This document shows, piece by piece, positions 1 to 56,145 of a stretch of 56,145 bases of DNA. Source of the stretch: Bacteroidales bacterium (GTDB lineage: Bacteria; Bacteroidota; Bacteroidia; Bacteroidales; UBA932). Both the position numbers and the translations under genes were made by a program. How positions within the stretch are numbered: position 1 is the stretch's first letter; every line of letters starts with the position of its first letter. Location of the stretch: the NCBI GenBank assembly GCA_017443845.1, contig JAFSXX010000054.1, positions 1-56,145 of the forward strand, read 5' to 3'. The notes under the pieces are model-generated. The model did no database searches, was not told the origin of the DNA, and worked only from the letters and a program-made list of their open reading frames with translations.

Positions 1-432
1 GGCACCATTAAGCCTGGGAACTGCCCCTTTATGCGACTGCTTCGCAGCTGAAATCAACAGCCGTTCCACCCTTTCAGGCTTGAATACCTTGCGTTCGGAG
101 TAATCTCCAAAGAGAGGCGTTACCTCGTCCACGCCTATCTCCGTGGCCTTTTCGGCGAACCACTCGAAGCGGTCGATGTTCTTTGGCGGAGCCACGGCCA
201 TATGGAGATGATAGGGATGCGTGCCGTATCCTTCCACCTTTTCAAGCACTTCGAACGACACCTTCTTGGGGTCGTCGTCCACAATTACGCACCGGTAGAG
301 CGTACTCGCCCCGTCGATGACATTGATCTCATCGCCAATGCGGTGGCGCAGCACCTTGACACAATGGTTCGACTCCTCTTTGTCGAGGGCCGTAGCACCG
401 GCTGATATATCTTTGCAAAAGAAAAGTTCCAT
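1..432 (-). CDS. rsmE: 16S rRNA (uracil1498-N3)-methyltransferase RsmE, partial
   Basis: The gene starts with ATG at 432 and runs off the left edge, so 144 N-terminal codons are visible with no stop. The translation shows the RsmE N-terminal PUA-like part (HCVKVLRHRIGDEINVIDG) and the start of the SPOUT domain (FEWFAEKATEIGVDEV, then SERKVFKPERVERL and SAAKQS). RsmE methylates N3 of U1498 of 16S rRNA in the small subunit. The C-terminal knot that binds SAM is outside the window. The start lies only 5 nt after a good -7 box, so the mRNA may be leaderless. It is separated from the upstream C10-like gene by a terminator, so it is probably transcribed alone or with genes further left. Confidence 0.9.
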   Translation of the reverse strand, partial: MELFFCKDISAGATALDKEESNHCVKVLRHRIGDEINVIDGASTLYRCVIVDDDPKKVSFEVLEKVEGYGTHPYHLHMAVAPPKNIDRFEWFAEKATEIGVDEVTPLFGDYSERKVFKPERVERLLISAAKQSHKGAVPRLNGA

Positions 433-437
433 AAGCA

Positions 438-445
438 CAAAGTTA
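438..445 (-). promoter_or_regulatory. -7 promoter box of rsmE
   Basis: On the minus strand this reads TAACTTTG, a full match to the Bacteroidota -7 consensus TAnnTTTG. Only 5 nt separate it from the ATG. Confidence 0.6.
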
Positions 446-454
446 CAAAAACAT

Positions 455-482
455 AAAAAACGCCGCAGTAAAAACTGCAGCG
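455..482 (-). terminator. Rho-independent terminator of the C10-like gene
   Basis: On the minus strand a 9-bp stem with one G-T pair (arms 482-474 and 469-461, loop TTTT) is followed by a run of six T at 460-455. It sits just after the stop codon at 512 and before the rsmE promoter. Confidence 0.8.
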
Positions 483-511
483 TCCCTCTATTTGATATAA
501 AAACTACGGTT

Positions 512-2017
512 TCAGTCCTGGTCTCCGCCCCATGGCGTAGAACCATCCATTCGGAAAGAAAGAAGGGCTTCCCTGTCATCATAACTCAGATTCCCCACGT
601 GCCAGTCGCCGGAGTCCACCAGCCACACATTGCTCCAACCCCCATTATCGCCCCAGTTCATGCAGAAATAGGTGATGGGAGACTCCATTATGAAGATGTC
701 AGTATGCAACGAGAGATACTGACTGTTACCGACCTGATCGTCAGGAATAAAGGTATAGTATGCCTGAGTATAATGCGTACCGCTCTTGTAGCCATCCACT
801 ATAAAGGTATATGGATTGGTGGAATTATCGCCATTTGAATGAACTATCGAGGGTATGCCTTCATCCAGCATCAAGCGTATCTCTTCATAAGGATTGACAG
901 CAGCATCCGCAAAGGAAACACAGTAACTTTCCAAATCATACTCACTGAACAATACGCTCTGAAGGGCATCAAAATTCCCGTAAGAATAATTGACTCCATA
1001 AGTCATCTGCATGGAGGAGCCGATATTGGCAAGAAGTATTGCAGCCATACGGGTAGAATCAGAAGTCTGGAAATAAGCCCAGTTCGCCGCGGATTTGTCG
1101 TACTGTTCCATATTTGTCCAGTCCATAGGCTCGTCATCGATATAGGCACTACAAAAAGCTGATCCATACACAGCCGGGCAAGCATCTGAGGAATAGTGCA
1201 TATAGTAAACCATTTGCCCGCCAGCAACTGCTTCACTTCCTGCGGGAGCCCTGTTGCCGGGGATTGCCCTGTCTTTAGGGCAATACTGGTTATAGGGAGC
1301 ATTCTCTCCCCACTTGGTGCTTGTCAGATGATTGACCACGGTAGGACATACATCGTATTGCTGGCCGATTACCAACTGATAATGCCCCGGTACAGGATGA
1401 CTGGAGGTATCGGGTTGGGACCCGGAGCGAGTTCCGTATCCGGGATGAATCACACGGTAAGCGGCAGTACCATCACCCGAAGAAGTGAATTGTTCTGAAA
1501 AACCCAGGATCGAATTCCATTCGGCCAGGCGGGCTTCGCCGTTATTCACCTGATATGGATAATTCTGCAATTCTGAAATCTCCTTTGCAAGGGATTTGAT
1601 CCACCCGGCCAGATTGGGAGACACTTTATCCATATCAAAGCGGCCGTTACCGGCAGCAATCACAGGAGTTGTCCTTTTGTCGGCAGATATTATTTCCCAT
1701 TTACCGGTAGGATAATTAAGTATGTATAAGGCGGGGACTCCTTCATCAGGATAAGATTTGATCTCCGTCTTTGAAGGATCGAAGACAACTCCGTCTGCCG
1801 GTGCATAACCCTTATTCATCGATTTTGTCAAATCTACGCTTTTTCCCGTTGCCTTGTAAACTGCGTACAAAAGAGCTTCAGTTTTGGAAACGAAGAAATC
1901 TCCGGTGGCAGAGCCCCTGGTAAGTTCGTCGGCTTGATTGCTTTGAATAACATCTGAGCAGGAAAAGCTAATCAATGCCAAAGCAATTATTACTGAAGAA
2001 ACGATGAAATTTTTCAT
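512..2017 (-). CDS. streptopain-like (C10 family) lipoprotein with both catalytic residues replaced
   Basis: About 501 residues. I chose the start at 2017 because it gives a clean lipoprotein signal peptide (MKNFIVSSVIIALALISFSC); an in-frame ATG at 2041 would add eight charged residues. The N-terminal half resembles the Spi inhibitory prodomain (YILNYPTGKWEIISADKRTTP). The C-terminal half follows the SpeB/C10 fold: TKWGENAPYNQYCP, then AGSEAVAGGQMVYYM where SpeB has GCVATATAQIMKY, and NPYTFIVDGY where SpeB has GGHAFVIDG, ending in a conserved NWG. The catalytic Cys is therefore Ser (codon AGT at 1237-1235) and the catalytic His is Tyr. The reading frame is otherwise intact. It may act as a binding or inhibitory pseudoprotease; that role is inference. 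Confidence 0.8.
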   Translation of the reverse strand: MKNFIVSSVIIALALISFSCSDVIQSNQADELTRGSATGDFFVSKTEALLYAVYKATGKSVDLTKSMNKGYAPADGVVFDPSKTEIKSYPDEGVPALYILNYPTGKWEIISADKRTTPVIAAGNGRFDMDKVSPNLAGWIKSLAKEISELQNYPYQVNNGEARLAEWNSILGFSEQFTSSGDGTAAYRVIHPGYGTRSGSQPDTSSHPVPGHYQLVIGQQYDVCPTVVNHLTSTKWGENAPYNQYCPKDRAIPGNRAPAGSEAVAGGQMVYYMHYSSDACPAVYGSAFCSAYIDDEPMDWTNMEQYDKSAANWAYFQTSDSTRMAAILLANIGSSMQMTYGVNYSYGNFDALQSVLFSEYDLESYCVSFADAAVNPYEEIRLMLDEGIPSIVHSNGDNSTNPYTFIVDGYKSGTHYTQAYYTFIPDDQVGNSQYLSLHTDIFIMESPITYFCMNWGDNGGWSNVWLVDSGDWHVGNLSYDDREALLSFRMDGSTPWGGDQD

Positions 2018-2038
2018 AATAGCGTTTTTTCTCTTTTG

Positions 2039-2069
2039 CAAATATAATAATTATCATCAAAAAAACAAA
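2039..2069 (-). promoter_or_regulatory. promoter of the C10-like gene
   Basis: On the minus strand TTTG (2069-2066), 19 nt, then TATATTTG (2046-2039): a strong match to the Bacteroidota -33/-7 pattern. The ATG chosen for the gene is 21 nt downstream of the -7 box. Confidence 0.75.
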
Positions 2070-2112
2070 CTGAGGTTAACACTTCGCTGTCTTCTTCTAT
2101 TGTGGATTTTAT

Positions 2113-2120
2113 TATCTTTG
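2113..2120 (+). promoter_or_regulatory. -7 promoter box of the yfcE-like operon
   Basis: TATCTTTG matches TAnnTTTG. It ends 5 nt before the ATG at 2126, suggesting a leaderless transcript. No convincing -33 TTTG is seen at the usual distance. Confidence 0.6.
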
Positions 2121-2125
2121 CAAAT

Positions 2126-2617
2126 ATGTACATCGGACTCATTTCAGACACTCACTGCCTCTTCGACGAGCCTCTCAGGAGGTTCCTCGAGCCCGTGGAC
2201 GAGATCTGGCACGCCGGCGATTTCGGCAACATCGAAACCGCGGACGCGATAGCGGCATTCAAGCCCCTCAAGGGGGTTTACGGCAACTGCGACGGACAGG
2301 ATGTCCGCAAGGTGCATCCGTACATCCAGCTGATGAATGTCGAAGGGAAAAAAATCCTGATGATGCACATCGGTGGCTATCCCGGCCGATACGACCTCAA
2401 CGCTCTCCGCCTTATCGAAGCCCACCGTCCCGACATCTTCGTCTGCGGCCACTCCCATATCCTCAAGGTTGTCAACGACAAACAACGCGGAATGCTGGTG
2501 CTCAATCCGGGCGCCGCAGGAAAATTCGGTTTCCACCTGGTCCGCACCGCACTCCGGTTCCATATCGACAACGGTGTGATCCACGATATGGAGGTCGGGG
2601 AATGGAAAAAAGACTGA
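2126..2617 (+). CDS. YfcE/MJ0936-type metallophosphoesterase
   Basis: A protein of 163 residues, the usual length for the YfcE family of small metal-dependent phosphodiesterases. All calcineurin-type metal motifs are present in order: SDTH (near residue 7), HAGDFG, GNCD, a MMHIGG segment and GHSH, followed by LNPGAAG. These ligate two metal ions that activate water for phosphodiester hydrolysis; the natural substrate is not known. An upstream in-frame ATG at 2102 was rejected because it lies inside the promoter; MYIGLISDTH at 2126 is the family's normal N-terminus. The protein lacks a signal peptide and should be cytosolic. It is first in a likely three-gene operon, 20 nt ahead of the peptidase gene. 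Confidence 0.88.
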   Translation: MYIGLISDTHCLFDEPLRRFLEPVDEIWHAGDFGNIETADAIAAFKPLKGVYGNCDGQDVRKVHPYIQLMNVEGKKILMMHIGGYPGRYDLNALRLIEAHRPDIFVCGHSHILKVVNDKQRGMLVLNPGAAGKFGFHLVRTALRFHIDNGVIHDMEVGEWKKD

Positions 2618-2637
2618 AACAAACCAAACCTACAGAT

Positions 2638-5121
2638 ATGAAAAGACTCTTAACCCTCTTTTTAGGCCTGTCGCTGTCAGCCGCGGCACTTTCGGGACAG
2701 CAGAAGACCTACGGACCCAATTATGAGCTCGCCGAGCAGTTTACAGCCAAGAAGGTCTCCAGTATGGTTTTCTCCCTCGGAGTGAACCCCAACTGGTTCA
2801 GCGGGAGCGACCGCTTCTGGTACCAGTGGAAAACCGCCGAAGGGACGCAGTACTACATCGTGGACCCTGTCGCAGGCTCCAAGAAGGCCGTCTTCGATAT
2901 GGAGAAACTCGCCATGCAGCTCTCCGAAATCGTAAAGGACCCGTTCGATGCCAAGCACATCCCCTTCCAGAAATTCAAACTCTCCGAAGACGACAAGTGC
3001 TTCACCTTCGAGATAAAGAGCACCGAGATGGTCGAGAAGAAGGACAAGAAGGGAGATGACGGCAGCGATGCCGCGGAGGGTGAGAAGAAGAGTGACAACA
3101 AGGGCAAGAAGGAGAACAAGATTTTCCGCTTCGAGTATGACATAGCCTCCGGCACCCTGAAGGATGTGACCGACGATCCCGAGAAAAAGGCATTCCCCGC
3201 CTGGGCAAACGTTTCGCCCGACGGCACCAAGGCCATCTACACCAAGAACCGCGACCTCTGGTGGATGTCGATGGAGGATGTCCGCAAGCTTCAGGAGGAC
3301 AAAAAGGATTCCACCGTGGTGGAGCACAGGATAACCACCGACGCCACCAAGGACTTTTATTACGGAGGAGGCGCATACCGCTCCGCCGAGGTAAAGGACA
3401 CCGCCGCAAGGATGTCGGCCGATATTTACTGGTCGCCCGATTCGCGCCACTATGCGGTCGTAAAATACGACACCGACATGCTCAAGGATCTCTGGGTCAT
3501 CAATTCCGTCACGCTTCCCCGCCCCACCCTGGAGACATATCACTACCAGATGCCCGGTGAGCCCGGCGCCGTGGAGCACCTGCTCATAGGCGACATCGAG
3601 GAGGGTACCCTCACCGAAATCGGCGTGGCGGCATTCAAGGACCAGACCCTCGACATCCTTCGCAAGCCCCTCAAAAAGAGCGAATACAACAAGGAATACC
3701 GCGTAAGGCAGTGGCTCGGCGATGAGGGCAAATTCTACCTCTACCGCACCAGCCGCGACCTCAAGAGGGTGGATGTCTGCGCGGTGGCTCTCGGCGACAC
3801 CATCGCCCGCCCCGTAATCGAGGAACGCCTCAACACCTATGTGGAGACCCGCGATCTCGAACTGATCAACAACGGCACCGAAATGATATGGTGGAGCGAG
3901 CGCAACGGCTGGGCCAACCTCTATCTCTACGGTGCCGACGGAAAGCTCAAGAACAATATCACCGAAGGCCCCTTCCACGTGGAGAGTATCCTTTCGGTGG
4001 ACGAGAAGGCCCGCACAGTCTATTTCCTGGCGATGGGCGTGAACAAGGATGAGAACCCCTACAACGGGCATATCTACCGCGTCGGACTCGACGGGAAGGG
4101 GCTGAAGCAGCTCGACCCCGGCGACTGGAACGCCACCGTAAACAGCTTCAGTGACGATTCGAGATATGTCGTGACAACCTACTCGCGGGTTGACTGCGCA
4201 CCGAAAGCAGCGCTCTACGACAATACCGGCAGGAAGGTAATGGACCTCGAAGAGGCCGACTTCTCGCTGCTGCTGGCGGCTGGATACCAGTTCCCCACCC
4301 CGTTCAAGGTAAAGGCCGCAGACGGTGTCACCGACCTCTACGGATATATGTACAAGCCTTTCGATTTCGATTCCACCCGCAAGTACCCTATCCTCGACTA
4401 TGTCTATCCCGGACCGCAGGTGGAGGGCAATTCCGAAGCCTGGAGCAGCGGATTCCTGCGCAAGGACCGCCTCGCTCAGATCGGCTTCATCGTGGTGACC
4501 GTAGGCAACCGCGGCGGACACCCCAACCGCTCGAAGTGGTACCACAACTACGGCTACGGCAATCTCCGCGACTATGGTCTTGAGGATCAGAAATATGCCA
4601 TCCAGCAGCTCGCTGCCCGCCACAGCTTTATCGACATCAACCGCGTGGGAATCCACGGCCACAGCGGCGGCGGATTCATGTCCACCGCGGCCATCCTCAA
4701 ATACCCCGACTTCTTCAAGGTGGCCGTATCGTGCGCCGGCAACCACGACAACAGCATCTACAACCGCTGGTGGAGCGAGCAGCACCACGGCATCCTGGAG
4801 GAGATCTCGGCAAAGGGCGACACTACTTTCAAATACAGTATCGACAAGAACCAGACAATTGCCAAGAACCTCAAGGGCCATCTGATGCTGGTAACCGGCG
4901 ACATCGACAACAATGTCCACCCTGCCAACACCATCCGCGTGGTCAACGCCCTCATACGCGCAAACAAGCGTTTCGATATGCTTGTCCTGCCCGGCCAGCG
5001 CCACGGCTTCGGCGATATGAACGAATACTTCTTCTGGAGGATGGCCGACTACTACAGCGAGTGGCTCCTCGGCAGCAGCCACCGCGACCAGGTAGATATC
5101 GAAGAACTCAATAACGACTGA
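2638..5121 (+). CDS. S9 family dipeptidyl-peptidase IV-like serine peptidase
   Basis: A protein of 827 residues from the start at 2638, which gives a signal peptide ending near LSAAALSGQ; an earlier in-frame ATG at 2602 lies within the preceding gene. It has an N-terminal beta-propeller (repeats such as IYWSPDSRHYAV) with a Lys/Glu-rich low-complexity insert at roughly residues 130-165. The C-terminal alpha/beta hydrolase domain has GHSGGG with nucleophile Ser676, Asp757 in GDIDNNVH and His789 in QRHGFG, the order expected for a DPP-IV (S9B) triad. It probably removes N-terminal dipeptides from peptides in the periplasm or at the surface. The neighbouring genes do not reveal a specific substrate. 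Confidence 0.88.
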   Translation: MKRLLTLFLGLSLSAAALSGQQKTYGPNYELAEQFTAKKVSSMVFSLGVNPNWFSGSDRFWYQWKTAEGTQYYIVDPVAGSKKAVFDMEKLAMQLSEIVKDPFDAKHIPFQKFKLSEDDKCFTFEIKSTEMVEKKDKKGDDGSDAAEGEKKSDNKGKKENKIFRFEYDIASGTLKDVTDDPEKKAFPAWANVSPDGTKAIYTKNRDLWWMSMEDVRKLQEDKKDSTVVEHRITTDATKDFYYGGGAYRSAEVKDTAARMSADIYWSPDSRHYAVVKYDTDMLKDLWVINSVTLPRPTLETYHYQMPGEPGAVEHLLIGDIEEGTLTEIGVAAFKDQTLDILRKPLKKSEYNKEYRVRQWLGDEGKFYLYRTSRDLKRVDVCAVALGDTIARPVIEERLNTYVETRDLELINNGTEMIWWSERNGWANLYLYGADGKLKNNITEGPFHVESILSVDEKARTVYFLAMGVNKDENPYNGHIYRVGLDGKGLKQLDPGDWNATVNSFSDDSRYVVTTYSRVDCAPKAALYDNTGRKVMDLEEADFSLLLAAGYQFPTPFKVKAADGVTDLYGYMYKPFDFDSTRKYPILDYVYPGPQVEGNSEAWSSGFLRKDRLAQIGFIVVTVGNRGGHPNRSKWYHNYGYGNLRDYGLEDQKYAIQQLAARHSFIDINRVGIHGHSGGGFMSTAAILKYPDFFKVAVSCAGNHDNSIYNRWWSEQHHGILEEISAKGDTTFKYSIDKNQTIAKNLKGHLMLVTGDIDNNVHPANTIRVVNALIRANKRFDMLVLPGQRHGFGDMNEYFFWRMADYYSEWLLGSSHRDQVDIEELNND

Positions 5122-5141
5122 CAATCAGACATTTATCCGTT

Positions 5142-6590
5142 ATGAAACGTTTATACACGATTTTTGCGCTCGCCGCAGCATTGATTCTGGCGGGCGGATG
5201 CAAGAAGGTGGCAGAACCCTATCCGATGTTCTGGACCTGGCTCGAAGATATCCCCTCCATCGATATGGAGAGTGCATTTACCCACATGGAAGAGGCCGGA
5301 CTCGACGCGGTGATGCTTCACGCAGCTTCGGTCGAAGATTACATCAAGGATGTCGAGATAGCCCGCAGGCACGGCATCCGCGTCTGGGCCTGGGTGTGGA
5401 CCCTCAACCCGCCCCGCCAGGAGCGTCCCCAGATGCTCGAGGAACACCCTGACTGGTTCAGCGTGAACCGCAACGGCGAAAGCGTAAAAACATTCAAGGC
5501 ATACGTCAATTCCTACAAATTCCTCTGCCCCGCCCTGCCCGAGGTACGCGACTATCTGAAGGAGAAAGTCAAGACTATCTGCGAGATCGACGGCGTGGAG
5601 GGCATCTGTCTCGACTATTGCCGCCTCATCGACTGTGTGCTCCCCATCTCGCTGGCCTACAACTACAATCTGCGCCAGGACACCGAGGTCTGGTCGGAGT
5701 ACGACTTCGGATACCACCCCGCTATGATAGAGAAATTCGTGGCGCAGTACGGATACGACCCCCGTACCCTCGAAGATCCCTCGCGCGACGAGCGCTGGTG
5801 CCAGTTCCGCTGCGACCAGGTTACCGAAGTGGCCAATATGATGGCCGAGGTGGCGCATTCCTATGGCAAGACAGTCTCCGCATCCCCGTTCTCGGCAGCC
5901 GGAGTGGCGAAGTTCATGGTATTCCAGGAGTGGGGCAAATGGGACCTCGATATGGTCTTCCCCATGAATTATACCGACTTCTACACGATGGACAAGTCTT
6001 TCGCCTATGACGCTACGGTAGAGAACAACAAGGCCAAGGGCCCCAACACGACCCTCTTCTGCGGCATCGACACCGAGCTCGGCGGCGACCCCGCGACCAC
6101 CCTCGCAAAGATGGACGAGGCCTTCCGCGCAGGCGCGCAGGGCATCTCGCTCTACACGATCGAGGGTCTCGACACACCTGAGCTCCGCGCCGGATTCAAG
6201 GCTTACGCCGACAGCCTCCGCGCCCTCCGCAAAGCCAACGGCGGAGTGGTGCCCTTCACCCCCGCGGAGGCGGCCAATATGGATCCTTTTGCCAACGAAG
6301 GCCTGATGGCGGTCGTAAGGCGCAACATACAGCGTGTCGCAGCCGGCGAGGCTATCCACGAAAAGAGTGTCAACGGTATGGTCAAGGACGACCCTGCGAA
6401 GGTATATCCCGATCTTGAGCTCGGCGATTTCGAGCTCGTCCGCCAGACCGACAGGCTCCTCGAATACAAAGTGACCGACGCCGAGAGCGGACAGTCGTTC
6501 AAAGTGCTCTTCATAACCTACGGCAATGTCATCTCCGGCTGGGATGTCAGGCCGCTCGCAGACACCGAGCCACTGCCTCTCAAGCGCTAA
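5142..6590 (+). CDS. lipoprotein with GHL10-type (glycosyl hydrolase-like 10) TIM barrel
   Basis: A protein of 482 residues with a lipoprotein signal (AAALILAGGC, lipobox LAGGC). The body looks like the GHL10/DUF187 TIM-barrel family: an early FWTWLEDIPSID segment, a GIRVWAWVWTLNPP strand, EHPDWFSVNRNG, CPALPEVRDYL, a GVEGICLDYCR motif that carries a likely catalytic Asp, and DLDMVFPMNYTDFY. In this family carbohydrate hydrolysis is predicted but rarely shown, so the substrate is unknown. It lies 20 nt after the peptidase gene and is followed by a strong terminator, so it is the last gene of the 2.1-6.6 kb operon. The last ~100 residues lie outside the barrel and I do not recognise them. Confidence 0.75.
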   Translation: MKRLYTIFALAAALILAGGCKKVAEPYPMFWTWLEDIPSIDMESAFTHMEEAGLDAVMLHAASVEDYIKDVEIARRHGIRVWAWVWTLNPPRQERPQMLEEHPDWFSVNRNGESVKTFKAYVNSYKFLCPALPEVRDYLKEKVKTICEIDGVEGICLDYCRLIDCVLPISLAYNYNLRQDTEVWSEYDFGYHPAMIEKFVAQYGYDPRTLEDPSRDERWCQFRCDQVTEVANMMAEVAHSYGKTVSASPFSAAGVAKFMVFQEWGKWDLDMVFPMNYTDFYTMDKSFAYDATVENNKAKGPNTTLFCGIDTELGGDPATTLAKMDEAFRAGAQGISLYTIEGLDTPELRAGFKAYADSLRALRKANGGVVPFTPAEAANMDPFANEGLMAVVRRNIQRVAAGEAIHEKSVNGMVKDDPAKVYPDLELGDFELVRQTDRLLEYKVTDAESGQSFKVLFITYGNVISGWDVRPLADTEPLPLKR

Positions 6591-6620
6591 ATATCACAGA
6601 ATTGACGCTTATCCGTTTCA

Positions 6621-6670
6621 AAAGCCGATTTTTGCCGCCCTTGACAAAAATCGGCTTTACCATTATTTTT
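6621..6670 (+). terminator. terminator of the yfcE-DPP-GHL10 operon
   Basis: A perfect 14-bp stem (6621-6634 with 6645-6658) and a 10-nt loop are followed by a T-rich tract at 6663-6671. It lies 30 nt after the stop codon. Confidence 0.88.
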
Positions 6671-6707
6671 TGTCCCGTTTTGCTTGACAGCGCCCCTGCC
6701 GCGGATA

Positions 6708-6715
6708 TATCTTCG
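6708..6715 (+). promoter_or_regulatory. possible -7 box of comM
   Basis: TATCTTCG differs from TAnnTTTG at one position and ends 14 nt before the comM ATG. A TTG occurs 21 nt upstream (6684-6686). Confidence 0.4.
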
Positions 6716-6729
6716 CAGCAAAAAAGAAG

Positions 6730-8304
6730 ATGCTGTTCAAGTCGTACTGCGCCACCTGCATAGGGATCGATGCCGTCACGGTAACGGTGGAAGTGGACAT
6801 ATCCACCGGAATCGGGCTGCATCTGGTAGGGCTTCCCGACAGCGCCGTGAGGGAGAGCCTGCTGAGAGTGATAACGGCGCTTACGAGTTACGGATTCCGC
6901 ATCCCGGGCAAAAGGCTGGTCGTGAACCTGGCCCCCGCGGACATACGCAAGGAGGGCTCCTCCTTCGACCTGGCCATTGCCATCGGCCTTCTGGCCGTCT
7001 CGGAACAGATTTACGCTCCGCGCTGCGGCGATTTCCTGATAATGGGAGAATTGGCCCTGGACGGCAGGATCAGGCCCGTAAACGGCGTCCTGCCGGTCGC
7101 AGTCCACGCAAAGGAGTCGGGATTCAAGGGCTGCATCTTCCCGGAGGTATCGGCGAGGGAAGCAGCCGACATCGATGGCATTGACATCTACGGAGTGTCG
7201 CGCCTGTCCGAAGTCATCGATATCCTTTCGGACGACATCGACATGTCGCAGCTGCTTGTAAAGCCCCTCCCGACGCAGACGCAGAAGCCTGTCTATGTCA
7301 ACGACTTCAAGGATGTGAGAGGACAGAAACTGGCCAAAAGGGGGCTCGAGATCGCGGCCGCCGGAGGGCACAATATCCTTCTCATCGGCCCTCCCGGCAG
7401 CGGCAAGTCGATGATGGCCTCCTGCCTGCCTTCGATCCTGCCGCCGATGACCAGGGAGGAGTCGGTCGAGACCAGCAAGATTTACTCGATCTCAGGCAAC
7501 AGCCGGGGGCGGACGGGACTGATGAAGGAGCGCCCCTTCCGAAGTCCCCACCACAGCGCCAGCATCGCTTCGCTGATAGGCGGCGGCTCGATGGCAAGTC
7601 CCGGGGAAATCTCGCTCGCAAACAACGGAGTGCTATATCTAGATGAAGTGGCGCAGTTTCCCCGCTCGCTGCTCGACGCCCTGCGCCAACCGCTCGAGGA
7701 TGGCAAGGTGACGATTTCAAGGGCTCGTTACAAAGTCTCCTTCCCCTCTTCGTTCATGCTCGTCGCGTCGATGAACCCCTGCCCCTGCGGCCACTATGGG
7801 GACGAAAACGGAAAGTGCACCTGCTCGCGCAGCCAGATAATCAACTACATGAACCGGCTGTCGGGGCCGATGCTCGACCGCCTGGACCTGCATATCTGGG
7901 CCCGCGGGCTCTCTCCCGGAGAACTGCTCGGCAGGGAAGAAACCGGGGACAGAGGCTCTGCGCAGCTTCCATCCACCGAGGAGAGCAGTTCTTCGATTGC
8001 CGCCAGGGTGGCTCTATCCAGGGAGATACAGGCGGCGAGGTTCAAGGGAGAGGACGGCCTGTTCTGCAACTCGATGATGAAAGAGCGGCATCTGAAGCGG
8101 TGGTGCGCCCTCTCCGACGAATGCACCCGCACCCTCGAACAGATAATCGAAAAAATAGGGCTTTCCGCAAGGGCTTACTCCCGGATCCTGAAGGTCTCAC
8201 GCACGATTGCCGACCTGGAGGGCACTCCGGCCATACTTCCTCAACACATAATGGAGGCCGCGTCATTCCGGGCTCTCGACCGGCATAGGATAGAAGATTT
8301 GTAA
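6730..8304 (+). CDS. comM: ComM/YifB family Mg-chelatase-like AAA+ ATPase
   Basis: A protein of 524 residues, close to the ~510 of the family. The N-terminal ChlI-type domain (GIGLHLVGLPDSAVRES, NLAPADIRKEGSSFDLAIA) precedes an AAA+ domain with Walker A GPPGSGKS and Walker B GVLYLDEV, then MNPCPCG with a cysteine cluster (CPCGHY...CTCS) and the DRLDLHI motif, and the C-terminal domain. In naturally transformable bacteria ComM is a hexameric branch-migration helicase that helps incoming DNA recombine; many non-competent bacteria carry it too. Its last codons contain the -33 element of the hicAB promoter. Confidence 0.92.
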   Translation: MLFKSYCATCIGIDAVTVTVEVDISTGIGLHLVGLPDSAVRESLLRVITALTSYGFRIPGKRLVVNLAPADIRKEGSSFDLAIAIGLLAVSEQIYAPRCGDFLIMGELALDGRIRPVNGVLPVAVHAKESGFKGCIFPEVSAREAADIDGIDIYGVSRLSEVIDILSDDIDMSQLLVKPLPTQTQKPVYVNDFKDVRGQKLAKRGLEIAAAGGHNILLIGPPGSGKSMMASCLPSILPPMTREESVETSKIYSISGNSRGRTGLMKERPFRSPHHSASIASLIGGGSMASPGEISLANNGVLYLDEVAQFPRSLLDALRQPLEDGKVTISRARYKVSFPSSFMLVASMNPCPCGHYGDENGKCTCSRSQIINYMNRLSGPMLDRLDLHIWARGLSPGELLGREETGDRGSAQLPSTEESSSSIAARVALSREIQAARFKGEDGLFCNSMMKERHLKRWCALSDECTRTLEQIIEKIGLSARAYSRILKVSRTIADLEGTPAILPQHIMEAASFRALDRHRIEDL

Positions 8305-8328
8305 TTAGTACTATTTTTAGTATCTTTG
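8298..8328 (+). promoter_or_regulatory. hicAB promoter
   Basis: TTTG (8298-8301), 19 nt, TATCTTTG (8321-8328): full match to the Bacteroidota pattern. The TTTG overlaps the last codon and stop of comM, and the -7 box ends just 2 nt before the hicA ATG. Confidence 0.75.
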
Positions 8329-8330
8329 CG

Positions 8331-8582
8331 ATGAGTACGAAAGAGAAACTGATTGAGAGATTTTGCAGACTGCCGAAAGACTTTTCTTTTGAAGAATTGG
8401 TCAGATCGTTCGGGTATTTTGGTTATCGCCTGGATAACAAAGGATTAACCTCGGGATCCAGAATAGGGTTTATCAAAGGTGATGACAAGATATATCTGCA
8501 TAAGCCACATCCCGGAAATATAATCCTTAAAGCTACGATGAAAGACATATACAAGTTAATGAGGAAAAGAAAACTGATATAG
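8331..8582 (+). CDS. hicA: HicA-type toxin of a HicAB pair
   Basis: A protein of 83 residues with the small dsRBD-like HicA layout: LVRSFGYFGYRLDNKG, SGSRIGF, a YLHKPHPGN segment and a basic C-terminus (LMRKRKLI). HicA proteins are ribosome-independent mRNA interferases. In classical HicA the catalytic His lies in GSHxxF; here that position is Arg (GSRIGF), while His residues occur in HKPHP. This GSR/HKPHPGN variant is one I recognise from Bacteroidota HicA-annotated proteins, so it may be a divergent functional type. It is followed after 1 nt by the hicB-type antitoxin gene, the expected toxin-first order. Confidence 0.8.
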   Translation: MSTKEKLIERFCRLPKDFSFEELVRSFGYFGYRLDNKGLTSGSRIGFIKGDDKIYLHKPHPGNIILKATMKDIYKLMRKRKLI

Positions 8583-8583
8583 T

Positions 8584-8916
8584 ATGGGTATTCTACGCTA
8601 CAAGGGATATACCGGCAGTGCCGAGTATTCAGAAGAGGACAACTATTTTGTCGGGCATGTTTTGGGACTTCGCCGGGACGGTATTCTTTACGAAGGCAAT
8701 TCTGTTGAAGCGCTGAAAAAGGATTTCGAAGAGGCTATCGATTACTATCTGGAGGATTGCAAGGAACGCGGCGTAGAGCCGGAAAAGTCTTTCAGTGGAA
8801 AGATTGTCGTCCGGATGCCGAGACTTCTCCATAGCCAGGCTGCCGAGAAAGCCGCCGCTCAAGGCATAAGTCTCAACGAATTCATCAACAGGGCCATCAA
8901 GAACGCCGTCCTGTAG
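8584..8916 (+). CDS. hicB: HicB-type antitoxin
   Basis: A protein of 110 residues. Residues 1-75 form the partial RNase H-like HicB fold (YKGYTGSAEYSEEDNYFVGH, LYEGNSVEALKKDFEEAID). The C-terminal part (LHSQAAEKAAAQGISLNEFI, then NRAIKNAVL) looks like the ribbon-helix-helix DNA-binding domain used in autorepression. It should bind and neutralise the adjacent HicA and repress the shared promoter at 8298-8328. Confidence 0.85.
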   Translation: MGILRYKGYTGSAEYSEEDNYFVGHVLGLRRDGILYEGNSVEALKKDFEEAIDYYLEDCKERGVEPEKSFSGKIVVRMPRLLHSQAAEKAAAQGISLNEFINRAIKNAVL

Positions 8917-8936
8917 AGAAACTGCCCGCTTTTTAT

Positions 8937-8944
8937 TATATTTG
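8937..8944 (+). promoter_or_regulatory. -7 box of the rha operon
   Basis: TATATTTG matches TAnnTTTG and ends 8 nt before the rhaB ATG. There is no good TTTG at the -33 distance, which would suit a promoter needing an activator. Confidence 0.55.
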
Positions 8945-8963
8945 TAGCCACTATGGCTACAAA
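8941..8963. promoter_or_regulatory. palindromic operator candidate at rhaB
   Basis: A perfect inverted repeat, TTTGTAGCC - 5 nt - GGCTACAAA, runs from the second half of the -7 box across the start codon into codon 4 of rhaB. A dimeric regulator bound here would block the promoter. Since transcription should start inside the repeat, an RNA hairpin with both arms is unlikely. Confidence 0.5.
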
Positions 8964-10377
8964 TTACAGATTCCTTGCCTTCGACTGCGGAGCCACCTCC
9001 GGGCGGGCCATCCTCGCCTCCTTCGGGAGCGAAGACTTCACGATGGAAGAGGTTTACCGTTTTCCCAACAGGATCCTTGAGATCGGCGGAAAATATTACT
9101 GGAACGTCTTTTCTATTTACGAGCATTTCATAACCTGTCTCAGGCAGCTGGGAACCAAAGGTATAAGGCCCGATTCGATAGGCATCGACACCTGGGGCGT
9201 GGATTTCGGCTGCGTTGGCGCCGACGGCGCCCTGCTGGGCCTGCCGCGCGCTTACCGCGACCCTTATACCGCAGGAATTCCGGAGGAGGTCTTCCGCACC
9301 GTTCCCCGCGAGGAACTCTATGCCGCCACCGGAATCCAGATTATGGATTTCAACACTATATTCCAGCTCTATGCGCAGACGAGGGAGCCCTCAACCGCCC
9401 TGCAGCAGGCGGAATGCATCCTCTTCATGCCGGATCTGCTCTCCTATCTGCTCACCGGCAAGAAGGTCTGCGAATACACCGACGCCTCCACCTCTGGCAT
9501 GATGGACCAGAAGTCGCGGCAATTCCATAAGGCCCTTCTGGAAAGACTCGGAATCCGCACGGACATACTGCTGCCCATTGTCCCTTCAGGCACGAAGGTT
9601 GGCACCCTGAGTCCCTCCCTGGCAAAGGAAACCGGCCTCGGAGAAATCCCCGTCATAGCCGTAGCCGGCCATGATACCGCCTCTGCCATCGCTGCCGTCC
9701 CGGCCCGCAACGAACGCTTCGCGTACCTCTCTTCCGGCACCTGGAGCCTCATGGGAATCGAAGTCCCCTCCCCCGTCATAAACGAAGAGTCCGCCCGCCT
9801 GAACTTCACCAACGAAGGCGGCATCGAGGGTACGACCCGCTTCCTCAAGAACATTACCGGAATGTGGCTTCTGGAGCAGTGCCGCGAGGTCTGGAAGGCG
9901 GAGGGCAAGGATTACGGATACGATGCCTTGGTGGAGATGGCCCGCTCCCAAGAGGCCTTCCCCGGCCGCATCAACCCCGACGACAGGCGCTTCGCCAATC
10001 CGGGCAATATGCTTGAAGAGATCAAATCCGCACTCCGCGAAAGCGGCATAACAGATGCCTCCGACGCCCGGATCGTCTCCTGCATCTTCCACTCTCTCGC
10101 AGAGCGCTACAAAGAGGTGCTGGAGATGCTCAGGGGCTTCGCGCCATTCCCCATCGAATGCCTTCACATCATCGGCGGCGGAAGCGCCAACGAACTACTG
10201 AACCAGTGGACGGCGGATGCCATCGGCATTCCCGTTTTGGCAGGCCCCACCGAAGCCACGGCCATCGGCAACATTATGATGCAGGCAAAGGCCGCCGGAG
10301 TGGTGAACGACCGCTGGCAGATGAGGCGCCTGATAGGAGAAGCATTCAAAGTAAAGACATTTATGCCAAAACGTTAA
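8953..10377 (+). CDS. rhaB: rhamnulokinase
   Basis: A protein of 474 residues, near the 489 of E. coli RhaB. FGGY-kinase motifs are visible: the N-terminal phosphate loop FDCGATSGRAIL, substrate region GIDTWGVDFG, then VAGHDTASAIAAVP, LSSGTWSLMGIE and C-terminal IIGGGSANELLNQ. It phosphorylates L-rhamnulose to L-rhamnulose-1-phosphate with ATP in the cytosol. First gene of rhaBATD; the ATG at 8953 lies inside the palindrome described above. Confidence 0.93.
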   Translation: MATNYRFLAFDCGATSGRAILASFGSEDFTMEEVYRFPNRILEIGGKYYWNVFSIYEHFITCLRQLGTKGIRPDSIGIDTWGVDFGCVGADGALLGLPRAYRDPYTAGIPEEVFRTVPREELYAATGIQIMDFNTIFQLYAQTREPSTALQQAECILFMPDLLSYLLTGKKVCEYTDASTSGMMDQKSRQFHKALLERLGIRTDILLPIVPSGTKVGTLSPSLAKETGLGEIPVIAVAGHDTASAIAAVPARNERFAYLSSGTWSLMGIEVPSPVINEESARLNFTNEGGIEGTTRFLKNITGMWLLEQCREVWKAEGKDYGYDALVEMARSQEAFPGRINPDDRRFANPGNMLEEIKSALRESGITDASDARIVSCIFHSLAERYKEVLEMLRGFAPFPIECLHIIGGGSANELLNQWTADAIGIPVLAGPTEATAIGNIMMQAKAAGVVNDRWQMRRLIGEAFKVKTFMPKR

Positions 10378-10388
10378 AGATAATAATA

Positions 10389-11639
10389 ATGAAAGAATCC
10401 CAAATCCTCCAATCCTACGAATACGCCCGCGAGCGCTACGCTGCATTGGGCGTGGACACCGACAAGGCCGTCGAAATACTTGAGAAGACACCTATTTCCC
10501 TCCACTGCTGGCAGACCGATGATGTCATCGGATTCGAGAGCGGCGCAGGCCTCTCCGGCGGCATCCAGACCACCGGTAATTATCCCGGTCGGGCCCGCAA
10601 TATCGACGAGGTGCGCGCCGATGTCAAGTTTGCGAAAAGCCTCATCGCCGGCAACCACCGCCTCAACCTGCACGAGATTTACGGCGACTTCGGCGGCAAG
10701 TTCGTGGACCGCGACAAATGCGATGTGAAGCATTTCGAGAGTTGGATCCAGTGGGCTGCGGAGAACGGGATGAAACTGGACTTCAACTCCACATCGTTCG
10801 GCCATCCCAAGAGCGGCGACCTCTCCCTCGCCAACCCGGACCCCGCCATCCGGGAGTTCTGGATCGAGCATACCAAGCGCTGCCGCAGGATCGCGGATGC
10901 GATGGGAAAGGCGCAGGGCGACCCCTGCATAATGAATATCTGGGTCCACGACGGCAGCAAGGACCAGACCGTGGAGCGCAAGCGCTACCGCGAGATATTC
11001 GCTGAATCGCTCGACGAGATCCTTAAGGAGGATCTGCCCGGAATGAAAACCTGCCTGGAGGCCAAACTCTTCGGCATCGGCCTGGAGAGTTACACCGTCG
11101 GCTCCCACGACTTCGTTGCCGGTTACTGCGCCACCCGCAAGCTGATGTACACCCTCGACACGGGCCACTACGAGATGACCGAGAATGTGGCCGATATGGT
11201 GGCATCCCTCCTGCTCTTCGTACCCGAACTGATGCTCCACGTATCGCGTCCCATCCGCTGGGATTCCGATCACGTGACCATAATGAACGACCAGACACTC
11301 GACCTCTTCAAGGAGATAGTCCGCGCCGACGCCCTCTCGCGCAGCCACATCGGTCTCGACTACTTCGATGCCGCCATCAACCGCATCGGTGCCTATGTAA
11401 TCGGTACCCGTGCGACCCAGAAATGCCTTCTCAGCGCACTTCTGGAGCCGCTCGGCAAACTTCGCGAATATGAGGACACCGGACGCGGATTCCAGCGCCT
11501 GGCCCTTCTGGAAGAGGCCAAGACCCTCCCCTTCGGAGCGGTCTTCGACTGGTTCAACCTCAAGAACGGAGTCCCCGTGGGTGAGGCCTTCATCCCCGAA
11601 ATCGAACGATACGAACAAGAAGTCACCTCCAAGCGATGA
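10389..11639 (+). CDS. rhaA: L-rhamnose isomerase
   Basis: A protein of 416 residues (E. coli 419). I set the start at 10389, 11 nt after the rhaB stop; the longer in-frame reading upstream is a shadow of rhaB. Family segments include SLHCWQTDDVIGFE, NLHEIYGDFGGKFVDRD, FGHPKSGDLSLANPD, MNIWVHDGSKD and TLDTGHYEMTENVADM, which contain the metal-binding acidic residues and His of the TIM barrel. It interconverts L-rhamnose and L-rhamnulose, the step before RhaB. The stop overlaps the rhaT start by 4 nt, implying translational coupling. Confidence 0.95.
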   Translation: MKESQILQSYEYARERYAALGVDTDKAVEILEKTPISLHCWQTDDVIGFESGAGLSGGIQTTGNYPGRARNIDEVRADVKFAKSLIAGNHRLNLHEIYGDFGGKFVDRDKCDVKHFESWIQWAAENGMKLDFNSTSFGHPKSGDLSLANPDPAIREFWIEHTKRCRRIADAMGKAQGDPCIMNIWVHDGSKDQTVERKRYREIFAESLDEILKEDLPGMKTCLEAKLFGIGLESYTVGSHDFVAGYCATRKLMYTLDTGHYEMTENVADMVASLLLFVPELMLHVSRPIRWDSDHVTIMNDQTLDLFKEIVRADALSRSHIGLDYFDAAINRIGAYVIGTRATQKCLLSALLEPLGKLREYEDTGRGFQRLALLEEAKTLPFGAVFDWFNLKNGVPVGEAFIPEIERYEQEVTSKR

Positions 11640-12646
11640 ACCTCATAACCGGACTCCTGATAATCGCCATAGGCGCCTTCTGCCAGAGCAGCAGCTACGT
11701 TCCCATCAACAAGATCAAATCCTGGAGCTGGGAGAGTTACTGGATCGTGCAGGGCGTCTTCGCCTGGCTTGTATTCCCGCTTCTGGGCGCCCTTCTGGCC
11801 GTGCCACAGGGCGAGAGCCTCACCGCCCTGTTCGCCTCCAACCCCAAGGCCAGCCTGTTGACAATGCTCTTCGGTGCCCTCTGGGGCATCGGCGGCCTGA
11901 CCTTCGGCCTGAGTATGCGATACCTCGGCATCGCGCTCGGCCAGAGCATCGCACTCGGCACCTGCTCGGCTCTCGGCGCCATTCTCGGCCCCGTTTTCAC
12001 GGGCCACGCCGCTGACATCACCTCCGCCATCATAATCGGAGTAGTAGTGACACTTATCGGCATCGCCATCATCGGCATCGCCGGAGCGATGAAAGCCTCT
12101 TCCCTTCCCGAAGAAGAGAAAAAGAAAGCCGTAAAGGATTTCAACTTCGGAAAAGGCATCGCCGTAGCCCTGCTGGCCGGATTCATGAGCGCCTGCTTCA
12201 ATATCGGCCTGAGCTTCGGCGCACCTCTCACCTGGGAGGGCACAAAGCCGATATTCGCCACCCTTCCCGCCACATTGCTGGTCACCCTGGGCGGATTCAT
12301 TACCAATGCCGTTTACTGCTTCTGGCAGAATACCAAAAACAAAACCTGGAAGGATTACCGCCAGGGCGGCCTCTGGGGCCACAACCTGATATTCTGCGCC
12401 CTCGCCGGACTGCTCTGGTACAGCCAGTTCTTCGGTCTCTCGCTGGGCAAGGGATTCCTCACCGGCTACCCAGTGCTTATCACCTTCAGCTGGTGCATCC
12501 TGATGTCGCTCAACATCGTCTTCTCCAACCTCTGGGGCATAATCCTCAAAGAGTGGAAGGGCGCCTCCAAAAAGACTGTGGCCATCCTCATACTCGGCAT
12601 CATTATACTGATAATAAGCACCTTCCTGCCTCAATTGATTAACTGA
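11636..12646 (+). CDS. rhaT: L-rhamnose/proton symporter
   Basis: A protein of 336 residues (E. coli 344), very hydrophobic with about ten membrane segments. RhaT features include the N-terminal GAFCQSSSYVPINKIKSWSW, ALWGIGGLTFGLSMRYLG and a second-half AGFMSACFNIGLSFG. It imports L-rhamnose with a proton across the inner membrane. It overlaps rhaA by ATGA and is followed after 6 nt by rhaD. Confidence 0.93.
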   Translation: MNLITGLLIIAIGAFCQSSSYVPINKIKSWSWESYWIVQGVFAWLVFPLLGALLAVPQGESLTALFASNPKASLLTMLFGALWGIGGLTFGLSMRYLGIALGQSIALGTCSALGAILGPVFTGHAADITSAIIIGVVVTLIGIAIIGIAGAMKASSLPEEEKKKAVKDFNFGKGIAVALLAGFMSACFNIGLSFGAPLTWEGTKPIFATLPATLLVTLGGFITNAVYCFWQNTKNKTWKDYRQGGLWGHNLIFCALAGLLWYSQFFGLSLGKGFLTGYPVLITFSWCILMSLNIVFSNLWGIILKEWKGASKKTVAILILGIIILIISTFLPQLIN

Positions 12647-12652
12647 TATAAA

Positions 12653-13468
12653 ATGACGGACAGTATCTTGGATAACAGGACGGCGCTGAAAGCCGAAATA
12701 GACAAAGTGGCCGAAGTGGCCGGCTACCTTTGGCAGAAAGGCTGGGCCGAACGCAACGGCGGCAACATCACCGTCAATATCACGGAATATGTGGATGATG
12801 GTATGCAAGCCATTCCAGCCATATCCGACAGAAGGGCGATAGGCAAGACCCTTCCCCATCTTAAGGGCCAATGGTTCTATTGCAAAGGCACCCAGAAAAG
12901 GATGCGCGACCTCGCCCGCGAACCGATGGCAAACGGTTCGATAATCCGCATCACCCCCGACTGCGCGCACTACGAAATCGTAGCCGACGCCCCGGTGGCA
13001 CCGACATCGGAACTCCCCTCCCACCTTGCCGTCCACGACTGGCTCCTCGCCACAGGTTCGCCATACCGCGCCTCGCTGCACACCCATCCAATTGAACTTG
13101 TAGCCCTCACCCACAGCCGTCGCTGGCTCGAAAAGGACGCCGCCACAAGAATGCTCTGGTCAATGATTCCCGAAACCAAGGCATTCTGCCCCCGCGGCCT
13201 CGGTATCGTACCTTATATGCTCCCATCGAGCGTAGAGTTGGCCGAGGCTACGATAAAAACCCTCCAAAGCGGCTACGACGTCGCAATGTGGGAGAAACAC
13301 GGCGTCTTCGCAGTCGATACCGACATAATGAGCGCCTTCGACCAGGTCGACGTCCTCAACAAAGCCGCCCAGATATACATAGCCTCCCGCAACATGGGCT
13401 TCGAACCCGACGGAATGACCGAAGCCCAGATGCGGCAACTCTCCGAAGCCTTCGGACTGCCGAAATAA
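12653..13468 (+). CDS. rhaD: rhamnulose-1-phosphate aldolase
   Basis: A protein of 271 residues (E. coli 274), class II aldolase/adducin family. Visible motifs are ERNGGNITVN (phosphate binding), SLHTHPIELVALTH with the zinc-binding HTH pair, and AMWEKHGVFA carrying the third zinc His. It splits rhamnulose-1-phosphate into dihydroxyacetone phosphate and L-lactaldehyde. Last gene of the operon; no lactaldehyde reductase or AraC-type regulator follows in this window. Confidence 0.94.
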   Translation: MTDSILDNRTALKAEIDKVAEVAGYLWQKGWAERNGGNITVNITEYVDDGMQAIPAISDRRAIGKTLPHLKGQWFYCKGTQKRMRDLAREPMANGSIIRITPDCAHYEIVADAPVAPTSELPSHLAVHDWLLATGSPYRASLHTHPIELVALTHSRRWLEKDAATRMLWSMIPETKAFCPRGLGIVPYMLPSSVELAEATIKTLQSGYDVAMWEKHGVFAVDTDIMSAFDQVDVLNKAAQIYIASRNMGFEPDGMTEAQMRQLSEAFGLPK

Positions 13469-13499
13469 ACGAAGGGTGGCTGAATCAGCCACCCTTCGT
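13469..13499. terminator. bidirectional terminator between rhaD and the beta-helix gene
   Basis: A near-perfect palindrome: arms of up to 15 bp (13469-13483 with 13485-13499) with a minimal loop, between two convergent genes. The T tracts are poor, so efficiency is uncertain. Confidence 0.7.
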
Positions 13500-13519
13500 A
13501 AATATCATCGGGATAAAGA

Positions 13520-15076
13520 TTACTCAGGCATCTGTGCTCCGTGGTCGGGAACCAGGCCGAAGAGATCCTTCGCCTTCTCCCAAGGGTACTTGTTGCAGTA
13601 CATATTGGGGCGGACGATCTCGCTGCCGCGCTGATTCTGACCGAAGATACGGTTGATCTGGTTGGCGACGGAGTTGGGATCGTAACTCTGTGAGGTAACG
13701 ACCGAGAGGTTCATATAACCCTGGAGGTAAGGCTGGTCGATAGCGTTGATAAACGCCTCATTGCCGGCGGGAAGTTCCATATTGCCTTCGTACTTGGGAC
13801 CGATCTGTTCAGCCTCCTCGATTCTCGAAGCAGGGACTGAAATGGTAGCGGCGCCCATCGAGGCGAGCTCGAGGTCACGCTTGTTGGCGAAGAAATAGTT
13901 GTCGAAGAGATTGCTGATTTTAGCCTTCTCATTGGCTGCTGTGGTCTCGTAATAAACCCTCTCGACACCGCAGTTGCTGTTGCAGCCGAAAATATTGTTA
14001 TGAACGTTGATGGTACGGATTCCGTTCATGAAGCGGAAACCCTGTCCCATATCCTCGAAAGCCTTGGTACGGGTCCAGGTGAAGAGCACCGTATTGTGGT
14101 GGAAATCGAGGGAAACCTGATCCAATTCGGTGTCTTTGACGGATCCGCGAACCTGGCAGGCAGCATAGCGGCATGCGATGAAAATATTGTTGCAGATCTC
14201 CATGTGGCCCTTGCCCATCATAGCTGCGATACCGTAGTCGCGGCAGTTGACGAAGATGCAGTTGGAAACGCGGACATTGCCCTCGACATCCATGTGAAGG
14301 CCATATTCGTCACCATTCGCATATCCCACTTTGGGCACTGCAGGCATAGCGTCAGGCTCAATGAAACGGCCGGTGAGAACGCCCTTGTTGGGAGTACCTG
14401 TACGCTCGTCATCGACGTTTGCCGCACAGTAGAGGTTATTCTCGCCGAAATCGAAGACAAAGCCGTCGATTACGACATTGCCCATAGGACCGTTGTAGCC
14501 GTAAGGCCTGCGTGCGTTGAAGTTGAACAGCGGGGTTATGAACTGCTGGCTGGTGGGCTGGAACTTGGTGACGTGCTTGATGACGTCGCGCTCACTGAAG
14601 TCGGTGGAATAGCCTCCGTAGATGCTGATGAACTTGCCGCGGTCAGCTTCCTGGGTGGCATTGCCGAAGCGGCCGACCTCGATGTAACCGCGGTCCATAT
14701 TGCCGAGGTAGTTACCCTCTGCAACGAGGATCTCGTCGTTGTCCTGCGCCAGGTCGATGGCTTTCTGGAGGTCTTTGAGAGGAGTCGAAGCGGAAAGGCC
14801 GTCAGCTCGTGCCGAACCGGTGGAAACGCTTACATAATAGGTCTTCCCCTTGCCTGCGGGGACTTTGGATGCTACCTTGCCGACAAGATCTCCGGCGGAG
14901 GGCTTGGTTGCGGTGCTGCCGGTAGAGTTGCCGGTGTTGCCGACAGCCTTCCCTACCGCACTTTTGGCCGCGTTCTGAGCCTTCTCTTTCAGGCCCTTGA
15001 GGTTGATCTGAGCATCTGCGACAGTAGCCGCTGCGAATATCAGCAATACTGCTGCTGCAATCCTTTTGAGTTTCAT
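13520..15076 (-). CDS. secreted right-handed beta-helix (pectate-lyase-like fold) protein
   Basis: About 518 residues from the start at 15076, chosen because it opens a clean signal peptide (MKLKRIAAAVLL...ATVADAQ); the ATG at 15118 lies upstream of the -7 box. Residues 20-75 are a low-complexity Gly/Ala/Lys/Thr linker. Then comes KTYYVSVSTGSARADGLSAS, TPLKDLQKAIDLAQDNDEIL and VAEGNY, the DUF1565-like entry into a parallel beta-helix, followed by many NxIFxxC/N ladder rungs (VSNCIFVNCRDYGIAA, ICNNIFIACRYAAC, VHNNIFGCNSNCG). Proteins of this fold often act on or bind polysaccharide; no catalytic residues can be assigned. Likely exported to the periplasm or surface. Confidence 0.75.
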   Translation of the reverse strand: MKLKRIAAAVLLIFAAATVADAQINLKGLKEKAQNAAKSAVGKAVGNTGNSTGSTATKPSAGDLVGKVASKVPAGKGKTYYVSVSTGSARADGLSASTPLKDLQKAIDLAQDNDEILVAEGNYLGNMDRGYIEVGRFGNATQEADRGKFISIYGGYSTDFSERDVIKHVTKFQPTSQQFITPLFNFNARRPYGYNGPMGNVVIDGFVFDFGENNLYCAANVDDERTGTPNKGVLTGRFIEPDAMPAVPKVGYANGDEYGLHMDVEGNVRVSNCIFVNCRDYGIAAMMGKGHMEICNNIFIACRYAACQVRGSVKDTELDQVSLDFHHNTVLFTWTRTKAFEDMGQGFRFMNGIRTINVHNNIFGCNSNCGVERVYYETTAANEKAKISNLFDNYFFANKRDLELASMGAATISVPASRIEEAEQIGPKYEGNMELPAGNEAFINAIDQPYLQGYMNLSVVTSQSYDPNSVANQINRIFGQNQRGSEIVRPNMYCNKYPWEKAKDLFGLVPDHGAQMPE

Positions 15077-15106
15077 TGTTCTTGTGGTTTTAAAGATCAT
15101 TTGGGG

Positions 15107-15137
15107 CAAATTTAACAAAATAGATGGAAAACCGCAA
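15107..15137 (-). promoter_or_regulatory. promoter of the beta-helix gene
   Basis: On the minus strand TTG (15137-15135), 20 nt, TAAATTTG (15114-15107). It overlaps the mgtC terminator hairpin, so termination and initiation share the same DNA. Confidence 0.65.
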
Positions 15138-15150
15138 GCTTTCCATCTAT
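15113..15150 (-). terminator. terminator of the mgtC-family gene
   Basis: A perfect 11-bp stem (15120-15130 with 15140-15150) and a 9-nt loop; on the minus strand it continues into TTTTGTT. It follows the mgtC stop by 26 nt. Confidence 0.75.
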
Positions 15151-15176
15151 CTTGTCTTATCCATTGAAGGGAATCT

Positions 15177-15803
15177 TCAGGAGAGATTCTCTATCCTCGC
15201 CCCTTCGAAAATGGCCAGGACGGTCTGCATCTGCTCGAGATATCTTTTGTTTTTGAGACGCAGGGTCATCTGCACGACGCCGCCCACAATCGCATAGGTC
15301 TCCACCCCTACCCCGGCCACTTTAAGGGCCTCCAGGCGCTTCAGGACATCGTCCGGAGAGACGTTCTCGACCGAGATATTGACCACCTTCTCGCCGTAAT
15401 GGAGATGCAGGAAATGCATCGCCTCGAGGCAGATAACGGTCATCAGGGTTGCCGCGATGGAGACCGGATACATCCCGGCCCCGGCGGCAAGGCCGATGGC
15501 GGCAACCATCCAGAGGCCTGCGGCAGTGGTCACGCCACGGATGACATTCTTCTGGAATATGATGACCCCGGCACCGAGGAAACCGATACCGGAGACCACC
15601 TGCGCCGCTACGCGGGCCGCATCGTGCTGACGCCCCTCGAAGGCATATTGGGAAATTATCATGAAAAGTGCGCTGCCCAGGGCCACGATGAAGTGGGTGC
15701 GGAGGCCCGCTTCCTTGGCGCGGAATTCACGCTCATAGCCTACAAGGCCTCCGAGCAGCCCGGCGATGAGGAGCCGGAGAATAAGGTTCCATTCTATAGT
15801 CAT
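15177..15803 (-). CDS. MgtC/SapB family membrane protein
   Basis: A protein of 208 residues. The N-terminal ~130 residues have four to five membrane segments with the MgtC signatures GLLGGLVGYEREFRAKEAG, LRTHFIVALGSALFM, VVSGIGFLGAGVII and GVTTAAGLWMVAAIG. The C-terminal ~75 residues form an ACT-like soluble domain (VNISVENVSPDDVLKRLEAL). MgtC proteins are inner-membrane proteins linked to magnesium limitation and, in pathogens, to phosphate and ATP homeostasis; they are probably not Mg transporters. The -7 box is only 4 nt before the ATG. Confidence 0.88.
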   Translation of the reverse strand: MTIEWNLILRLLIAGLLGGLVGYEREFRAKEAGLRTHFIVALGSALFMIISQYAFEGRQHDAARVAAQVVSGIGFLGAGVIIFQKNVIRGVTTAAGLWMVAAIGLAAGAGMYPVSIAATLMTVICLEAMHFLHLHYGEKVVNISVENVSPDDVLKRLEALKVAGVGVETYAIVGGVVQMTLRLKNKRYLEQMQTVLAIFEGARIENLS

Positions 15804-15807
15804 AGTG

Positions 15808-15836
15808 CAAAAATAGTCAAATCAGGTTTAAAACAA
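15808..15836 (-). promoter_or_regulatory. promoter of the mgtC-family gene
   Basis: On the minus strand TTG (15836-15834), 18 nt, TATTTTTG (15815-15808), then 4 nt to the ATG. It overlaps the 3' end of the DASS transporter gene, and the short distance suggests a leaderless message. Confidence 0.65.
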
Positions 15837-17438
15837 TCCGGGGGTTATGCTGAGCCATTTGAGAACCGTCTGGCCGAAGATCAGGATGAGGATCCAGGAG
15901 AAGGTCATCATCGTGATTCCGAACTTGAAGGCGTCTGTCTGGCTGTACTGGTTCGTATTATAGAGCAGCGCCGCCGGCTTGCTGTTGAAGGGCAGCACAT
16001 AGCAGTGTTCGATGAGCATCGACACGGGAAGGGCGAGGCTCATCGGAGGGAAATGGAAGCGCGCCTCCACGCCGAGGGCGATGGGGACGAACACCATAGT
16101 GCGGATGGTCTTGCTCTGGAAGACAAGGCCCGAATACATCATAAGGAAGGTCAGGATTACGTACAGTACCCAGAAAGGAGTATCGGAAGTGATGCCCAGC
16201 GAGTCGAAGGCCGCATTGACCATCGTATTGGGCAGATCGGTGGCATTCAGGCCGCTTCCAAGGGTATAGGCACCTGCCGAGAAGAGCATCAGGTGCCAGG
16301 GGATGTCCACGTCGTTCCACTTTACCACGCCGATTCCCGGAATCAGGGCGAGGCAGGCTCCCAACAGTGCCACGATGGTCTCGTCGATATTGTGGAAGGT
16401 GCCTTTGGTGACCCAGAGGAAAAGCACGAGGACGAAGATGGCGACAGCCTTCCATTCCTGGAGGCTCATCTTGCCCATCGCATCGAGTTCACTCTTGAGG
16501 CGCTCGATTCCACCCTCGATCTGGGGCTTCTGCTCCTCCTTCTTCATCGGGAAGAAGATATACATTCCCACCAGCAGGCCGACAACCAGGATGATGACGC
16601 TCATCGGGCCTACGGCTATGAGCCATTCTTTGTACCCGAAGTCGCACGAGCCGAGGAATCCCGCGATGAGCGAGATGGCCAGCAGGTGTGCGCCGCTACC
16701 GGTATAAAAGGCATTGGCTCCTATGTTGACCTGGAAGAGGTTCTGGATCACGAGATTGCGTCCGAAGTTATTGCGGTTGCCGTTGGATGCACCGTAAATC
16801 GCGCAGATCACCATAAAAATCGGGAGCATTATGGTAGCCTTGACGGTAGTGGCGGAGATGAAGGCCGAAAGGACGAGGTTGATGAGCAGGAAACTCCAAA
16901 GGACACTCTTGGCATTCTTGCCGAACTTGATGACGAAGGCCAGGGCGAGCCGCTTGGCGAACTGCGTCTTGACCAGCATCGAGGCCAGCACGAAACTCAG
17001 GATATTGAGCCACATCACAGGGTGTCCGAGCTGCGCGAGGGCCTCTTTCTGCGTGGTGACGTTGAAGAGCACCACGAAGAGTATCAGGATGAGCGAGGTC
17101 AGATAGTTAGGTATCGCCTCGGTCATCCAGAGGATGAGGCTGGCCACGAAGATGGCCAGCATCGCATAATTGGCACGGATAAAATCGGCCATCCCGAGGG
17201 CGTCGAGCCGTTTCTGGGCCGAAGCCGCAAGGGTACCGGTATCGAGATTGTCGAGAAAACCTATGTGGCAGAACCAGCATATCCATACGAACGCGAGAAT
17301 CGCCAGCGGGCCGCCGAGACGCGCCATCCAGATCTCGAATTTGGACTTCTGCATCTTGGGCAGTTTCTCTATCTTGTAATTATTCATATCCAGCGGATCG
17401 AATTGAGCCGCCGTGTTTTCGTTATTATCCGTTGCCAT
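15828..17438 (-). CDS. DASS/SLC13 family sodium:anion (dicarboxylate) symporter
   Basis: A protein of 536 residues with about a dozen membrane segments. Repeat-related hairpin motifs of the DASS family can be placed: SAFISATTVKATIMLPIF in the first half and SMLIEHCYVLPFNSKPAAL in the second. WMTEAIPNYLTSLILILFV near residue 105 is typical of the family entrance. DASS proteins import di- or tricarboxylates or sulfate with sodium; the degenerate SNT/SNTT-type motifs prevent a confident substrate call. It starts 24 nt after the terminator of the upstream seven-gene operon; I see no clear TAnnTTTG box in between, so it may depend on read-through. Confidence 0.82.
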   Translation of the reverse strand: MATDNNENTAAQFDPLDMNNYKIEKLPKMQKSKFEIWMARLGGPLAILAFVWICWFCHIGFLDNLDTGTLAASAQKRLDALGMADFIRANYAMLAIFVASLILWMTEAIPNYLTSLILILFVVLFNVTTQKEALAQLGHPVMWLNILSFVLASMLVKTQFAKRLALAFVIKFGKNAKSVLWSFLLINLVLSAFISATTVKATIMLPIFMVICAIYGASNGNRNNFGRNLVIQNLFQVNIGANAFYTGSGAHLLAISLIAGFLGSCDFGYKEWLIAVGPMSVIILVVGLLVGMYIFFPMKKEEQKPQIEGGIERLKSELDAMGKMSLQEWKAVAIFVLVLFLWVTKGTFHNIDETIVALLGACLALIPGIGVVKWNDVDIPWHLMLFSAGAYTLGSGLNATDLPNTMVNAAFDSLGITSDTPFWVLYVILTFLMMYSGLVFQSKTIRTMVFVPIALGVEARFHFPPMSLALPVSMLIEHCYVLPFNSKPAALLYNTNQYSQTDAFKFGITMMTFSWILILIFGQTVLKWLSITPGLF

Positions 17439-17453
17439 ATAATTCTTTGATAT

Positions 17454-17492
17454 TAAAAAAAAGCCCGGCGGATGCTCTCCGCCCCGCCGGGC
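17454..17492 (-). terminator. terminator of the seven-gene phosphate/TTM operon
   Basis: On the minus strand a perfect 9-bp GC-only stem (17492-17484 with 17471-17463) is followed by eight or nine T (17462-17454). It is 10 nt after the last stop codon. Confidence 0.88.
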
Positions 17493-17502
17493 CGGATAAG
17501 GT

Positions 17503-18282
17503 TTACTTGAAGTTGTACTTCATCTTTGCGAGCTGTCCGGTGGCATCACAACTGAGCCAGATGCAATTGCGCTCCTTATCGAGGGCAACACCCTCAGGTT
17601 TGCTGATAAAGGTCTTGGTTGCAAATGTCTTGATTATTTTGCCATCCTTGGCGAAGTTCACGAGGCGATCCTTCTCGGTGTCTGACATCCAGAGGGTGCC
17701 GTCGTCGGGATCATAGGCCAGATCGTTGATGAATCCCGCCCAGGGGAGCGTAAGGCTTCCGGTGATCTTCTTTGAAGAGAGGCTGTACTTCATGACAATC
17801 TTCGGGTCGTCCTGGTTGCCTACCCAGAGTTCGTCACCCACTACCGCGATGCCTTCCAGTCCCTTGTTGTCGGTGCTGTTGGGGATATCGACCTGATATA
17901 TGAGCTTGAGCTCCTTGGTCGCGGGAAGGAATTGGTAGATAGTGTTCGAATTGTGGTTGTTGGCCACATAGGTCTCCTCAACCAGATAGATATTGCCGTT
18001 GTTGCGGTCCATCGTTATACCTTCGAAATCGTTGTCGATCTCCATCGTATGTTCGATGATATTGCCATTGAGGTCCAGTTTGAAGATACCCTCGGAATTG
18101 CTCAGGCCCCAGAGGAAGGTCCTGTCGAAGCTGAGGACGACGCCGGAGAAATCGGGAATGTTCATATTCCAGACTTGCACGTCGGAATCAGCCACAGGCC
18201 TTGCGTATTCGGGAGCGAAGGAATCCTCCACGCACGAGTACGCCAGAAACGGGACTAAGAGTAAAAAAAGAATCTTCTTCAT
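17503..18282 (-). CDS. SdiA-regulated-type beta-propeller lipoprotein
   Basis: A protein of 259 residues with a lipoprotein signal (MKKILFLLLVPFLAYSC). The rest follows the SdiA-regulated (pfam06977-like) propeller pattern: LSGVVLSFDRTFLWGL-type opening, FEGITMDRNNGNIYLVEE, NKGLEGIAVVGDELWVGNQD, NDLAYDPDDGTLWMSDTEKD, SKPEGVALDKERNCIWL. The family is phytase-like in fold; biochemical activity is generally unknown. A phosphate-ester role would fit the operon but is only inference. Last gene of the operon, 2 nt after the CYTH gene. Confidence 0.8.
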   Translation of the reverse strand: MKKILFLLLVPFLAYSCVEDSFAPEYARPVADSDVQVWNMNIPDFSGVVLSFDRTFLWGLSNSEGIFKLDLNGNIIEHTMEIDNDFEGITMDRNNGNIYLVEETYVANNHNSNTIYQFLPATKELKLIYQVDIPNSTDNKGLEGIAVVGDELWVGNQDDPKIVMKYSLSSKKITGSLTLPWAGFINDLAYDPDDGTLWMSDTEKDRLVNFAKDGKIIKTFATKTFISKPEGVALDKERNCIWLSCDATGQLAKMKYNFK

Positions 18283-18284
18283 GG

Positions 18285-18761
18285 TTATTTCCAGTTCTTA
18301 TAGGGGTTTTTCATCAACATTGAGTTGAAATATTTGGGGTCGCCGGTAACCTCCTCGCCGAGCCAGGAAGGCTTGTCGAAAGGTTCGTTCTCGTCGGCGA
18401 GCTCAACTTCGGCCACAGTGAGGCCCTCGTTGTCGCCATAGAACTCATCGACTTCCCAGGTGTGCTTGCCGTCGGTGTTCTTGACAAGATAACGGGTCTT
18501 GTCGATTACGCCGGGTTCGGCCAGGTCGAGGAGAGCCTTCACATCATCTACGGGAATCTCTTTCTCCCACTCGAAGCGGGCCGCTCCGGAGGCGTTTCCG
18601 ATACCCTTGATGGTAATGAATCCCTTGTCGCCCTTGACGCGGATGCGGACCGTGCGCTCGGGAACACTGCTGAGATAGCCCTGCGTGATGCGGGTAGCCT
18701 TGAATGCTTCACTCTTGAAGTCACCCTTCACCAAGAATTTTTTCTCTATTTCCTGTGCCAT
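18285..18761 (-). CDS. CYTH-domain triphosphate tunnel metalloenzyme
   Basis: A protein of 158 residues from the ATG at 18761 (MAQEIEKKFLV); the ATG at 18791 would overlap the previous gene. The ExExK motif (EIEKKF) opens the tunnel fold, followed by alternating charged beta strands: RTVRIRVKGDKGFITIKG, RFEWEKEIP, KTRYLV, WEVDEF and LTVAEVEL. Bacterial members of this group (NeuTTM type) usually hydrolyse inorganic triphosphate; others are class IV adenylate cyclases. The size and EIEKKFLV start favour a triphosphatase. Cytosolic. It lies 4 nt after the CYTH-like gene. Confidence 0.88.
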   Translation of the reverse strand: MAQEIEKKFLVKGDFKSEAFKATRITQGYLSSVPERTVRIRVKGDKGFITIKGIGNASGAARFEWEKEIPVDDVKALLDLAEPGVIDKTRYLVKNTDGKHTWEVDEFYGDNEGLTVAEVELADENEPFDKPSWLGEEVTGDPKYFNSMLMKNPYKNWK

Positions 18762-18765
18762 AATC

Positions 18766-19404
18766 TTATTCGTTTGCAAGGGGTTTGTCACTCATACCGA
18801 TGACGCGCTTGATGGCCTGGAGATAGTTGATGTTCTCAACGCCTTCGAGGCCGCAGTCGGCGACAGTCTTCTTGATATCTTCGATCTCGGTCGATTCGGA
18901 GTTGATGGTAACGACCTTAGCACCGTTGATGAGCACGTTGCCCACCTCGCAGATGGTGTTGTTTACCATATATCCGAAACGCTGCTTGTGGACTCTGACA
19001 GCCGCCAGGTCGGGATTAGCCTTAACCATCGCGATGAATTCATCGTAGGTATAAGTATCCTTCGTGAGCTTGGGCATCTCAACCATGAATGCGGGGAAAA
19101 CCTCATTCTCGAGGACTTCGCGGGAGATGGGGAATTCACCCTTCATCAGAGGGTTCCACTGCTCGAAGCCGTCGACGGTCTGGACATAGGTCTTGATGTC
19201 CATCTTGCCGTTGCGGATCTTCGTGTTGTTGATATCGTTTTTGGCCGAGATGATGTAAATCTCGTCACTGGTGCGTTCCCAGACCTTCTCAGGTACAGGG
19301 ACGGAAAGACGCGCCATTCTCTTGTGGGCCTCGCAGAAGTTCTGTCCGAAACTGCGGAATTCGAAGCGGGGCTTGCTTTCTTCACCTATTTTGAGTTCTG
19401 CCAT
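18766..19404 (-). CDS. divergent CYTH-like protein of unknown function
   Basis: A protein of 212 residues without signal peptide. I do not recognise a named family with confidence. It shows CYTH-like alternation of charged strands: RFEFRSFGQNF, SDEIYIISAKND, TKIRNGKMDIKTYVQT, FEQWNPLMKGEFP, then RVHKQRFGYMVNNTICEVG and VVTINSES, a pattern reminiscent of strands in triphosphate tunnel proteins, but no ExExK is present. Immediately followed by the true CYTH gene, so the two may act together or form a hetero-tunnel. Function is inferred from context only. Confidence 0.5.
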   Translation of the reverse strand: MAELKIGEESKPRFEFRSFGQNFCEAHKRMARLSVPVPEKVWERTSDEIYIISAKNDINNTKIRNGKMDIKTYVQTVDGFEQWNPLMKGEFPISREVLENEVFPAFMVEMPKLTKDTYTYDEFIAMVKANPDLAAVRVHKQRFGYMVNNTICEVGNVLINGAKVVTINSESTEIEDIKKTVADCGLEGVENINYLQAIKRVIGMSDKPLANE

Positions 19405-19422
19405 AATAATACTCCTTATTGA

Positions 19423-20247
19423 TTAAAACCAACTTTCAACGCTCTCTGTGCCGTTTGTATTAGCGGCGCCCGGAGTCGCGCTCTGGATATACCACTTGCC
19501 GTCGGAGTTGCGGCCATACGAACCGGAAACCTTGCTGCCGGGGTGCTTGAGGATATTGAAGTCATCGATGCTGTTGCCGCTCGGGTCGAAGAGCTGGATG
19601 CGGACGTTCTTCTTCGCGGAGAGACCGGAGTTGAATACCAGTGCGGGATCCCAGTCGGGGTGGTCGGTGGCGATAACGTCCTCGGAGTAGAGAAGCAGGT
19701 ATGCACCGGGATCGAGGACGCGGTTGTCGCCGGTCCAGTTGAGACCCTCATCCTTCTGGATATAGACGCCCTGGAGCTTGATCTTCTGGTCGCCGGCGTT
19801 GTAGATCTCGATGAACTTGTCGTTTCCGTTGAGCTCGTTCAGGCGAAGCTTGGTGTAGTCCTGGGGAACGTCGCCGACGGTATATTTTCCCTTGCTTTCA
19901 GTGGTGTAACCATCGTTGTTCTTGGCAACCACCTTGAATTCAACGGGGCAGTCGTAGGGCTGCGCGGGAATTGTACCCACGAAATCGCCGCCGGTCGCAG
20001 CTCCAGTCATAGGTACAGTGACTTCCGCGCCGCCGCCTGCGGAATAGACGAGGTCGGCGGAGATTCCGCCTCCGATATAGGTGATGAATGCGGTAACAGT
20101 TACGGCATCACCTTCGTTCACAAACTTGGGAGCATAATTAACCGATTCTATCGAGCACTTGCCCTGATAGAGGTTGTCCTTTACGCAGGAGTTGAGCGCA
20201 AACACCGAAAGGAGAAGCGCAGCTGCTAAATATAATACTCTTTTCAT
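19423..20247 (-). CDS. lipoprotein with lamin-tail domain (LTD)
   Basis: A protein of 274 residues from the start at 20247; lipoprotein signal MKRVLYLAAALLLSVFALNSC. Residues ~25-125 look like an Ig-like beta sandwich. Residues ~130-265 match a lamin-tail domain: KLRLNELNGNDKFIEIYN, then IKLQGVYIQKDEGLNW, DPGAYLLLYSED, KNVRIQLFDPSGNSIDD and SYGRNSDGKWYI near the end. Bacterial LTDs occur in exported proteins acting on nucleic acids or phosphoesters, or serve as adhesion modules; here no enzyme domain is attached. It lies 14 nt after the porin gene. Confidence 0.8.
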   Translation of the reverse strand: MKRVLYLAAALLLSVFALNSCVKDNLYQGKCSIESVNYAPKFVNEGDAVTVTAFITYIGGGISADLVYSAGGGAEVTVPMTGAATGGDFVGTIPAQPYDCPVEFKVVAKNNDGYTTESKGKYTVGDVPQDYTKLRLNELNGNDKFIEIYNAGDQKIKLQGVYIQKDEGLNWTGDNRVLDPGAYLLLYSEDVIATDHPDWDPALVFNSGLSAKKNVRIQLFDPSGNSIDDFNILKHPGSKVSGSYGRNSDGKWYIQSATPGAANTNGTESVESWF

Positions 20248-20261
20248 AACTGTCACTGATT

Positions 20262-21623
20262 CTAGAAGTCAATTTCGAAACGGCATGCGACCATATGGTA
20301 ATCGACACCGCCCTTGCCGGGAGCCTCGACTGCCTTGGTGTAATCCTTGACGGGAGCGCCGTTGGCGTCAGTACCGATAAAGAGTTTGCCCTTGCCGTTC
20401 GCGAAACGGTCATTATTGTTGTACTGATAGTTGATCTGCATCTTCACATTGTCGGTTACCCAGAAGTTAAGGCCAAGGGTGTAAGCCTCGGCGCTGCCGC
20501 CGAAGACACCGTCATTGTTGAGATTGCAATACTCGTAACGGGCGCAGAGCTCGATGTCACCCCAGCTGCGGCCGGGAGCGATACGGGTGTACTTGCCGCC
20601 GTTGGCATCGTAGCGCTGACTGCCGCCGAAGAGCAGATAACCTGCCTGAGCGTACCAGCCGTCGAAGTGCTTGGGATTGGGATCCGCAGCATCTGCGTTG
20701 AAGAAGACATCGTCGCGGATGTATGCTCCCTCATAGCGGAGACCTGCCCAGTGGCCGGCGATCTCGACGGTCGAGAGGATGTTGTGGTTGAAACCGGGAA
20801 GGTTGTCGGTGTCGATGTACTTCTTGCGGTTGATGCTCGTAGAGTTGCGGGCGCTTGCACGGTATGTGCCGTAGGAGTCGTCAGTGACCTTGGGGGTACG
20901 GTAGGAAACCGCGCCGCCGATGTGGAGGCTGGCGTTCTTCATCTTGTAAAGAGGACGGATGACCAGCTTGCCGGTTGCGGAATAACCCGCACCGCGGCCG
21001 AAGTCCTTGTTGTTGTCAGCGGTCAGGGTCCACTCCTCTTCTCCGGCAACTACCTGCTCGAAGAAACCTGCGGAAGCCCACAGCCAGTCCTTTGCATACT
21101 TGGCATTGACACCCAGATGGCGCGAAGGAGCCAGAGCGGAGCATACCATAGGACGCTCCATAAACTGGAGATAACGGGAGGTGGTGTTCCTCTGGATGGA
21201 GAAGTTCTCCTTGAAGTTACCGACCTGGAGGTCGAGATTGGGGATTCCGGTATAGCGGACGATGGCGTCCTTGAGTTCTACAAGGCCGTTGGCGAGGTCC
21301 ATATCGAACTCACCGTACCAGTTCTCGTCGAGCTGGCCCTTGACTGCGAAACGGGCGCGGCGGATACTGGAACCGTAACCGATGGGGTCGGCATAATCCT
21401 GAGCGCCGAAGAAGCCGGCGAAATCGGCCTGGACACGGGTATCGAACCAGATTTTGTAATGGCTCCTGGGAGATTCGAGGACGAGGATACCGTCCTGAGC
21501 CTCAACGTCCAGACGGTCCGATTTGACCTCGACACCGTACTGGTTGTACTTGGCAGCCTTCTGTGCAAAAGCAGAAGTAACTGTCATCAGCAGAATTGCT
21601 GTCAGAAATAAGGTTTTACGCAT
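20262..21623 (-). CDS. OprO/OprP-type (phosphate/polyphosphate-selective) porin
   Basis: A protein of 453 residues with a signal peptide (MRKTLFLTAILLMTVTSAFAQ). Porin O/P features: LDVEAQDGILVLESPRS, IWFDTRVQADFAGF, SSIRRARFAVKGQLDENWYG, EFDMDLANG, LVELKDAIVRYTG, LQVGNFKENFS and SRYLQFMERP, then alternating aromatic strands to a C-terminal Phe (ACRFEIDF), the usual outer-membrane barrel signal. OprP prefers phosphate and OprO polyphosphate; many relatives are uncharacterised. It starts 43 nt after the PiT-HTH gene. A weak TATAATTG on the minus strand at 21671-21664 could be an internal promoter. Confidence 0.85.
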   Translation of the reverse strand: MRKTLFLTAILLMTVTSAFAQKAAKYNQYGVEVKSDRLDVEAQDGILVLESPRSHYKIWFDTRVQADFAGFFGAQDYADPIGYGSSIRRARFAVKGQLDENWYGEFDMDLANGLVELKDAIVRYTGIPNLDLQVGNFKENFSIQRNTTSRYLQFMERPMVCSALAPSRHLGVNAKYAKDWLWASAGFFEQVVAGEEEWTLTADNNKDFGRGAGYSATGKLVIRPLYKMKNASLHIGGAVSYRTPKVTDDSYGTYRASARNSTSINRKKYIDTDNLPGFNHNILSTVEIAGHWAGLRYEGAYIRDDVFFNADAADPNPKHFDGWYAQAGYLLFGGSQRYDANGGKYTRIAPGRSWGDIELCARYEYCNLNNDGVFGGSAEAYTLGLNFWVTDNVKMQINYQYNNNDRFANGKGKLFIGTDANGAPVKDYTKAVEAPGKGGVDYHMVACRFEIDF

Positions 21624-21666
21624 AGTAAAAAATGTTAGGGTTTAAACTGTTGTTTAATGGTTTCAA

Positions 21667-23310
21667 TTATATTGATTTTATAAATTGTATGAGATTGTCG
21701 CTGCGTTGCAGCCCGAGTTTCGAACGGAGGCGGTAGCGGCTTATCTCAACGCTTTTCGGGGTTATATTCATAAGGGATGCTATATGCTTGGACGAGAAGC
21801 CCTGCCGGAGCAGATTAGCCAGCTTGCGCTCGCTCTCAGTCAGGTTGGGATAAGCCTCGCTCAGCCTCATATTGAAATCTTTGTGAAGAATCTCCGTCTG
21901 CGCGTAGAAGTCGTTCATCTCGCGGGAGAAATACATACGGTCGCGGATCGACTTCAGAAGGGAGTCGGTCGCGCGGTCCTTCTCCTGAAGGCCGGTCATA
22001 TGGCGGATATCCTTGAGTTCGGAATATACGTCCTCCATAAAGGCTTTCTGCTCACTGATACCGACGGCGAAGTCCACCAGCTCCTTGCGCTTGATTTCAA
22101 GCTTGTTCAGAAGATCCTTCTCGTTCATTTCGGCCCTTACCTCGATGTCGGCCAGGGACTTGTGGGCGGCATAGGCTTGCTGTTCGCGGCTGCCGATTAT
22201 CTGCTTGCGCAGCGCGCGGTTCCTCTGGGAACGTATATATATGACCAAACTGCTCGAGAGCACGATTATGCCGAGCAGGATAAGCAGCGGGGTCAGGTCG
22301 GTACGCAGGGGGTGGGAGCCGGAGGCCGAGGAGTTGAGTATCACGCAGATGCAATAGCTGACCAGCAGTCCCAGAACGGGCGCCGATGCGGTGGCCACCA
22401 CGCTTTTGACCATCCTGTCCCCTTCCATCGCAGGCCTTCCGCTCACGAGGCTGACGCTGAAGAGCGAAGCCACGAGAAGGGCGGAAACCGAAAGCGGCAC
22501 GGGGGCCAGGTGGATCAGGCTCGGCCATGGAGTGGAGAAGAGAGCCATAGTGATGCCGGAGGCGGCCATCACGGAGAATACCGAAGAGACGGGTATGTCG
22601 AGTTCGATATCGGCTATCCGCCATCCTTCTGAACGGATGGAAGCCAGCAGAAGGACGAAAAGCAGCAGAAGCACGGCGAAGGTCGCGGCGAAAGGAATCC
22701 ACCGGGACTCTCCCAACCCGCTGGTGAAGAGGGAGACGAGCGCCCCGTTATTCCACGCGAAGGCGCCCGCGAAAAGGAGCGCCGCCACAGTGCAGAGGCA
22801 GACCATAAGATTGTCGGCTTTCACCAGATTCCTGGCGCGGGATCCCCTGGGCGAAGTCAGGGCGGCGAAACCGGCAGCGAGGAGGGCGCAAAGCAGCGGG
22901 GCCGCCAGCCAGCTGGCCACGACTCCGACGGTAAGTCCGACTTCGAGGAAGCCTTCGGCCATCAGGCGGCAGCCGAGAAGGGCACCGACGAAGGCGTAAG
23001 GCAGGCTCGTGTAGCGGCTTATCATTCCGGTCACCATAACCGCCACCGCACAGGAAAGCGCTACGGCAAGCAGGGAGGCCGAGCGCGTATAAGGGAATAT
23101 GGCGACAAGGCTGCTGCGGACCGGATCGGCCTCCATAAAGGAAAGCGCGAGGCCGCCGGCAAGAACCAGAGGAAGCAGTATCCTCACCGCCCAGCGCTCA
23201 AGGGCGCCGGAACTCCACACCTCACCGAGCGCCGCGGAAAAATCCCTCAGAAGCAGCGGAATCGCCACCAGCAGGGTTGCCACGCAAACGGTTATGAGGT
23301 GTATCGTCAT
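21667..23310 (-). CDS. PiT-like membrane domain fused to coiled coil and LuxR-type HTH
   Basis: A protein of 547 residues. Residues 1-326 contain about ten membrane segments in two halves that resemble the PiT phosphate-transporter repeats: SLPYAFVGALLGCRL (102-116) followed by VASWLAAPLLCALLAAG matches the PitA SSSHTLIGAIIGIGL/SPIVGLVFAG pattern, and VPLSVSALLVASLFSVS (271-287) followed by KSVVATASAPVLGLL matches the second-half VPVSTTH repeat. The conserved PiT Asn/Asp signature (GxNDxAN-like) is not seen. A further membrane helix (338-359) leads into a long coiled coil (about 362-480) and a C-terminal HTH (LTESERKLANLLRQGFSSKH to the end) of the type found in TPR-TM-HTH regulators. I infer a membrane-bound phosphate-responsive regulator. 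It follows DUF47 by 3 nt. Confidence 0.7.
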   Translation of the reverse strand: MTIHLITVCVATLLVAIPLLLRDFSAALGEVWSSGALERWAVRILLPLVLAGGLALSFMEADPVRSSLVAIFPYTRSASLLAVALSCAVAVMVTGMISRYTSLPYAFVGALLGCRLMAEGFLEVGLTVGVVASWLAAPLLCALLAAGFAALTSPRGSRARNLVKADNLMVCLCTVAALLFAGAFAWNNGALVSLFTSGLGESRWIPFAATFAVLLLLFVLLLASIRSEGWRIADIELDIPVSSVFSVMAASGITMALFSTPWPSLIHLAPVPLSVSALLVASLFSVSLVSGRPAMEGDRMVKSVVATASAPVLGLLVSYCICVILNSSASGSHPLRTDLTPLLILLGIIVLSSSLVIYIRSQRNRALRKQIIGSREQQAYAAHKSLADIEVRAEMNEKDLLNKLEIKRKELVDFAVGISEQKAFMEDVYSELKDIRHMTGLQEKDRATDSLLKSIRDRMYFSREMNDFYAQTEILHKDFNMRLSEAYPNLTESERKLANLLRQGFSSKHIASLMNITPKSVEISRYRLRSKLGLQRSDNLIQFIKSI

Positions 23311-23313
23311 CTG

Positions 23314-23976
23314 TCAGAGGCTCCGTTTGATTGTCATCACTGAAAGCTGCTCGGCGACTTTTACCGCTGCGGTGGAGAGATCCTCGATATGCAGCGCGAA
23401 GTATCGCAGGTGGAACTTCTCACTCAACTTGAGATTGTCCATATCGTGGAAGACCGTTCGCTTTATAGCCTGGGAAAGCTTGACCGACTCCTTCTCGTAG
23501 AAATAGACGCGATGGGTCGTTTCGGAGACCTTGTCAGGGTCGGAGAAATAGGCCTTTGCGCCAGGAATCGAAGCCTCGACGGCCATAGTCACCAGCTCGG
23601 TAAGTTTTACGAACTCCTTCTTGAGTTCCTGCGGCACGGAAGGTGCCTCGATCTCAAACTGCACCAGGTCGTTGCTGATGATGGAGAGGATATGGTCGAA
23701 TCTCTCCAGAAGACGCATTATATCGCCACGGTAGCGGATCATCGCACCCCTCGAGTAGAGTTCGTTCTCGATCTCCCTGCGGAGCGTTCCCGACTCGGCC
23801 TCGAGGGAGGCCATTGTAGAGATGCTCTTCTCGAACTCCGATTCGTCGTTGTAGAGATACGAACGTACGCCGTCCTTGAAGATAATCAGCGATGTATCAA
23901 TCCTGTTAAGGTATTCATCTATCGTCGAAACAAAGCTTGACGCCTTCTTTGTAGAGAAAATTCCGAAGAGTTTCAT
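23314..23976 (-). CDS. DUF47/PhoU-like Pit accessory protein
   Basis: A protein of 220 residues, almost entirely helical, matching the DUF47 (PhoU-related) family: MKLFGIFSTK start, IEYLNRIDTS-type helix, SLEAESGTLRREIENEL with the PhoU-like ExxxD/E spacing, YRGDIMRLLERFDHILSIIS, and KVSETTHRVYFYEKESVKL. DUF47 genes commonly sit beside PiT transporters and are thought to regulate them. That adjacency supports the PiT assignment of the next gene. First gene of the operon, with a -7 box 19 nt upstream of the ATG. Confidence 0.85.
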   Translation of the reverse strand: MKLFGIFSTKKASSFVSTIDEYLNRIDTSLIIFKDGVRSYLYNDESEFEKSISTMASLEAESGTLRREIENELYSRGAMIRYRGDIMRLLERFDHILSIISNDLVQFEIEAPSVPQELKKEFVKLTELVTMAVEASIPGAKAYFSDPDKVSETTHRVYFYEKESVKLSQAIKRTVFHDMDNLKLSEKFHLRYFALHIEDLSTAAVKVAEQLSVMTIKRSL

Positions 23977-23995
23977 CCTTGTTTTTTCGTTTTCT

Positions 23996-24003
23996 CAAAG
24001 GTA
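23996..24003 (-). promoter_or_regulatory. -7 box of the phosphate/TTM operon
   Basis: On the minus strand TACCTTTG, a full TAnnTTTG match, 19 nt before the DUF47 start. No clear TTTG at the -33 distance; an activator or auto-regulation by the HTH protein is possible. Confidence 0.6.
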
Positions 24004-24125
24004 TGAAATTTTATTTTTACTTGGTACGTGCGAAAGGGCTTTGTTGTGTTATTGTAGAGTTTTACATAATGGGAATTAAACCCCTTTGAAGGGAACTTTT
24101 TGTTTCTTTTTCCAAAGAAATCCCT

Positions 24126-24133
24126 TATCTTTG
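24126..24133 (+). promoter_or_regulatory. -7 box of the plug-domain lipoprotein gene
   Basis: TATCTTTG, 25 nt before the ATG. A TTTG occurs 23 nt upstream (24099-24102), somewhat too far. Confidence 0.6.
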
Positions 24134-24158
24134 GTCTGTAAAACATTCATTCATAACG

Positions 24159-24677
24159 ATGAAAAAAACTTACTTATATCTGACCGTTACCCTGCTCATA
24201 ATTGCAGGATGCGGCACAGCACAGAAAACAGTTCCCTCTTCCGAGACTGACGATGTTATCAGCGACGGATATATGTCTACCACGACAAAGGACAACACAT
24301 ATTCGATTTCCAAGAAGACAAAGGACCCGAGGCATTATTCAAGTATTTACAGCCTTCTTGAAACTGTCAGCGGAGTGACTGTCGACGGCACCGTCGTACG
24401 CGTCCGCGGAGGATCGAACTCCGTCAACGGCAGCAACGATCCACTCTTCATAGTGGACGGCATCGAAAGGGGCATCAGCGACCTCAACCCCGCTGACGTG
24501 CATTCGGTGGAGGTCATCAAGGATGCATCGGCATCGATTTACGGAATGCGCGGCGCCAACGGTGTCATTATCATCACCACCGAAGGCGCATACCAGATGA
24601 AGCAGAACGAAATCGCGGCCCGTAAAGCCGAGAAAGAGGCCCGCAGGGCAGCAAAAGCAGCCAAAAGAAACAAATAG
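24159..24677 (+). CDS. lipoprotein consisting of a stand-alone TonB-receptor plug domain
   Basis: A protein of 172 residues. Lipoprotein signal MKKTYLYLTVTLLIIAGC. Residues ~60-145 match a SusC-type plug domain: IYSLLETVSGVTVDG, VRVRGGSNSVNGSNDPLFIV, VDGIERGISDLNPADVHSVE, IKDASASIYGMRGANGVIII. There is no barrel after it; the protein ends in a Lys/Arg/Ala-rich tail. Plugs normally gate TonB-dependent barrels, so a free lipid-anchored plug might interact with a barrel encoded elsewhere, or be an evolutionary remnant. tsaE follows after 6 nt. Confidence 0.82.
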   Translation: MKKTYLYLTVTLLIIAGCGTAQKTVPSSETDDVISDGYMSTTTKDNTYSISKKTKDPRHYSSIYSLLETVSGVTVDGTVVRVRGGSNSVNGSNDPLFIVDGIERGISDLNPADVHSVEVIKDASASIYGMRGANGVIIITTEGAYQMKQNEIAARKAEKEARRAAKAAKRNK

Positions 24678-24683
24678 TTTCTG

Positions 24684-25097
24684 ATGACGGAGATCATCAT
24701 AAACGGCACGAAGGACCTGGAGAGGGCGGCCCGTGTCTTCCTTGAGAAGAGTGCGGGTAGTCCCATTGTAGCTTTTTACGGCCAGATGGGAGCCGGCAAG
24801 ACAACCTTCATCACGGCCTTGTGCAAGGCCCTCGGCGTAAAGGACCTTGTGACGAGCCCCACTTTTACCATAGTCAACGAATATCGCGACGGAAGCGGCA
24901 ATCCGGTCTATCATTTCGATTTCTACCGGATAAACAGGCTCAGCGAGGCAATGGATATCGGTCTGTTCGAATACTTCGACAGCGGCTTCCCCTGCTTTAT
25001 GGAGTGGCCCGAGATGATCCAGGAACTCCTGCCGGAAGAGACCCTGAAGGTGCAGATACTCACCGACGACGAGAACACCCGCAGGCTGTTGTTCTAA
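24684..25097 (+). CDS. tsaE: tRNA threonylcarbamoyladenosine biosynthesis ATPase TsaE
   Basis: A protein of 137 residues, normal size. Walker A GQMGAGKTT, then SPTFTIVNEY, YHFDFYRI and CFMEWPE, all TsaE signatures. With TsaB and TsaD it supports transfer of the threonylcarbamoyl group to A37 of ANN-decoding tRNAs. Probably co-transcribed with the plug lipoprotein. Confidence 0.94.
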   Translation: MTEIIINGTKDLERAARVFLEKSAGSPIVAFYGQMGAGKTTFITALCKALGVKDLVTSPTFTIVNEYRDGSGNPVYHFDFYRINRLSEAMDIGLFEYFDSGFPCFMEWPEMIQELLPEETLKVQILTDDENTRRLLF

Positions 25098-25103
25098 AAA
25101 TCG

Positions 25104-25136
25104 GGAAGGCTCCTGTCTTGCGACCGGGAGCCTTCC
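25104..25136. terminator. bidirectional terminator between tsaE and the anti-sigma/barrel gene
   Basis: A perfect 10-bp stem (25104-25113 with 25127-25136) with a 13-nt loop. T-rich DNA on the plus side and five T on the minus side (25100-25096). Confidence 0.8.
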
Positions 25137-25168
25137 TTCATTATGTAATGGTTAAGTAAGGGTTGTGC

Positions 25169-26407
25169 TTAGAATCTGCGTCCGGGAGCCGGATGGCGGT
25201 GTCCCTGGGGACGCAGCCTGAAGCGCAGTCCGGCTTCGAAGCGGAGCTGCATAGGCTCTGCCGTCCTGATGCTCAGCGGCTGGGGATTTGCAGCATTCGC
25301 GAAATAATAGACCAGGCTGGGATCGAGATAGCAACCTATCGAAGGGGTCATCCAATACTCTACGCCGAGGCCGGCCATAACGGAAAATTGGAGGCCGGGA
25401 ACGGAACTCTTCGTGACATTGGTGCCATAGACATATCTCGAACCGACACACTTCTCGACCTCTCCGCCGACGGAGATATAGGCATCCGTCCTCCTGCCGT
25501 GAAGCAGGTTCAGATAAGCCCCTACGGGAACTCCGACATAGTGGAGCTGGCTGTAGGTGTCATTGTAGAGGACGCCGTTGACAAGCGATGCATAACGCGA
25601 CACCAGATAGCTGTAATCGACACCCACGCCGAATGAGAGAAGGCGCGAGACAGGAAGTTTCAGCTGTACTCCGAGAGAGAGCGGCAGATAATAATAAGGC
25701 TCTTCGACGGGGACAGGAAGCCCCTGAGCGGCCTTGGAGCCCTCCCGAGAGGGAGAGTGACCGGGTCCGAAATCGGGCGAGAAACCGCCCGTAGATGAAT
25801 TTGAGGTAATATTTGATGATATCGCCAAAATGGGTGTGCCGAAAATGGATGCGGAATTCTCTTCATCTTCCGCCATTATCGCGTTCCAATCGACAGAGGC
25901 GGTCACGGGCTCGCCTTTCTCCTCTTTCACGGCCGGGGCCGGGACACTGGTCTCAGGGGTCTCGGGCTCCGAAACGGCGACCGCGTCCTCTGTGGGAACG
26001 CTGTTCGATGCATAGGCATCGGCAAGATTGTTTATCTGCTCCTCAATGGGAGGAACGGAAACTGATTTGGGCGATTTCCGGACAGGCTGCTTTGCGGGAA
26101 CCGGAACCGGCTCGGCGATCTCCACGGTAACGGGATCACCGGAGACAACATCCTCCGGAACCGACACTGCCACGGCCTGGTCCGAGATCTGCGGAACATC
26201 AGCCTCCGTGCCATTGTTGAAGACAAGCAGACCGGCGACAAGGCAGGCAGCCGCGGCGGACGCATATCCGGCCACACGGCGGATCACGCGCCAGCGCGCC
26301 CTGCGGGAGAGCGAAGCCTCGATTCCGGTCCACACATCTCCGGAAGGTTCGACTCCGTACCCTTCAAGCGCCTTTCTGATCTGTTCGTCAAATTTGTTTT
26401 CTGACAT
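25169..26407 (-). CDS. anti-sigma-like N-terminus fused to an outer-membrane beta-barrel domain
   Basis: About 412 residues from the ATG at 26407 (MSENKFDEQIRKALEGYGVE), which follows the sigma-factor stop by 8 nt. Residues 1-45 are a soluble segment like those of Bacteroidota anti-sigma-like proteins, then one membrane helix (VAGYASAAAACLVAGLLVF), then a ~150-residue Pro/Glu/Val-rich spacer, and from about residue 215 a barrel-like domain with alternating aromatic strands (YYYLPLSLGVQLKLP, LSFGVGVDYSYLVSRY, YVGVPVGAYLNLL, FSVMAAGLGVEYW-like strands, MQLRFEAGLRFRL). The layout could span both membranes and pass envelope signals to the sigma factor. No zinc anti-sigma motif is seen, so the anti-sigma role is inference. 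Confidence 0.65.
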   Translation of the reverse strand: MSENKFDEQIRKALEGYGVEPSGDVWTGIEASLSRRARWRVIRRVAGYASAAAACLVAGLLVFNNGTEADVPQISDQAVAVSVPEDVVSGDPVTVEIAEPVPVPAKQPVRKSPKSVSVPPIEEQINNLADAYASNSVPTEDAVAVSEPETPETSVPAPAVKEEKGEPVTASVDWNAIMAEDEENSASIFGTPILAISSNITSNSSTGGFSPDFGPGHSPSREGSKAAQGLPVPVEEPYYYLPLSLGVQLKLPVSRLLSFGVGVDYSYLVSRYASLVNGVLYNDTYSQLHYVGVPVGAYLNLLHGRRTDAYISVGGEVEKCVGSRYVYGTNVTKSSVPGLQFSVMAGLGVEYWMTPSIGCYLDPSLVYYFANAANPQPLSIRTAEPMQLRFEAGLRFRLRPQGHRHPAPGRRF

Positions 26408-26415
26408 ATAACACA

Positions 26416-26982
26416 CTATAACTTTTTTATCCTCTCCTGGAGCCATACCCTTCCGCGGCTGAGCTGCGAACGGGACGACCCCTCGGTAATTCCGAGAGCC
26501 TCCGCAATCTCCTGATGCGAATAACCCTCGAGCACATACAGGTTGAACACCGAGCGGAACCCGGCCGGCATAGCCGAAATAAGGTCCAGCAGCTCCTTGG
26601 CGTTCAGTTTTCCGAGCGGGTCGTCGCTGTCGAGCCCCAGCCCGCTCTCGGGCACGGACTCAATCTCGTCGGCATATTTGAGCGCATCGTTGCGCCTTAT
26701 ATACATCAGCGACTGGTTGGCGAAGACCCTTCGCATCCAGCCCTCGAACGAGCCCTGCCCCTTGTAGGTGCCAATCTTGTCAAAGACCGTCAGGAAGCCC
26801 TCCTGCAGCACGTCCTTCGCATTCTCGCGGCTTCCGGTATAACGGATACAGACGGCCAGCATCGTGGGTGCAAACAACTCGTAGAGCCTCCTCTGGGCCC
26901 TTGCGTCGTTCTTTCGGCAACCTTCGATGAGTTCCTTTTCGGTAAGGAATTTATCTGATCCGTCCCTCATTGTCCTTTGCAT
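26416..26982 (-). CDS. ECF (sigma-70 family) RNA polymerase sigma factor
   Basis: A protein of 188 residues. Region 2 spans about 18-90 (YELFAPTMLAVCIRYTGSRE, NAKDVLQEGFLTVFDKI, FEGWMRRVFANQSLMYIRR) and region 4 about 130-185 (MPAGFRSVFNLYVLEGYSHQ, EIAEALGITEGSSRSQLSRG). A second in-frame ATG at 26970, preceded by AAAGGA, is an alternative start. It would direct RNA polymerase to a regulon controlled through the adjacent membrane protein. Confidence 0.9.
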   Translation of the reverse strand: MQRTMRDGSDKFLTEKELIEGCRKNDARAQRRLYELFAPTMLAVCIRYTGSRENAKDVLQEGFLTVFDKIGTYKGQGSFEGWMRRVFANQSLMYIRRNDALKYADEIESVPESGLGLDSDDPLGKLNAKELLDLISAMPAGFRSVFNLYVLEGYSHQEIAEALGITEGSSRSQLSRGRVWLQERIKKL

Positions 26983-26992
26983 TTAATAGATG

Positions 26993-27000
26993 CAAATTTA
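26993..27000 (-). promoter_or_regulatory. -7 box of the ECF sigma gene
   Basis: On the minus strand TAAATTTG, 10 nt before the first ATG. Confidence 0.55.
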
Positions 27001-27063
27001 ATATAAAATGTTGCATCGCTGTCAGTTTTGAATCCGGAGCGGTTTTTGTTCAGCAATTATCGT

Positions 27064-27071
27064 TATTTTTG
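27064..27071 (+). promoter_or_regulatory. -7 box of the TPR-envC operon
   Basis: TATTTTTG matches TAnnTTTG and ends 8 nt before the ATG at 27080. It is divergent from the sigma-factor promoter. Confidence 0.55.
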
Positions 27072-27079
27072 CATACGAT

Positions 27080-28798
27080 ATGAAGACTTTCACCCGAATA
27101 CTCCTTGCGGCGCTGATGACGGTGGCGTGCCTGTTCAGCAGCGCAGTGCTCTCCGCGCAGAGCGAAACCTATATGAACGCCCTCCGCGCGATGCAGGACG
27201 GAGACTTCTCCAAGGCCGCCAAACTATTCACGCAGGAAATCGCCGCCAACCCCGACAACGACGCGGCATACTATTATTATGTCACCACATTGATGTCCGA
27301 CAACTCCAGGGACAACAGTGCGGCCATAGAGAGCAATCTCAAGAAAGCGCTCTCCCTTTCGCCTGACAATTACTGGTACAAGTACGCCCTCGCCCTGTTC
27401 TATCAGCAGACGGGCCGTCCCGAACTTTGCAGCAAGCTCCTGGAAGAGCTGATCGGCGACCACCCGAAGAAGAGCAGCCTTTACTTCGACGCGGCGTCGG
27501 CCTATCTCCAGCAGAACGACATCGACAAGGCCCTTACGACCATCGACAAGATAGCGGCCATCAGCGGCAAGAACGAAATGATAGCCATCTCGAAGATGGA
27601 CCTCATGATGAAAAAGGGCGAGAGCGGACGGAAAGAGGCGTACCAATTCCTCGAAAAATACTACGAGGAGTGCAAGACCCCCCGCCTGGCGGCGATGCTG
27701 GGCGACTGGTATCAGCAGACCTACCGCGACAGCCTGGCCCTCAAACTCTACGGCGAGGCCATCGAGATGGACGGTTCCTACTCCCCCGCCTACTACGGCA
27801 GGGCCCACGTCTATCAGACCCTGCGCCAGTACGACAACTACTTCAACGATATCCACAAGTTCATGGCCGACCCCGATATGGCGGCCCAGATGAAGAGCGA
27901 GTACATTATGGGGCTGATGGAGATGCCCCAGTTCGTCGTGGCCTTCACCCCCGACATCGACTCGATGATGGTGGAGTCCCACGCGGCACATCCGCAGGAC
28001 AGCGGCCTCAACAACGCCATAAGCCTCTACTACTACCGCACCGAGCGCAACCATTACGCCATTGAGCTTATGCGGCAGAACACCGAACTCTATCCCGACA
28101 GCTACACGATAGCTTTCCAGTACCTGCTGATGCTCTATTACTCCAACTCCTGGCGCGGAGTCATCGACGAGGCAACCACCATCCTGCAGAAGTGGCCCGC
28201 GATACACGACGCCCTCCTGGTAAGGGGCGACGCCTTCCGCCGCCTGGGAGAACTTGAATCGGCAATAGATGATTACGAGGCGATGGCCGCCACGGCCCCG
28301 AAGGACAGCACCACCATAATGCAGACATATCCCGCCCTGGGCGACCTGTACTTCCAGTCCGGGAATGTCTCCAAATCGTTCAAATGCTATGAGAAGGCCC
28401 TCAAATGCAATCCGGAGAGCACGATAGTGCTCAACAACTACGCATATTATATGAGCCTCGGCAAGATAAAGCTCAAGAAGGCCCGCGAGATGAGCAAGAA
28501 GACCATCGAGAAAGAGCCGGACAACCCCACTTATCTCGACACCTACGCCTGGATCCTTCACCTGATGGGGGACGACGTCGAGGCCAAGGCCATCTTCAAG
28601 CACGCGATGCTCTACGGCGGCAAGGAAAGCCCCGCCGTGCTCGACCATTACGCCGAGGTACTCTTCGCGCTCAAGGAATACGACCTGGCATTCATCTACT
28701 GGAGCCAGGCGAAGGCCGCACTGAGCGACCCTGCTGAAATTGAAAAGATAGACAAGAAACTCAAGGAACGCCGTCAGCAGCTTGACGCATCAAAATGA
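27080..28798 (+). CDS. exported TPR-repeat protein
   Basis: A protein of 572 residues with a signal peptide (MKTFTRILLAALMTVACLFS to AVLSAQ). The rest is a chain of tetratricopeptide repeats, for example MQDGDFSKAAKLFTQEIAAN, YALALFYQQTGRPELCSKLL, PALGDLYFQSGNVSKSFKCY and YEKALKCNPESTIVLNNYAY. TPR arrays are protein-binding scaffolds. The stop overlaps the EnvC-like gene start by 4 nt, so a shared role in cell-wall remodelling or division is plausible. Confidence 0.85.
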   Translation: MKTFTRILLAALMTVACLFSSAVLSAQSETYMNALRAMQDGDFSKAAKLFTQEIAANPDNDAAYYYYVTTLMSDNSRDNSAAIESNLKKALSLSPDNYWYKYALALFYQQTGRPELCSKLLEELIGDHPKKSSLYFDAASAYLQQNDIDKALTTIDKIAAISGKNEMIAISKMDLMMKKGESGRKEAYQFLEKYYEECKTPRLAAMLGDWYQQTYRDSLALKLYGEAIEMDGSYSPAYYGRAHVYQTLRQYDNYFNDIHKFMADPDMAAQMKSEYIMGLMEMPQFVVAFTPDIDSMMVESHAAHPQDSGLNNAISLYYYRTERNHYAIELMRQNTELYPDSYTIAFQYLLMLYYSNSWRGVIDEATTILQKWPAIHDALLVRGDAFRRLGELESAIDDYEAMAATAPKDSTTIMQTYPALGDLYFQSGNVSKSFKCYEKALKCNPESTIVLNNYAYYMSLGKIKLKKAREMSKKTIEKEPDNPTYLDTYAWILHLMGDDVEAKAIFKHAMLYGGKESPAVLDHYAEVLFALKEYDLAFIYWSQAKAALSDPAEIEKIDKKLKERRQQLDASK

Positions 28799-29970
28799 TG
28801 AAACGCATCCTGATTGCCATATTGACCCTCCTGGTACTCCTTTCCCCTGCGCAGGCGCAGGACATCGACCGCCACAAGGAACTCAAGAAGAAGATCGAAC
28901 AGGAGATCTCCTTCATCGACAATCAGCTCAAAAGCCTCAATACCAAACAAAAGGCCACCCGCGAGAATCTCACCCTCATCCAGAAGAAAGCCTCCGACCG
29001 CAAGGCCGTAATCTCGCAACTGGACGTCCAGATACGCGACGCGGAGCAGAAAATAGAGGCCAAGAATGCCGAGATAGCGAAACTCCAGGGCGAGATCGAC
29101 ACCCTTGGAGCCTATTACTCACGCCTGGTCTATAATGCCTACAAGAACCGCGACACCAAAGCGTGGTTTATGTATGTGCTGGCCAGCGAGAACATCGGCC
29201 AGGGCTACCGGCGGCTCTCATATATCAAGAACCTCTCGGTCACGGTCAACGAGCAGGCCGAAAAAATCAGGATAAAGCGCGAGGAACTCGAAAGCGAGAA
29301 GAAGCTGCTCGAAGGGATGATGGCGCAGGCCCTCAAGGCCAAGAACGAAAGGCAGCGCGAATACAAGACCCTGGTAGCCGAGGAGAAGGAGACCCAGGGC
29401 ATCATAAAGGAGATCTCGCGCAATCAGGGCAAATACCGCAAGGAACTGGCCGCCAAGCGCAAGGAGGTGGAGAAACTCAACCGCGAGATCCAGCAGATGG
29501 TCCAGAAATCGGTGGCGGCCGACAAAAAGAAGAATCTCCCCGTCGATACAAAGCTCAGCGGCAGTTTCGAGCAGAACAAAGGCAAGCTTGGATGGCCCGT
29601 GGCCCGCGGAGTGATCACCGAGCAGTTCGGAGTCCACTTCCATCCAGTTTACAAAAATATCAAACTGCCGGAGAACAACGGCATCACCATACGTACCGAC
29701 AAGAACGCCGAAGTGCACTGTGTCTTCGAGGGAACCGTCAAGCAGATAGTGATGATGCAAGGCTACGGACAGTGCGTTCTGGTGCAGCACGGAGCCTATT
29801 ACACCTTCTACTGCAAGCTCCGCAAGGTCACTGTCAAATCAGGACAGAAGGTTGCTACAGGCCAGGTTCTGGGCTACCTCGAAGGGGACGGCAAAGCCTC
29901 CTCGATCCACTTCCAGATATGGAAGGGAACCCAGAAGCAGAATCCCGAGGCCTGGCTCCGGCCCAATTAA
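28795..29970 (+). CDS. EnvC-like murein hydrolase activator (degenerate M23/LytM domain)
   Basis: A protein of 391 residues: signal peptide ending AQAQ, long coiled coil (about 25-255; many Lys/Glu heptads) and a C-terminal LytM domain from about 270 (GKLGWPVARGVITEQFGVHF). Zinc ligands are mostly missing: NNGITI where active M23 peptidases have HxGxD, FYCKL where the family has YxHL, and SSIHFQI where HxH is expected. EnvC-type proteins use such inactive LytM domains to activate amidases at the division site. ATG at 28798 is an alternative start. Its stop overlaps the convergent kinase stop by 3 nt. Confidence 0.85.
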   Translation: MMKRILIAILTLLVLLSPAQAQDIDRHKELKKKIEQEISFIDNQLKSLNTKQKATRENLTLIQKKASDRKAVISQLDVQIRDAEQKIEAKNAEIAKLQGEIDTLGAYYSRLVYNAYKNRDTKAWFMYVLASENIGQGYRRLSYIKNLSVTVNEQAEKIRIKREELESEKKLLEGMMAQALKAKNERQREYKTLVAEEKETQGIIKEISRNQGKYRKELAAKRKEVEKLNREIQQMVQKSVAADKKKNLPVDTKLSGSFEQNKGKLGWPVARGVITEQFGVHFHPVYKNIKLPENNGITIRTDKNAEVHCVFEGTVKQIVMMQGYGQCVLVQHGAYYTFYCKLRKVTVKSGQKVATGQVLGYLEGDGKASSIHFQIWKGTQKQNPEAWLRPN

Positions 29971-30941
29971 TACTTGAAAATAGATCCTCCGATGAACTCC
30001 CTCACTATCGAAGAGGAGGGAATCAGACCCACCTCCTTGGGAGTGAGGGCCGTGATGTTGTTCATAATGAAGTGAAGCAGGCGGACCGCCTCCGGATATG
30101 CGTCCGAATAGGCCGGCACGCGGCGCAGGAGATTGTCGGCATAGCTCTTGAGCAGCGCCAGCTCATAAATCAGGGTCGAATCGAACTTGGCGTCGGCGTT
30201 GTCCATATAGGGCACGATGTTCTTGTTCTCGGCCGAGATCACCTTGGGCCAGCGCAGGATCGTATCAGCGGGATCGGTGCCGCGGAAGGTATTGTCGCGC
30301 ACCATCCGCCTCAGCAGACGGGTATCGTAGAGCGTATCGTCGGGCTCGTTGATGCTCAGCGAACGGAGCACCGAAGCGTAAACCTTGAACTTGTACTCGG
30401 GCGGAATGCCGGGGGTAAGGTCGGGATTGAGGCCGTGGATGCCCTCCATAACCACGATGCTGCCCTTGTCCATCTGTATCTTGTTGCCTTCGAACTTGCG
30501 CTTTCCCTCCTTGAAATCGTAGGTCGGGAGCTCTATCTCCTGCCCGTCGAAAAGCTGGCGCAGCTGGAGATTGAGGAACGGCACGTCCATCGCACCGAGG
30601 CATTCGAAGTCGTAGTCGCCGGATTCATCCCTGGGAGTCTCCTCGCGGGGGCGGAAATAGTTGTCCATATTGATGATCAGCGGCTTGATGCCGATGGCCA
30701 GAAGCTGGAAAGCCAGCCTCTTGGATGTGGTCGTCTTGCCGCTGCTCGAAGGACCGGCTATGAGCACCAGCTTGGCGTCGATGTTGTTCGCGATTTCGTC
30801 GGCTATGGCCGCCAGCTGACGCACGTGTATAACCTCAGCCATATGGATGAGGTCGCGGCCGCAGCCCGCTATCAAGGCCTCGTTGAGCGCCTCTACCGTA
30901 TTCTCCTTGAGGGCGCGGATCCAAATCTCCTCTTTATTCAT
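29967..30941 (-). CDS. uridine kinase/phosphoribulokinase-family nucleoside kinase
   Basis: A protein of 324 residues from ATG 30941, which overlaps the uvrA stop by one base (TGATG). P-loop GPSSSGKTTTS, then IINMDNYF, GDYDFECLGAMDVPFLN, LPTYDFKEGKRKF and GSIVVMEGIHGLNP place it in the PRK/uridine kinase family, which transfers ATP phosphate to a nucleoside or similar hydroxyl. Many family members of this type carry an extra N-terminal TGS/ThrRS-like region and are about 550 residues; this gene holds only the kinase part with a short helical lead. The upstream in-frame reading to 31469 is a shadow of uvrA. Confidence 0.82.
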   Translation of the reverse strand: MNKEEIWIRALKENTVEALNEALIAGCGRDLIHMAEVIHVRQLAAIADEIANNIDAKLVLIAGPSSSGKTTTSKRLAFQLLAIGIKPLIINMDNYFRPREETPRDESGDYDFECLGAMDVPFLNLQLRQLFDGQEIELPTYDFKEGKRKFEGNKIQMDKGSIVVMEGIHGLNPDLTPGIPPEYKFKVYASVLRSLSINEPDDTLYDTRLLRRMVRDNTFRGTDPADTILRWPKVISAENKNIVPYMDNADAKFDSTLIYELALLKSYADNLLRRVPAYSDAYPEAVRLLHFIMNNITALTPKEVGLIPSSSIVREFIGGSIFKY

Positions 30942-33745
30942 CAAAGTATCTCTTTTAAATATTTTCCTGTATATGAACCCTCCGTGCGGGCCACCTCCTC
31001 GGGGGTTCCCTCTGCAATAATCATTCCTCCCCCCTCGCCTCCTTCGGGGCCCATATCGATAAGATAATCGACCGTCTTGAGGACATCCTGGTTGTGCTCG
31101 ATGATAACCACCGTATTGCCCTGGTCCACCAGATCCTGAAGGACCCCCAGAAGCACCTTGATATCCTCGAAATGGAGCCCGGTAGTGGGTTCGTCCAACA
31201 AATATAATGTATTTCCCGTATCCTTGCGGGCAAGTTCCGCAGAAAGTTTCAATCTCTGGCTCTCGCCGCCGCTCAGTGTGGTGGACTGCTGCCCCAGGGT
31301 GAGGTAGCCGAGGCCCACCTGGACCATCGCGCGGAGTTTCGAAGCTATCCAGGGAACCGGCTCGAAAAACTCGAGGGCCTGCGATATCGTCATATCCAGT
31401 ACGTCGCTGATGCTCTTGCCCTTGTACTTCACGGCGAGGGTATCGGGTTTGTAACGCTTGCCGTCGCACTCCTTGCAGGTGACATATGCCGAAGGGAGGA
31501 AGTGCATCTCGATGGTCTGCACCCCGGCCCCCTTGCAGGCCTCGCAGCGCCCTCCCTTGACATTGAAGGAGAAGCGTCCCGGACCGAATCCGCGCACCTT
31601 GGCATCGGGAGTCTGGGCGAAGAGGTTGCGGATATCCGAGAAGACATCCGAATAGGTGGCGGGATTGCTGCGCGGCGAGCGGCCGATGGGGCTCTGGTCG
31701 ATCTCGATGAGTTTGTCGATATTCTCCAGCCCCTCGATGGAGCCGTAAGGCAGCGGACGCCCCTTGGAACGGTAGAGTTTGGCGCTGACGATAGGCATCA
31801 GCGTCTCGTTGATGAGGGACGACTTGCCGCTGCCGCTCACGCCGCTGACGCCTACCAGAAGGCCCAGCGGGAGGCGGAGCGTCACATCCTTGAGATTATT
31901 GCCGCTCGCGCCGCGAAGGGTGATGAACCGGCCGTTGCCCCTGCGGCGTACGGCGGGCACCTTGATCTCGTTTCTGCCGAGCAGGTAATCGGCCGTCAGG
32001 CTCCTGGTCCTGCAGGATGCGATATCGCGCGGATCGCCGTTGTAAAGCAGTTCCCCGCCATATTCGCCCGCACCGGGACCCAGGTCCACCAGCCAGTCGG
32101 CGCTGGTCATCATATCTTTGTCGTGCTCCACCACGATGACGGAATTGCCCTCGTCACGCAGCTTCTTGAGCGAATCTATGAGCTTGATATTGTCCCTCTG
32201 GTGCAGGCCGATGCTCGGCTCGTCGAGGATATAGAGGACCCCCACCAGTTTCGAACCTATCTGGGTGGCGAGCCTTATCCTCTGGCTCTCCCCGCCGCTG
32301 AGGGTGCGAGTGGCGCGGCTCAGGCTCAAATAATCGAGCCCCACGTCGAGCAGGAATCCTATCCTCGACTCGAGTTCCTTGACTATATCGGCCGCTATGG
32401 CGTTCTGCCTCTGCGTGAGGCGCGAAGGGAGCGAGACGACCCAGTCGTAGAGTCGGCGGATATCCATATCCGAGACTTCGGCGATGTTCTTGCCGTCGAT
32501 CTTGAAGCAGAGCGACTCCTTCTTAAGGCGGGTGCCGCCGCAGACGGGGCAGGGCATCTCGTCGAGGAACATATCTTTCTTGAGCAGCACCCTGTCGCTC
32601 TCCTCGCCCGTGAGGGAAATCATCGGGATGACCCCCTGGAAGGTGGACATCTCCATATCAGCGCCGGAGCCGATGCGGAGCAAGTCGTCCGAGCCGTAAA
32701 GGATGTTGTGGAGCGCCTCTTCGGGTATCTTTTCGATGGGGTCGTAAGTCGAGAATCCGTATTTGTGGGCGATGGCGTCTATGAAGCGGAACACCGTATT
32801 ATCCTTGTGGTGCCCCAGGAAGACTATTCCGCCCTCGGCGATGGATTTCCTGCGGTCCGGGATAATACGGTCCATATCGATGCTGGCGATATATCCCAGG
32901 CCGTGGCAGTGCGGGCAGGCGCCCTGCGGGGAGTTGAAAGAGAAGGTGAACGGCGCCGGGACATCGAACGACAGGCCGGTATCGGGGCAGACCAGGTTGC
33001 GGCTGAAATGGCGCAGGGCCCCGTCGTCGAGCGTCAGTACGGCCAGCGATCCCTTGCCCTGGTTCAGGGCGGTAACCACCGAGTCGCGCACCCGCTTGCG
33101 TTCCCCGCCATCGGGCACAAGTTTGTCCACCACCAGCTCGATAAAGTGGATCTTATAACGGTCGAGCGGCTTGATTCCCGCCAGATCGCGGATTTCGCCG
33201 TCGATCCGCACCTGATTGTACCCCTTCCTCACCAACTGCTCGAAAAGCTCCTTATAGTGGCCTTTACGCCCTTTCACAAGAGGTGCGAGCAGCATTGTGC
33301 GGCGGCCGTTGCAGGTCTCGAGTATGAGGTCGGTGATCTGATCGTCGGTATAGCGTACCATCTCGCTGCCGGTCTCCGGAGAGAAGGCCTGCGAGGCGCG
33401 GGCATAGAGCAGGCGGAAAAAGTCGTAAATCTCCGTCACCGTGCCCACCGTGGAGCGGGGATTGCGGCCGGTGGTCTTCTGCTCTATGGCGATAATGGGG
33501 CTGAGGCCCTTTATATCCTCCACCTCGGGGCGGGCCAGGATGCCCATATACTGCCGCGCGTACGCCGAGAGGGTCTCCATATAGCGGCGCTGGCCCTCCG
33601 CATAGATCGTATCGAATGCGAGAGACGACTTGCCGCTGCCCGAAAGGCCGGTGACCACCACCAGGCTGTCGCGGGGTATGTCAACGTCTATATTTTTGAG
33701 ATTGTGGACTTTTGCGCCCCTTATCTCGATAAAGCTCTTTTCCAT
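30941..33745 (-). CDS. uvrA: excinuclease ABC subunit A
   Basis: A protein of 934 residues, normal size. Two ABC ATPase modules: Walker [21 protein letters not shown] and [15 protein letters not shown]; signatures [19 protein letters not shown] and [17 protein letters not shown]; Walker [16 protein letters not shown] and [12 protein letters not shown]. The C-terminal zinc finger CEACKG...CKECDG is intact. The first zinc site reads CPDTG...CPHCHG and so has lost one Cys compared with E. coli CPICG. UvrA finds bulky DNA lesions with UvrB in nucleotide excision repair. It starts 4 nt after the MBL hydrolase gene and is coupled to the kinase gene. Confidence 0.97.
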
Positions 33746-33749
33746 TGAG

Positions 33750-34388
33750 TCACTGGCGCATAAAGGGATTGGAGGCCTTCTCTTCCCCTATCGTGGTGGG
33801 ATATCCGTGGCCCGGGAACACTTCCGTCGGATCTGGAAGGGTGGCAAGGCGGTTGCGGAGGCTCTCCCTGAGGGCGTTGAAATCGCCGCCCGGAAGGTCT
33901 GTCCTTCCCACACTGCCCTGGAAGAGGGTGTCGCCGCAGAAGAGCATCCCCTCTTTTTCGCAATAGAAACAGACCGAGCCCTCGGTGTGCCCGGGGGTCG
34001 CAATGACCGTCAGTTCCGTATTGCCGAAAGAGACCTTGTCGCCGTCTGATATGCCACTGAAGGTGCACGAGGGCCGCTGCAGCTCCAGGCCGAGGAAGTC
34101 GGCGGTCTCGTCGGCGTGCTCCACCTGGCCGATATCGGCCTTGTTTATCAGCACCTCGGGATGCCAGGCCTCGTAGCAGCGGCGAAGCCCGAAAATATGG
34201 TCGAAATGGCCGTGGGTGAGGAGCACCTTGACCGGCCGGAGAGCATTCTCGTCAACGAATTCCTTGAGACGCAGGAACTCCCGTTCCCCGCAGCATCCGG
34301 GATCTATCAGCGCGGCCTCACCGCTTTCGTCCCAAAGCAGATAACAACACTCCCTGAGCGGATTGAAGTAGAATACCTTTGTCTCCAT
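33750..34388 (-). CDS. metallo-beta-lactamase-fold hydrolase (glyoxalase II/YcbL-like)
   Basis: A protein of 212 residues. Zinc-binding [10 protein letters not shown], then [32 protein letters not shown] and [20 protein letters not shown] are the signatures of the small glyoxalase II-like group, which hydrolyse thioesters; the true substrate is unknown. First gene of a probable operon with uvrA and the kinase. Confidence 0.88.
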
Positions 34389-34404
34389 TTCGGCTATTTT
34401 ATTA

Positions 34405-34412
34405 CAAAATTA
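34405..34412 (-). promoter_or_regulatory. -7 box of the MBL-uvrA-kinase operon
   Basis: On the minus strand TAATTTTG, 16 nt before the MBL gene start; back to back with the promoter of the deoxynucleoside kinase. Confidence 0.55.
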
Positions 34413-34425
34413 CGAAAAGAGTTTG

Positions 34426-34433
34426 TAAATTTG
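34426..34433 (+). promoter_or_regulatory. -7 box of the deoxynucleoside kinase gene
   Basis: TAAATTTG, 26 nt before the ATG at 34460, diverging from the uvrA operon. Confidence 0.55.
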
Positions 34434-34459
34434 TCAGGTTAACATCATAAAGAGAGATT

Positions 34460-35074
34460 ATGCATATCGCCATCGCAGGAAATATCGGAAGCGGCAAGAC
34501 GACGCTCACCCGCATGCTCGTGGACCACTACGGCTGGACCCCGAAATTCGAATCAGTGGATTACAACCCATATCTGGCTGACTTTTACAGCGATATGGAG
34601 CGCTGGTCGTTCAATATCCAGATTTACTTCCTCAACAAGCGATTCCTCGACGTGGTCGAAATCCGCAAGAGCGACCAGATCATCGTCCAGGACCGCAGCA
34701 TCTACGAGGACGCCTGCATCTTCGCCCCCAACCTCCACGACATGGGGCTGATGGCCACCCGCGACTTCGAGAACTACAAGTCGCTCTTCTCCCTTATGGT
34801 CTCGCTGGTACAGGCTCCCGACCTGCTGATCTATCTGCGTTCCTCAATCCCCAACCTGGTGGCCAACATCCAGAAGCGCGGCCGCGAATACGAGAGCAGC
34901 ATCCGCCTCGACTACCTCAAGGGCCTCAACGAACGCTATGAAGAGTGGATCGAGCACTACAGCGACGGCAAACTCCTGATCATCGACGTAGACAACCTCA
35001 AGTTCCAGGAGCGCCCCGAAGACTTCAGCACCATCTGCGACAAGATCGACGCCCAGCTCAACGGACTCTTCTAG
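34460..35074 (+). CDS. deoxynucleoside kinase (dNK family)
   Basis: A protein of 204 residues. P-loop GNIGSGKTT at residues ~7-15, the substrate-binding WSFNIQIYFLNKRF region, the DRS motif in VQDRSIYEDACIFA, and a LID-like RGREYESSIRLDYL segment. It phosphorylates deoxynucleosides (dG/dA/dC type) to monophosphates in nucleotide salvage. The exact base preference cannot be read. Confidence 0.88.
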   Translation: MHIAIAGNIGSGKTTLTRMLVDHYGWTPKFESVDYNPYLADFYSDMERWSFNIQIYFLNKRFLDVVEIRKSDQIIVQDRSIYEDACIFAPNLHDMGLMATRDFENYKSLFSLMVSLVQAPDLLIYLRSSIPNLVANIQKRGREYESSIRLDYLKGLNERYEEWIEHYSDGKLLIIDVDNLKFQERPEDFSTICDKIDAQLNGLF

Positions 35075-35101
35075 CCGCCCCGGGTGCCGACTTGCTTTAT
35101 C

Positions 35102-35170
35102 GCTCCCATCCACAAAATGGCATAAAAAAAGTGGATGGGAGCCTTTATTTGAGGCCCCCATCCATTTTTT
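35102..35170. terminator. nested terminator hairpins after the deoxynucleoside kinase gene
   Basis: Arm 1 (35102-35113) pairs perfectly with arm 2 (35131-35142), 12 bp. Arm 2 can instead pair with arm 3 (about 35153-35163), which is followed by ATTTTTTG, a good plus-strand terminator tail. The rest of 35171-35310 shows no gene. Confidence 0.65.
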
Positions 35171-35310
35171 GCCCGTGATTTGTGGACGGCAAATCTACTT
35201 TGAAAGCTGACGGATTCTGCCGATGCCAAAGGCACAAGTACAACCAGTACCCGGAATCTTTAAATCGGCAAAATAGATGCAGGACAAAGCGAAGATGTTT
35301 TATTTCTGTT

Positions 35311-35793
35311 TTATAACCCAAGCATTTCGGGGGTAATACTGAACGTCCATTCAATAGTTGGATAGTCCTTCATATCAGAATTCTGTATGTAAGAGCTGCT
35401 CACTTCCCAATTCTTGCTATCATAGATTGAATAAGGCTCATCATAAACACTATCCTGATGCCAGACAGCCAGAACATTACCCATTCCATCGTTGACAGTA
35501 AAGGTCTCGCCCAAACCAGGACTGTAAGAAAACGAATCATTTTTACAATCACCGGGTTTCAACAATGGAGTTGGAACGAGAATCCCTCTGTCTTTTGAAT
35601 ATAGTATGATAGCATTGTTGATATGAAGCTTTATCTCTTTATTGTCCCCATTCTTCAATAATAGCAACCTTTCCGTATCATTCTTTATGGAATAACGGAC
35701 AATAGTATTGTATTTACCCTCCCACCCCATCTGGGTACAAGAAGTTATTGCAGCCCAACAGATAAGAACACAAAATCTTACGAAAGTTTTCAT
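35311..35793 (-). CDS. small lipoprotein, paralogue family member 1
   Basis: A protein of 160 residues, not a family I can name. Lipoprotein signal MKTFVRFCVLICWAAITSC. The C-terminal half reads GNVLAVWHQDSVYDEPYSIY then DSKNW and ends ITPEMLGL. The same layout (GNxLxxWxxxD, an I-x-D/N-x-x-NW segment, ending ITPEMLGL or LNELSL) appears in the genes at 35790-36314 and 37436-37957. Likely outer-membrane or periplasmic lipoprotein. Overlaps the next upstream gene by 4 nt. AT-rich compared with the rest of the window. Confidence 0.7.
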   Translation of the reverse strand: MKTFVRFCVLICWAAITSCTQMGWEGKYNTIVRYSIKNDTERLLLLKNGDNKEIKLHINNAIILYSKDRGILVPTPLLKPGDCKNDSFSYSPGLGETFTVNDGMGNVLAVWHQDSVYDEPYSIYDSKNWEVSSSYIQNSDMKDYPTIEWTFSITPEMLGL

Positions 35794-36314
35794 TTTAATG
35801 ACAATTCATTCAAGACAATACTCCAATTATAGTGATTATACTCCCCGTCAACGGTTTTTGAGCCAGTCCAGCGAGCAGCATCAAAAATATTGAACTCCTT
35901 CTCATCCCCAGGCTTCCAACTGGCAAGGACCTGGTTTTCATCATTGAGAATCGTCACCCCGGTATCATCCTTTACTTCTCCCACATATATGGAATTGAAA
36001 AGGGATTCCAGATTGTCATTGGGAATCTTGTTGTACTTCCAATATGAATAACCGACCACCTCCGTTTTTCCAGAAGGAATGGTACACTCGATCACACTCC
36101 GTTCTTCAGGTATAGAATAGAGAGAAAACGAGCCGATGTAAGAAACGTGGCGATAAACGATATCCCGTCCTGTCTGATTCGATATCTCGAAGGTAGCATC
36201 GTTTATGTCCTCTGTTTTCGCATAGCGTGAATAAAACGGCGACAAATCAATGCAACTGACAGAAATAAGCAGGAACGCTATCCAGATGATAATCTTATTG
36301 ATAGTACGTATCAT
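35790..36314 (-). CDS. small lipoprotein, paralogue family member 2
   Basis: A protein of 174 residues with lipoprotein signal IIIWIAFLLISVSC. Internal ISNQTGRDIVYRHVSYIG, then ENQVLASWKPGDEKEFNIFD, AARW and terminal LNELSLK align by eye with the paralogue at 35311-35793. Function unknown; ISNQTGRDIVY hints at a small beta-rich domain. ATGA overlap with the following gene shows co-translation. Confidence 0.7.
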   Translation of the reverse strand: MIRTINKIIIWIAFLLISVSCIDLSPFYSRYAKTEDINDATFEISNQTGRDIVYRHVSYIGSFSLYSIPEERSVIECTIPSGKTEVVGYSYWKYNKIPNDNLESLFNSIYVGEVKDDTGVTILNDENQVLASWKPGDEKEFNIFDAARWTGSKTVDGEYNHYNWSIVLNELSLK

Positions 36315-36371
36315 ATAATGAATCTATTTGAGTACTGACTGATGGATACAATAACTATCAGTTTCCGGCTC

Positions 36372-36941
36372 CTAAAAAATAATATCAGGTCCGAACCCAC
36401 GGCTGGTATAATGATCCACAGGAGAGCCTGTCACCAAATGGTCACAAAGATCCTTGAACCATTCCGATGGATAAAAATACGCTATTCTTGAAAGTGAAGA
36501 ACAATCCTGAATATTAATTTGTTTAAAAAGGACAATGAGAGTCTTCCATTGCTTTGGGGAAATATCGGCAAACTCCTGATCTTCCGGAACTTTGATAGCG
36601 GCGCCTACTGCCTTACCGGCGGCATCAAAAGTCAAGACAAACCCGATATTTCCTTTCGCAGAACTCATCAGTTTCAACTTGTCACCGGAAAAAGTCTTTA
36701 GAAAAGCATCGTCCAGCATACTGACCAAATTTAAGGGGTATAACGGGAAGGTATACTTCGGGCCTATTGGTTGGAGCCAGTTGCTATCCAGCGGAATATC
36801 GCTGCTATATCGATCTTCTTTCAAATACATGATAACCGCTTTTCGACCACCTTCATCCAGAGTGGTGAGTGGCTTTACAACGATATCGTTCCCTCTTCCA
36901 CCGAACAAAAGAAAGCATAGACAAATAATAAGTGATTTCAT
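36372..36941 (-). CDS. hypothetical exported protein
   Basis: A protein of 189 residues with a short hydrophobic N-terminus (MKSLIICLCFLLFGG) that may be a signal peptide or, given LCFLLFGG without a usable Cys, an anchor. Segments such as KQWKTLIVLFKQINIQDCSS and YPSEWFKDLCDHLVTG are not recognised. A weak TATTTTG lies upstream near 36976. Same strand and composition as the flanking lipoprotein genes. Confidence 0.6.
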   Translation of the reverse strand: MKSLIICLCFLLFGGRGNDIVVKPLTTLDEGGRKAVIMYLKEDRYSSDIPLDSNWLQPIGPKYTFPLYPLNLVSMLDDAFLKTFSGDKLKLMSSAKGNIGFVLTFDAAGKAVGAAIKVPEDQEFADISPKQWKTLIVLFKQINIQDCSSLSRIAYFYPSEWFKDLCDHLVTGSPVDHYTSRGFGPDIIF

Positions 36942-37062
36942 TGTGAGATTAAAATATTCTAACGAACTTCATAGCAAAATACAATTATTCGTTAATAATT
37001 ATAGAATCATATAACTGACGGTTGCACTCAAATACGAAACCGACGAGGTTCCGCCAAGGTTC

Positions 37063-37407
37063 TCAGATTTTCTTCAAATGAATTCGCACCGTCTCATCGT
37101 CAGGCGCAAACTGAAGCTCCATTTCGGAACCTGAGAGTTTGACAATGACGAATTCAATCAAATCGAAGTCATACCCGAGATCGACATGTATTATGCTTCC
37201 CTCTCTTTTATAGCGGCAATCTATCTCTTCTCGCAAGTCGGCATAAGTTATTTTCAAAGACTCCTTTTTAAAAGAAAAGACAGTACCCGCAGGAAAATCA
37301 TATTCATTTGTTGATGATACGACCTCCCACGAGCCAATGATGGAGTCCTCCTTATTACAAGATACAAATGCCAAAATTATGGCAAAAAGCAGTATAATTC
37401 TTTTCAT
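37063..37407 (-). CDS. lipocalin-like lipoprotein
   Basis: A protein of 114 residues from ATG 37407; lipoprotein signal MKRIILLFAIILAFVSC. IIGSWEVVSSTNEYDF followed by alternating strands (FKKESLKITYA, CRYKREGSIIHVDL, EMELQFAPDDETVRIHLKK) is typical of the small lipocalin-like proteins common in Bacteroides. Ligand unknown. Confidence 0.68.
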   Translation of the reverse strand: MKRIILLFAIILAFVSCNKEDSIIGSWEVVSSTNEYDFPAGTVFSFKKESLKITYADLREEIDCRYKREGSIIHVDLGYDFDLIEFVIVKLSGSEMELQFAPDDETVRIHLKKI

Positions 37408-37435
37408 AAAAACGGTAAGCTTTATCAATTATTCT

Positions 37436-37957
37436 TTATTCTTTTAGACCCAGCATTTCCGGAGTGATGTCGAAGTCGCCAATGTATTCGTCAAGTTCGA
37501 CAAAGGTATTATAGTATGGTTGAAAGACATTAATGTTCTTTTTTATACGAGAATAATTGATAGTCCAGTTGTCTATATTGAAAATATTATCTGGCTCTAT
37601 CGTAGCATCCTCATAACGCCAACAGCGAAGAAGATTACCCGCCTTATCATATATCTCCATTCTGGCTCCTTCTATTGCAAATTCACTGTAAAACAATTCT
37701 GTTTTATCGATTGTATCTTGAGAATCCCAAGATCGAAACAAACACGGCATAGAACGACCTTGTTTAAAAAAACGGATTCTATTGGAATAATATCGTTGAG
37801 TATCAAATCCAATGCATAGCATACCTATTGAGTCGCTGCATTGATTCCTAACCTGGAGAGTATAAGTACTATCAGTGGTTTCAAGGTTCTCCAGAGGACA
37901 CCCATATAAGCTAAAAACACAAAACGACAAAGACACCCAACGAAGTAATCGTTTCAT
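37436..37957 (-). CDS. small lipoprotein, paralogue family member 3
   Basis: A protein of 173 residues from ATG 37957 (MKRLLRWVSLSFCVFSLYGC); the ATG at 38023 would overlap the preceding gene. AGNLLRCWRYEDATIEPDNI then FNIDNW and terminal ITPEMLGLKE repeat the pattern of the genes at 35311 and 35790. It follows the metallopeptidase-like gene by 4 nt, so the two are probably one transcript. Confidence 0.7.
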   Translation of the reverse strand: MKRLLRWVSLSFCVFSLYGCPLENLETTDSTYTLQVRNQCSDSIGMLCIGFDTQRYYSNRIRFFKQGRSMPCLFRSWDSQDTIDKTELFYSEFAIEGARMEIYDKAGNLLRCWRYEDATIEPDNIFNIDNWTINYSRIKKNINVFQPYYNTFVELDEYIGDFDITPEMLGLKE

Positions 37958-37961
37958 TTCT

Positions 37962-39704
37962 TTAATAATTATTTGGATTTGAAAATGCCGTGTCAATTGA
38001 GAACGATAATTCTGGAAAGGCATATTGTAATTGATTCTTAAAAATACTGATATCTGTCACTCCGGGCTGCAATTGGTCATATGCATTTTTGGGAGTAATC
38101 AGACTAGATAAAAAAAGATGCTCCAACGCTTTATTTTTAAACCAATATACTGTGTCTCTTGAAAGACCATACTTCATGTTTAAAAAGAAATCCCCTACCG
38201 CATGTGCCCACATCTCTGTTACACCACATGGTCCATTACCCGGATCTGAAGCAGAACCATAAGTATCTTCCCCTCCGCTCTCTATAATATTGGTCAACTC
38301 ATAAGAGAAAACATCGCTCCACCAATCACATCTTGCGGAATTGGTCGATCCCAGTTGCTGAAAATGTGATGCGTGTGATAATTCATGACTGATATACTCA
38401 TATATCATACTCGAAGAACAATTGTCAATTCCGCAAACAACCACATCGGGTCCAAGCAATTGTAGCACAAAACAGACTATACCGTAAAATGTTGAATAGA
38501 TAAATTGATCATAATAAGAACGGAATGAAATATGAAGTATTTGCGGAATATTTAAATGATACATCATTCCATGCGCCAGCATCAATGTTGAAGCACCACT
38601 TGCTGGTTCGATAGCCATTATCCTTAGATTGTTGGCAGGTTTCTGAATCCCAGTAGATTCACAGTATTTATACCAGTCATACGCTGCATTGTTAATATTA
38701 GCCAAAGCCCAACTTTGGCTTTCTGGATTAGTATCAATAGACCATGAATCTATATCAAAAGTTTTATTCTTCCATATATCTTTTCGTTGTGTTATATATC
38801 GGCAAGAAAAACCTTCAACATTATTAAACGACAGTTTTCGTGTTGGGGTTGAACCAAATACATTTGTCATTTCATAATGGCCGTATTCATCAGTATAAAC
38901 CGTACGAATCTTTAGACTATGTCGAAGCGTCACCTTTACACCTTTCACCCCTACAGAGTCTGCAAGTGCGCCATCATAATACTTAATGTTGCCCTGAAGT
39001 ATATTATTCCCGGGGTTTCCTCCGTTTCCTCCCGGATCGTCGAAACCAGGGCCTATTTCAGGACCGTTCCAGCCGTCATCTGGATTTCCATTTATCTCAT
39101 AGCCCACCATTCCAAAAGCCAGTTGTTCGATAGGTGTCAATCCACCGTTTGGATTTGAAGAGGGACCTTCGGGAATGTAGCAGACTTCAAGCACATCGTA
39201 ATCCATAGAGGGCAGCTGAGCATCAATCGGTATCACTGTATAAAGCCAAGTAAGAGTGGTATCCGTCAATGAAGGATCTTGGTACTCATCAGGATCTCCG
39301 AGTATTTCATAATCAAGGGGATAATTGAAGTACTCATAGTCGGAATCGAGTATCCAGTCGACATCCGAAGACGTTTCAGGAAGCATCCTCACATACTTAT
39401 AATTAGGCTCAAAAGAGGGCGCCGTGGTATCGGGATCTGATTTTGTCCTGGGATGCAACTCTTCCCAGGCTTTAGACATCACTTCGTATGAATAAGGATT
39501 GGGAAGCTTTTTTCCAAGTATCTTTCCGTCTGTAAGATCAGGTATTTCTGTTATAGTAATTGTACGCTTGGCATCCTTATATTCGCGAGTGACTGGCCGA
39601 GGTCGGCTGTCCAAAGCTTTTTCTTCATATAATGAGCAACTTGCAGTTAACATCACTGCGAGTAACAGTATTACTGATTTGATATGAAAAATGTTATTAT
39701 TCAT
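37962..39704 (-). CDS. large lipoprotein with HExxH zinc-metallopeptidase motif
   Basis: A protein of 580 residues; lipoprotein signal ending MLTASC. The N-terminal third is Asp/Pro-rich. Around residue 235-290 GNIKYYDGALADSVGVKGVK then TVYTDEYGHYEMTNVFG looks like a carboxypeptidase-regulatory-like beta sandwich. The C-terminal part carries IYEYISHELSHASHFQQLG with His440-Glu441-x-x-His444 and a further His447, then WWSDVFSYELTNIIESGGE and EMWAHAVGDFFL that could supply a third (Glu) ligand as in gluzincins. Likely a surface or periplasmic peptidase, but the family is not one I can name. Low GC. Confidence 0.65.
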   Translation of the reverse strand: MNNNIFHIKSVILLLAVMLTASCSLYEEKALDSRPRPVTREYKDAKRTITITEIPDLTDGKILGKKLPNPYSYEVMSKAWEELHPRTKSDPDTTAPSFEPNYKYVRMLPETSSDVDWILDSDYEYFNYPLDYEILGDPDEYQDPSLTDTTLTWLYTVIPIDAQLPSMDYDVLEVCYIPEGPSSNPNGGLTPIEQLAFGMVGYEINGNPDDGWNGPEIGPGFDDPGGNGGNPGNNILQGNIKYYDGALADSVGVKGVKVTLRHSLKIRTVYTDEYGHYEMTNVFGSTPTRKLSFNNVEGFSCRYITQRKDIWKNKTFDIDSWSIDTNPESQSWALANINNAAYDWYKYCESTGIQKPANNLRIMAIEPASGASTLMLAHGMMYHLNIPQILHISFRSYYDQFIYSTFYGIVCFVLQLLGPDVVVCGIDNCSSSMIYEYISHELSHASHFQQLGSTNSARCDWWSDVFSYELTNIIESGGEDTYGSASDPGNGPCGVTEMWAHAVGDFFLNMKYGLSRDTVYWFKNKALEHLFLSSLITPKNAYDQLQPGVTDISIFKNQLQYAFPELSFSIDTAFSNPNNY

Positions 39705-39792
39705 TTTCGATTATAAAGTTAATCATTTTACTGAATCTACTATAATAATAAGCATTATCTGACCAAAATTGCATCAGGCATTTTTACACAGA

Positions 39793-40182
39793 CTATATCT
39801 CCCATTCACCTATATACTCCGTGCCGGTGGCAAGGATAAGGGTTATGGTGTAATGTCCGGGGTCGCCGGAGATAAGGAACGAGTCTCCTCCCAGGGAGGA
39901 ATCAACGAGGTAAGAGTGATACTCGGCGGTGTCGGTTTTTTCGATTTCGACAGTGACATCACCGAGATTATCAAAGAAGTAAACATTTACAGCTGACAGA
40001 GCTGAGCTGTAAAACACCTGAATGGGAATTACTGTTCTGTGATGCTCATTCTCCGTTCCGGAATGAGAGGTTCCCTCTTCGATAATGATTTCGTCATCTC
40101 CGTCATAACAAAATGCGGAGGTAATATTGAAGGGCAACGCGAGAAGTGCTGCGACTAAGAATAAAACTATTTTATTTTTCAT
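39793..40182 (-). CDS. DUF3244-type secreted protein
   Basis: A protein of 129 residues with a signal peptide (MKNKIVLFLVAALLALPFNI). RTVIPIQVFYSSALSAVNVY followed by LGDVTVEIEKTDTAEYHSYL and GHYTITLILATGTEYIGEWE is the layout of the small DUF3244 beta-sandwich proteins common in Bacteroides. Function unknown. Confidence 0.68.
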   Translation of the reverse strand: MKNKIVLFLVAALLALPFNITSAFCYDGDDEIIIEEGTSHSGTENEHHRTVIPIQVFYSSALSAVNVYFFDNLGDVTVEIEKTDTAEYHSYLVDSSLGGDSFLISGDPGHYTITLILATGTEYIGEWEI

Positions 40183-40208
40183 TTCTGTTTTTGGTTAACT
40201 GTTATATG

Positions 40209-40216
40209 CAAATTTA
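40209..40216 (-). promoter_or_regulatory. -7 box of the DUF3244-type gene
   Basis: On the minus strand TAAATTTG, 26 nt before the ATG at 40182. Confidence 0.55.
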
Positions 40217-40277
40217 CTTACAGCCAACACCAAAAATGAAATTTCAGCCCTGGAAAAACCTTACATTAAGAAACGCA

Positions 40278-40311
40278 AAATCGGCCGTGGAGATGCGCCT
40301 GAGGCCGATTT
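40278..40311 (-). terminator. terminator of the TPR/HTH regulator gene
   Basis: Perfect 9-bp stem (40278-40286 with 40303-40311) with a 16-nt loop; the minus strand continues TTTTGCGTTTC. It is about 107 nt after the stop codon at 40419. Nothing else is seen between 40217 and 40418. Confidence 0.55.
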
Positions 40312-40418
40312 CAACAATAGCACAAAACAAATATCTTACATAAATCGAAAATGCTCGCATCATATTGATTATCAATCAATTACCCTTCCTATTGCACAAT
40401 AGACTGATAATCAAAGCA

Positions 40419-42062
40419 TTAGCCGATCAACAGAAGATATCTATCTTTATCCTTACAATCCTTAGAGGAAATGATGCCCTTTATCCTTGACTTCTGGGTA
40501 TAGAGAGCCTCCTTCGACTTACCGGTAAGCAACGAAATGGTAGTTGCATCAAAACCGGCGAACAGATAGCAGACCAACTGGAGATTATTGTCCGTTACTT
40601 CCGGATAATCTGCTTTGAAGTCGGAGATGACATTGTCCAACTTCTCATTCAACTCATTTTCCAGCTGGTGAGAATCATCCTTGACGAGAGAAGCCAACTC
40701 GCGGATTCTTTTTATAGTCCTTTTCGATGCCCGCTCGTCTTCCGAGGAGAGATATGCTTCGCACAGTTGACCTATTGTCTTGAAATACTCCTTATTCCTT
40801 CTTACATAGTCTTCTCTCAACTTCTGGGTTTCCTCTTTATGAAGGGTATTCTCTGATTCCAACTGTTTTTCGACCGTTTCGGCAATCTCGCGGAGATTAT
40901 CGTTTTCAGCAGCCAATTTTAGATTCCTTGTCTTCACATAAGAATAGACAATCGCAGATGCGGCAATAAGCGCCATCAACAGCAGGAAAAAGAGAAGCCG
41001 CTGCTCCCTGAAGTGAGATTCGGCCGCCTCCTGACGGGCGATGGCATAATCACGCTGGGCCTTGTGGGTCGCCTGAACAAGAGCGACGTTCAGGACTTTC
41101 GACCGGCCGTCGATGGTTGAAACCAAATAATCAAACCCTTTCTTGTAATCACCTTTTGCATAACACGAACGGGCTAGCCAACCGGAAGTCTTGTTGTCCG
41201 AGGAATCCAACTGTGAATAAATCCTGTCAGCACGGGAGTGGTCTCCAACCAGATCGCTTGCATAGGCGTAGGCGCCCCACATCTGCTTCGACGGCATTCT
41301 ATGAGTCTCATCAAATACTTCCGAGAAGAGACGGTACGCTTCCCCGGCATCCGGTTCAGGAAGGCAGAGCAGTTTTAGGGCCAGATTTGTCTTGGCGTCA
41401 ATACGGTTTGCCTTGTCTGGATTATCCGCCAACACGTCACGATAGATACCTATAGCCTCGTCATTCCTGTTCAGATTGGCCAGTGCATAAGCCTGCATCA
41501 ACCGGGCGTATTGTATATAGTCGTGGTCATCTGCCTTGACAAAGCAGTCATAAGCTTTGGTGGCGCAGTCCAGCTCCTCATCAGCATTATACATCCTGTT
41601 ATACAGGTGGGCCAAGGAGGAATAGACAAGACCTCCCTGGAAGTAGTCCCCGCATCTGTCAATGTATTTGGAAGCCTCTGTAAGGGAGATGATTGCATTG
41701 GGATAATCCTCCGCATTCTTGTAAATCACGCCTTGATAATGATATGACCGCATCTTGTCGTAGGGACTCCCGTGACGGGAATAATACTTGACGGCCGGGG
41801 CTATTACTGAAACATCAGTAGTATCGACATAACTCTTATGAAGCGCCATCGCGTACAGCAGGCTCCAGCGGGCACGGAGCCGGTCGCTGCGGAGAGATTC
41901 CTGCGGTATGGCGGTCAGAACGCTGAGAGCGCTGTCAGGGCGCTGCTGCATATAGCTCTCGACTTCGTCCAGCAGGGCCGCCGTTTTGCCGCTGCCGCCG
42001 CCACACGAAGAAAGCATTACCGCAAGCAGCGCGGCAAGCATTAAAAAACTGATTCTGCTCAT
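40419..42062 (-). CDS. membrane-bound TPR regulator with C-terminal HTH-like domain
   Basis: A protein of 547 residues from ATG 42062, which begins a lipoprotein-like signal (MSRISFLMLAALLAVMLSSC); the ATG at 42122 lies upstream of the promoter. Residues ~30-330 are TPR repeats (YHYQGVIYKNAEDYPNAIIS, YSSLAHLYNRMYNADEELDC), then a membrane helix (LLFFLLLMALIAASAIVYSY), a coiled coil, and a C-terminal segment with LQLVCYLFAGFDATTISLLT and GKSKEALYTQKSRIKGII, a Bacteroidota HTH variant. Such proteins are thought to link periplasmic cues to transcription. Confidence 0.78.
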   Translation of the reverse strand: MSRISFLMLAALLAVMLSSCGGGSGKTAALLDEVESYMQQRPDSALSVLTAIPQESLRSDRLRARWSLLYAMALHKSYVDTTDVSVIAPAVKYYSRHGSPYDKMRSYHYQGVIYKNAEDYPNAIISLTEASKYIDRCGDYFQGGLVYSSLAHLYNRMYNADEELDCATKAYDCFVKADDHDYIQYARLMQAYALANLNRNDEAIGIYRDVLADNPDKANRIDAKTNLALKLLCLPEPDAGEAYRLFSEVFDETHRMPSKQMWGAYAYASDLVGDHSRADRIYSQLDSSDNKTSGWLARSCYAKGDYKKGFDYLVSTIDGRSKVLNVALVQATHKAQRDYAIARQEAAESHFREQRLLFFLLLMALIAASAIVYSYVKTRNLKLAAENDNLREIAETVEKQLESENTLHKEETQKLREDYVRRNKEYFKTIGQLCEAYLSSEDERASKRTIKRIRELASLVKDDSHQLENELNEKLDNVISDFKADYPEVTDNNLQLVCYLFAGFDATTISLLTGKSKEALYTQKSRIKGIISSKDCKDKDRYLLLIG

Positions 42063-42081
42063 TCCCGTCGTCTTTATTACA

Positions 42082-42089
42082 CAAAGATA
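42082..42089 (-). promoter_or_regulatory. -7 box of the TPR/HTH regulator gene
   Basis: On the minus strand TATCTTTG, 19 nt before the ATG at 42062. Confidence 0.6.
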
Positions 42090-42129
42090 CTCAATAATTC
42101 TCACAACCGGAGGCTGTTGCATATTCCGT

Positions 42130-42266
42130 CAAAGTGACGTCGGGAGATGCGGCGCAGAGGGCCTTCTGGGGCAGGTCGGCCGACGTGATGGGCCGATATC
42201 GGCGTGTGACGTCGACTCATCCCCCGCCAGAACCGCCTCAATAGGCTATTGCCCGACGTCACTTTG
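42130..42266. repeat. 137-bp element bounded by perfect 15-bp inverted repeats
   Basis: CAAAGTGACGTCGGG (42130-42144) is repeated exactly in reverse complement at 42252-42266, and the match continues outward with one mismatch. Inside are two perfect palindromes, 42175-42184 (10 bp) and GCCGATATCGGC at 42192-42203. No coding potential. It looks like a MITE or a large structured intergenic repeat; no target-site duplication is obvious. Confidence 0.55.
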
Positions 42267-42323
42267 GCGAAAGGACCGGCCCTTCGACAAACACCAGGCC
42301 GGACCGACGGAGGGCGGGCGGTA

Positions 42324-42363
42324 TTTGCTCCTGAGAGGCCTATTTCTGGCCCGAAGGAGCAAA
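42324..42363. repeat. inverted repeat in the gene-free region
   Basis: TTTGCTCCT (42324-42332) pairs perfectly with AGGAGCAAA (42355-42363). It lies between the 137-bp element and the tandem repeats. Confidence 0.5.
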
Positions 42364-42387
42364 ACCGGAGCCCGGAGGAGGGCCGAG

Positions 42388-42510
42388 ATGCCCGCCTACG
42401 CGGGCATAACGGGACAAGGAGGGCCGAGATGCCCGCCTACGCGGGCATGACGGGGCAAGGAGGGACGGGATGCCCGCCTACGCGGGCATGACGGGCAAAT
42501 GCACAGGAAT
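42388..42510. repeat. three tandem 41-bp REP-like palindromic repeats
   Basis: The 20-bp hairpin ATGCCCGC-CTAC-GCGGGCAT occurs at 42388-42407, 42429-42448 and 42470-42489, exactly 41 bp apart; the third unit is degraded. The text between hairpins is also similar, for example ACGGGxCAAGGAGGGxCG. It resembles the widespread REP-type palindromes whose chance translation reads PAYAGMTG. The gene-free stretch 42123-42594 holds these repeats, the 137-bp element and the rplQ terminator. Confidence 0.75.
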
Positions 42511-42541
42511 AACGGCCCGACGAAAGCTCAGGCCGGGACAC

Positions 42542-42571
42542 AAAAAAAGCCGTCAGAAACGATCTGACGGC
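42542..42571 (-). terminator. terminator of the ribosomal-protein operon
   Basis: Perfect 9-bp stem (42549-42557 with 42563-42571), 5-nt loop, then seven T on the minus strand. It follows the rplQ stop by 23 nt. Confidence 0.88.
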
Positions 42572-42594
42572 CTTTCTTTGAAGGGAAGCTTCGA

Positions 42595-43164
42595 TTATTT
42601 GCCACCGGCCTTGCGGGGAGCCGAAACCTTCTTTGCGGGAGCAGCCTTGGCGGTTGCCTTTCCGGTGCTCTTGGGAGCAGCCTTCTTTGCAGCGGGCTTC
42701 TTCTCGCCTTCTGCGGCCTCAGCGGCGGGAGCGGCAGCCTTCTTCGCACCGCTACGGCGGGTCGAGGTCTTCTTCTCGGGCTCCTTTGCAGGAGCGACTG
42801 CGACATCAGCGAAGTCAACAAGCTCCATTATAGCCATATCAGCGGCGTCACCAACGCGGAAACCGGTCTTGAGGATACGGGTGTATCCGCCCGGACGGTC
42901 GGCGATCTTGGGAGCGATCACGCGGAAGAGCTCGGAAACAGCCTCTTTCTGCTTGAGGTAGCTGAACACTACGCGGCGGGAGTGGGTTGTATCCTCCTTC
43001 GACTTGGTGATAAGCGGCTCCACATACATCTTCAGGGCCTTTGCCTTGTCAACGGTGGTCTCGATACGCTTGCTGAGAATGAGCGACGAAGCCATATTGG
43101 CAAGCATAGACTTGCGGTGACCGCTCTTGCGTCCCAGATGATTGATAGATCTATTGTGTCTCAT
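42595..43164 (-). CDS. rplQ: 50S ribosomal protein L17
   Basis: A protein of 189 residues. Residues 1-~125 are the L17 fold ([62 protein letters not shown]). The last ~65 residues are an Ala/Lys/Pro-rich basic tail, longer than the ~125-residue bacterial norm. L17 sits near the peptide exit tunnel. Last gene of the cluster. Confidence 0.96.
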
Positions 43165-43170
43165 TTTGAT

Positions 43171-44166
43171 TTATTCTTTTGAATCGATGTTATACTTACT
43201 GATGTCCATTCCGAAATTCAGCTTGAGGCGGTCAACCAGCGCGTCGATTTCGCTCAGCGACTTCTTGCCGAAGTTGCGGAACTTCATCAGTTCTGCCCTC
43301 TGGTGCGAAACCAGGTCTGCGAAGGTCTCGATGTTGGCGGCCTTCAGGCAGTTGAGGGCGCGTACCGAAAGCTCCATATCGGAGAGCTTGGTAAGCAGCA
43401 GGTGACGCATGCGGAGAGACTCCTCGTCGAGCTCCTTGCTCTCGACCTCGGTAGTGGTCTCGAGGGAGATCTTCTCGTCGGAGAACAGCATGAAGTGATA
43501 AATCAGAATCTTTGCCGCCTCCTTGAGAGCCTCCTTCGGATGGATCGATCCGTCGGTGGTAATCTCGAGGGTGAGTTTCTCGTAGTCGGTCTTCTGCTCG
43601 ACACGCCAGTCCTCGACCTTGAAATTCACGTTCTTGATGGGGGTGAAAATCGAGTCGATCGCGATAGTGTCGACAGGAGCCGTCTCAACTTTGTTTTCTT
43701 CAGCGGGGACATATCCCCTGCCCTTTCCGATCTTGATGTCCATCTTGAACTCGACGGTAGGCTCCATCGAGCAGATGTGCAGTTCGGGATTGAGGACAGT
43801 GAAAGAGGAGAGACCCTTAGAAATGTCTCCGGCAGTGAATTCTTGCTTGCCACCGACAGTTATGGTTACCATCTCGCCGTCGACATCCTCAATCATCCTC
43901 TTGAAGCGGATCTGCTTCAGGTTCAGGACGATGTCGATGACATTCTCGATAACGCCGGGAATGGTGTCGAACTCGTGTCTGACACCCTCGATCTTTATCG
44001 AGGTGATGGCAAATCCTTCCAATGAAGACAACAAGATACGACGCAGTGCATTACCGATGGTCGTGCCGTAACCGGGCTCCAGGGGGCGGAACTCGAAGCG
44101 GCCGAAGGTATCGGTAGAGTCAAGCATTATGACCTTGTCAGGTTTCTGAAATGCTAAAATTGCCAT
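43171..44166 (-). CDS. rpoA: DNA-directed RNA polymerase subunit alpha
   Basis: A protein of 331 residues, normal length. N-terminal assembly domain ([40 protein letters not shown]) and alpha-CTD near 255-320 ([36 protein letters not shown]). The N-terminal domain dimerises and nucleates RNA polymerase; the CTD contacts promoter DNA and regulators. It lies between rpsD and rplQ as usual. Confidence 0.98.
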
Positions 44167-44217
44167 ACTATTGTTTTGTTTTAATTATTATCTATCAGTG
44201 TTGTGCCAAGCCATTCA

Positions 44218-44823
44218 CTACTTGGAGTACAATTCGACGATGAGCTGCTCGTTGATGGTTTCGGGGATCTCGGAGCGGACGGGCACGTTGGCGAACTTGC
44301 CTTCGCACTTAGCTGCATCCCACTCAAGCCACGAATACTTGTTCGCGCCGCGGGAAAGGCTGTCCTGAACTACCTCGAGGCTCTTGGAGCGCTCGCGTAC
44401 GCCTACGCAGTCGCCGGGCTTCACCTGTGCGGAGGGGATGTTGCAAACCTCGCCGTTGAGGGTGATGTGGCAGTGAGAGACGAGCTGGCGTGCGGCTGCC
44501 CTCGAAGGAGCGATACCGAGACGGAATACGATGTTGTCGAGACGGGACTCGAGGAGGAGGATCAGGTTCTCACCTGTACGGCCCTTCATCCTGGCAGCAG
44601 TACCGTAAGTCTTGCGGAACTGACGCTCGAGAACGCCATACATATATTTGACCTTCTGCTTCTCAGCGAGCTGGGTACCGTACTCGGAAACCTTCTTGCG
44701 CTTCTTGGCGAGACCGTGCTGTCCCGGAGGATAATTCTTTTTCTCCAAATGCTTGTCCGGGCCGTAGATGGGCTCTCCGAATTTACGGGCGATCTTGGTT
44801 TTTGGTCCTGTATATCTTGCCAT
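44218..44823 (-). CDS. rpsD: 30S ribosomal protein S4
   Basis: A protein of 201 residues. [20 protein letters not shown] start, [21 protein letters not shown]4 RNA-binding domain with [20 protein letters not shown] and [14 protein letters not shown]4 is a primary 16S rRNA binder and an autoregulator in many bacteria. The zinc-less form: the N-terminal CxxC knuckle is absent. Confidence 0.97.
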
Positions 44824-44854
44824 AATCCAAATACTTTAAAATTCACATATAAGG

Positions 44855-45244
44855 TTATACTCTGCGGCGGCCCTTGGGACGGCATCCGTTGTGGGGAAGC
44901 GGAGTCACGTCGATGATCTCGGTGACGTCGATTCCTGCGCCTACGAGGGCGCGGATAGCGGACTCACGGCCTGCGCCGGGACCCTTGACATAAGCCTTGA
45001 TCTTGCGGAGACCCAGGTCATACGCAACCTTTGCGCAATCCTGGGCAGCGACCTGGGCTGCATAGGGAGTGTTCTTCTTGGAACCCCTGAAACCCATCTT
45101 GCCGGCCGAAGACCAGCTGATGACCTGACCCGTGCTGTTGGTCAGGGTAACGATAACGTTGTTGAAAGTAGACGAAATATGGGCCTGACCATAGGCGTCC
45201 ACCTTGACAACTCTCTTCTTGCTTGTTGTAGTTTTCTTTGCCAT
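44855..45244 (-). CDS. rpsK: 30S ribosomal protein S11
   Basis: A protein of 129 residues. [53 protein letters not shown] and the C-terminal [18 protein letters not shown] are conserved S11 segments of the small-subunit platform. Confidence 0.98.
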
Positions 45245-45254
45245 AATCTAAGCC

Positions 45255-45632
45255 TTATTTGGTTGCTTTCTTCTTGTTTGCGACGGTCTTCTTCTTACCC
45301 TTGCGCGTACGGGCATTGTTCTTGGTGCTCTGGCCGCGGACAGGGAGTCCGAGACGATGGCGGATACCACGGTAGCATCCGATATCCATCAGTCGCTTGA
45401 TGTTCATCTGGACGGAGGAGCGGAGTTCGCCCTCGATCTTGTATTCATTTGCAATCTTGCTGCGGATTGCGGTAATCTGGTCATCAGTCCAGTCCTTGAC
45501 CTTGATATTGTAATCAATGTCGAGTTCCCTGAGGATCTTCTGCGCTGAGCTGCGACCGATTCCGAAGATATAGGTGAGACCTATCTCTCCACGCTTGTTG
45601 TTGGGTAAATCAACACCGGCTATACGTGCCAT
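45255..45632 (-). CDS. rpsM: 30S ribosomal protein S13
   Basis: A protein of 125 residues. [69 protein letters not shown]13 lies in the 30S head and contacts P-site tRNA. Confidence 0.98.
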
Positions 45633-45669
45633 AATCTATTTTTTACTTTTTTGGTTACAAATTAAAAAA

Positions 45670-45786
45670 TTATCCCTGGCGCATCTTGAATTTCGGATTC
45701 TTCTTGCAAATTACATACAAGCGGCCTTTGCGCTTAACGATTTTACAATCCTCACTACGCTTCTTTATGGATGTTTTAACTTTCAT
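45670..45786 (-). CDS. rpmJ: 50S ribosomal protein L36
   Basis: A 38-residue protein, [20 protein letters not shown] followed by [18 protein letters not shown]. Size and [14 protein letters not shown] identify L36. This is the form lacking the zinc ribbon: the CxxC start is SEDC and the usual His is Phe. It lies between infA and rpsM, the usual Bacteroidota order. Confidence 0.93.
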
Positions 45787-45800
45787 TTGTGTATGTTTTA

Positions 45801-46019
45801 TTATTTATATCTGAAAGAAATACGGCCTTTAGTCAAATCATACGGGGACATTTCGACCCTTACCTTGTCGCCGGGCAGGATACGGATGTAGTGCATCCTC
45901 ATCTTGCCGGAGATGTGTGCTATAATTACAAGTCCATTGTCCAACTCCACTCTGAACATTGCATTGGAGAGGGCTTCGATAATTGTTCCTTCCTTTTCGA
46001 TTGATGACTGTTTTGGCAT
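45801..46019 (-). CDS. infA: translation initiation factor IF-1
   Basis: A protein of 72 residues from ATG 46019 ([20 protein letters not shown]); the open frame extends further upstream but that part is a shadow of map. S1-like OB fold: [20 protein letters not shown] and [22 protein letters not shown]-1 binds the 30S A site during initiation. Confidence 0.97.
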
Positions 46020-46041
46020 AAATTGAAATAAATTGGTTTGA

Positions 46042-46812
46042 CTAATTGCTGTTCTTCTCGATAAACTCGAAAGTTGACAAAACTTCGGGTGCGTTCTTGC
46101 GGATGGCGATGGTGAGCTCGAAATGGGCCGACTTTTTGCCGTCCTCGGTGAGGACTCCCCATCCGTTGTCCGCAAGATAGACATCGCGCTTTCCGGCATT
46201 CACCATCGGCTCGATACAGATTACCATTCCCTCCTGGAGCTTGACTCCGTGGCCCCTGCGGCCGTAGTTGGGAACTTCGGGGCTCTCGTGCATATTCCTG
46301 CCGATGCCGTGTCCGACCAGTTCCCTTACGACCGAAAAGCCGAGCGACTCCACGTAAGACTGGACCGCATATCCGATGTCACCGGTGCGCGCGCCCGGAA
46401 CGGCCTGGCCTATGCCCCGGTAAAGGGAGGTCTTGGTGGCTTCGAGAAGCTGCCTGTCCTCCTCCGAGATCTTTCCCACCGGGAAAGTGTAGGCCGAGTC
46501 GCCGTAAAATCCCCTGTAACGAGTGCCGCAGTCCACCGATACAATGTCGCCTTCCTTGAGTTTGTAATTGGACGGGAAGCCGTGCACCACAGTATCGTTG
46601 ACCGACATGCACAGAGTATAAGGGAATCCTTCATATCCCAAGAATCCCGGCTCCGCGCCTAGGCTCCTGATGTATTTCTCGGCGATGGCATCGAGCTCCT
46701 TGGTGGTTATACCGGGCTCGATGTTGCGCCCCACCTCTGCCAGTGTCTTGGACACCATCAGGGCGTTCTCCTTCATCAGGGCGATTTCTTCTTCGGATTT
46801 GAGTTTGATCAT
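46042..46812 (-). CDS. map: type I methionine aminopeptidase
   Basis: A protein of 256 residues from ATG 46812 ([20 protein letters not shown]). Metal ligands in [46 protein letters not shown] and HFELTIAI. It removes N-terminal Met from new proteins. 16 nt after secY. Confidence 0.96.
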
Positions 46813-46828
46813 CTTTCGGATTATCAAT

Positions 46829-48154
46829 TTACATTCCCGAACGGCCAGAGAGACGTCCGGTCTTCATCAAGCCGTCGTAGTGACGCATAAGCAAGTGACT
46901 CTCAATGTGCTGGAGGGTATCCAGGATAACTCCCACGAGGATCAGCAACGAGGTGCCGCCGTAGAAGCTTGCAAACTGGTTGTTAACTCCCAGCAACCTT
47001 GCAAATGCCGGCAAAATCGCAACCAGGGCCAGGAATATTGACCCGGGAAGTGTAATGCGGGACATTATGGCATCGATATAATCGGCAGTCTTCTTGCCCG
47101 GTTTGCAACCCGGAATGAAACCGCCGTTCTTCTTCATCTCTTCGGCCATATTGGTAGGGTTCACGGTTATAGCGGTGTAGAAATACGTGAAGATGATTAC
47201 CAACAGGGCGAAGGTGAAGTTATACCAGAAGCCGGTCGTGTTGCTGAATACAGCAGCCAAACCCTTTGTGGCGTTGAAGTTGGTGAACATGATCGGGACG
47301 ATCATAAGCGCCTGCGCGAAAATGATCGGCATGACGCCAGCCGCATTCACCTTGAGGGGGATGTACTGACGTACACCACCGTACTGCTTGTTGCCGACAA
47401 TGCGTTTAGCATACTGCACGGGTACCTTGCGCACAGCCTGGACGAGGGCGATGGTGGCGATGAAGACGAAGAAGAGGATCACGAACTCGACGATGAGCAT
47501 AAGCGCACCACCGGTTGTCTGATTGAACTTCTCGGTCAGCTCGAGCCAGAGCGCCATCGGGAGGCGGGCGATGATACCGATCATAATGATCAGGGAAATA
47601 CCATTACCAATGCCGCGGTCTGTAATTCTTTCACCCAACCACATAACGAACATCGTACCTCCGATGAGGATCATCGTTGCGAACGCATTGTACCAGAAAC
47701 CGCTCATCGTGGAGACGAATGCCTCTGCGGGCAGAGTGGTATGGAGGCTTGCCATATAGGCAGGTCCCTGGATCGCAAGGATGACGATCGTCAGGTAACG
47801 AGTATACTGATTCATCTTTCTCCTGCCGCTCTCTCCCTCGCGCTGGAGGCGCTGGAAGAAGGGGAACATCACACCCAGAAGCTGGATGACGATGGACGCG
47901 GAGATGTACGGCATAACGCCGAGAGCGAAGATGGACGCATTACCGAAAGCACCGCCGGAGAACATGTTGAGCAGTCCGACAAGGCCCTCGGAAGACTTGG
48001 CCTGCAGGGATGCAAGCTGGGAAGCATCGATACCGGGAAGCACCACGTAGCTGCCGAAACGGTAAACCACGATGAGTAGGAAGGTATAGATGAGTCTCTT
48101 GCGAAGATCCTCGATCTTGAATATGTTTACTATTGTCTGAAAAAAGCGTTTCAT
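46829..48154 (-). CDS. secY: protein translocase subunit SecY
   Basis: A protein of 441 residues with ten membrane segments. VLPGIDASQLASLQAK, GGAFGNASIFALGVMPYISA, the RRMNQYTRYLT-type loop, RGIGNGISLIIMIGI, YIPLKVNAAGVMPIIFAQA, and C-terminal HIESHLLMRHYDGLMKTGRL. It forms the channel of the Sec translocon in the inner membrane. Confidence 0.98.
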   Translation of the reverse strand: MKRFFQTIVNIFKIEDLRKRLIYTFLLIVVYRFGSYVVLPGIDASQLASLQAKSSEGLVGLLNMFSGGAFGNASIFALGVMPYISASIVIQLLGVMFPFFQRLQREGESGRRKMNQYTRYLTIVILAIQGPAYMASLHTTLPAEAFVSTMSGFWYNAFATMILIGGTMFVMWLGERITDRGIGNGISLIIMIGIIARLPMALWLELTEKFNQTTGGALMLIVEFVILFFVFIATIALVQAVRKVPVQYAKRIVGNKQYGGVRQYIPLKVNAAGVMPIIFAQALMIVPIMFTNFNATKGLAAVFSNTTGFWYNFTFALLVIIFTYFYTAITVNPTNMAEEMKKNGGFIPGCKPGKKTADYIDAIMSRITLPGSIFLALVAILPAFARLLGVNNQFASFYGGTSLLILVGVILDTLQHIESHLLMRHYDGLMKTGRLSGRSGM

Positions 48155-48159
48155 AAGGT

Positions 48160-48606
48160 TCAGATTTTTGTAACGGTACCACCGGCTTCCTCGATCTTCT
48201 TGACTGCTGCTGCGGAGAACGCGTTGGCAGTTACATCGAGCTTGGCGGTGAGCTCACCGTTCGCAAGGATCTTGATGAGGTCGTTCTTGGAAGCGAAACC
48301 GGCCTGACGGAGAACCTCAGGGTCGATTGCGGTGACATTGAGCCTCTCGCTCGCTGCCTGCAGGGCCGAAAGATTGACGGCCTTGTACTCGACGCGGGTG
48401 GGGTTCTTGAAACCGAACTTCGGAAGACGGCGCTGGATAGGCATCTGACCGCCCTCGAATCCGAGCTTCTTGGAATAACCAGAACGGGACTTGGCACCGT
48501 TCATACCGCGGCCGGCGGTCTTGCCGAGACCCGAACCGGGGCCGCGTCCGACGCGCTTGTCGCTATGGGTGGAACCTGCTGCAGGTTTGAGATTATGCAA
48601 ATTCAT
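48160..48606 (-). CDS. rplO: 50S ribosomal protein L15
   Basis: A protein of 148 residues. MNLHNLKPAAGSTHSDKRVG, GRGPGSGLGKTAGRG, GFEGGQMPIQRRLPKFGFKN and C-terminal AFSAAAVKKIEEAGG are L15 signatures. Confidence 0.97.
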   Translation of the reverse strand: MNLHNLKPAAGSTHSDKRVGRGPGSGLGKTAGRGMNGAKSRSGYSKKLGFEGGQMPIQRRLPKFGFKNPTRVEYKAVNLSALQAASERLNVTAIDPEVLRQAGFASKNDLIKILANGELTAKLDVTANAFSAAAVKKIEEAGGTVTKI

Positions 48607-48621
48607 AGTCTGTTTCCTCCA

Positions 48622-48804
48622 TTACTTTACTTCTTCACATGTAACAAGGTGAAGAACCTTCTCAATCATACCTTTGGTGACGGGGGTCAATTCAACCTCG
48701 ACGCTCTGGTGGAGCCTGTGGATACCGAGGGATGCGAGGTTCGCAATCTGACGCTTGGTGGCGCCGCTGCGGCTCTTGATCTGGGTAATTTTAACTTTTG
48801 CCAT
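48622..48804 (-). CDS. rpmD: 50S ribosomal protein L30
   Basis: A protein of 60 residues, MAKVKITQIKSRSGATKRQI, NLASLGIHRLHQSVEVELTP, the compact L30 fold. Between rpsE and rplO as expected. Confidence 0.96.
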   Translation of the reverse strand: MAKVKITQIKSRSGATKRQIANLASLGIHRLHQSVEVELTPVTKGMIEKVLHLVTCEEVK

Positions 48805-48817
48805 ATCTGTGACCTCC

Positions 48818-49333
48818 TTAACCGTTAAACACCCTGCTCATAGGGATACCGCGGAGACCTGCAACGGTGTATGCGTCACGCATTTCGTTGAGGGCTGCTA
48901 CGGTAGCCTTCACGAGGTTGTGAGGGTTGGATGAACCTTTACTCTTGGCCAGGACATCGGAAACGCCTACCGACTCGAAGACGGCACGCATTGCACCACC
49001 GGCCTTCACACCGGTACCGGGAGCCGCGGGCTTCATGAAGACGCGCGCGCCGCCGAACTTGGCTTCCTGCTCGTGGGGAATGGTGGTCTTGTTGAGGGGA
49101 ACCTTTACGAGGTTCTTCTTTGCATCCTCGATGCCTTTCGAAATAGCTGTCGTGACTTCGTTAGCCTTACCGAGGCCATAGCCTACGACACCCTTCTCAT
49201 CGCCTACGACCACGATCGCTGCGAAGGAGAAGTGACGGCCACCCTTGGTGACTTTGGTCACCCTCTGGACGGCTACCAACCTGTCTTTGAGTTCGAGGTC
49301 GGTTGTCTTGACATTCTTCTTGATATCTGCCAT
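48818..49333 (-). CDS. rpsE: 30S ribosomal protein S5
   Basis: A protein of 171 residues. [81 protein letters not shown]5 stabilises the decoding region and has mRNA-helicase-related contacts. Confidence 0.98.
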
Positions 49334-49338
49334 AGCTC

Positions 49339-49701
49339 TTAGAATTTAAGGCCACCCTCACGGGCAGCTTCTGCCAAACTTTTAACTCTTCCGTGATAGA
49401 GATAACCTCCGCGGTCGAAGGAGACGGTGGAGATTCCCTGTGCGATGGAACGCTCTGCGATTGCCTTGCCTACGACAGCGGCTGCCTCGCAACCGGTCTT
49501 GCCCTTGCACTGCTCGACGAGCGCCTTGTCGTTGGATGAAGCCGATACGAGGGTAACGCCCTTGGTATCGTCCACAACCTGGACATAGATCTGCTTATTG
49601 CTTCTGAACACTACCATACGGGGCCTCTCGGCGGTTCCGTTGACAACTTTGCGTATGCGGTAGTGGACTCTCTGTCTTCTTTCTGTTTTTGTCAATGCCA
49701 T
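49339..49701 (-). CDS. rplR: 50S ribosomal protein L18
   Basis: A protein of 120 residues. [58 protein letters not shown] and [18 protein letters not shown]18 binds 5S rRNA. Confidence 0.98.
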
Positions 49702-49715
49702 AACTTTATCTCCTA

Positions 49716-50276
49716 TTATTTAGCGCTGGCCGACTTACCGGCTTTACGACGAAGTTGTTCACCGACAAACTTGATACCCTTGCCCTTATAAGGTTCAGGA
49801 CGGCGGAGTGAGCGGATCTTTGCCGCCACGGTGCCGAGAAGCTGCTTGTCGTAGCTCTTGAGTACCAGGACGGGGTTCTGTCCCTTCTTGACGGGCTCTG
49901 CCTCTCCCTTGACTTCCTTGGGAAGTTCAAACTGGATATCGTGTGAATAACCGAGTGCCATGGTAACGATCTGGCCGTTGACCTCTACGCGGTAACCGAC
50001 ACCGACGAACTCCTGCTTGATCGTGAAGCCGTCGGAAACACCGACAACCATATTGTGGATCAGAGCGCGATAGAGACCGTGCATCGAGCGGTGGCGAGGC
50101 TGGTCTGTCGGGCGGGAAACCGTTACACTTTCTCCCTCTACGGACACTTTGATATCGGGATCGACCTTCTGGGTCAATTCTCCGAGAGGGCCTTTAACCT
50201 TTACCACGTTGGCGTCGTCAACGCTGACGGTAACGCCGGCGGGCAGGTGTACAGGTGATTTTCCTATTCGTGACAT
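49716..50276 (-). CDS. rplF: 50S ribosomal protein L6
   Basis: A protein of 186 residues. [79 protein letters not shown]6 supports the sarcin-ricin loop region. Confidence 0.98.
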
Positions 50277-50301
50277 TATAGATAATTTTTAATATTAGCG
50301 G

Positions 50302-50697
50302 TTAGTAAACATAGCAGAGCACTTCGCCTCCGACATTGAGGTCCTTTGCTTCCTTGTCGGTGATGATACCCTTGGAGGTGGAGAGGATGGCGATGCCGAG
50401 TCCGTTGAGTACGCGGGGCATATTGGCCACGTCGGTGTACTGGCGGAGACCGGGAGTGCTGACGCGCTCGATCTTCTTGATAGCCGGCTTCTTCGTCTCA
50501 GGGTGATACTTGAGTGCGATCTTGATGATGTTGCAGGGCTGCGCCTCGACTACCTTGTAAGCGAGGATGTAACCCTTCTCGTGAAGAGTCCTGGTGATTT
50601 CCATCTTCATCTTCGAAGCGGGAACTTCAACCGTCTTGTGACCTGCGAGGTACGCGTTGCGGACTCTTGTCAGATAATCTGCGATTGGATCAGTCAT
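50302..50697 (-). CDS. rpsH: 30S ribosomal protein S8
   Basis: A protein of 131 residues. MTDPIADYLTRVRNAYLAGH, VEVPASKMKMEITRTLHEKG, STPGLRQYTDVANMPRVLNG, LGIAILSTSKGIITDKEA. S8 is a primary 16S rRNA binder and the spc-operon repressor in E. coli. Confidence 0.98.
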   Translation of the reverse strand: MTDPIADYLTRVRNAYLAGHKTVEVPASKMKMEITRTLHEKGYILAYKVVEAQPCNIIKIALKYHPETKKPAIKKIERVSTPGLRQYTDVANMPRVLNGLGIAILSTSKGIITDKEAKDLNVGGEVLCYVY

Positions 50698-50776
50698 TGT
50701 TGTTTTTGTTTTTCAGATTCGACGCCCTTTGGCGCCCGATATCCAATTGTTATTAATTATAATTATAGGTGAATTC

Positions 50777-51046
50777 TTACCAGCTTGCCTTCTTCACGCC
50801 CGGGATGAGGCCCTTGGAAGCCATCTCACGGAACTGAATACGGCTGATGCCGAACTGACGCATATAGCCCTTCGGACGACCGGTGATCGAGCAACGGTTG
50901 TGGAGGCGGCAGGGTGAAGAGTTCTTGGGGAGCTTGTCCAAAGCGGCCCAGTCACCAGCCTCTTTCAGAGCTTTGCGCTTCTCAGCGTACTTGGCACATA
51001 ATTTAGCGCGCTTTACTTCGCGGGCTTTCATTGATTCCTTTGCCAT
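50777..51046 (-). CDS. rpsN: 30S ribosomal protein S14
   Basis: A protein of 89 residues, the zinc-less long form. [58 protein letters not shown]. The 79-nt gap to rpsH is the longest inside the cluster and shows no promoter. Confidence 0.97.
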
Positions 51047-51051
51047 ATCTC

Positions 51052-51663
51052 TTAGTTATTGTGCTTAATGTTCTTGAAAGGTAAACCGAATTCACGGAGG
51101 AGAGCGTAAGCTTCCTTATCTGTGTTCGCCGAGGTGGTGAAGGTAATTTCCATACCCATGACCTTGGTGATCTTGTCGATGTCGATTTCAGGGAAGATGA
51201 TCTGCTCCTTCACGCCGAGGGTGTAGTTGCCGCGGCCGTCGAAGTTCTCGGAGATTCCCTTGAAGTCCCTGATTCGGGGAAGGGAGATGGCTACGAGCCT
51301 CTCGAGGAACTCATACATCTTGACACCGCGGAGGGTGACCTTGGCTCCGATGGGCATGCCCTTACGGAGTTTGAAGTTCGAAATGTCCTTGCGCGAGACA
51401 GTCTGGACTGCCTTCTGGCCGGTGATTGCGGTAAGCTCCTGCTGAGCGACCTCGACAAGCTTCTTGTCCTGGGTAGCGCTGCCGACACCTTCGTTGATGG
51501 TGATCTTCTGGAGCTTGGGAACCTGCATTATGCTGGTGTAGGAGAATTCCTTCATAAGGTTTCCTACGATCTCTTCCTTATATTTCTTCTGGAGAGCGGG
51601 AACATAGTTGATCTGTTCCATGGTCGGGCCCTTGGGAGCCTCTGCTTTCTTTTCCTTAGCCAT
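51052..51663 (-). CDS. rplE: 50S ribosomal protein L5
   Basis: A protein of 203 residues. The start at 51663 overlaps the rplX stop by 1 nt (TAATG) and gives a ~19-residue Lys/Glu-rich extension before [18 protein letters not shown]; an internal Met 13 codons in is an alternative. [57 protein letters not shown]5 binds 5S rRNA. Confidence 0.97.
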
Positions 51664-51983
51664 TATTTGATCTCCTCACCTGATTTTTTAGCATAGCGGA
51701 CAAGTTTGCCCTTGTCGTTGAGACGACGGCCGATCTTGGTGGGACCGCCCTTAGCGGGATCCACAACCTGAAGATTGGAAACGTGTATGCCTGCTTCCTG
51801 TTTAACAATACCGCCCTGCGGATTCTTGGAGTTGGGTTTGGTATGCTTGCTTACCATGTTGACTCCCTCAACAATTGCGCGATCCTTGTCAGTGAGAACT
51901 GCGAGCACGCGACCGGTCTTGCCCTTGTCGTTGCCAGCGTTCACGTAAACCATATCGCCTTTCTTGATATGTAACTTTGCCAT
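51663..51983 (-). CDS. rplX: 50S ribosomal protein L24
   Basis: A protein of 106 residues. [60 protein letters not shown], the KOW-type L24 fold, an early assembly protein. Confidence 0.97.
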
Positions 51984-52001
51984 TGTTCTACCTCCTGTGA
52001 A

Positions 52002-52367
52002 TTAAAGCACCTCGGGGGCCAGTGAGACAATCTTCATATAGTTATCGCGGAGCTCCCTTGCTACGGGGCCGAAGATACGGGTACCGACAACTTCGTCGGT
52101 CTTGCTGAGCAGCTCGCAAGCGTTGTCGTCATACCGGTTGTAAGAACCGTCCGGACGGCGGATTTCCTTCTTGGTACGTCCCACAACTGCATTCGAGACA
52201 GAGCCCTTCTTGGCGTTGCCGCCGGGGATGGCGCTCTTGACGGCGACCACGATCTTGTCGCCTACACTGGCGTAGCGGCGGCGTGTGCCTCCGAGCACGC
52301 GGATGCAGAGAACTTCCTTTGCACCGCTGTTGTCCGCTACCATTAAACGTGATTCCTGCTGTATCAT
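52002..52367 (-). CDS. rplN: 50S ribosomal protein L14
   Basis: A protein of 121 residues. [78 protein letters not shown]14 lies at the subunit interface. Confidence 0.98.
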
Positions 52368-52369
52368 TG

Positions 52370-52624
52370 TTACTTGACTTTTTCTACGATTTCAACTAAT
52401 CTCCAACGCTTGGTCTTGCTCAGGGGACGGGTCTCCATGATGCGGACGGTATCGCCCTCACTGCACTCGTTCTTGTCGTCCTGAGCGACGAACTTGGTTG
52501 TCTTGTTTACGAACTTGCCGTAAATGGGGTGCATCTCCTTGGTCTTGACGGCAACCACGATAGACTTGTCCATCTTGTTGCTTACCACGATGCCGATTCT
52601 TTCTTTGCGAAGATTTCTTTCCAT
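52370..52624 (-). CDS. rpsQ: 30S ribosomal protein S17
   Basis: A protein of 84 residues. [73 protein letters not shown]-fold primary 16S rRNA binder. Confidence 0.98.
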
Positions 52625-52637
52625 AGGACTAATCTAT

Positions 52638-52835
52638 TTATTGGTTCTGCTTTTCCTTTTCAGCAAGAATGGTGACCATGCGTGCGATGTCGCACTTTGC
52701 CTTCTTGATCAAAGAGGTGTTATCCAGGGGAGAGATCACATGATTCATCTTCATGCGGTTGAGATTCTGCTTCTCGGTTTCGATACGCTCGCGGAGGTCT
52801 GCAACGGCCATCTCGCGGATTTCCTTAGTCTTCAT
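52638..52835 (-). CDS. rpmC: 50S ribosomal protein L29
   Basis: A protein of 65 residues, a helical hairpin: MKTKEIREMAVADLRERIET, KQNLNRMKMNHVISPLDNTS, KCDIARMVTILAEKEKQN. L29 is at the tunnel exit next to L23. Confidence 0.95.
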   Translation of the reverse strand: MKTKEIREMAVADLRERIETEKQNLNRMKMNHVISPLDNTSLIKKAKCDIARMVTILAEKEKQNQ

Positions 52836-52852
52836 TTCGTGCTCTGTTTAGA

Positions 52853-53272
52853 TTATTCGACATAGTCCCTCCTGACGACGAACTTGGTGGCGATAGGGAG
52901 CTTCTGCGCGCCGAGGCGGAGAGCCTCCTTTGCAACCTCCATGGGAACGCCTTCAGCCTCGATGAGCATACGGCCGGGGGTCACGGGAGCTACGAATCCC
53001 TCAGGGTTACCCTTACCCTTACCCATACGGACCTCAGCGGGCTTCTTGGTATAAGGCTTGTCGGGGAAGATGCGGATCCATATCTGTCCTTCACGCTTCA
53101 TATAACGGACGACCGCCTGGCGGGCCGCCTCGATCTGCTGACCGGTGAGCCAGCAGCTTTCCATTGTCTTGATGCCAAAGGAACCGAAGGCGAGCTGGTT
53201 GCCCCTCTGGGCGTTGCCTTTCATGCGGCCTTTCTGCTGCCTCCTAAACTTGGTTTTTTTCGGTTGTAACAT
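52853..53272 (-). CDS. rplP: 50S ribosomal protein L16
   Basis: A protein of 139 residues. [81 protein letters not shown]16 lines the A-site tRNA path. It is the first gene of the cluster here; rpsC, which normally precedes it, is missing and a promoter stands in its place. Confidence 0.98.
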
Positions 53273-53345
53273 TTTCCTATTACTTAAAAATTATTCTAAC
53301 TATCTAATTATCAGCACCTTCGCGCACTTCTGCGCATAAGATACG
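53273..53345 (-). promoter_or_regulatory. rplP 5' leader with small hairpin
   Basis: The expected leader of about 73 nt contains GCGCA-GAAG-TGCGC (53335-53322), a 5-bp stem with a tetraloop, then an AU-rich stretch to the ATG. It could bind a ribosomal protein for autoregulation; that is inference. Confidence 0.4.
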
Positions 53346-53350
53346 GGATG

Positions 53351-53380
53351 CAAAGATACACAATAATTCTGAAAGTCAAA
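53351..53380 (-). promoter_or_regulatory. promoter of the rplP-rplQ operon
   Basis: On the minus strand TTTG (53380-53377), 18 nt, TATCTTTG (53358-53351): a strong Bacteroidota promoter about 80 nt upstream of rplP. The remaining gene-free DNA to 53578 has a weak inverted repeat near 53417-53443 and a poor TATCTTG at 53547 that may serve the plus-strand regulator gene. Confidence 0.75.
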
Positions 53381-53578
53381 GGATTTTTTCAACTTTTCGA
53401 CAAAAAAATTAACCACTTAAAGCGGCTATTTTCAAGCCGTTAACGTAGGTCAAAAACTTCGGGCGGACAAACTTTTCGACCAAACCGGACCGCAGAAATA
53501 ACGAGCTGGAAAGCGCATCCCGAAATTCCATACGGACTATTTTTACTATCTTGCATCCGGATTTCACAAATCACAGTC

Positions 53579-55033
53579 ATGCAGGCATCCTACCGCACCA
53601 TAACCGCAGTTCTGCTCCTCGTCCTCCTATGGGGCTGCCATCCCGCCGCCACCGAAGAGAGCAAGGAGGGCCGCAGCCTCCTCGAGGAGAGCCGGCTCTA
53701 TATCGGAGAGCAGGATTACGACGATGCCATGAATTCGGCTATAAAGGCCCTGGAGGCGGCCGAGGAGATTCAGGACTACGCCCTCAAGGCCGACGCCCTC
53801 TGCACCGTCTCGCTCATCGACCTGATGGCCAACCGCGACGCGCAGTCCTGGCAGCGGGCCTGCGAGGCAGAGACGGTTGCCCGGGCGAAAAATCTCTTCC
53901 GTCCCCTGTGCGAGGCGCTGGTCCTGAAAGGGCGCGTCTGTTCATATGCAGGTGTCTCGAAAGAGAGCAACCGCGACGATGAGGCGCTCATCTATCTTCG
54001 GGAAGCTTACAATCTGTCACAGGAGCACGGCCTTTCGCCCGAACACGTCCAGGCCTGCTACTATATATCTGAGATTTATGTCAACAAAAACCGATGGAAC
54101 GACAAACTGGTAGATGAATGGTACTCGCTCGCTGGGCGGTACCTCGAAGAGGGGGAAACCCTTGCCGCTGCCGATTCGCTCGAAGATCTCTCGCGCAGAA
54201 GCGTCATATTCCGCTTCCGGTATTTCCGCCAGGGGGGCCGCCTGAAGGAGGCCGCCGAGTACTGCGAGAATATCGTGGAAAACGCCGCCCCAAACGACTG
54301 GCTCACGAAGCATCAGGTCTATGACCACCTGACCGTGATCTACTCGGCTATGGGCAACAGCCAGGCGGCCGCCGAGAATCACCAGCGCTGTGTTTACGCC
54401 ATGCAGCAGTATATGCGTCAGCGCTCCGACAGCCGCCTCCAGGCCCTCGAGGACCAATACGAATATGTCCTCAACCAGCGCGAGATCGACAAGAAGCAGA
54501 GGCTGGTGATATTCCTCCTGGTCGTACTGGGATTCATGCTCCTGCTGCTGTTCGAATCGCGCAAATACAACCAGAAGATCCGCCAGCAGAACAAGAAGCT
54601 CGAGGAGGCCGACAATTCCAAGAAGAACCTCCTGGAGGCCATCTCTTCCGACCTTGTCGATATCAGCTCGATAGGCCCCGTGAACGACATAATGCAGCTG
54701 GCCCGCGACAGCCACTCCATGGACGACGAGGAAATCCACAAGTCGGTAAGGGAGATCGTAAGCAAAGGCACCTCGCTGAGCGACGACGTTTCGGAATACT
54801 TCTACAAGCTCATCCTCCACCGCAAGAAAAACGTGGACAGCTCCGGTCTCTCCGAGCGCGAACTCGAAATCCTGCGCCTCTGCGGACAGGGCCTCTCCAC
54901 GGCCAAGATAGCAGAGATCCTCTACATCTCCCCCCGTACCGTATCGAACCACAAACAGAGCATCTACGGCAAGATGGGCGTAAAGAGCATGCAGGAGATG
55001 CTCTTCAAGGCAAAAGAGGCAGGCCTGCTCTGA
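53579..55033 (+). CDS. membrane-bound TPR regulator with LuxR-type HTH
   Basis: A protein of 484 residues. Lipoprotein-like signal (TAVLLLVLLWGC), TPR-like repeats (~30-280: YIGEQDYDDAMNSAIKALEA, YDHLTVIYSAMGNSQAAAEN), a membrane helix (LVIFLLVVLGFMLLLLF, ~303-320), coiled coil, and a canonical LuxR/GerE HTH at the C-terminus (LSERELEILRLCGQGLSTAK, IAEILYISPRTVSNHKQSIY, GKMGVKSMQEML). No receiver domain. It likely transduces an envelope or periplasmic signal directly to DNA. Confidence 0.85.
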   Translation: MQASYRTITAVLLLVLLWGCHPAATEESKEGRSLLEESRLYIGEQDYDDAMNSAIKALEAAEEIQDYALKADALCTVSLIDLMANRDAQSWQRACEAETVARAKNLFRPLCEALVLKGRVCSYAGVSKESNRDDEALIYLREAYNLSQEHGLSPEHVQACYYISEIYVNKNRWNDKLVDEWYSLAGRYLEEGETLAAADSLEDLSRRSVIFRFRYFRQGGRLKEAAEYCENIVENAAPNDWLTKHQVYDHLTVIYSAMGNSQAAAENHQRCVYAMQQYMRQRSDSRLQALEDQYEYVLNQREIDKKQRLVIFLLVVLGFMLLLLFESRKYNQKIRQQNKKLEEADNSKKNLLEAISSDLVDISSIGPVNDIMQLARDSHSMDDEEIHKSVREIVSKGTSLSDDVSEYFYKLILHRKKNVDSSGLSERELEILRLCGQGLSTAKIAEILYISPRTVSNHKQSIYGKMGVKSMQEMLFKAKEAGLL

Positions 55034-55073
55034 TGCAGACCCGCCTCTTAATTCAACTTTCCTAAAAAAGCAA

Positions 55074-56145
55074 TCATTCGTTGGCAGCCACAGCGCCGCC
55101 GTTCTTCAGGGCCTTCGAAGGAATCCACCAGCCCAGTTTCCTGGCCAGCAGGAGAATCAGCAGCGAGAGCACCAGATAGCCAACGCAGAGCCACAGGAGC
55201 CAGCCGCCCTTGAAAGCGACGGGAACCGACCAGATGAGCAGGATCTCGACGGGAGCGCAGGGCAGGAACGCCATAGCGTAGTTGTCGAGGGCGTGGCTCT
55301 CGTTCTTCGGGTCGACGATTCGCAGCAGCGCGATACCGATCGCCATTGTTCCGGTCCACCATCCCCAAGCGAAGATAGCCTTCTCGAACCAGTCCTTCTT
55401 ATAGAGGTGGCGTGCGAAGTAGAAGCACATGAAGAGGGTTACGGCAACGCCGATCGCCAGCAGCACCACGAGGGGCAGAGCGTTGGCGGTGACCACCTTG
55501 AGGTTGATGGCGCCCACGCCGCAGGCGACCAGAAGGTCGGTAGCGGTTCCGCTGATGTTGCTGATGGTCTTCTGCTCCACGAAACGGCTCGCCTTGGTGG
55601 CATCGAGGATCACCTTGAAGATCATACCTACGACATAAGCCGTGAGGAACACGGGAACGCCGCTGATATTGAGGGTACCCTTGAGCAGCACGTCGCTGAG
55701 CAGGTAGCCGCAGTAAGCTGCGAACATCACGATACCCAGATGCATAGCGAAGTGGTCGATGGAGATCGAGGAGACGGTAGCCTTGCCGAGGTTGTCGCGC
55801 TTCTCTTCGGGAACGAGTCCGCTGCGGAGTTCGTTGGGAAGTTCAGCGAAGTCGGTCACATAGCTGGTCTGATGCTTCTTGGTGGCTATCTTGATGAGCA
55901 GCACTCCGAAGATCACACCCAGCACGACGCCGACCGTAGCGGTGGTCATACCGAGGCTGAGTGCCTCATCGGTAAATTCCGCGCCGAATTCGGTGGACAT
56001 AGCCGCAGCTGTGCCGTGGCCTCCGTAGAAGCCCACAGGGCACATGATGCCGAAGAACTCGGGGACCTTGAAGATCGGGGTGAGGAGCAATATGCCGATG
56101 ATGCCGATTGCAGCCCACTGGAAGAACATTCCGAACTGCGAGTAA
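55074..56145 (-). CDS. gltS: GltS-like sodium/glutamate symporter, partial
   Basis: The reading frame is open through the right edge (YSQFG precedes the first in-window ATG at 56129), so the 5' part is outside. About 357 residues are visible. The GltS hallmark GFYGGHGTAAAM follows FGIMCPV; later ISNISGTATDLLVACGVGAI resembles the second-repeat motif. GltS proteins import glutamate with sodium through the inner membrane. Only 40 nt separate its stop from the convergent regulator gene, without a clear terminator. Confidence 0.8.
   Translation of the reverse strand, partial: YSQFGMFFQWAAIGIIGILLLTPIFKVPEFFGIMCPVGFYGGHGTAAAMSTEFGAEFTDEALSLGMTTATVGVVLGVIFGVLLIKIATKKHQTSYVTDFAELPNELRSGLVPEEKRDNLGKATVSSISIDHFAMHLGIVMFAAYCGYLLSDVLLKGTLNISGVPVFLTAYVVGMIFKVILDATKASRFVEQKTISNISGTATDLLVACGVGAINLKVVTANALPLVVLLAIGVAVTLFMCFYFARHLYKKDWFEKAIFAWGWWTGTMAIGIALLRIVDPKNESHALDNYAMAFLPCAPVEILLIWSVPVAFKGGWLLWLCVGYLVLSLLILLLARKLGWWIPSKALKNGGAVAANE

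Follow-up and report, generated by a model that had tools for sequence, protein, structure and literature searches.

We propose, with a probability of about 0.64, that a Bacteroidales gene encodes a membrane transcription factor derived from the PiT phosphate transporters, which is coupled to PitR and controls its own phosphate-porin operon. The gene lies in the window, by which we mean the whole analysed stretch of 56,145 nucleotides, and its product carries an eroded PiT domain joined through a coiled coil to a LuxR/GerE-type helix-turn-helix (HTH) (Table 1). Homologues fall into eroded fusions, among them the window protein, near-intact fusions that keep more of the transporter signature, and proteins without the HTH (HTH-less). 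Numbers prefixed G and L refer to genomes and loci, respectively.

Table 1. Positions of the fusion gene, its parts, its operon neighbours and its candidate control elements in the window.
Feature	Coordinates	Strand	Details and evidence
PiT-derived membrane domain with TM/coiled coil and LuxR HTH	21667..23310	-	547 aa, ATG start; ORF, GerE match, PiT homology via relatives
Eroded PiT domain, residues 1-335	22306..23310	-	alignments, site counts, hhalign E 2.6e-18
Linking TM helix (341-359) and coiled coil (about 362-484)	21859..22290	-	hydropathy; AF2 model of residues 345-547
LuxR/GerE-type HTH, residues 489-541	21688..21846	-	PF00196; Foldseek
DUF47/PhoU_div (PitR-like) gene, 220 aa	23314..23976	-	PF01865 1.8e-7; 3 bp upstream of the PiT-HTH gene
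Porin_O_P (phosphate-selective porin family), 453 aa	20262..21623	-	PF07396 1.3e-37; 43 bp after the PiT-HTH gene
Candidate operator AAACTCTACAATAACACAACA	24042..24062	-	two repeats at 11 bp spacing, CTCTACA and a weaker one
Promoter box TACCTTTG	23996..24003	-	matches TAnnTTTG; starts 27 bp upstream of the DUF47 start codon

Domain architecture of the fusion protein

The preliminary description of this DNA proposed a PiT-type membrane domain fused to an HTH, and both parts are confirmed, the HTH directly and the PiT domain through its relatives. Residues 489-541 match GerE (6.2e-8, 32.6 bits against a cut-off of 23.5) in hmmscan, and Pfam PHO4 is absent from the hmmscan output for the window protein. 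In a six-frame search of the window's genome PHO4 scored 23.7 bits at 22852-23247, under the cut-off of 33.7; a canonical PiT (273 bits to PHO4) is encoded on a different contig of the same genome. A peptidase identity for the N-terminal part alone was rejected as a chance Pfam match (E 1.9).

The AF2 model of residues 345-547 (mean pLDDT 77, pTM 0.40) consists of one helix of ~90 residues and a four-helix HTH, and the label “coiled coil” denotes this helix model together with a heptad-free inspection. Foldseek matched the tail model best to LuxR-type response regulators and DNA-binding domains (FixJ, VraR and DosR), the best at E 0.004 and none at 0.001 or better. The tail had been described as one normally attached to TPR sensors; TPR sensors do carry it (L012, L025), but it also occurs on a Reg_prop/Y_Y_Y sensor (L005) and is not TPR-specific. 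Another tail relative, L006, has a Y_Y_Y match just below the cut-off. An AlphaFold model of residues 1-345, built from two sequences, has a mean pLDDT of 39, and no claim made here rests on it.

Homology to the PiT family

Profile-profile comparison (hhalign) aligned 28 eroded rows with 35 near-intact and HTH-less rows over 313 columns at E 2.6e-18. Reversed-row controls with the eroded rows gave E values of 0.28 to 0.59, and the reversed controls of the whole-domain and half-by-half comparisons with relatives were at 0.083 or worse. When the eroded proteins and their relatives were compared separately for each PiT half, each half found its own counterpart (E 2e-14 and 2.6e-7). The near-intact fusion L077 in turn aligns with the transporter TmPiT (6L85) at 4e-27. 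Compared directly with canonical PiTs, the eroded profile gives weak values of E 0.0057 (28 rows) and 3.4e-4 (36 rows), and the PiT assignment of the window protein is firm because of the comparisons with relatives.

The repeat blocks first traced at residues 102-145 and 271-320 coincide with the PVST-type segments of both repeats. Within the 36-row eroded set, half 1 matches half 2 over 88 columns (E 2.2e-6). The same comparison with reversed near-intact rows gave E 4.6e-13, which is expected of a repeat read backwards and is therefore no specific control; for the canonical set and for the 28-row eroded set, whether read forwards or reversed, it is void, covering only 13-14 columns from overlapping cuts. 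Taken on sequence, these comparisons indicate that both repeat halves of the PiT family are homologous to the window-type domain.

Distribution and phylogeny

The preliminary description had proposed looking for the same fusion in other genomes, and it is found in its eroded form in 51 of 398 genomes of the family and in its near-intact form, at full length, in 23 of 393 genomes of the order. The family search, with a three-row membrane-domain profile, matched 58 genomes in all, the others being six near-intact (G067, G159, G215, G225, G230 and G252) and one short piece of 188 aa (G260). Within the genus, three of 40 genomes, the window's included, encode the membrane domain, in open frames of 548-554 aa. 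The order-level queries were L077-L080; further genomes matched in part, and one of the 23 full-length matches has an in-frame stop. At class level, two of 395 genomes matched at E at most 1e-100: L118, a fusion matched as two pieces, and L119, without the HTH. A scan of contigs matched two loci, one of them (L037, Devosia) over 58 residues. L077 and L080 combine PHO4 matches of 185 and 188 bits with GerE within one ORF, and in an alignment of 40 full-length proteins GerE is matched by all 40 and PHO4 by 24 (E at most 0.1).

Homologues with the two parts as separate genes had been named as a sign of assembly error. HTH-less homologues do exist, but a separate tail gene was not found in the flanking DNA of six HTH-less loci, so this objection fails in the DNA examined.

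In a 96-row tree the eroded proteins form a single clade (support 100/100) on a long stem (2.49) beside the near-intact L108, a placement that is not firm (94/74; the tree program warned of long branches meeting). The seven rows without the HTH do not cluster together. The 51 genomes with the eroded form are represented by 39 loci with flanks, two of them from one genome (G395); the near-intact G225 and G252 are outside the locus set. The tree and site counts use 36 of the 39 eroded loci, leaving aside the near copies L055 and L064 and L067, where DUF47 is in the same ORF. The near-intact set excludes the cut or truncated L110, L112, L114-L117 and L119, of which L117 and L119 re-enter the HTH-less set as L161 and L162. 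L092, a fusion frame with an in-frame stop, is counted among the 29 near-intact loci of the operator set and is absent from the tree. The in-frame stops in L092 and L112 perhaps mark decaying copies or sequence errors.

Signature decay and shift of conservation

Members of the PiT family carry a GANDVANA-type signature in each half, and the residues critical for transport in PiT2 include D28, S113 and S593 (available text of PMC3126765). The correspondence between PiT2 and window residues used below is our own mapping. Neither the window protein nor the eroded clade carries a GANDVANA-type signature in both halves. Its remnants in the window protein are RDFSAALG at residues 22-29 and the FAWNNG region at residues 183-189 (AWNNGALV). 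Half 1 has lost the Asn of both ND and AN, and half 2 that of AN; D23, S102, N187, N188 and S274 are retained, D23 being the counterpart of D28 and S102 and S274 those of S113 and S593. The site is thus degraded and not blank, and the Asn/Asp signature that had been reported as lost is largely, but not wholly, so.

The near-intact proteins have GAND in half 1 of most members and GANN in half 2. In L077 numbering, N24, Q100, N187, Q288 and G18 are present in 28/28 near-intact rows, against 1/36 eroded rows for N24 and 0/36 for each of the others; G190 falls from 28/28 to 5/36, and the serines at S97 and S285, again in 28/28 near-intact rows, are kept in 13/36 and 15/36. Canonical PiTs have H, K and H (16/16) at the positions of Q100, N187 and Q288, so these three residues mark the near-intact group and are not universal transport residues. 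At D21, the counterpart of PiT2 D28, 20 eroded rows have D and the other 16 have E, and all 36 retain N183. N184, at the position of PiT2 D506, is N in 28/28 near-intact and 19/36 eroded rows, and the column mapped to PiT2 E55 has V or I in 28/28 near-intact rows. Because of these two replacements, transport by the near-intact group is itself uncertain.

Mean pairwise identity in the near-intact group is 0.62 for the PiT domain, 0.33 for the coil and 0.57 for the HTH; in the eroded group it is 0.31, 0.55 and 0.79, respectively. The groups differ in taxonomic breadth, of which the reversal of order within each group is independent. In one clade, as judged from the alignments, the signature has decayed and conservation has moved from the membrane domain to the HTH.

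Operon partners

The adjacent DUF47 gene, a PiT partner, had been cited in support of the fold and does adjoin the fusion gene. DUF47 lies directly upstream on the same strand in 39/39 eroded, 29/29 near-intact and 5/6 HTH-less loci; the 29 near-intact loci were chosen with DUF47 present, and the sixth HTH-less locus starts at a contig end. We take DUF47 to be equivalent to PitR on the basis of gene order and family background. Porin_O_P is found downstream in 39/39 eroded, 26/29 near-intact and 0/6 HTH-less loci. Of the three near-intact loci without the porin, L089 and L107 end at contig ends and L104 has none. The order DUF47-fusion-porin is thereby present at all 39 eroded loci. In G313, DUF47 and the fusion form one ORF of 711 aa (L067, 865-3000, minus strand; L165, 1936-4071, minus strand), circumstantial evidence that the two proteins may be coupled.

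Two further genes flank the window's operon. A lamin-tail-domain (LTD) protein gene (19423-20256, minus strand) follows the porin, as it does in L036 (8062-8889). A TonB plug-domain protein of 172 aa without a barrel (24159-24677, plus strand) is encoded divergently and shares the candidate-operator region, an arrangement repeated in L034 (119-589); this gene may be a second target of the regulator.

The constancy of this neighbourhood bears on the possibility that the eroded PiT domain senses nothing and serves as an anchor for the HTH and a docking platform for DUF47, the DUF47 protein being the sensor. Such a role would suit a fast-evolving membrane domain (mean identity 0.31) with DUF47 beside it at every eroded locus and within the same ORF in G313. 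The acid and the Asn of the old site are nevertheless kept in 36/36 eroded rows, which is beyond the needs of a mere anchor, and we regard this role as unlikely.

Phosphate genes of the host genomes

A further PHO4 match occurs in 14 of the 51 eroded-fusion genomes: ten are standalone proteins (~350 aa), three are of about 750-780 aa and one is a fragment. No second PHO4 match at E at most 0.001 was found in the other 37. Among 34 eroded-fusion genomes, PstB (TIGR00972) is over its cut-off in none and reaches E at most 1e-60 in six. PhoB-like proteins at E at most 1e-50 are found in 5/34, compared with 8/9 genomes that have near-intact or HTH-less forms; over the cut-off, PhoB-like proteins are found in 0/43 genomes, but also in just 2/14 control genomes. 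Such absences are soft, as many of the assemblies are incomplete. Na_Pi_cotrans is present in 33/34 eroded-fusion genomes and is possibly another route of phosphate import.

In the available text of PMC13170248, neither PhoP nor PhoR was found in 228 of 926 genomes, with Bacteroidota among the taxa named, and PitR, whose gene is next to pitA, is described as a repressor of PhoR activity in S. aureus. The main text of that paper does not use the word DUF47.

These data also bear on whether the eroded protein is a transporter still, one that moves phosphate or some other anion in an altered way and has the HTH as an added feedback device. The lack of another PHO4 match in 37/51 genomes would fit, as would the retention in the window protein of N187, N188 and the counterparts of critical PiT2 residues, D23, S102 and S274. 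Against it stand the change of most signature positions in the eroded clade, a membrane domain that is less well conserved than the HTH, and the nearly universal Na_Pi_cotrans importer family in these genomes, and continued transport seems to us rather improbable.

Candidate operator

The DNA around 23996 had been singled out as the promoter region of interest. The choice was near the mark, but the key candidate repeats lie at 24042-24062, just upstream of the TACCTTTG box, whose consensus, TAnnTTTG, we take to be that of the Bacteroidetes -7 box. The candidate operator of the window starts 56 bp upstream of this box, and its second repeat is degenerate.

In the 250 bases before DUF47, CTCTACA occurs on the coding strand at 35 of 37 eroded loci (81 sites; opposite-strand count 6; shuffle mean 0.82 loci). 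Two of the 39 were left out, L055 and also L062, the contig of which starts about 90 bases upstream. Because the repeat was first seen in the eroded set, the near-intact set is an independent test. There it occurs on the coding strand at 16/29 loci (opposite-strand count 2; shuffle mean 0.44) and is the top-ranked 7-mer; CTCTACA or CACTACA is present at 22/29. On the coding strand it was found at 0/5 HTH-less loci, one of which has a single opposite-strand copy (L159, with no upstream DNA, and L135, with too little context, are outside the count). Repeats are most often spaced 11 bp apart (22 pairs).

In the window's genome (G000) the paired pattern occurs once with no mismatch; two matches with two mismatches lie elsewhere, and the backward control gave one. 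A stricter pattern was applied to 60 genomes, comprising the 51 eroded-fusion genomes and nine of the same genus without the fusion. It gave 30 matches in 26 genomes, all of them among the 51, and none in the nine; the other 25 eroded-fusion genomes, the window's included, have no match. By position, 27 of the 30 immediately precede the operon, one (G391) falls close to the end of a contig and two are elsewhere. The backward control of this pattern gave nine matches in eight genomes. In G396 (L202; G396:C34:13198-13215) a second operator-like pair, with one mismatch, lies about 1.8 kb farther upstream than the copy belonging to the operon, near a thioredoxin-like lipoprotein gene. The distribution of the CTCTACA repeats suggests that they are likely the operator of the fused HTH.

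LuxR HTHs are associated with inverted repeats, and direct repeats 11 bp apart are more like the Pho box, which in E. coli has a spacing of 11 bp. The repeats might accordingly belong to another regulator such as PhoB, with the HTH acting elsewhere. Their 7-bp units with a 4-bp spacer resemble that box in commonest spacing, and some eroded-fusion genomes do encode PhoB-like proteins. PhoB-like proteins are however confined to 5/34 of these genomes at E at most 1e-50, the pattern occupies nearly one place per genome, at the fusion operon, and the coding-strand site is missing from all five HTH-less DUF47-PiT operons, although the genomes scanned among them, G598 and G921, encode a PhoB-like protein. 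We therefore think it quite unlikely that the sites serve another regulator.

Ligand

The likeliest ligand of the fusion, judging from family membership and neighbours, would be phosphate. That it is sulfate or another anion is very improbable. The sulfate permease model NF053884 (cut-off 400) does give 59-103 bits for the eight near-intact or HTH-less proteins scanned, but canonical PiTs score 66 and 72 bits (n=2) and CysP-like proteins 207 and 217 (n=2); neither the window protein nor its closest eroded kin gave a match in scans at E at most 1 and 1e-5. DUF47-type neighbours occur at 15/15 canonical PiT loci and 0/9 CysP-like loci, and the porin neighbour also speaks for phosphate. Identity with the CysP sulfate permease is thus disfavoured both by scores below 400 and by the lack of DUF47 at CysP-like loci. 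The Bacteroidales CysP-like proteins (L149-L157) carry IG[SA]NNVANA and have no DUF47-type neighbour.

An assembly error or chance fusion can be dismissed, since the same fusion and gene order recur at 39 eroded and 29 near-intact loci and in JAFZXU010000060.1, a record from a buffalo-rumen assembly.

Proposed mechanism

The eroded fusion is probably a sensor in the membrane that turns genes on or off. The preliminary description saw in it a transporter that had become a one-component membrane regulator or else a transceptor, and this fits best: near-intact fusions exist, the eroded proteins form a derived clade, conservation has shifted, and the candidate operator tracks the HTH.

As a first step, the sequences show a Bacteroidales protein of the PiT subfamily with a DUF47/PitR-like partner joined to a TM-coiled coil-LuxR HTH tail of the kind that sensor proteins carry too. 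The near-intact fusions, with most of the signature kept, may be transporter and sensor at once. In the window's clade, again as the sequences show, most signature positions of both half-sites have changed, and conservation of the coil and HTH has come to exceed that of the membrane domain. The membrane domain would now move little or no phosphate and still report phosphate status, either directly or through the PitR-like DUF47 protein that it holds. Finally, the coil would bring HTHs together in pairs that bind the CTCTACA repeats ahead of the operon; DUF47, the fusion protein and the porin of the outer membrane would all be under their control, and all three would most likely be raised when phosphate is scarce. 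Activation is favoured over repression because the candidate site sits upstream of the promoter box. DNA binding, phosphate sensing, partnership with DUF47 and loss of transport are properties that we infer for the window protein.

Relation to known systems and significance

In the open-licence literature, a scope that leaves bioRxiv outside, no description of a PiT-HTH fusion was found. Transporter folds are reused as sensors or transceptors in UhpC, CbrA and Mep2, which signal through kinases or partner proteins and are not known to do so through a fused HTH. PiT transporters (PF01384; TmPiT 6L85) with DUF47/PitR share with the window type the homologous two-half membrane domain and the DUF47 gene directly upstream; the window clade differs in having most signature positions changed, a C-terminal DNA-binding tail and a porin in the operon.

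The closest described concept appears to be that of the 10-12-TM LuxR regulators DadR, HcdR and CadR of Eggerthella and other Coriobacteriia, which, like the window protein, have a multi-TM N-terminus and a C-terminal LuxR HTH and, according to the available text, activate a neighbouring gene upon exposure to a small molecule (PMC9734109). The window protein differs in its PiT-derived membrane domain, its coiled-coil link and its PhoU-like partner, and the word “transporter” is absent from the main text of that paper. PitR/PhoU-PhoR-PhoB signalling, as presented in the available text of PMC13170248, shares with the window type a PhoU-like protein that is linked to a transporter and acts on gene control; the window type, however, unites the transporter-derived and DNA-binding domains in one protein, in a three-gene operon without kinase or response regulator.

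More tentatively, and at somewhat less than even odds, the homologues may form a living series that leads from a transporter, by way of a transceptor, to a dedicated sensor; a PiT-HTH protein with a PitR-like partner, its own operator and a porin would have replaced the Pst-PhoU-PhoR-PhoB chain as phosphate sensor in a family of Bacteroidales. If true, a transporter would have become a transcription factor stepwise, with the intermediate surviving in sister lineages, and the fusion would be a candidate phosphate sensor for bacteria that mostly lack PstB over the cut-off or a close PhoB. The available text of PMC13170248 calls it unclear why PhoU-like regulators should accompany phosphate transporters if what is sensed is not import. 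Should the eroded protein be dead for transport and yet responsive to phosphate, sensing would need no import.
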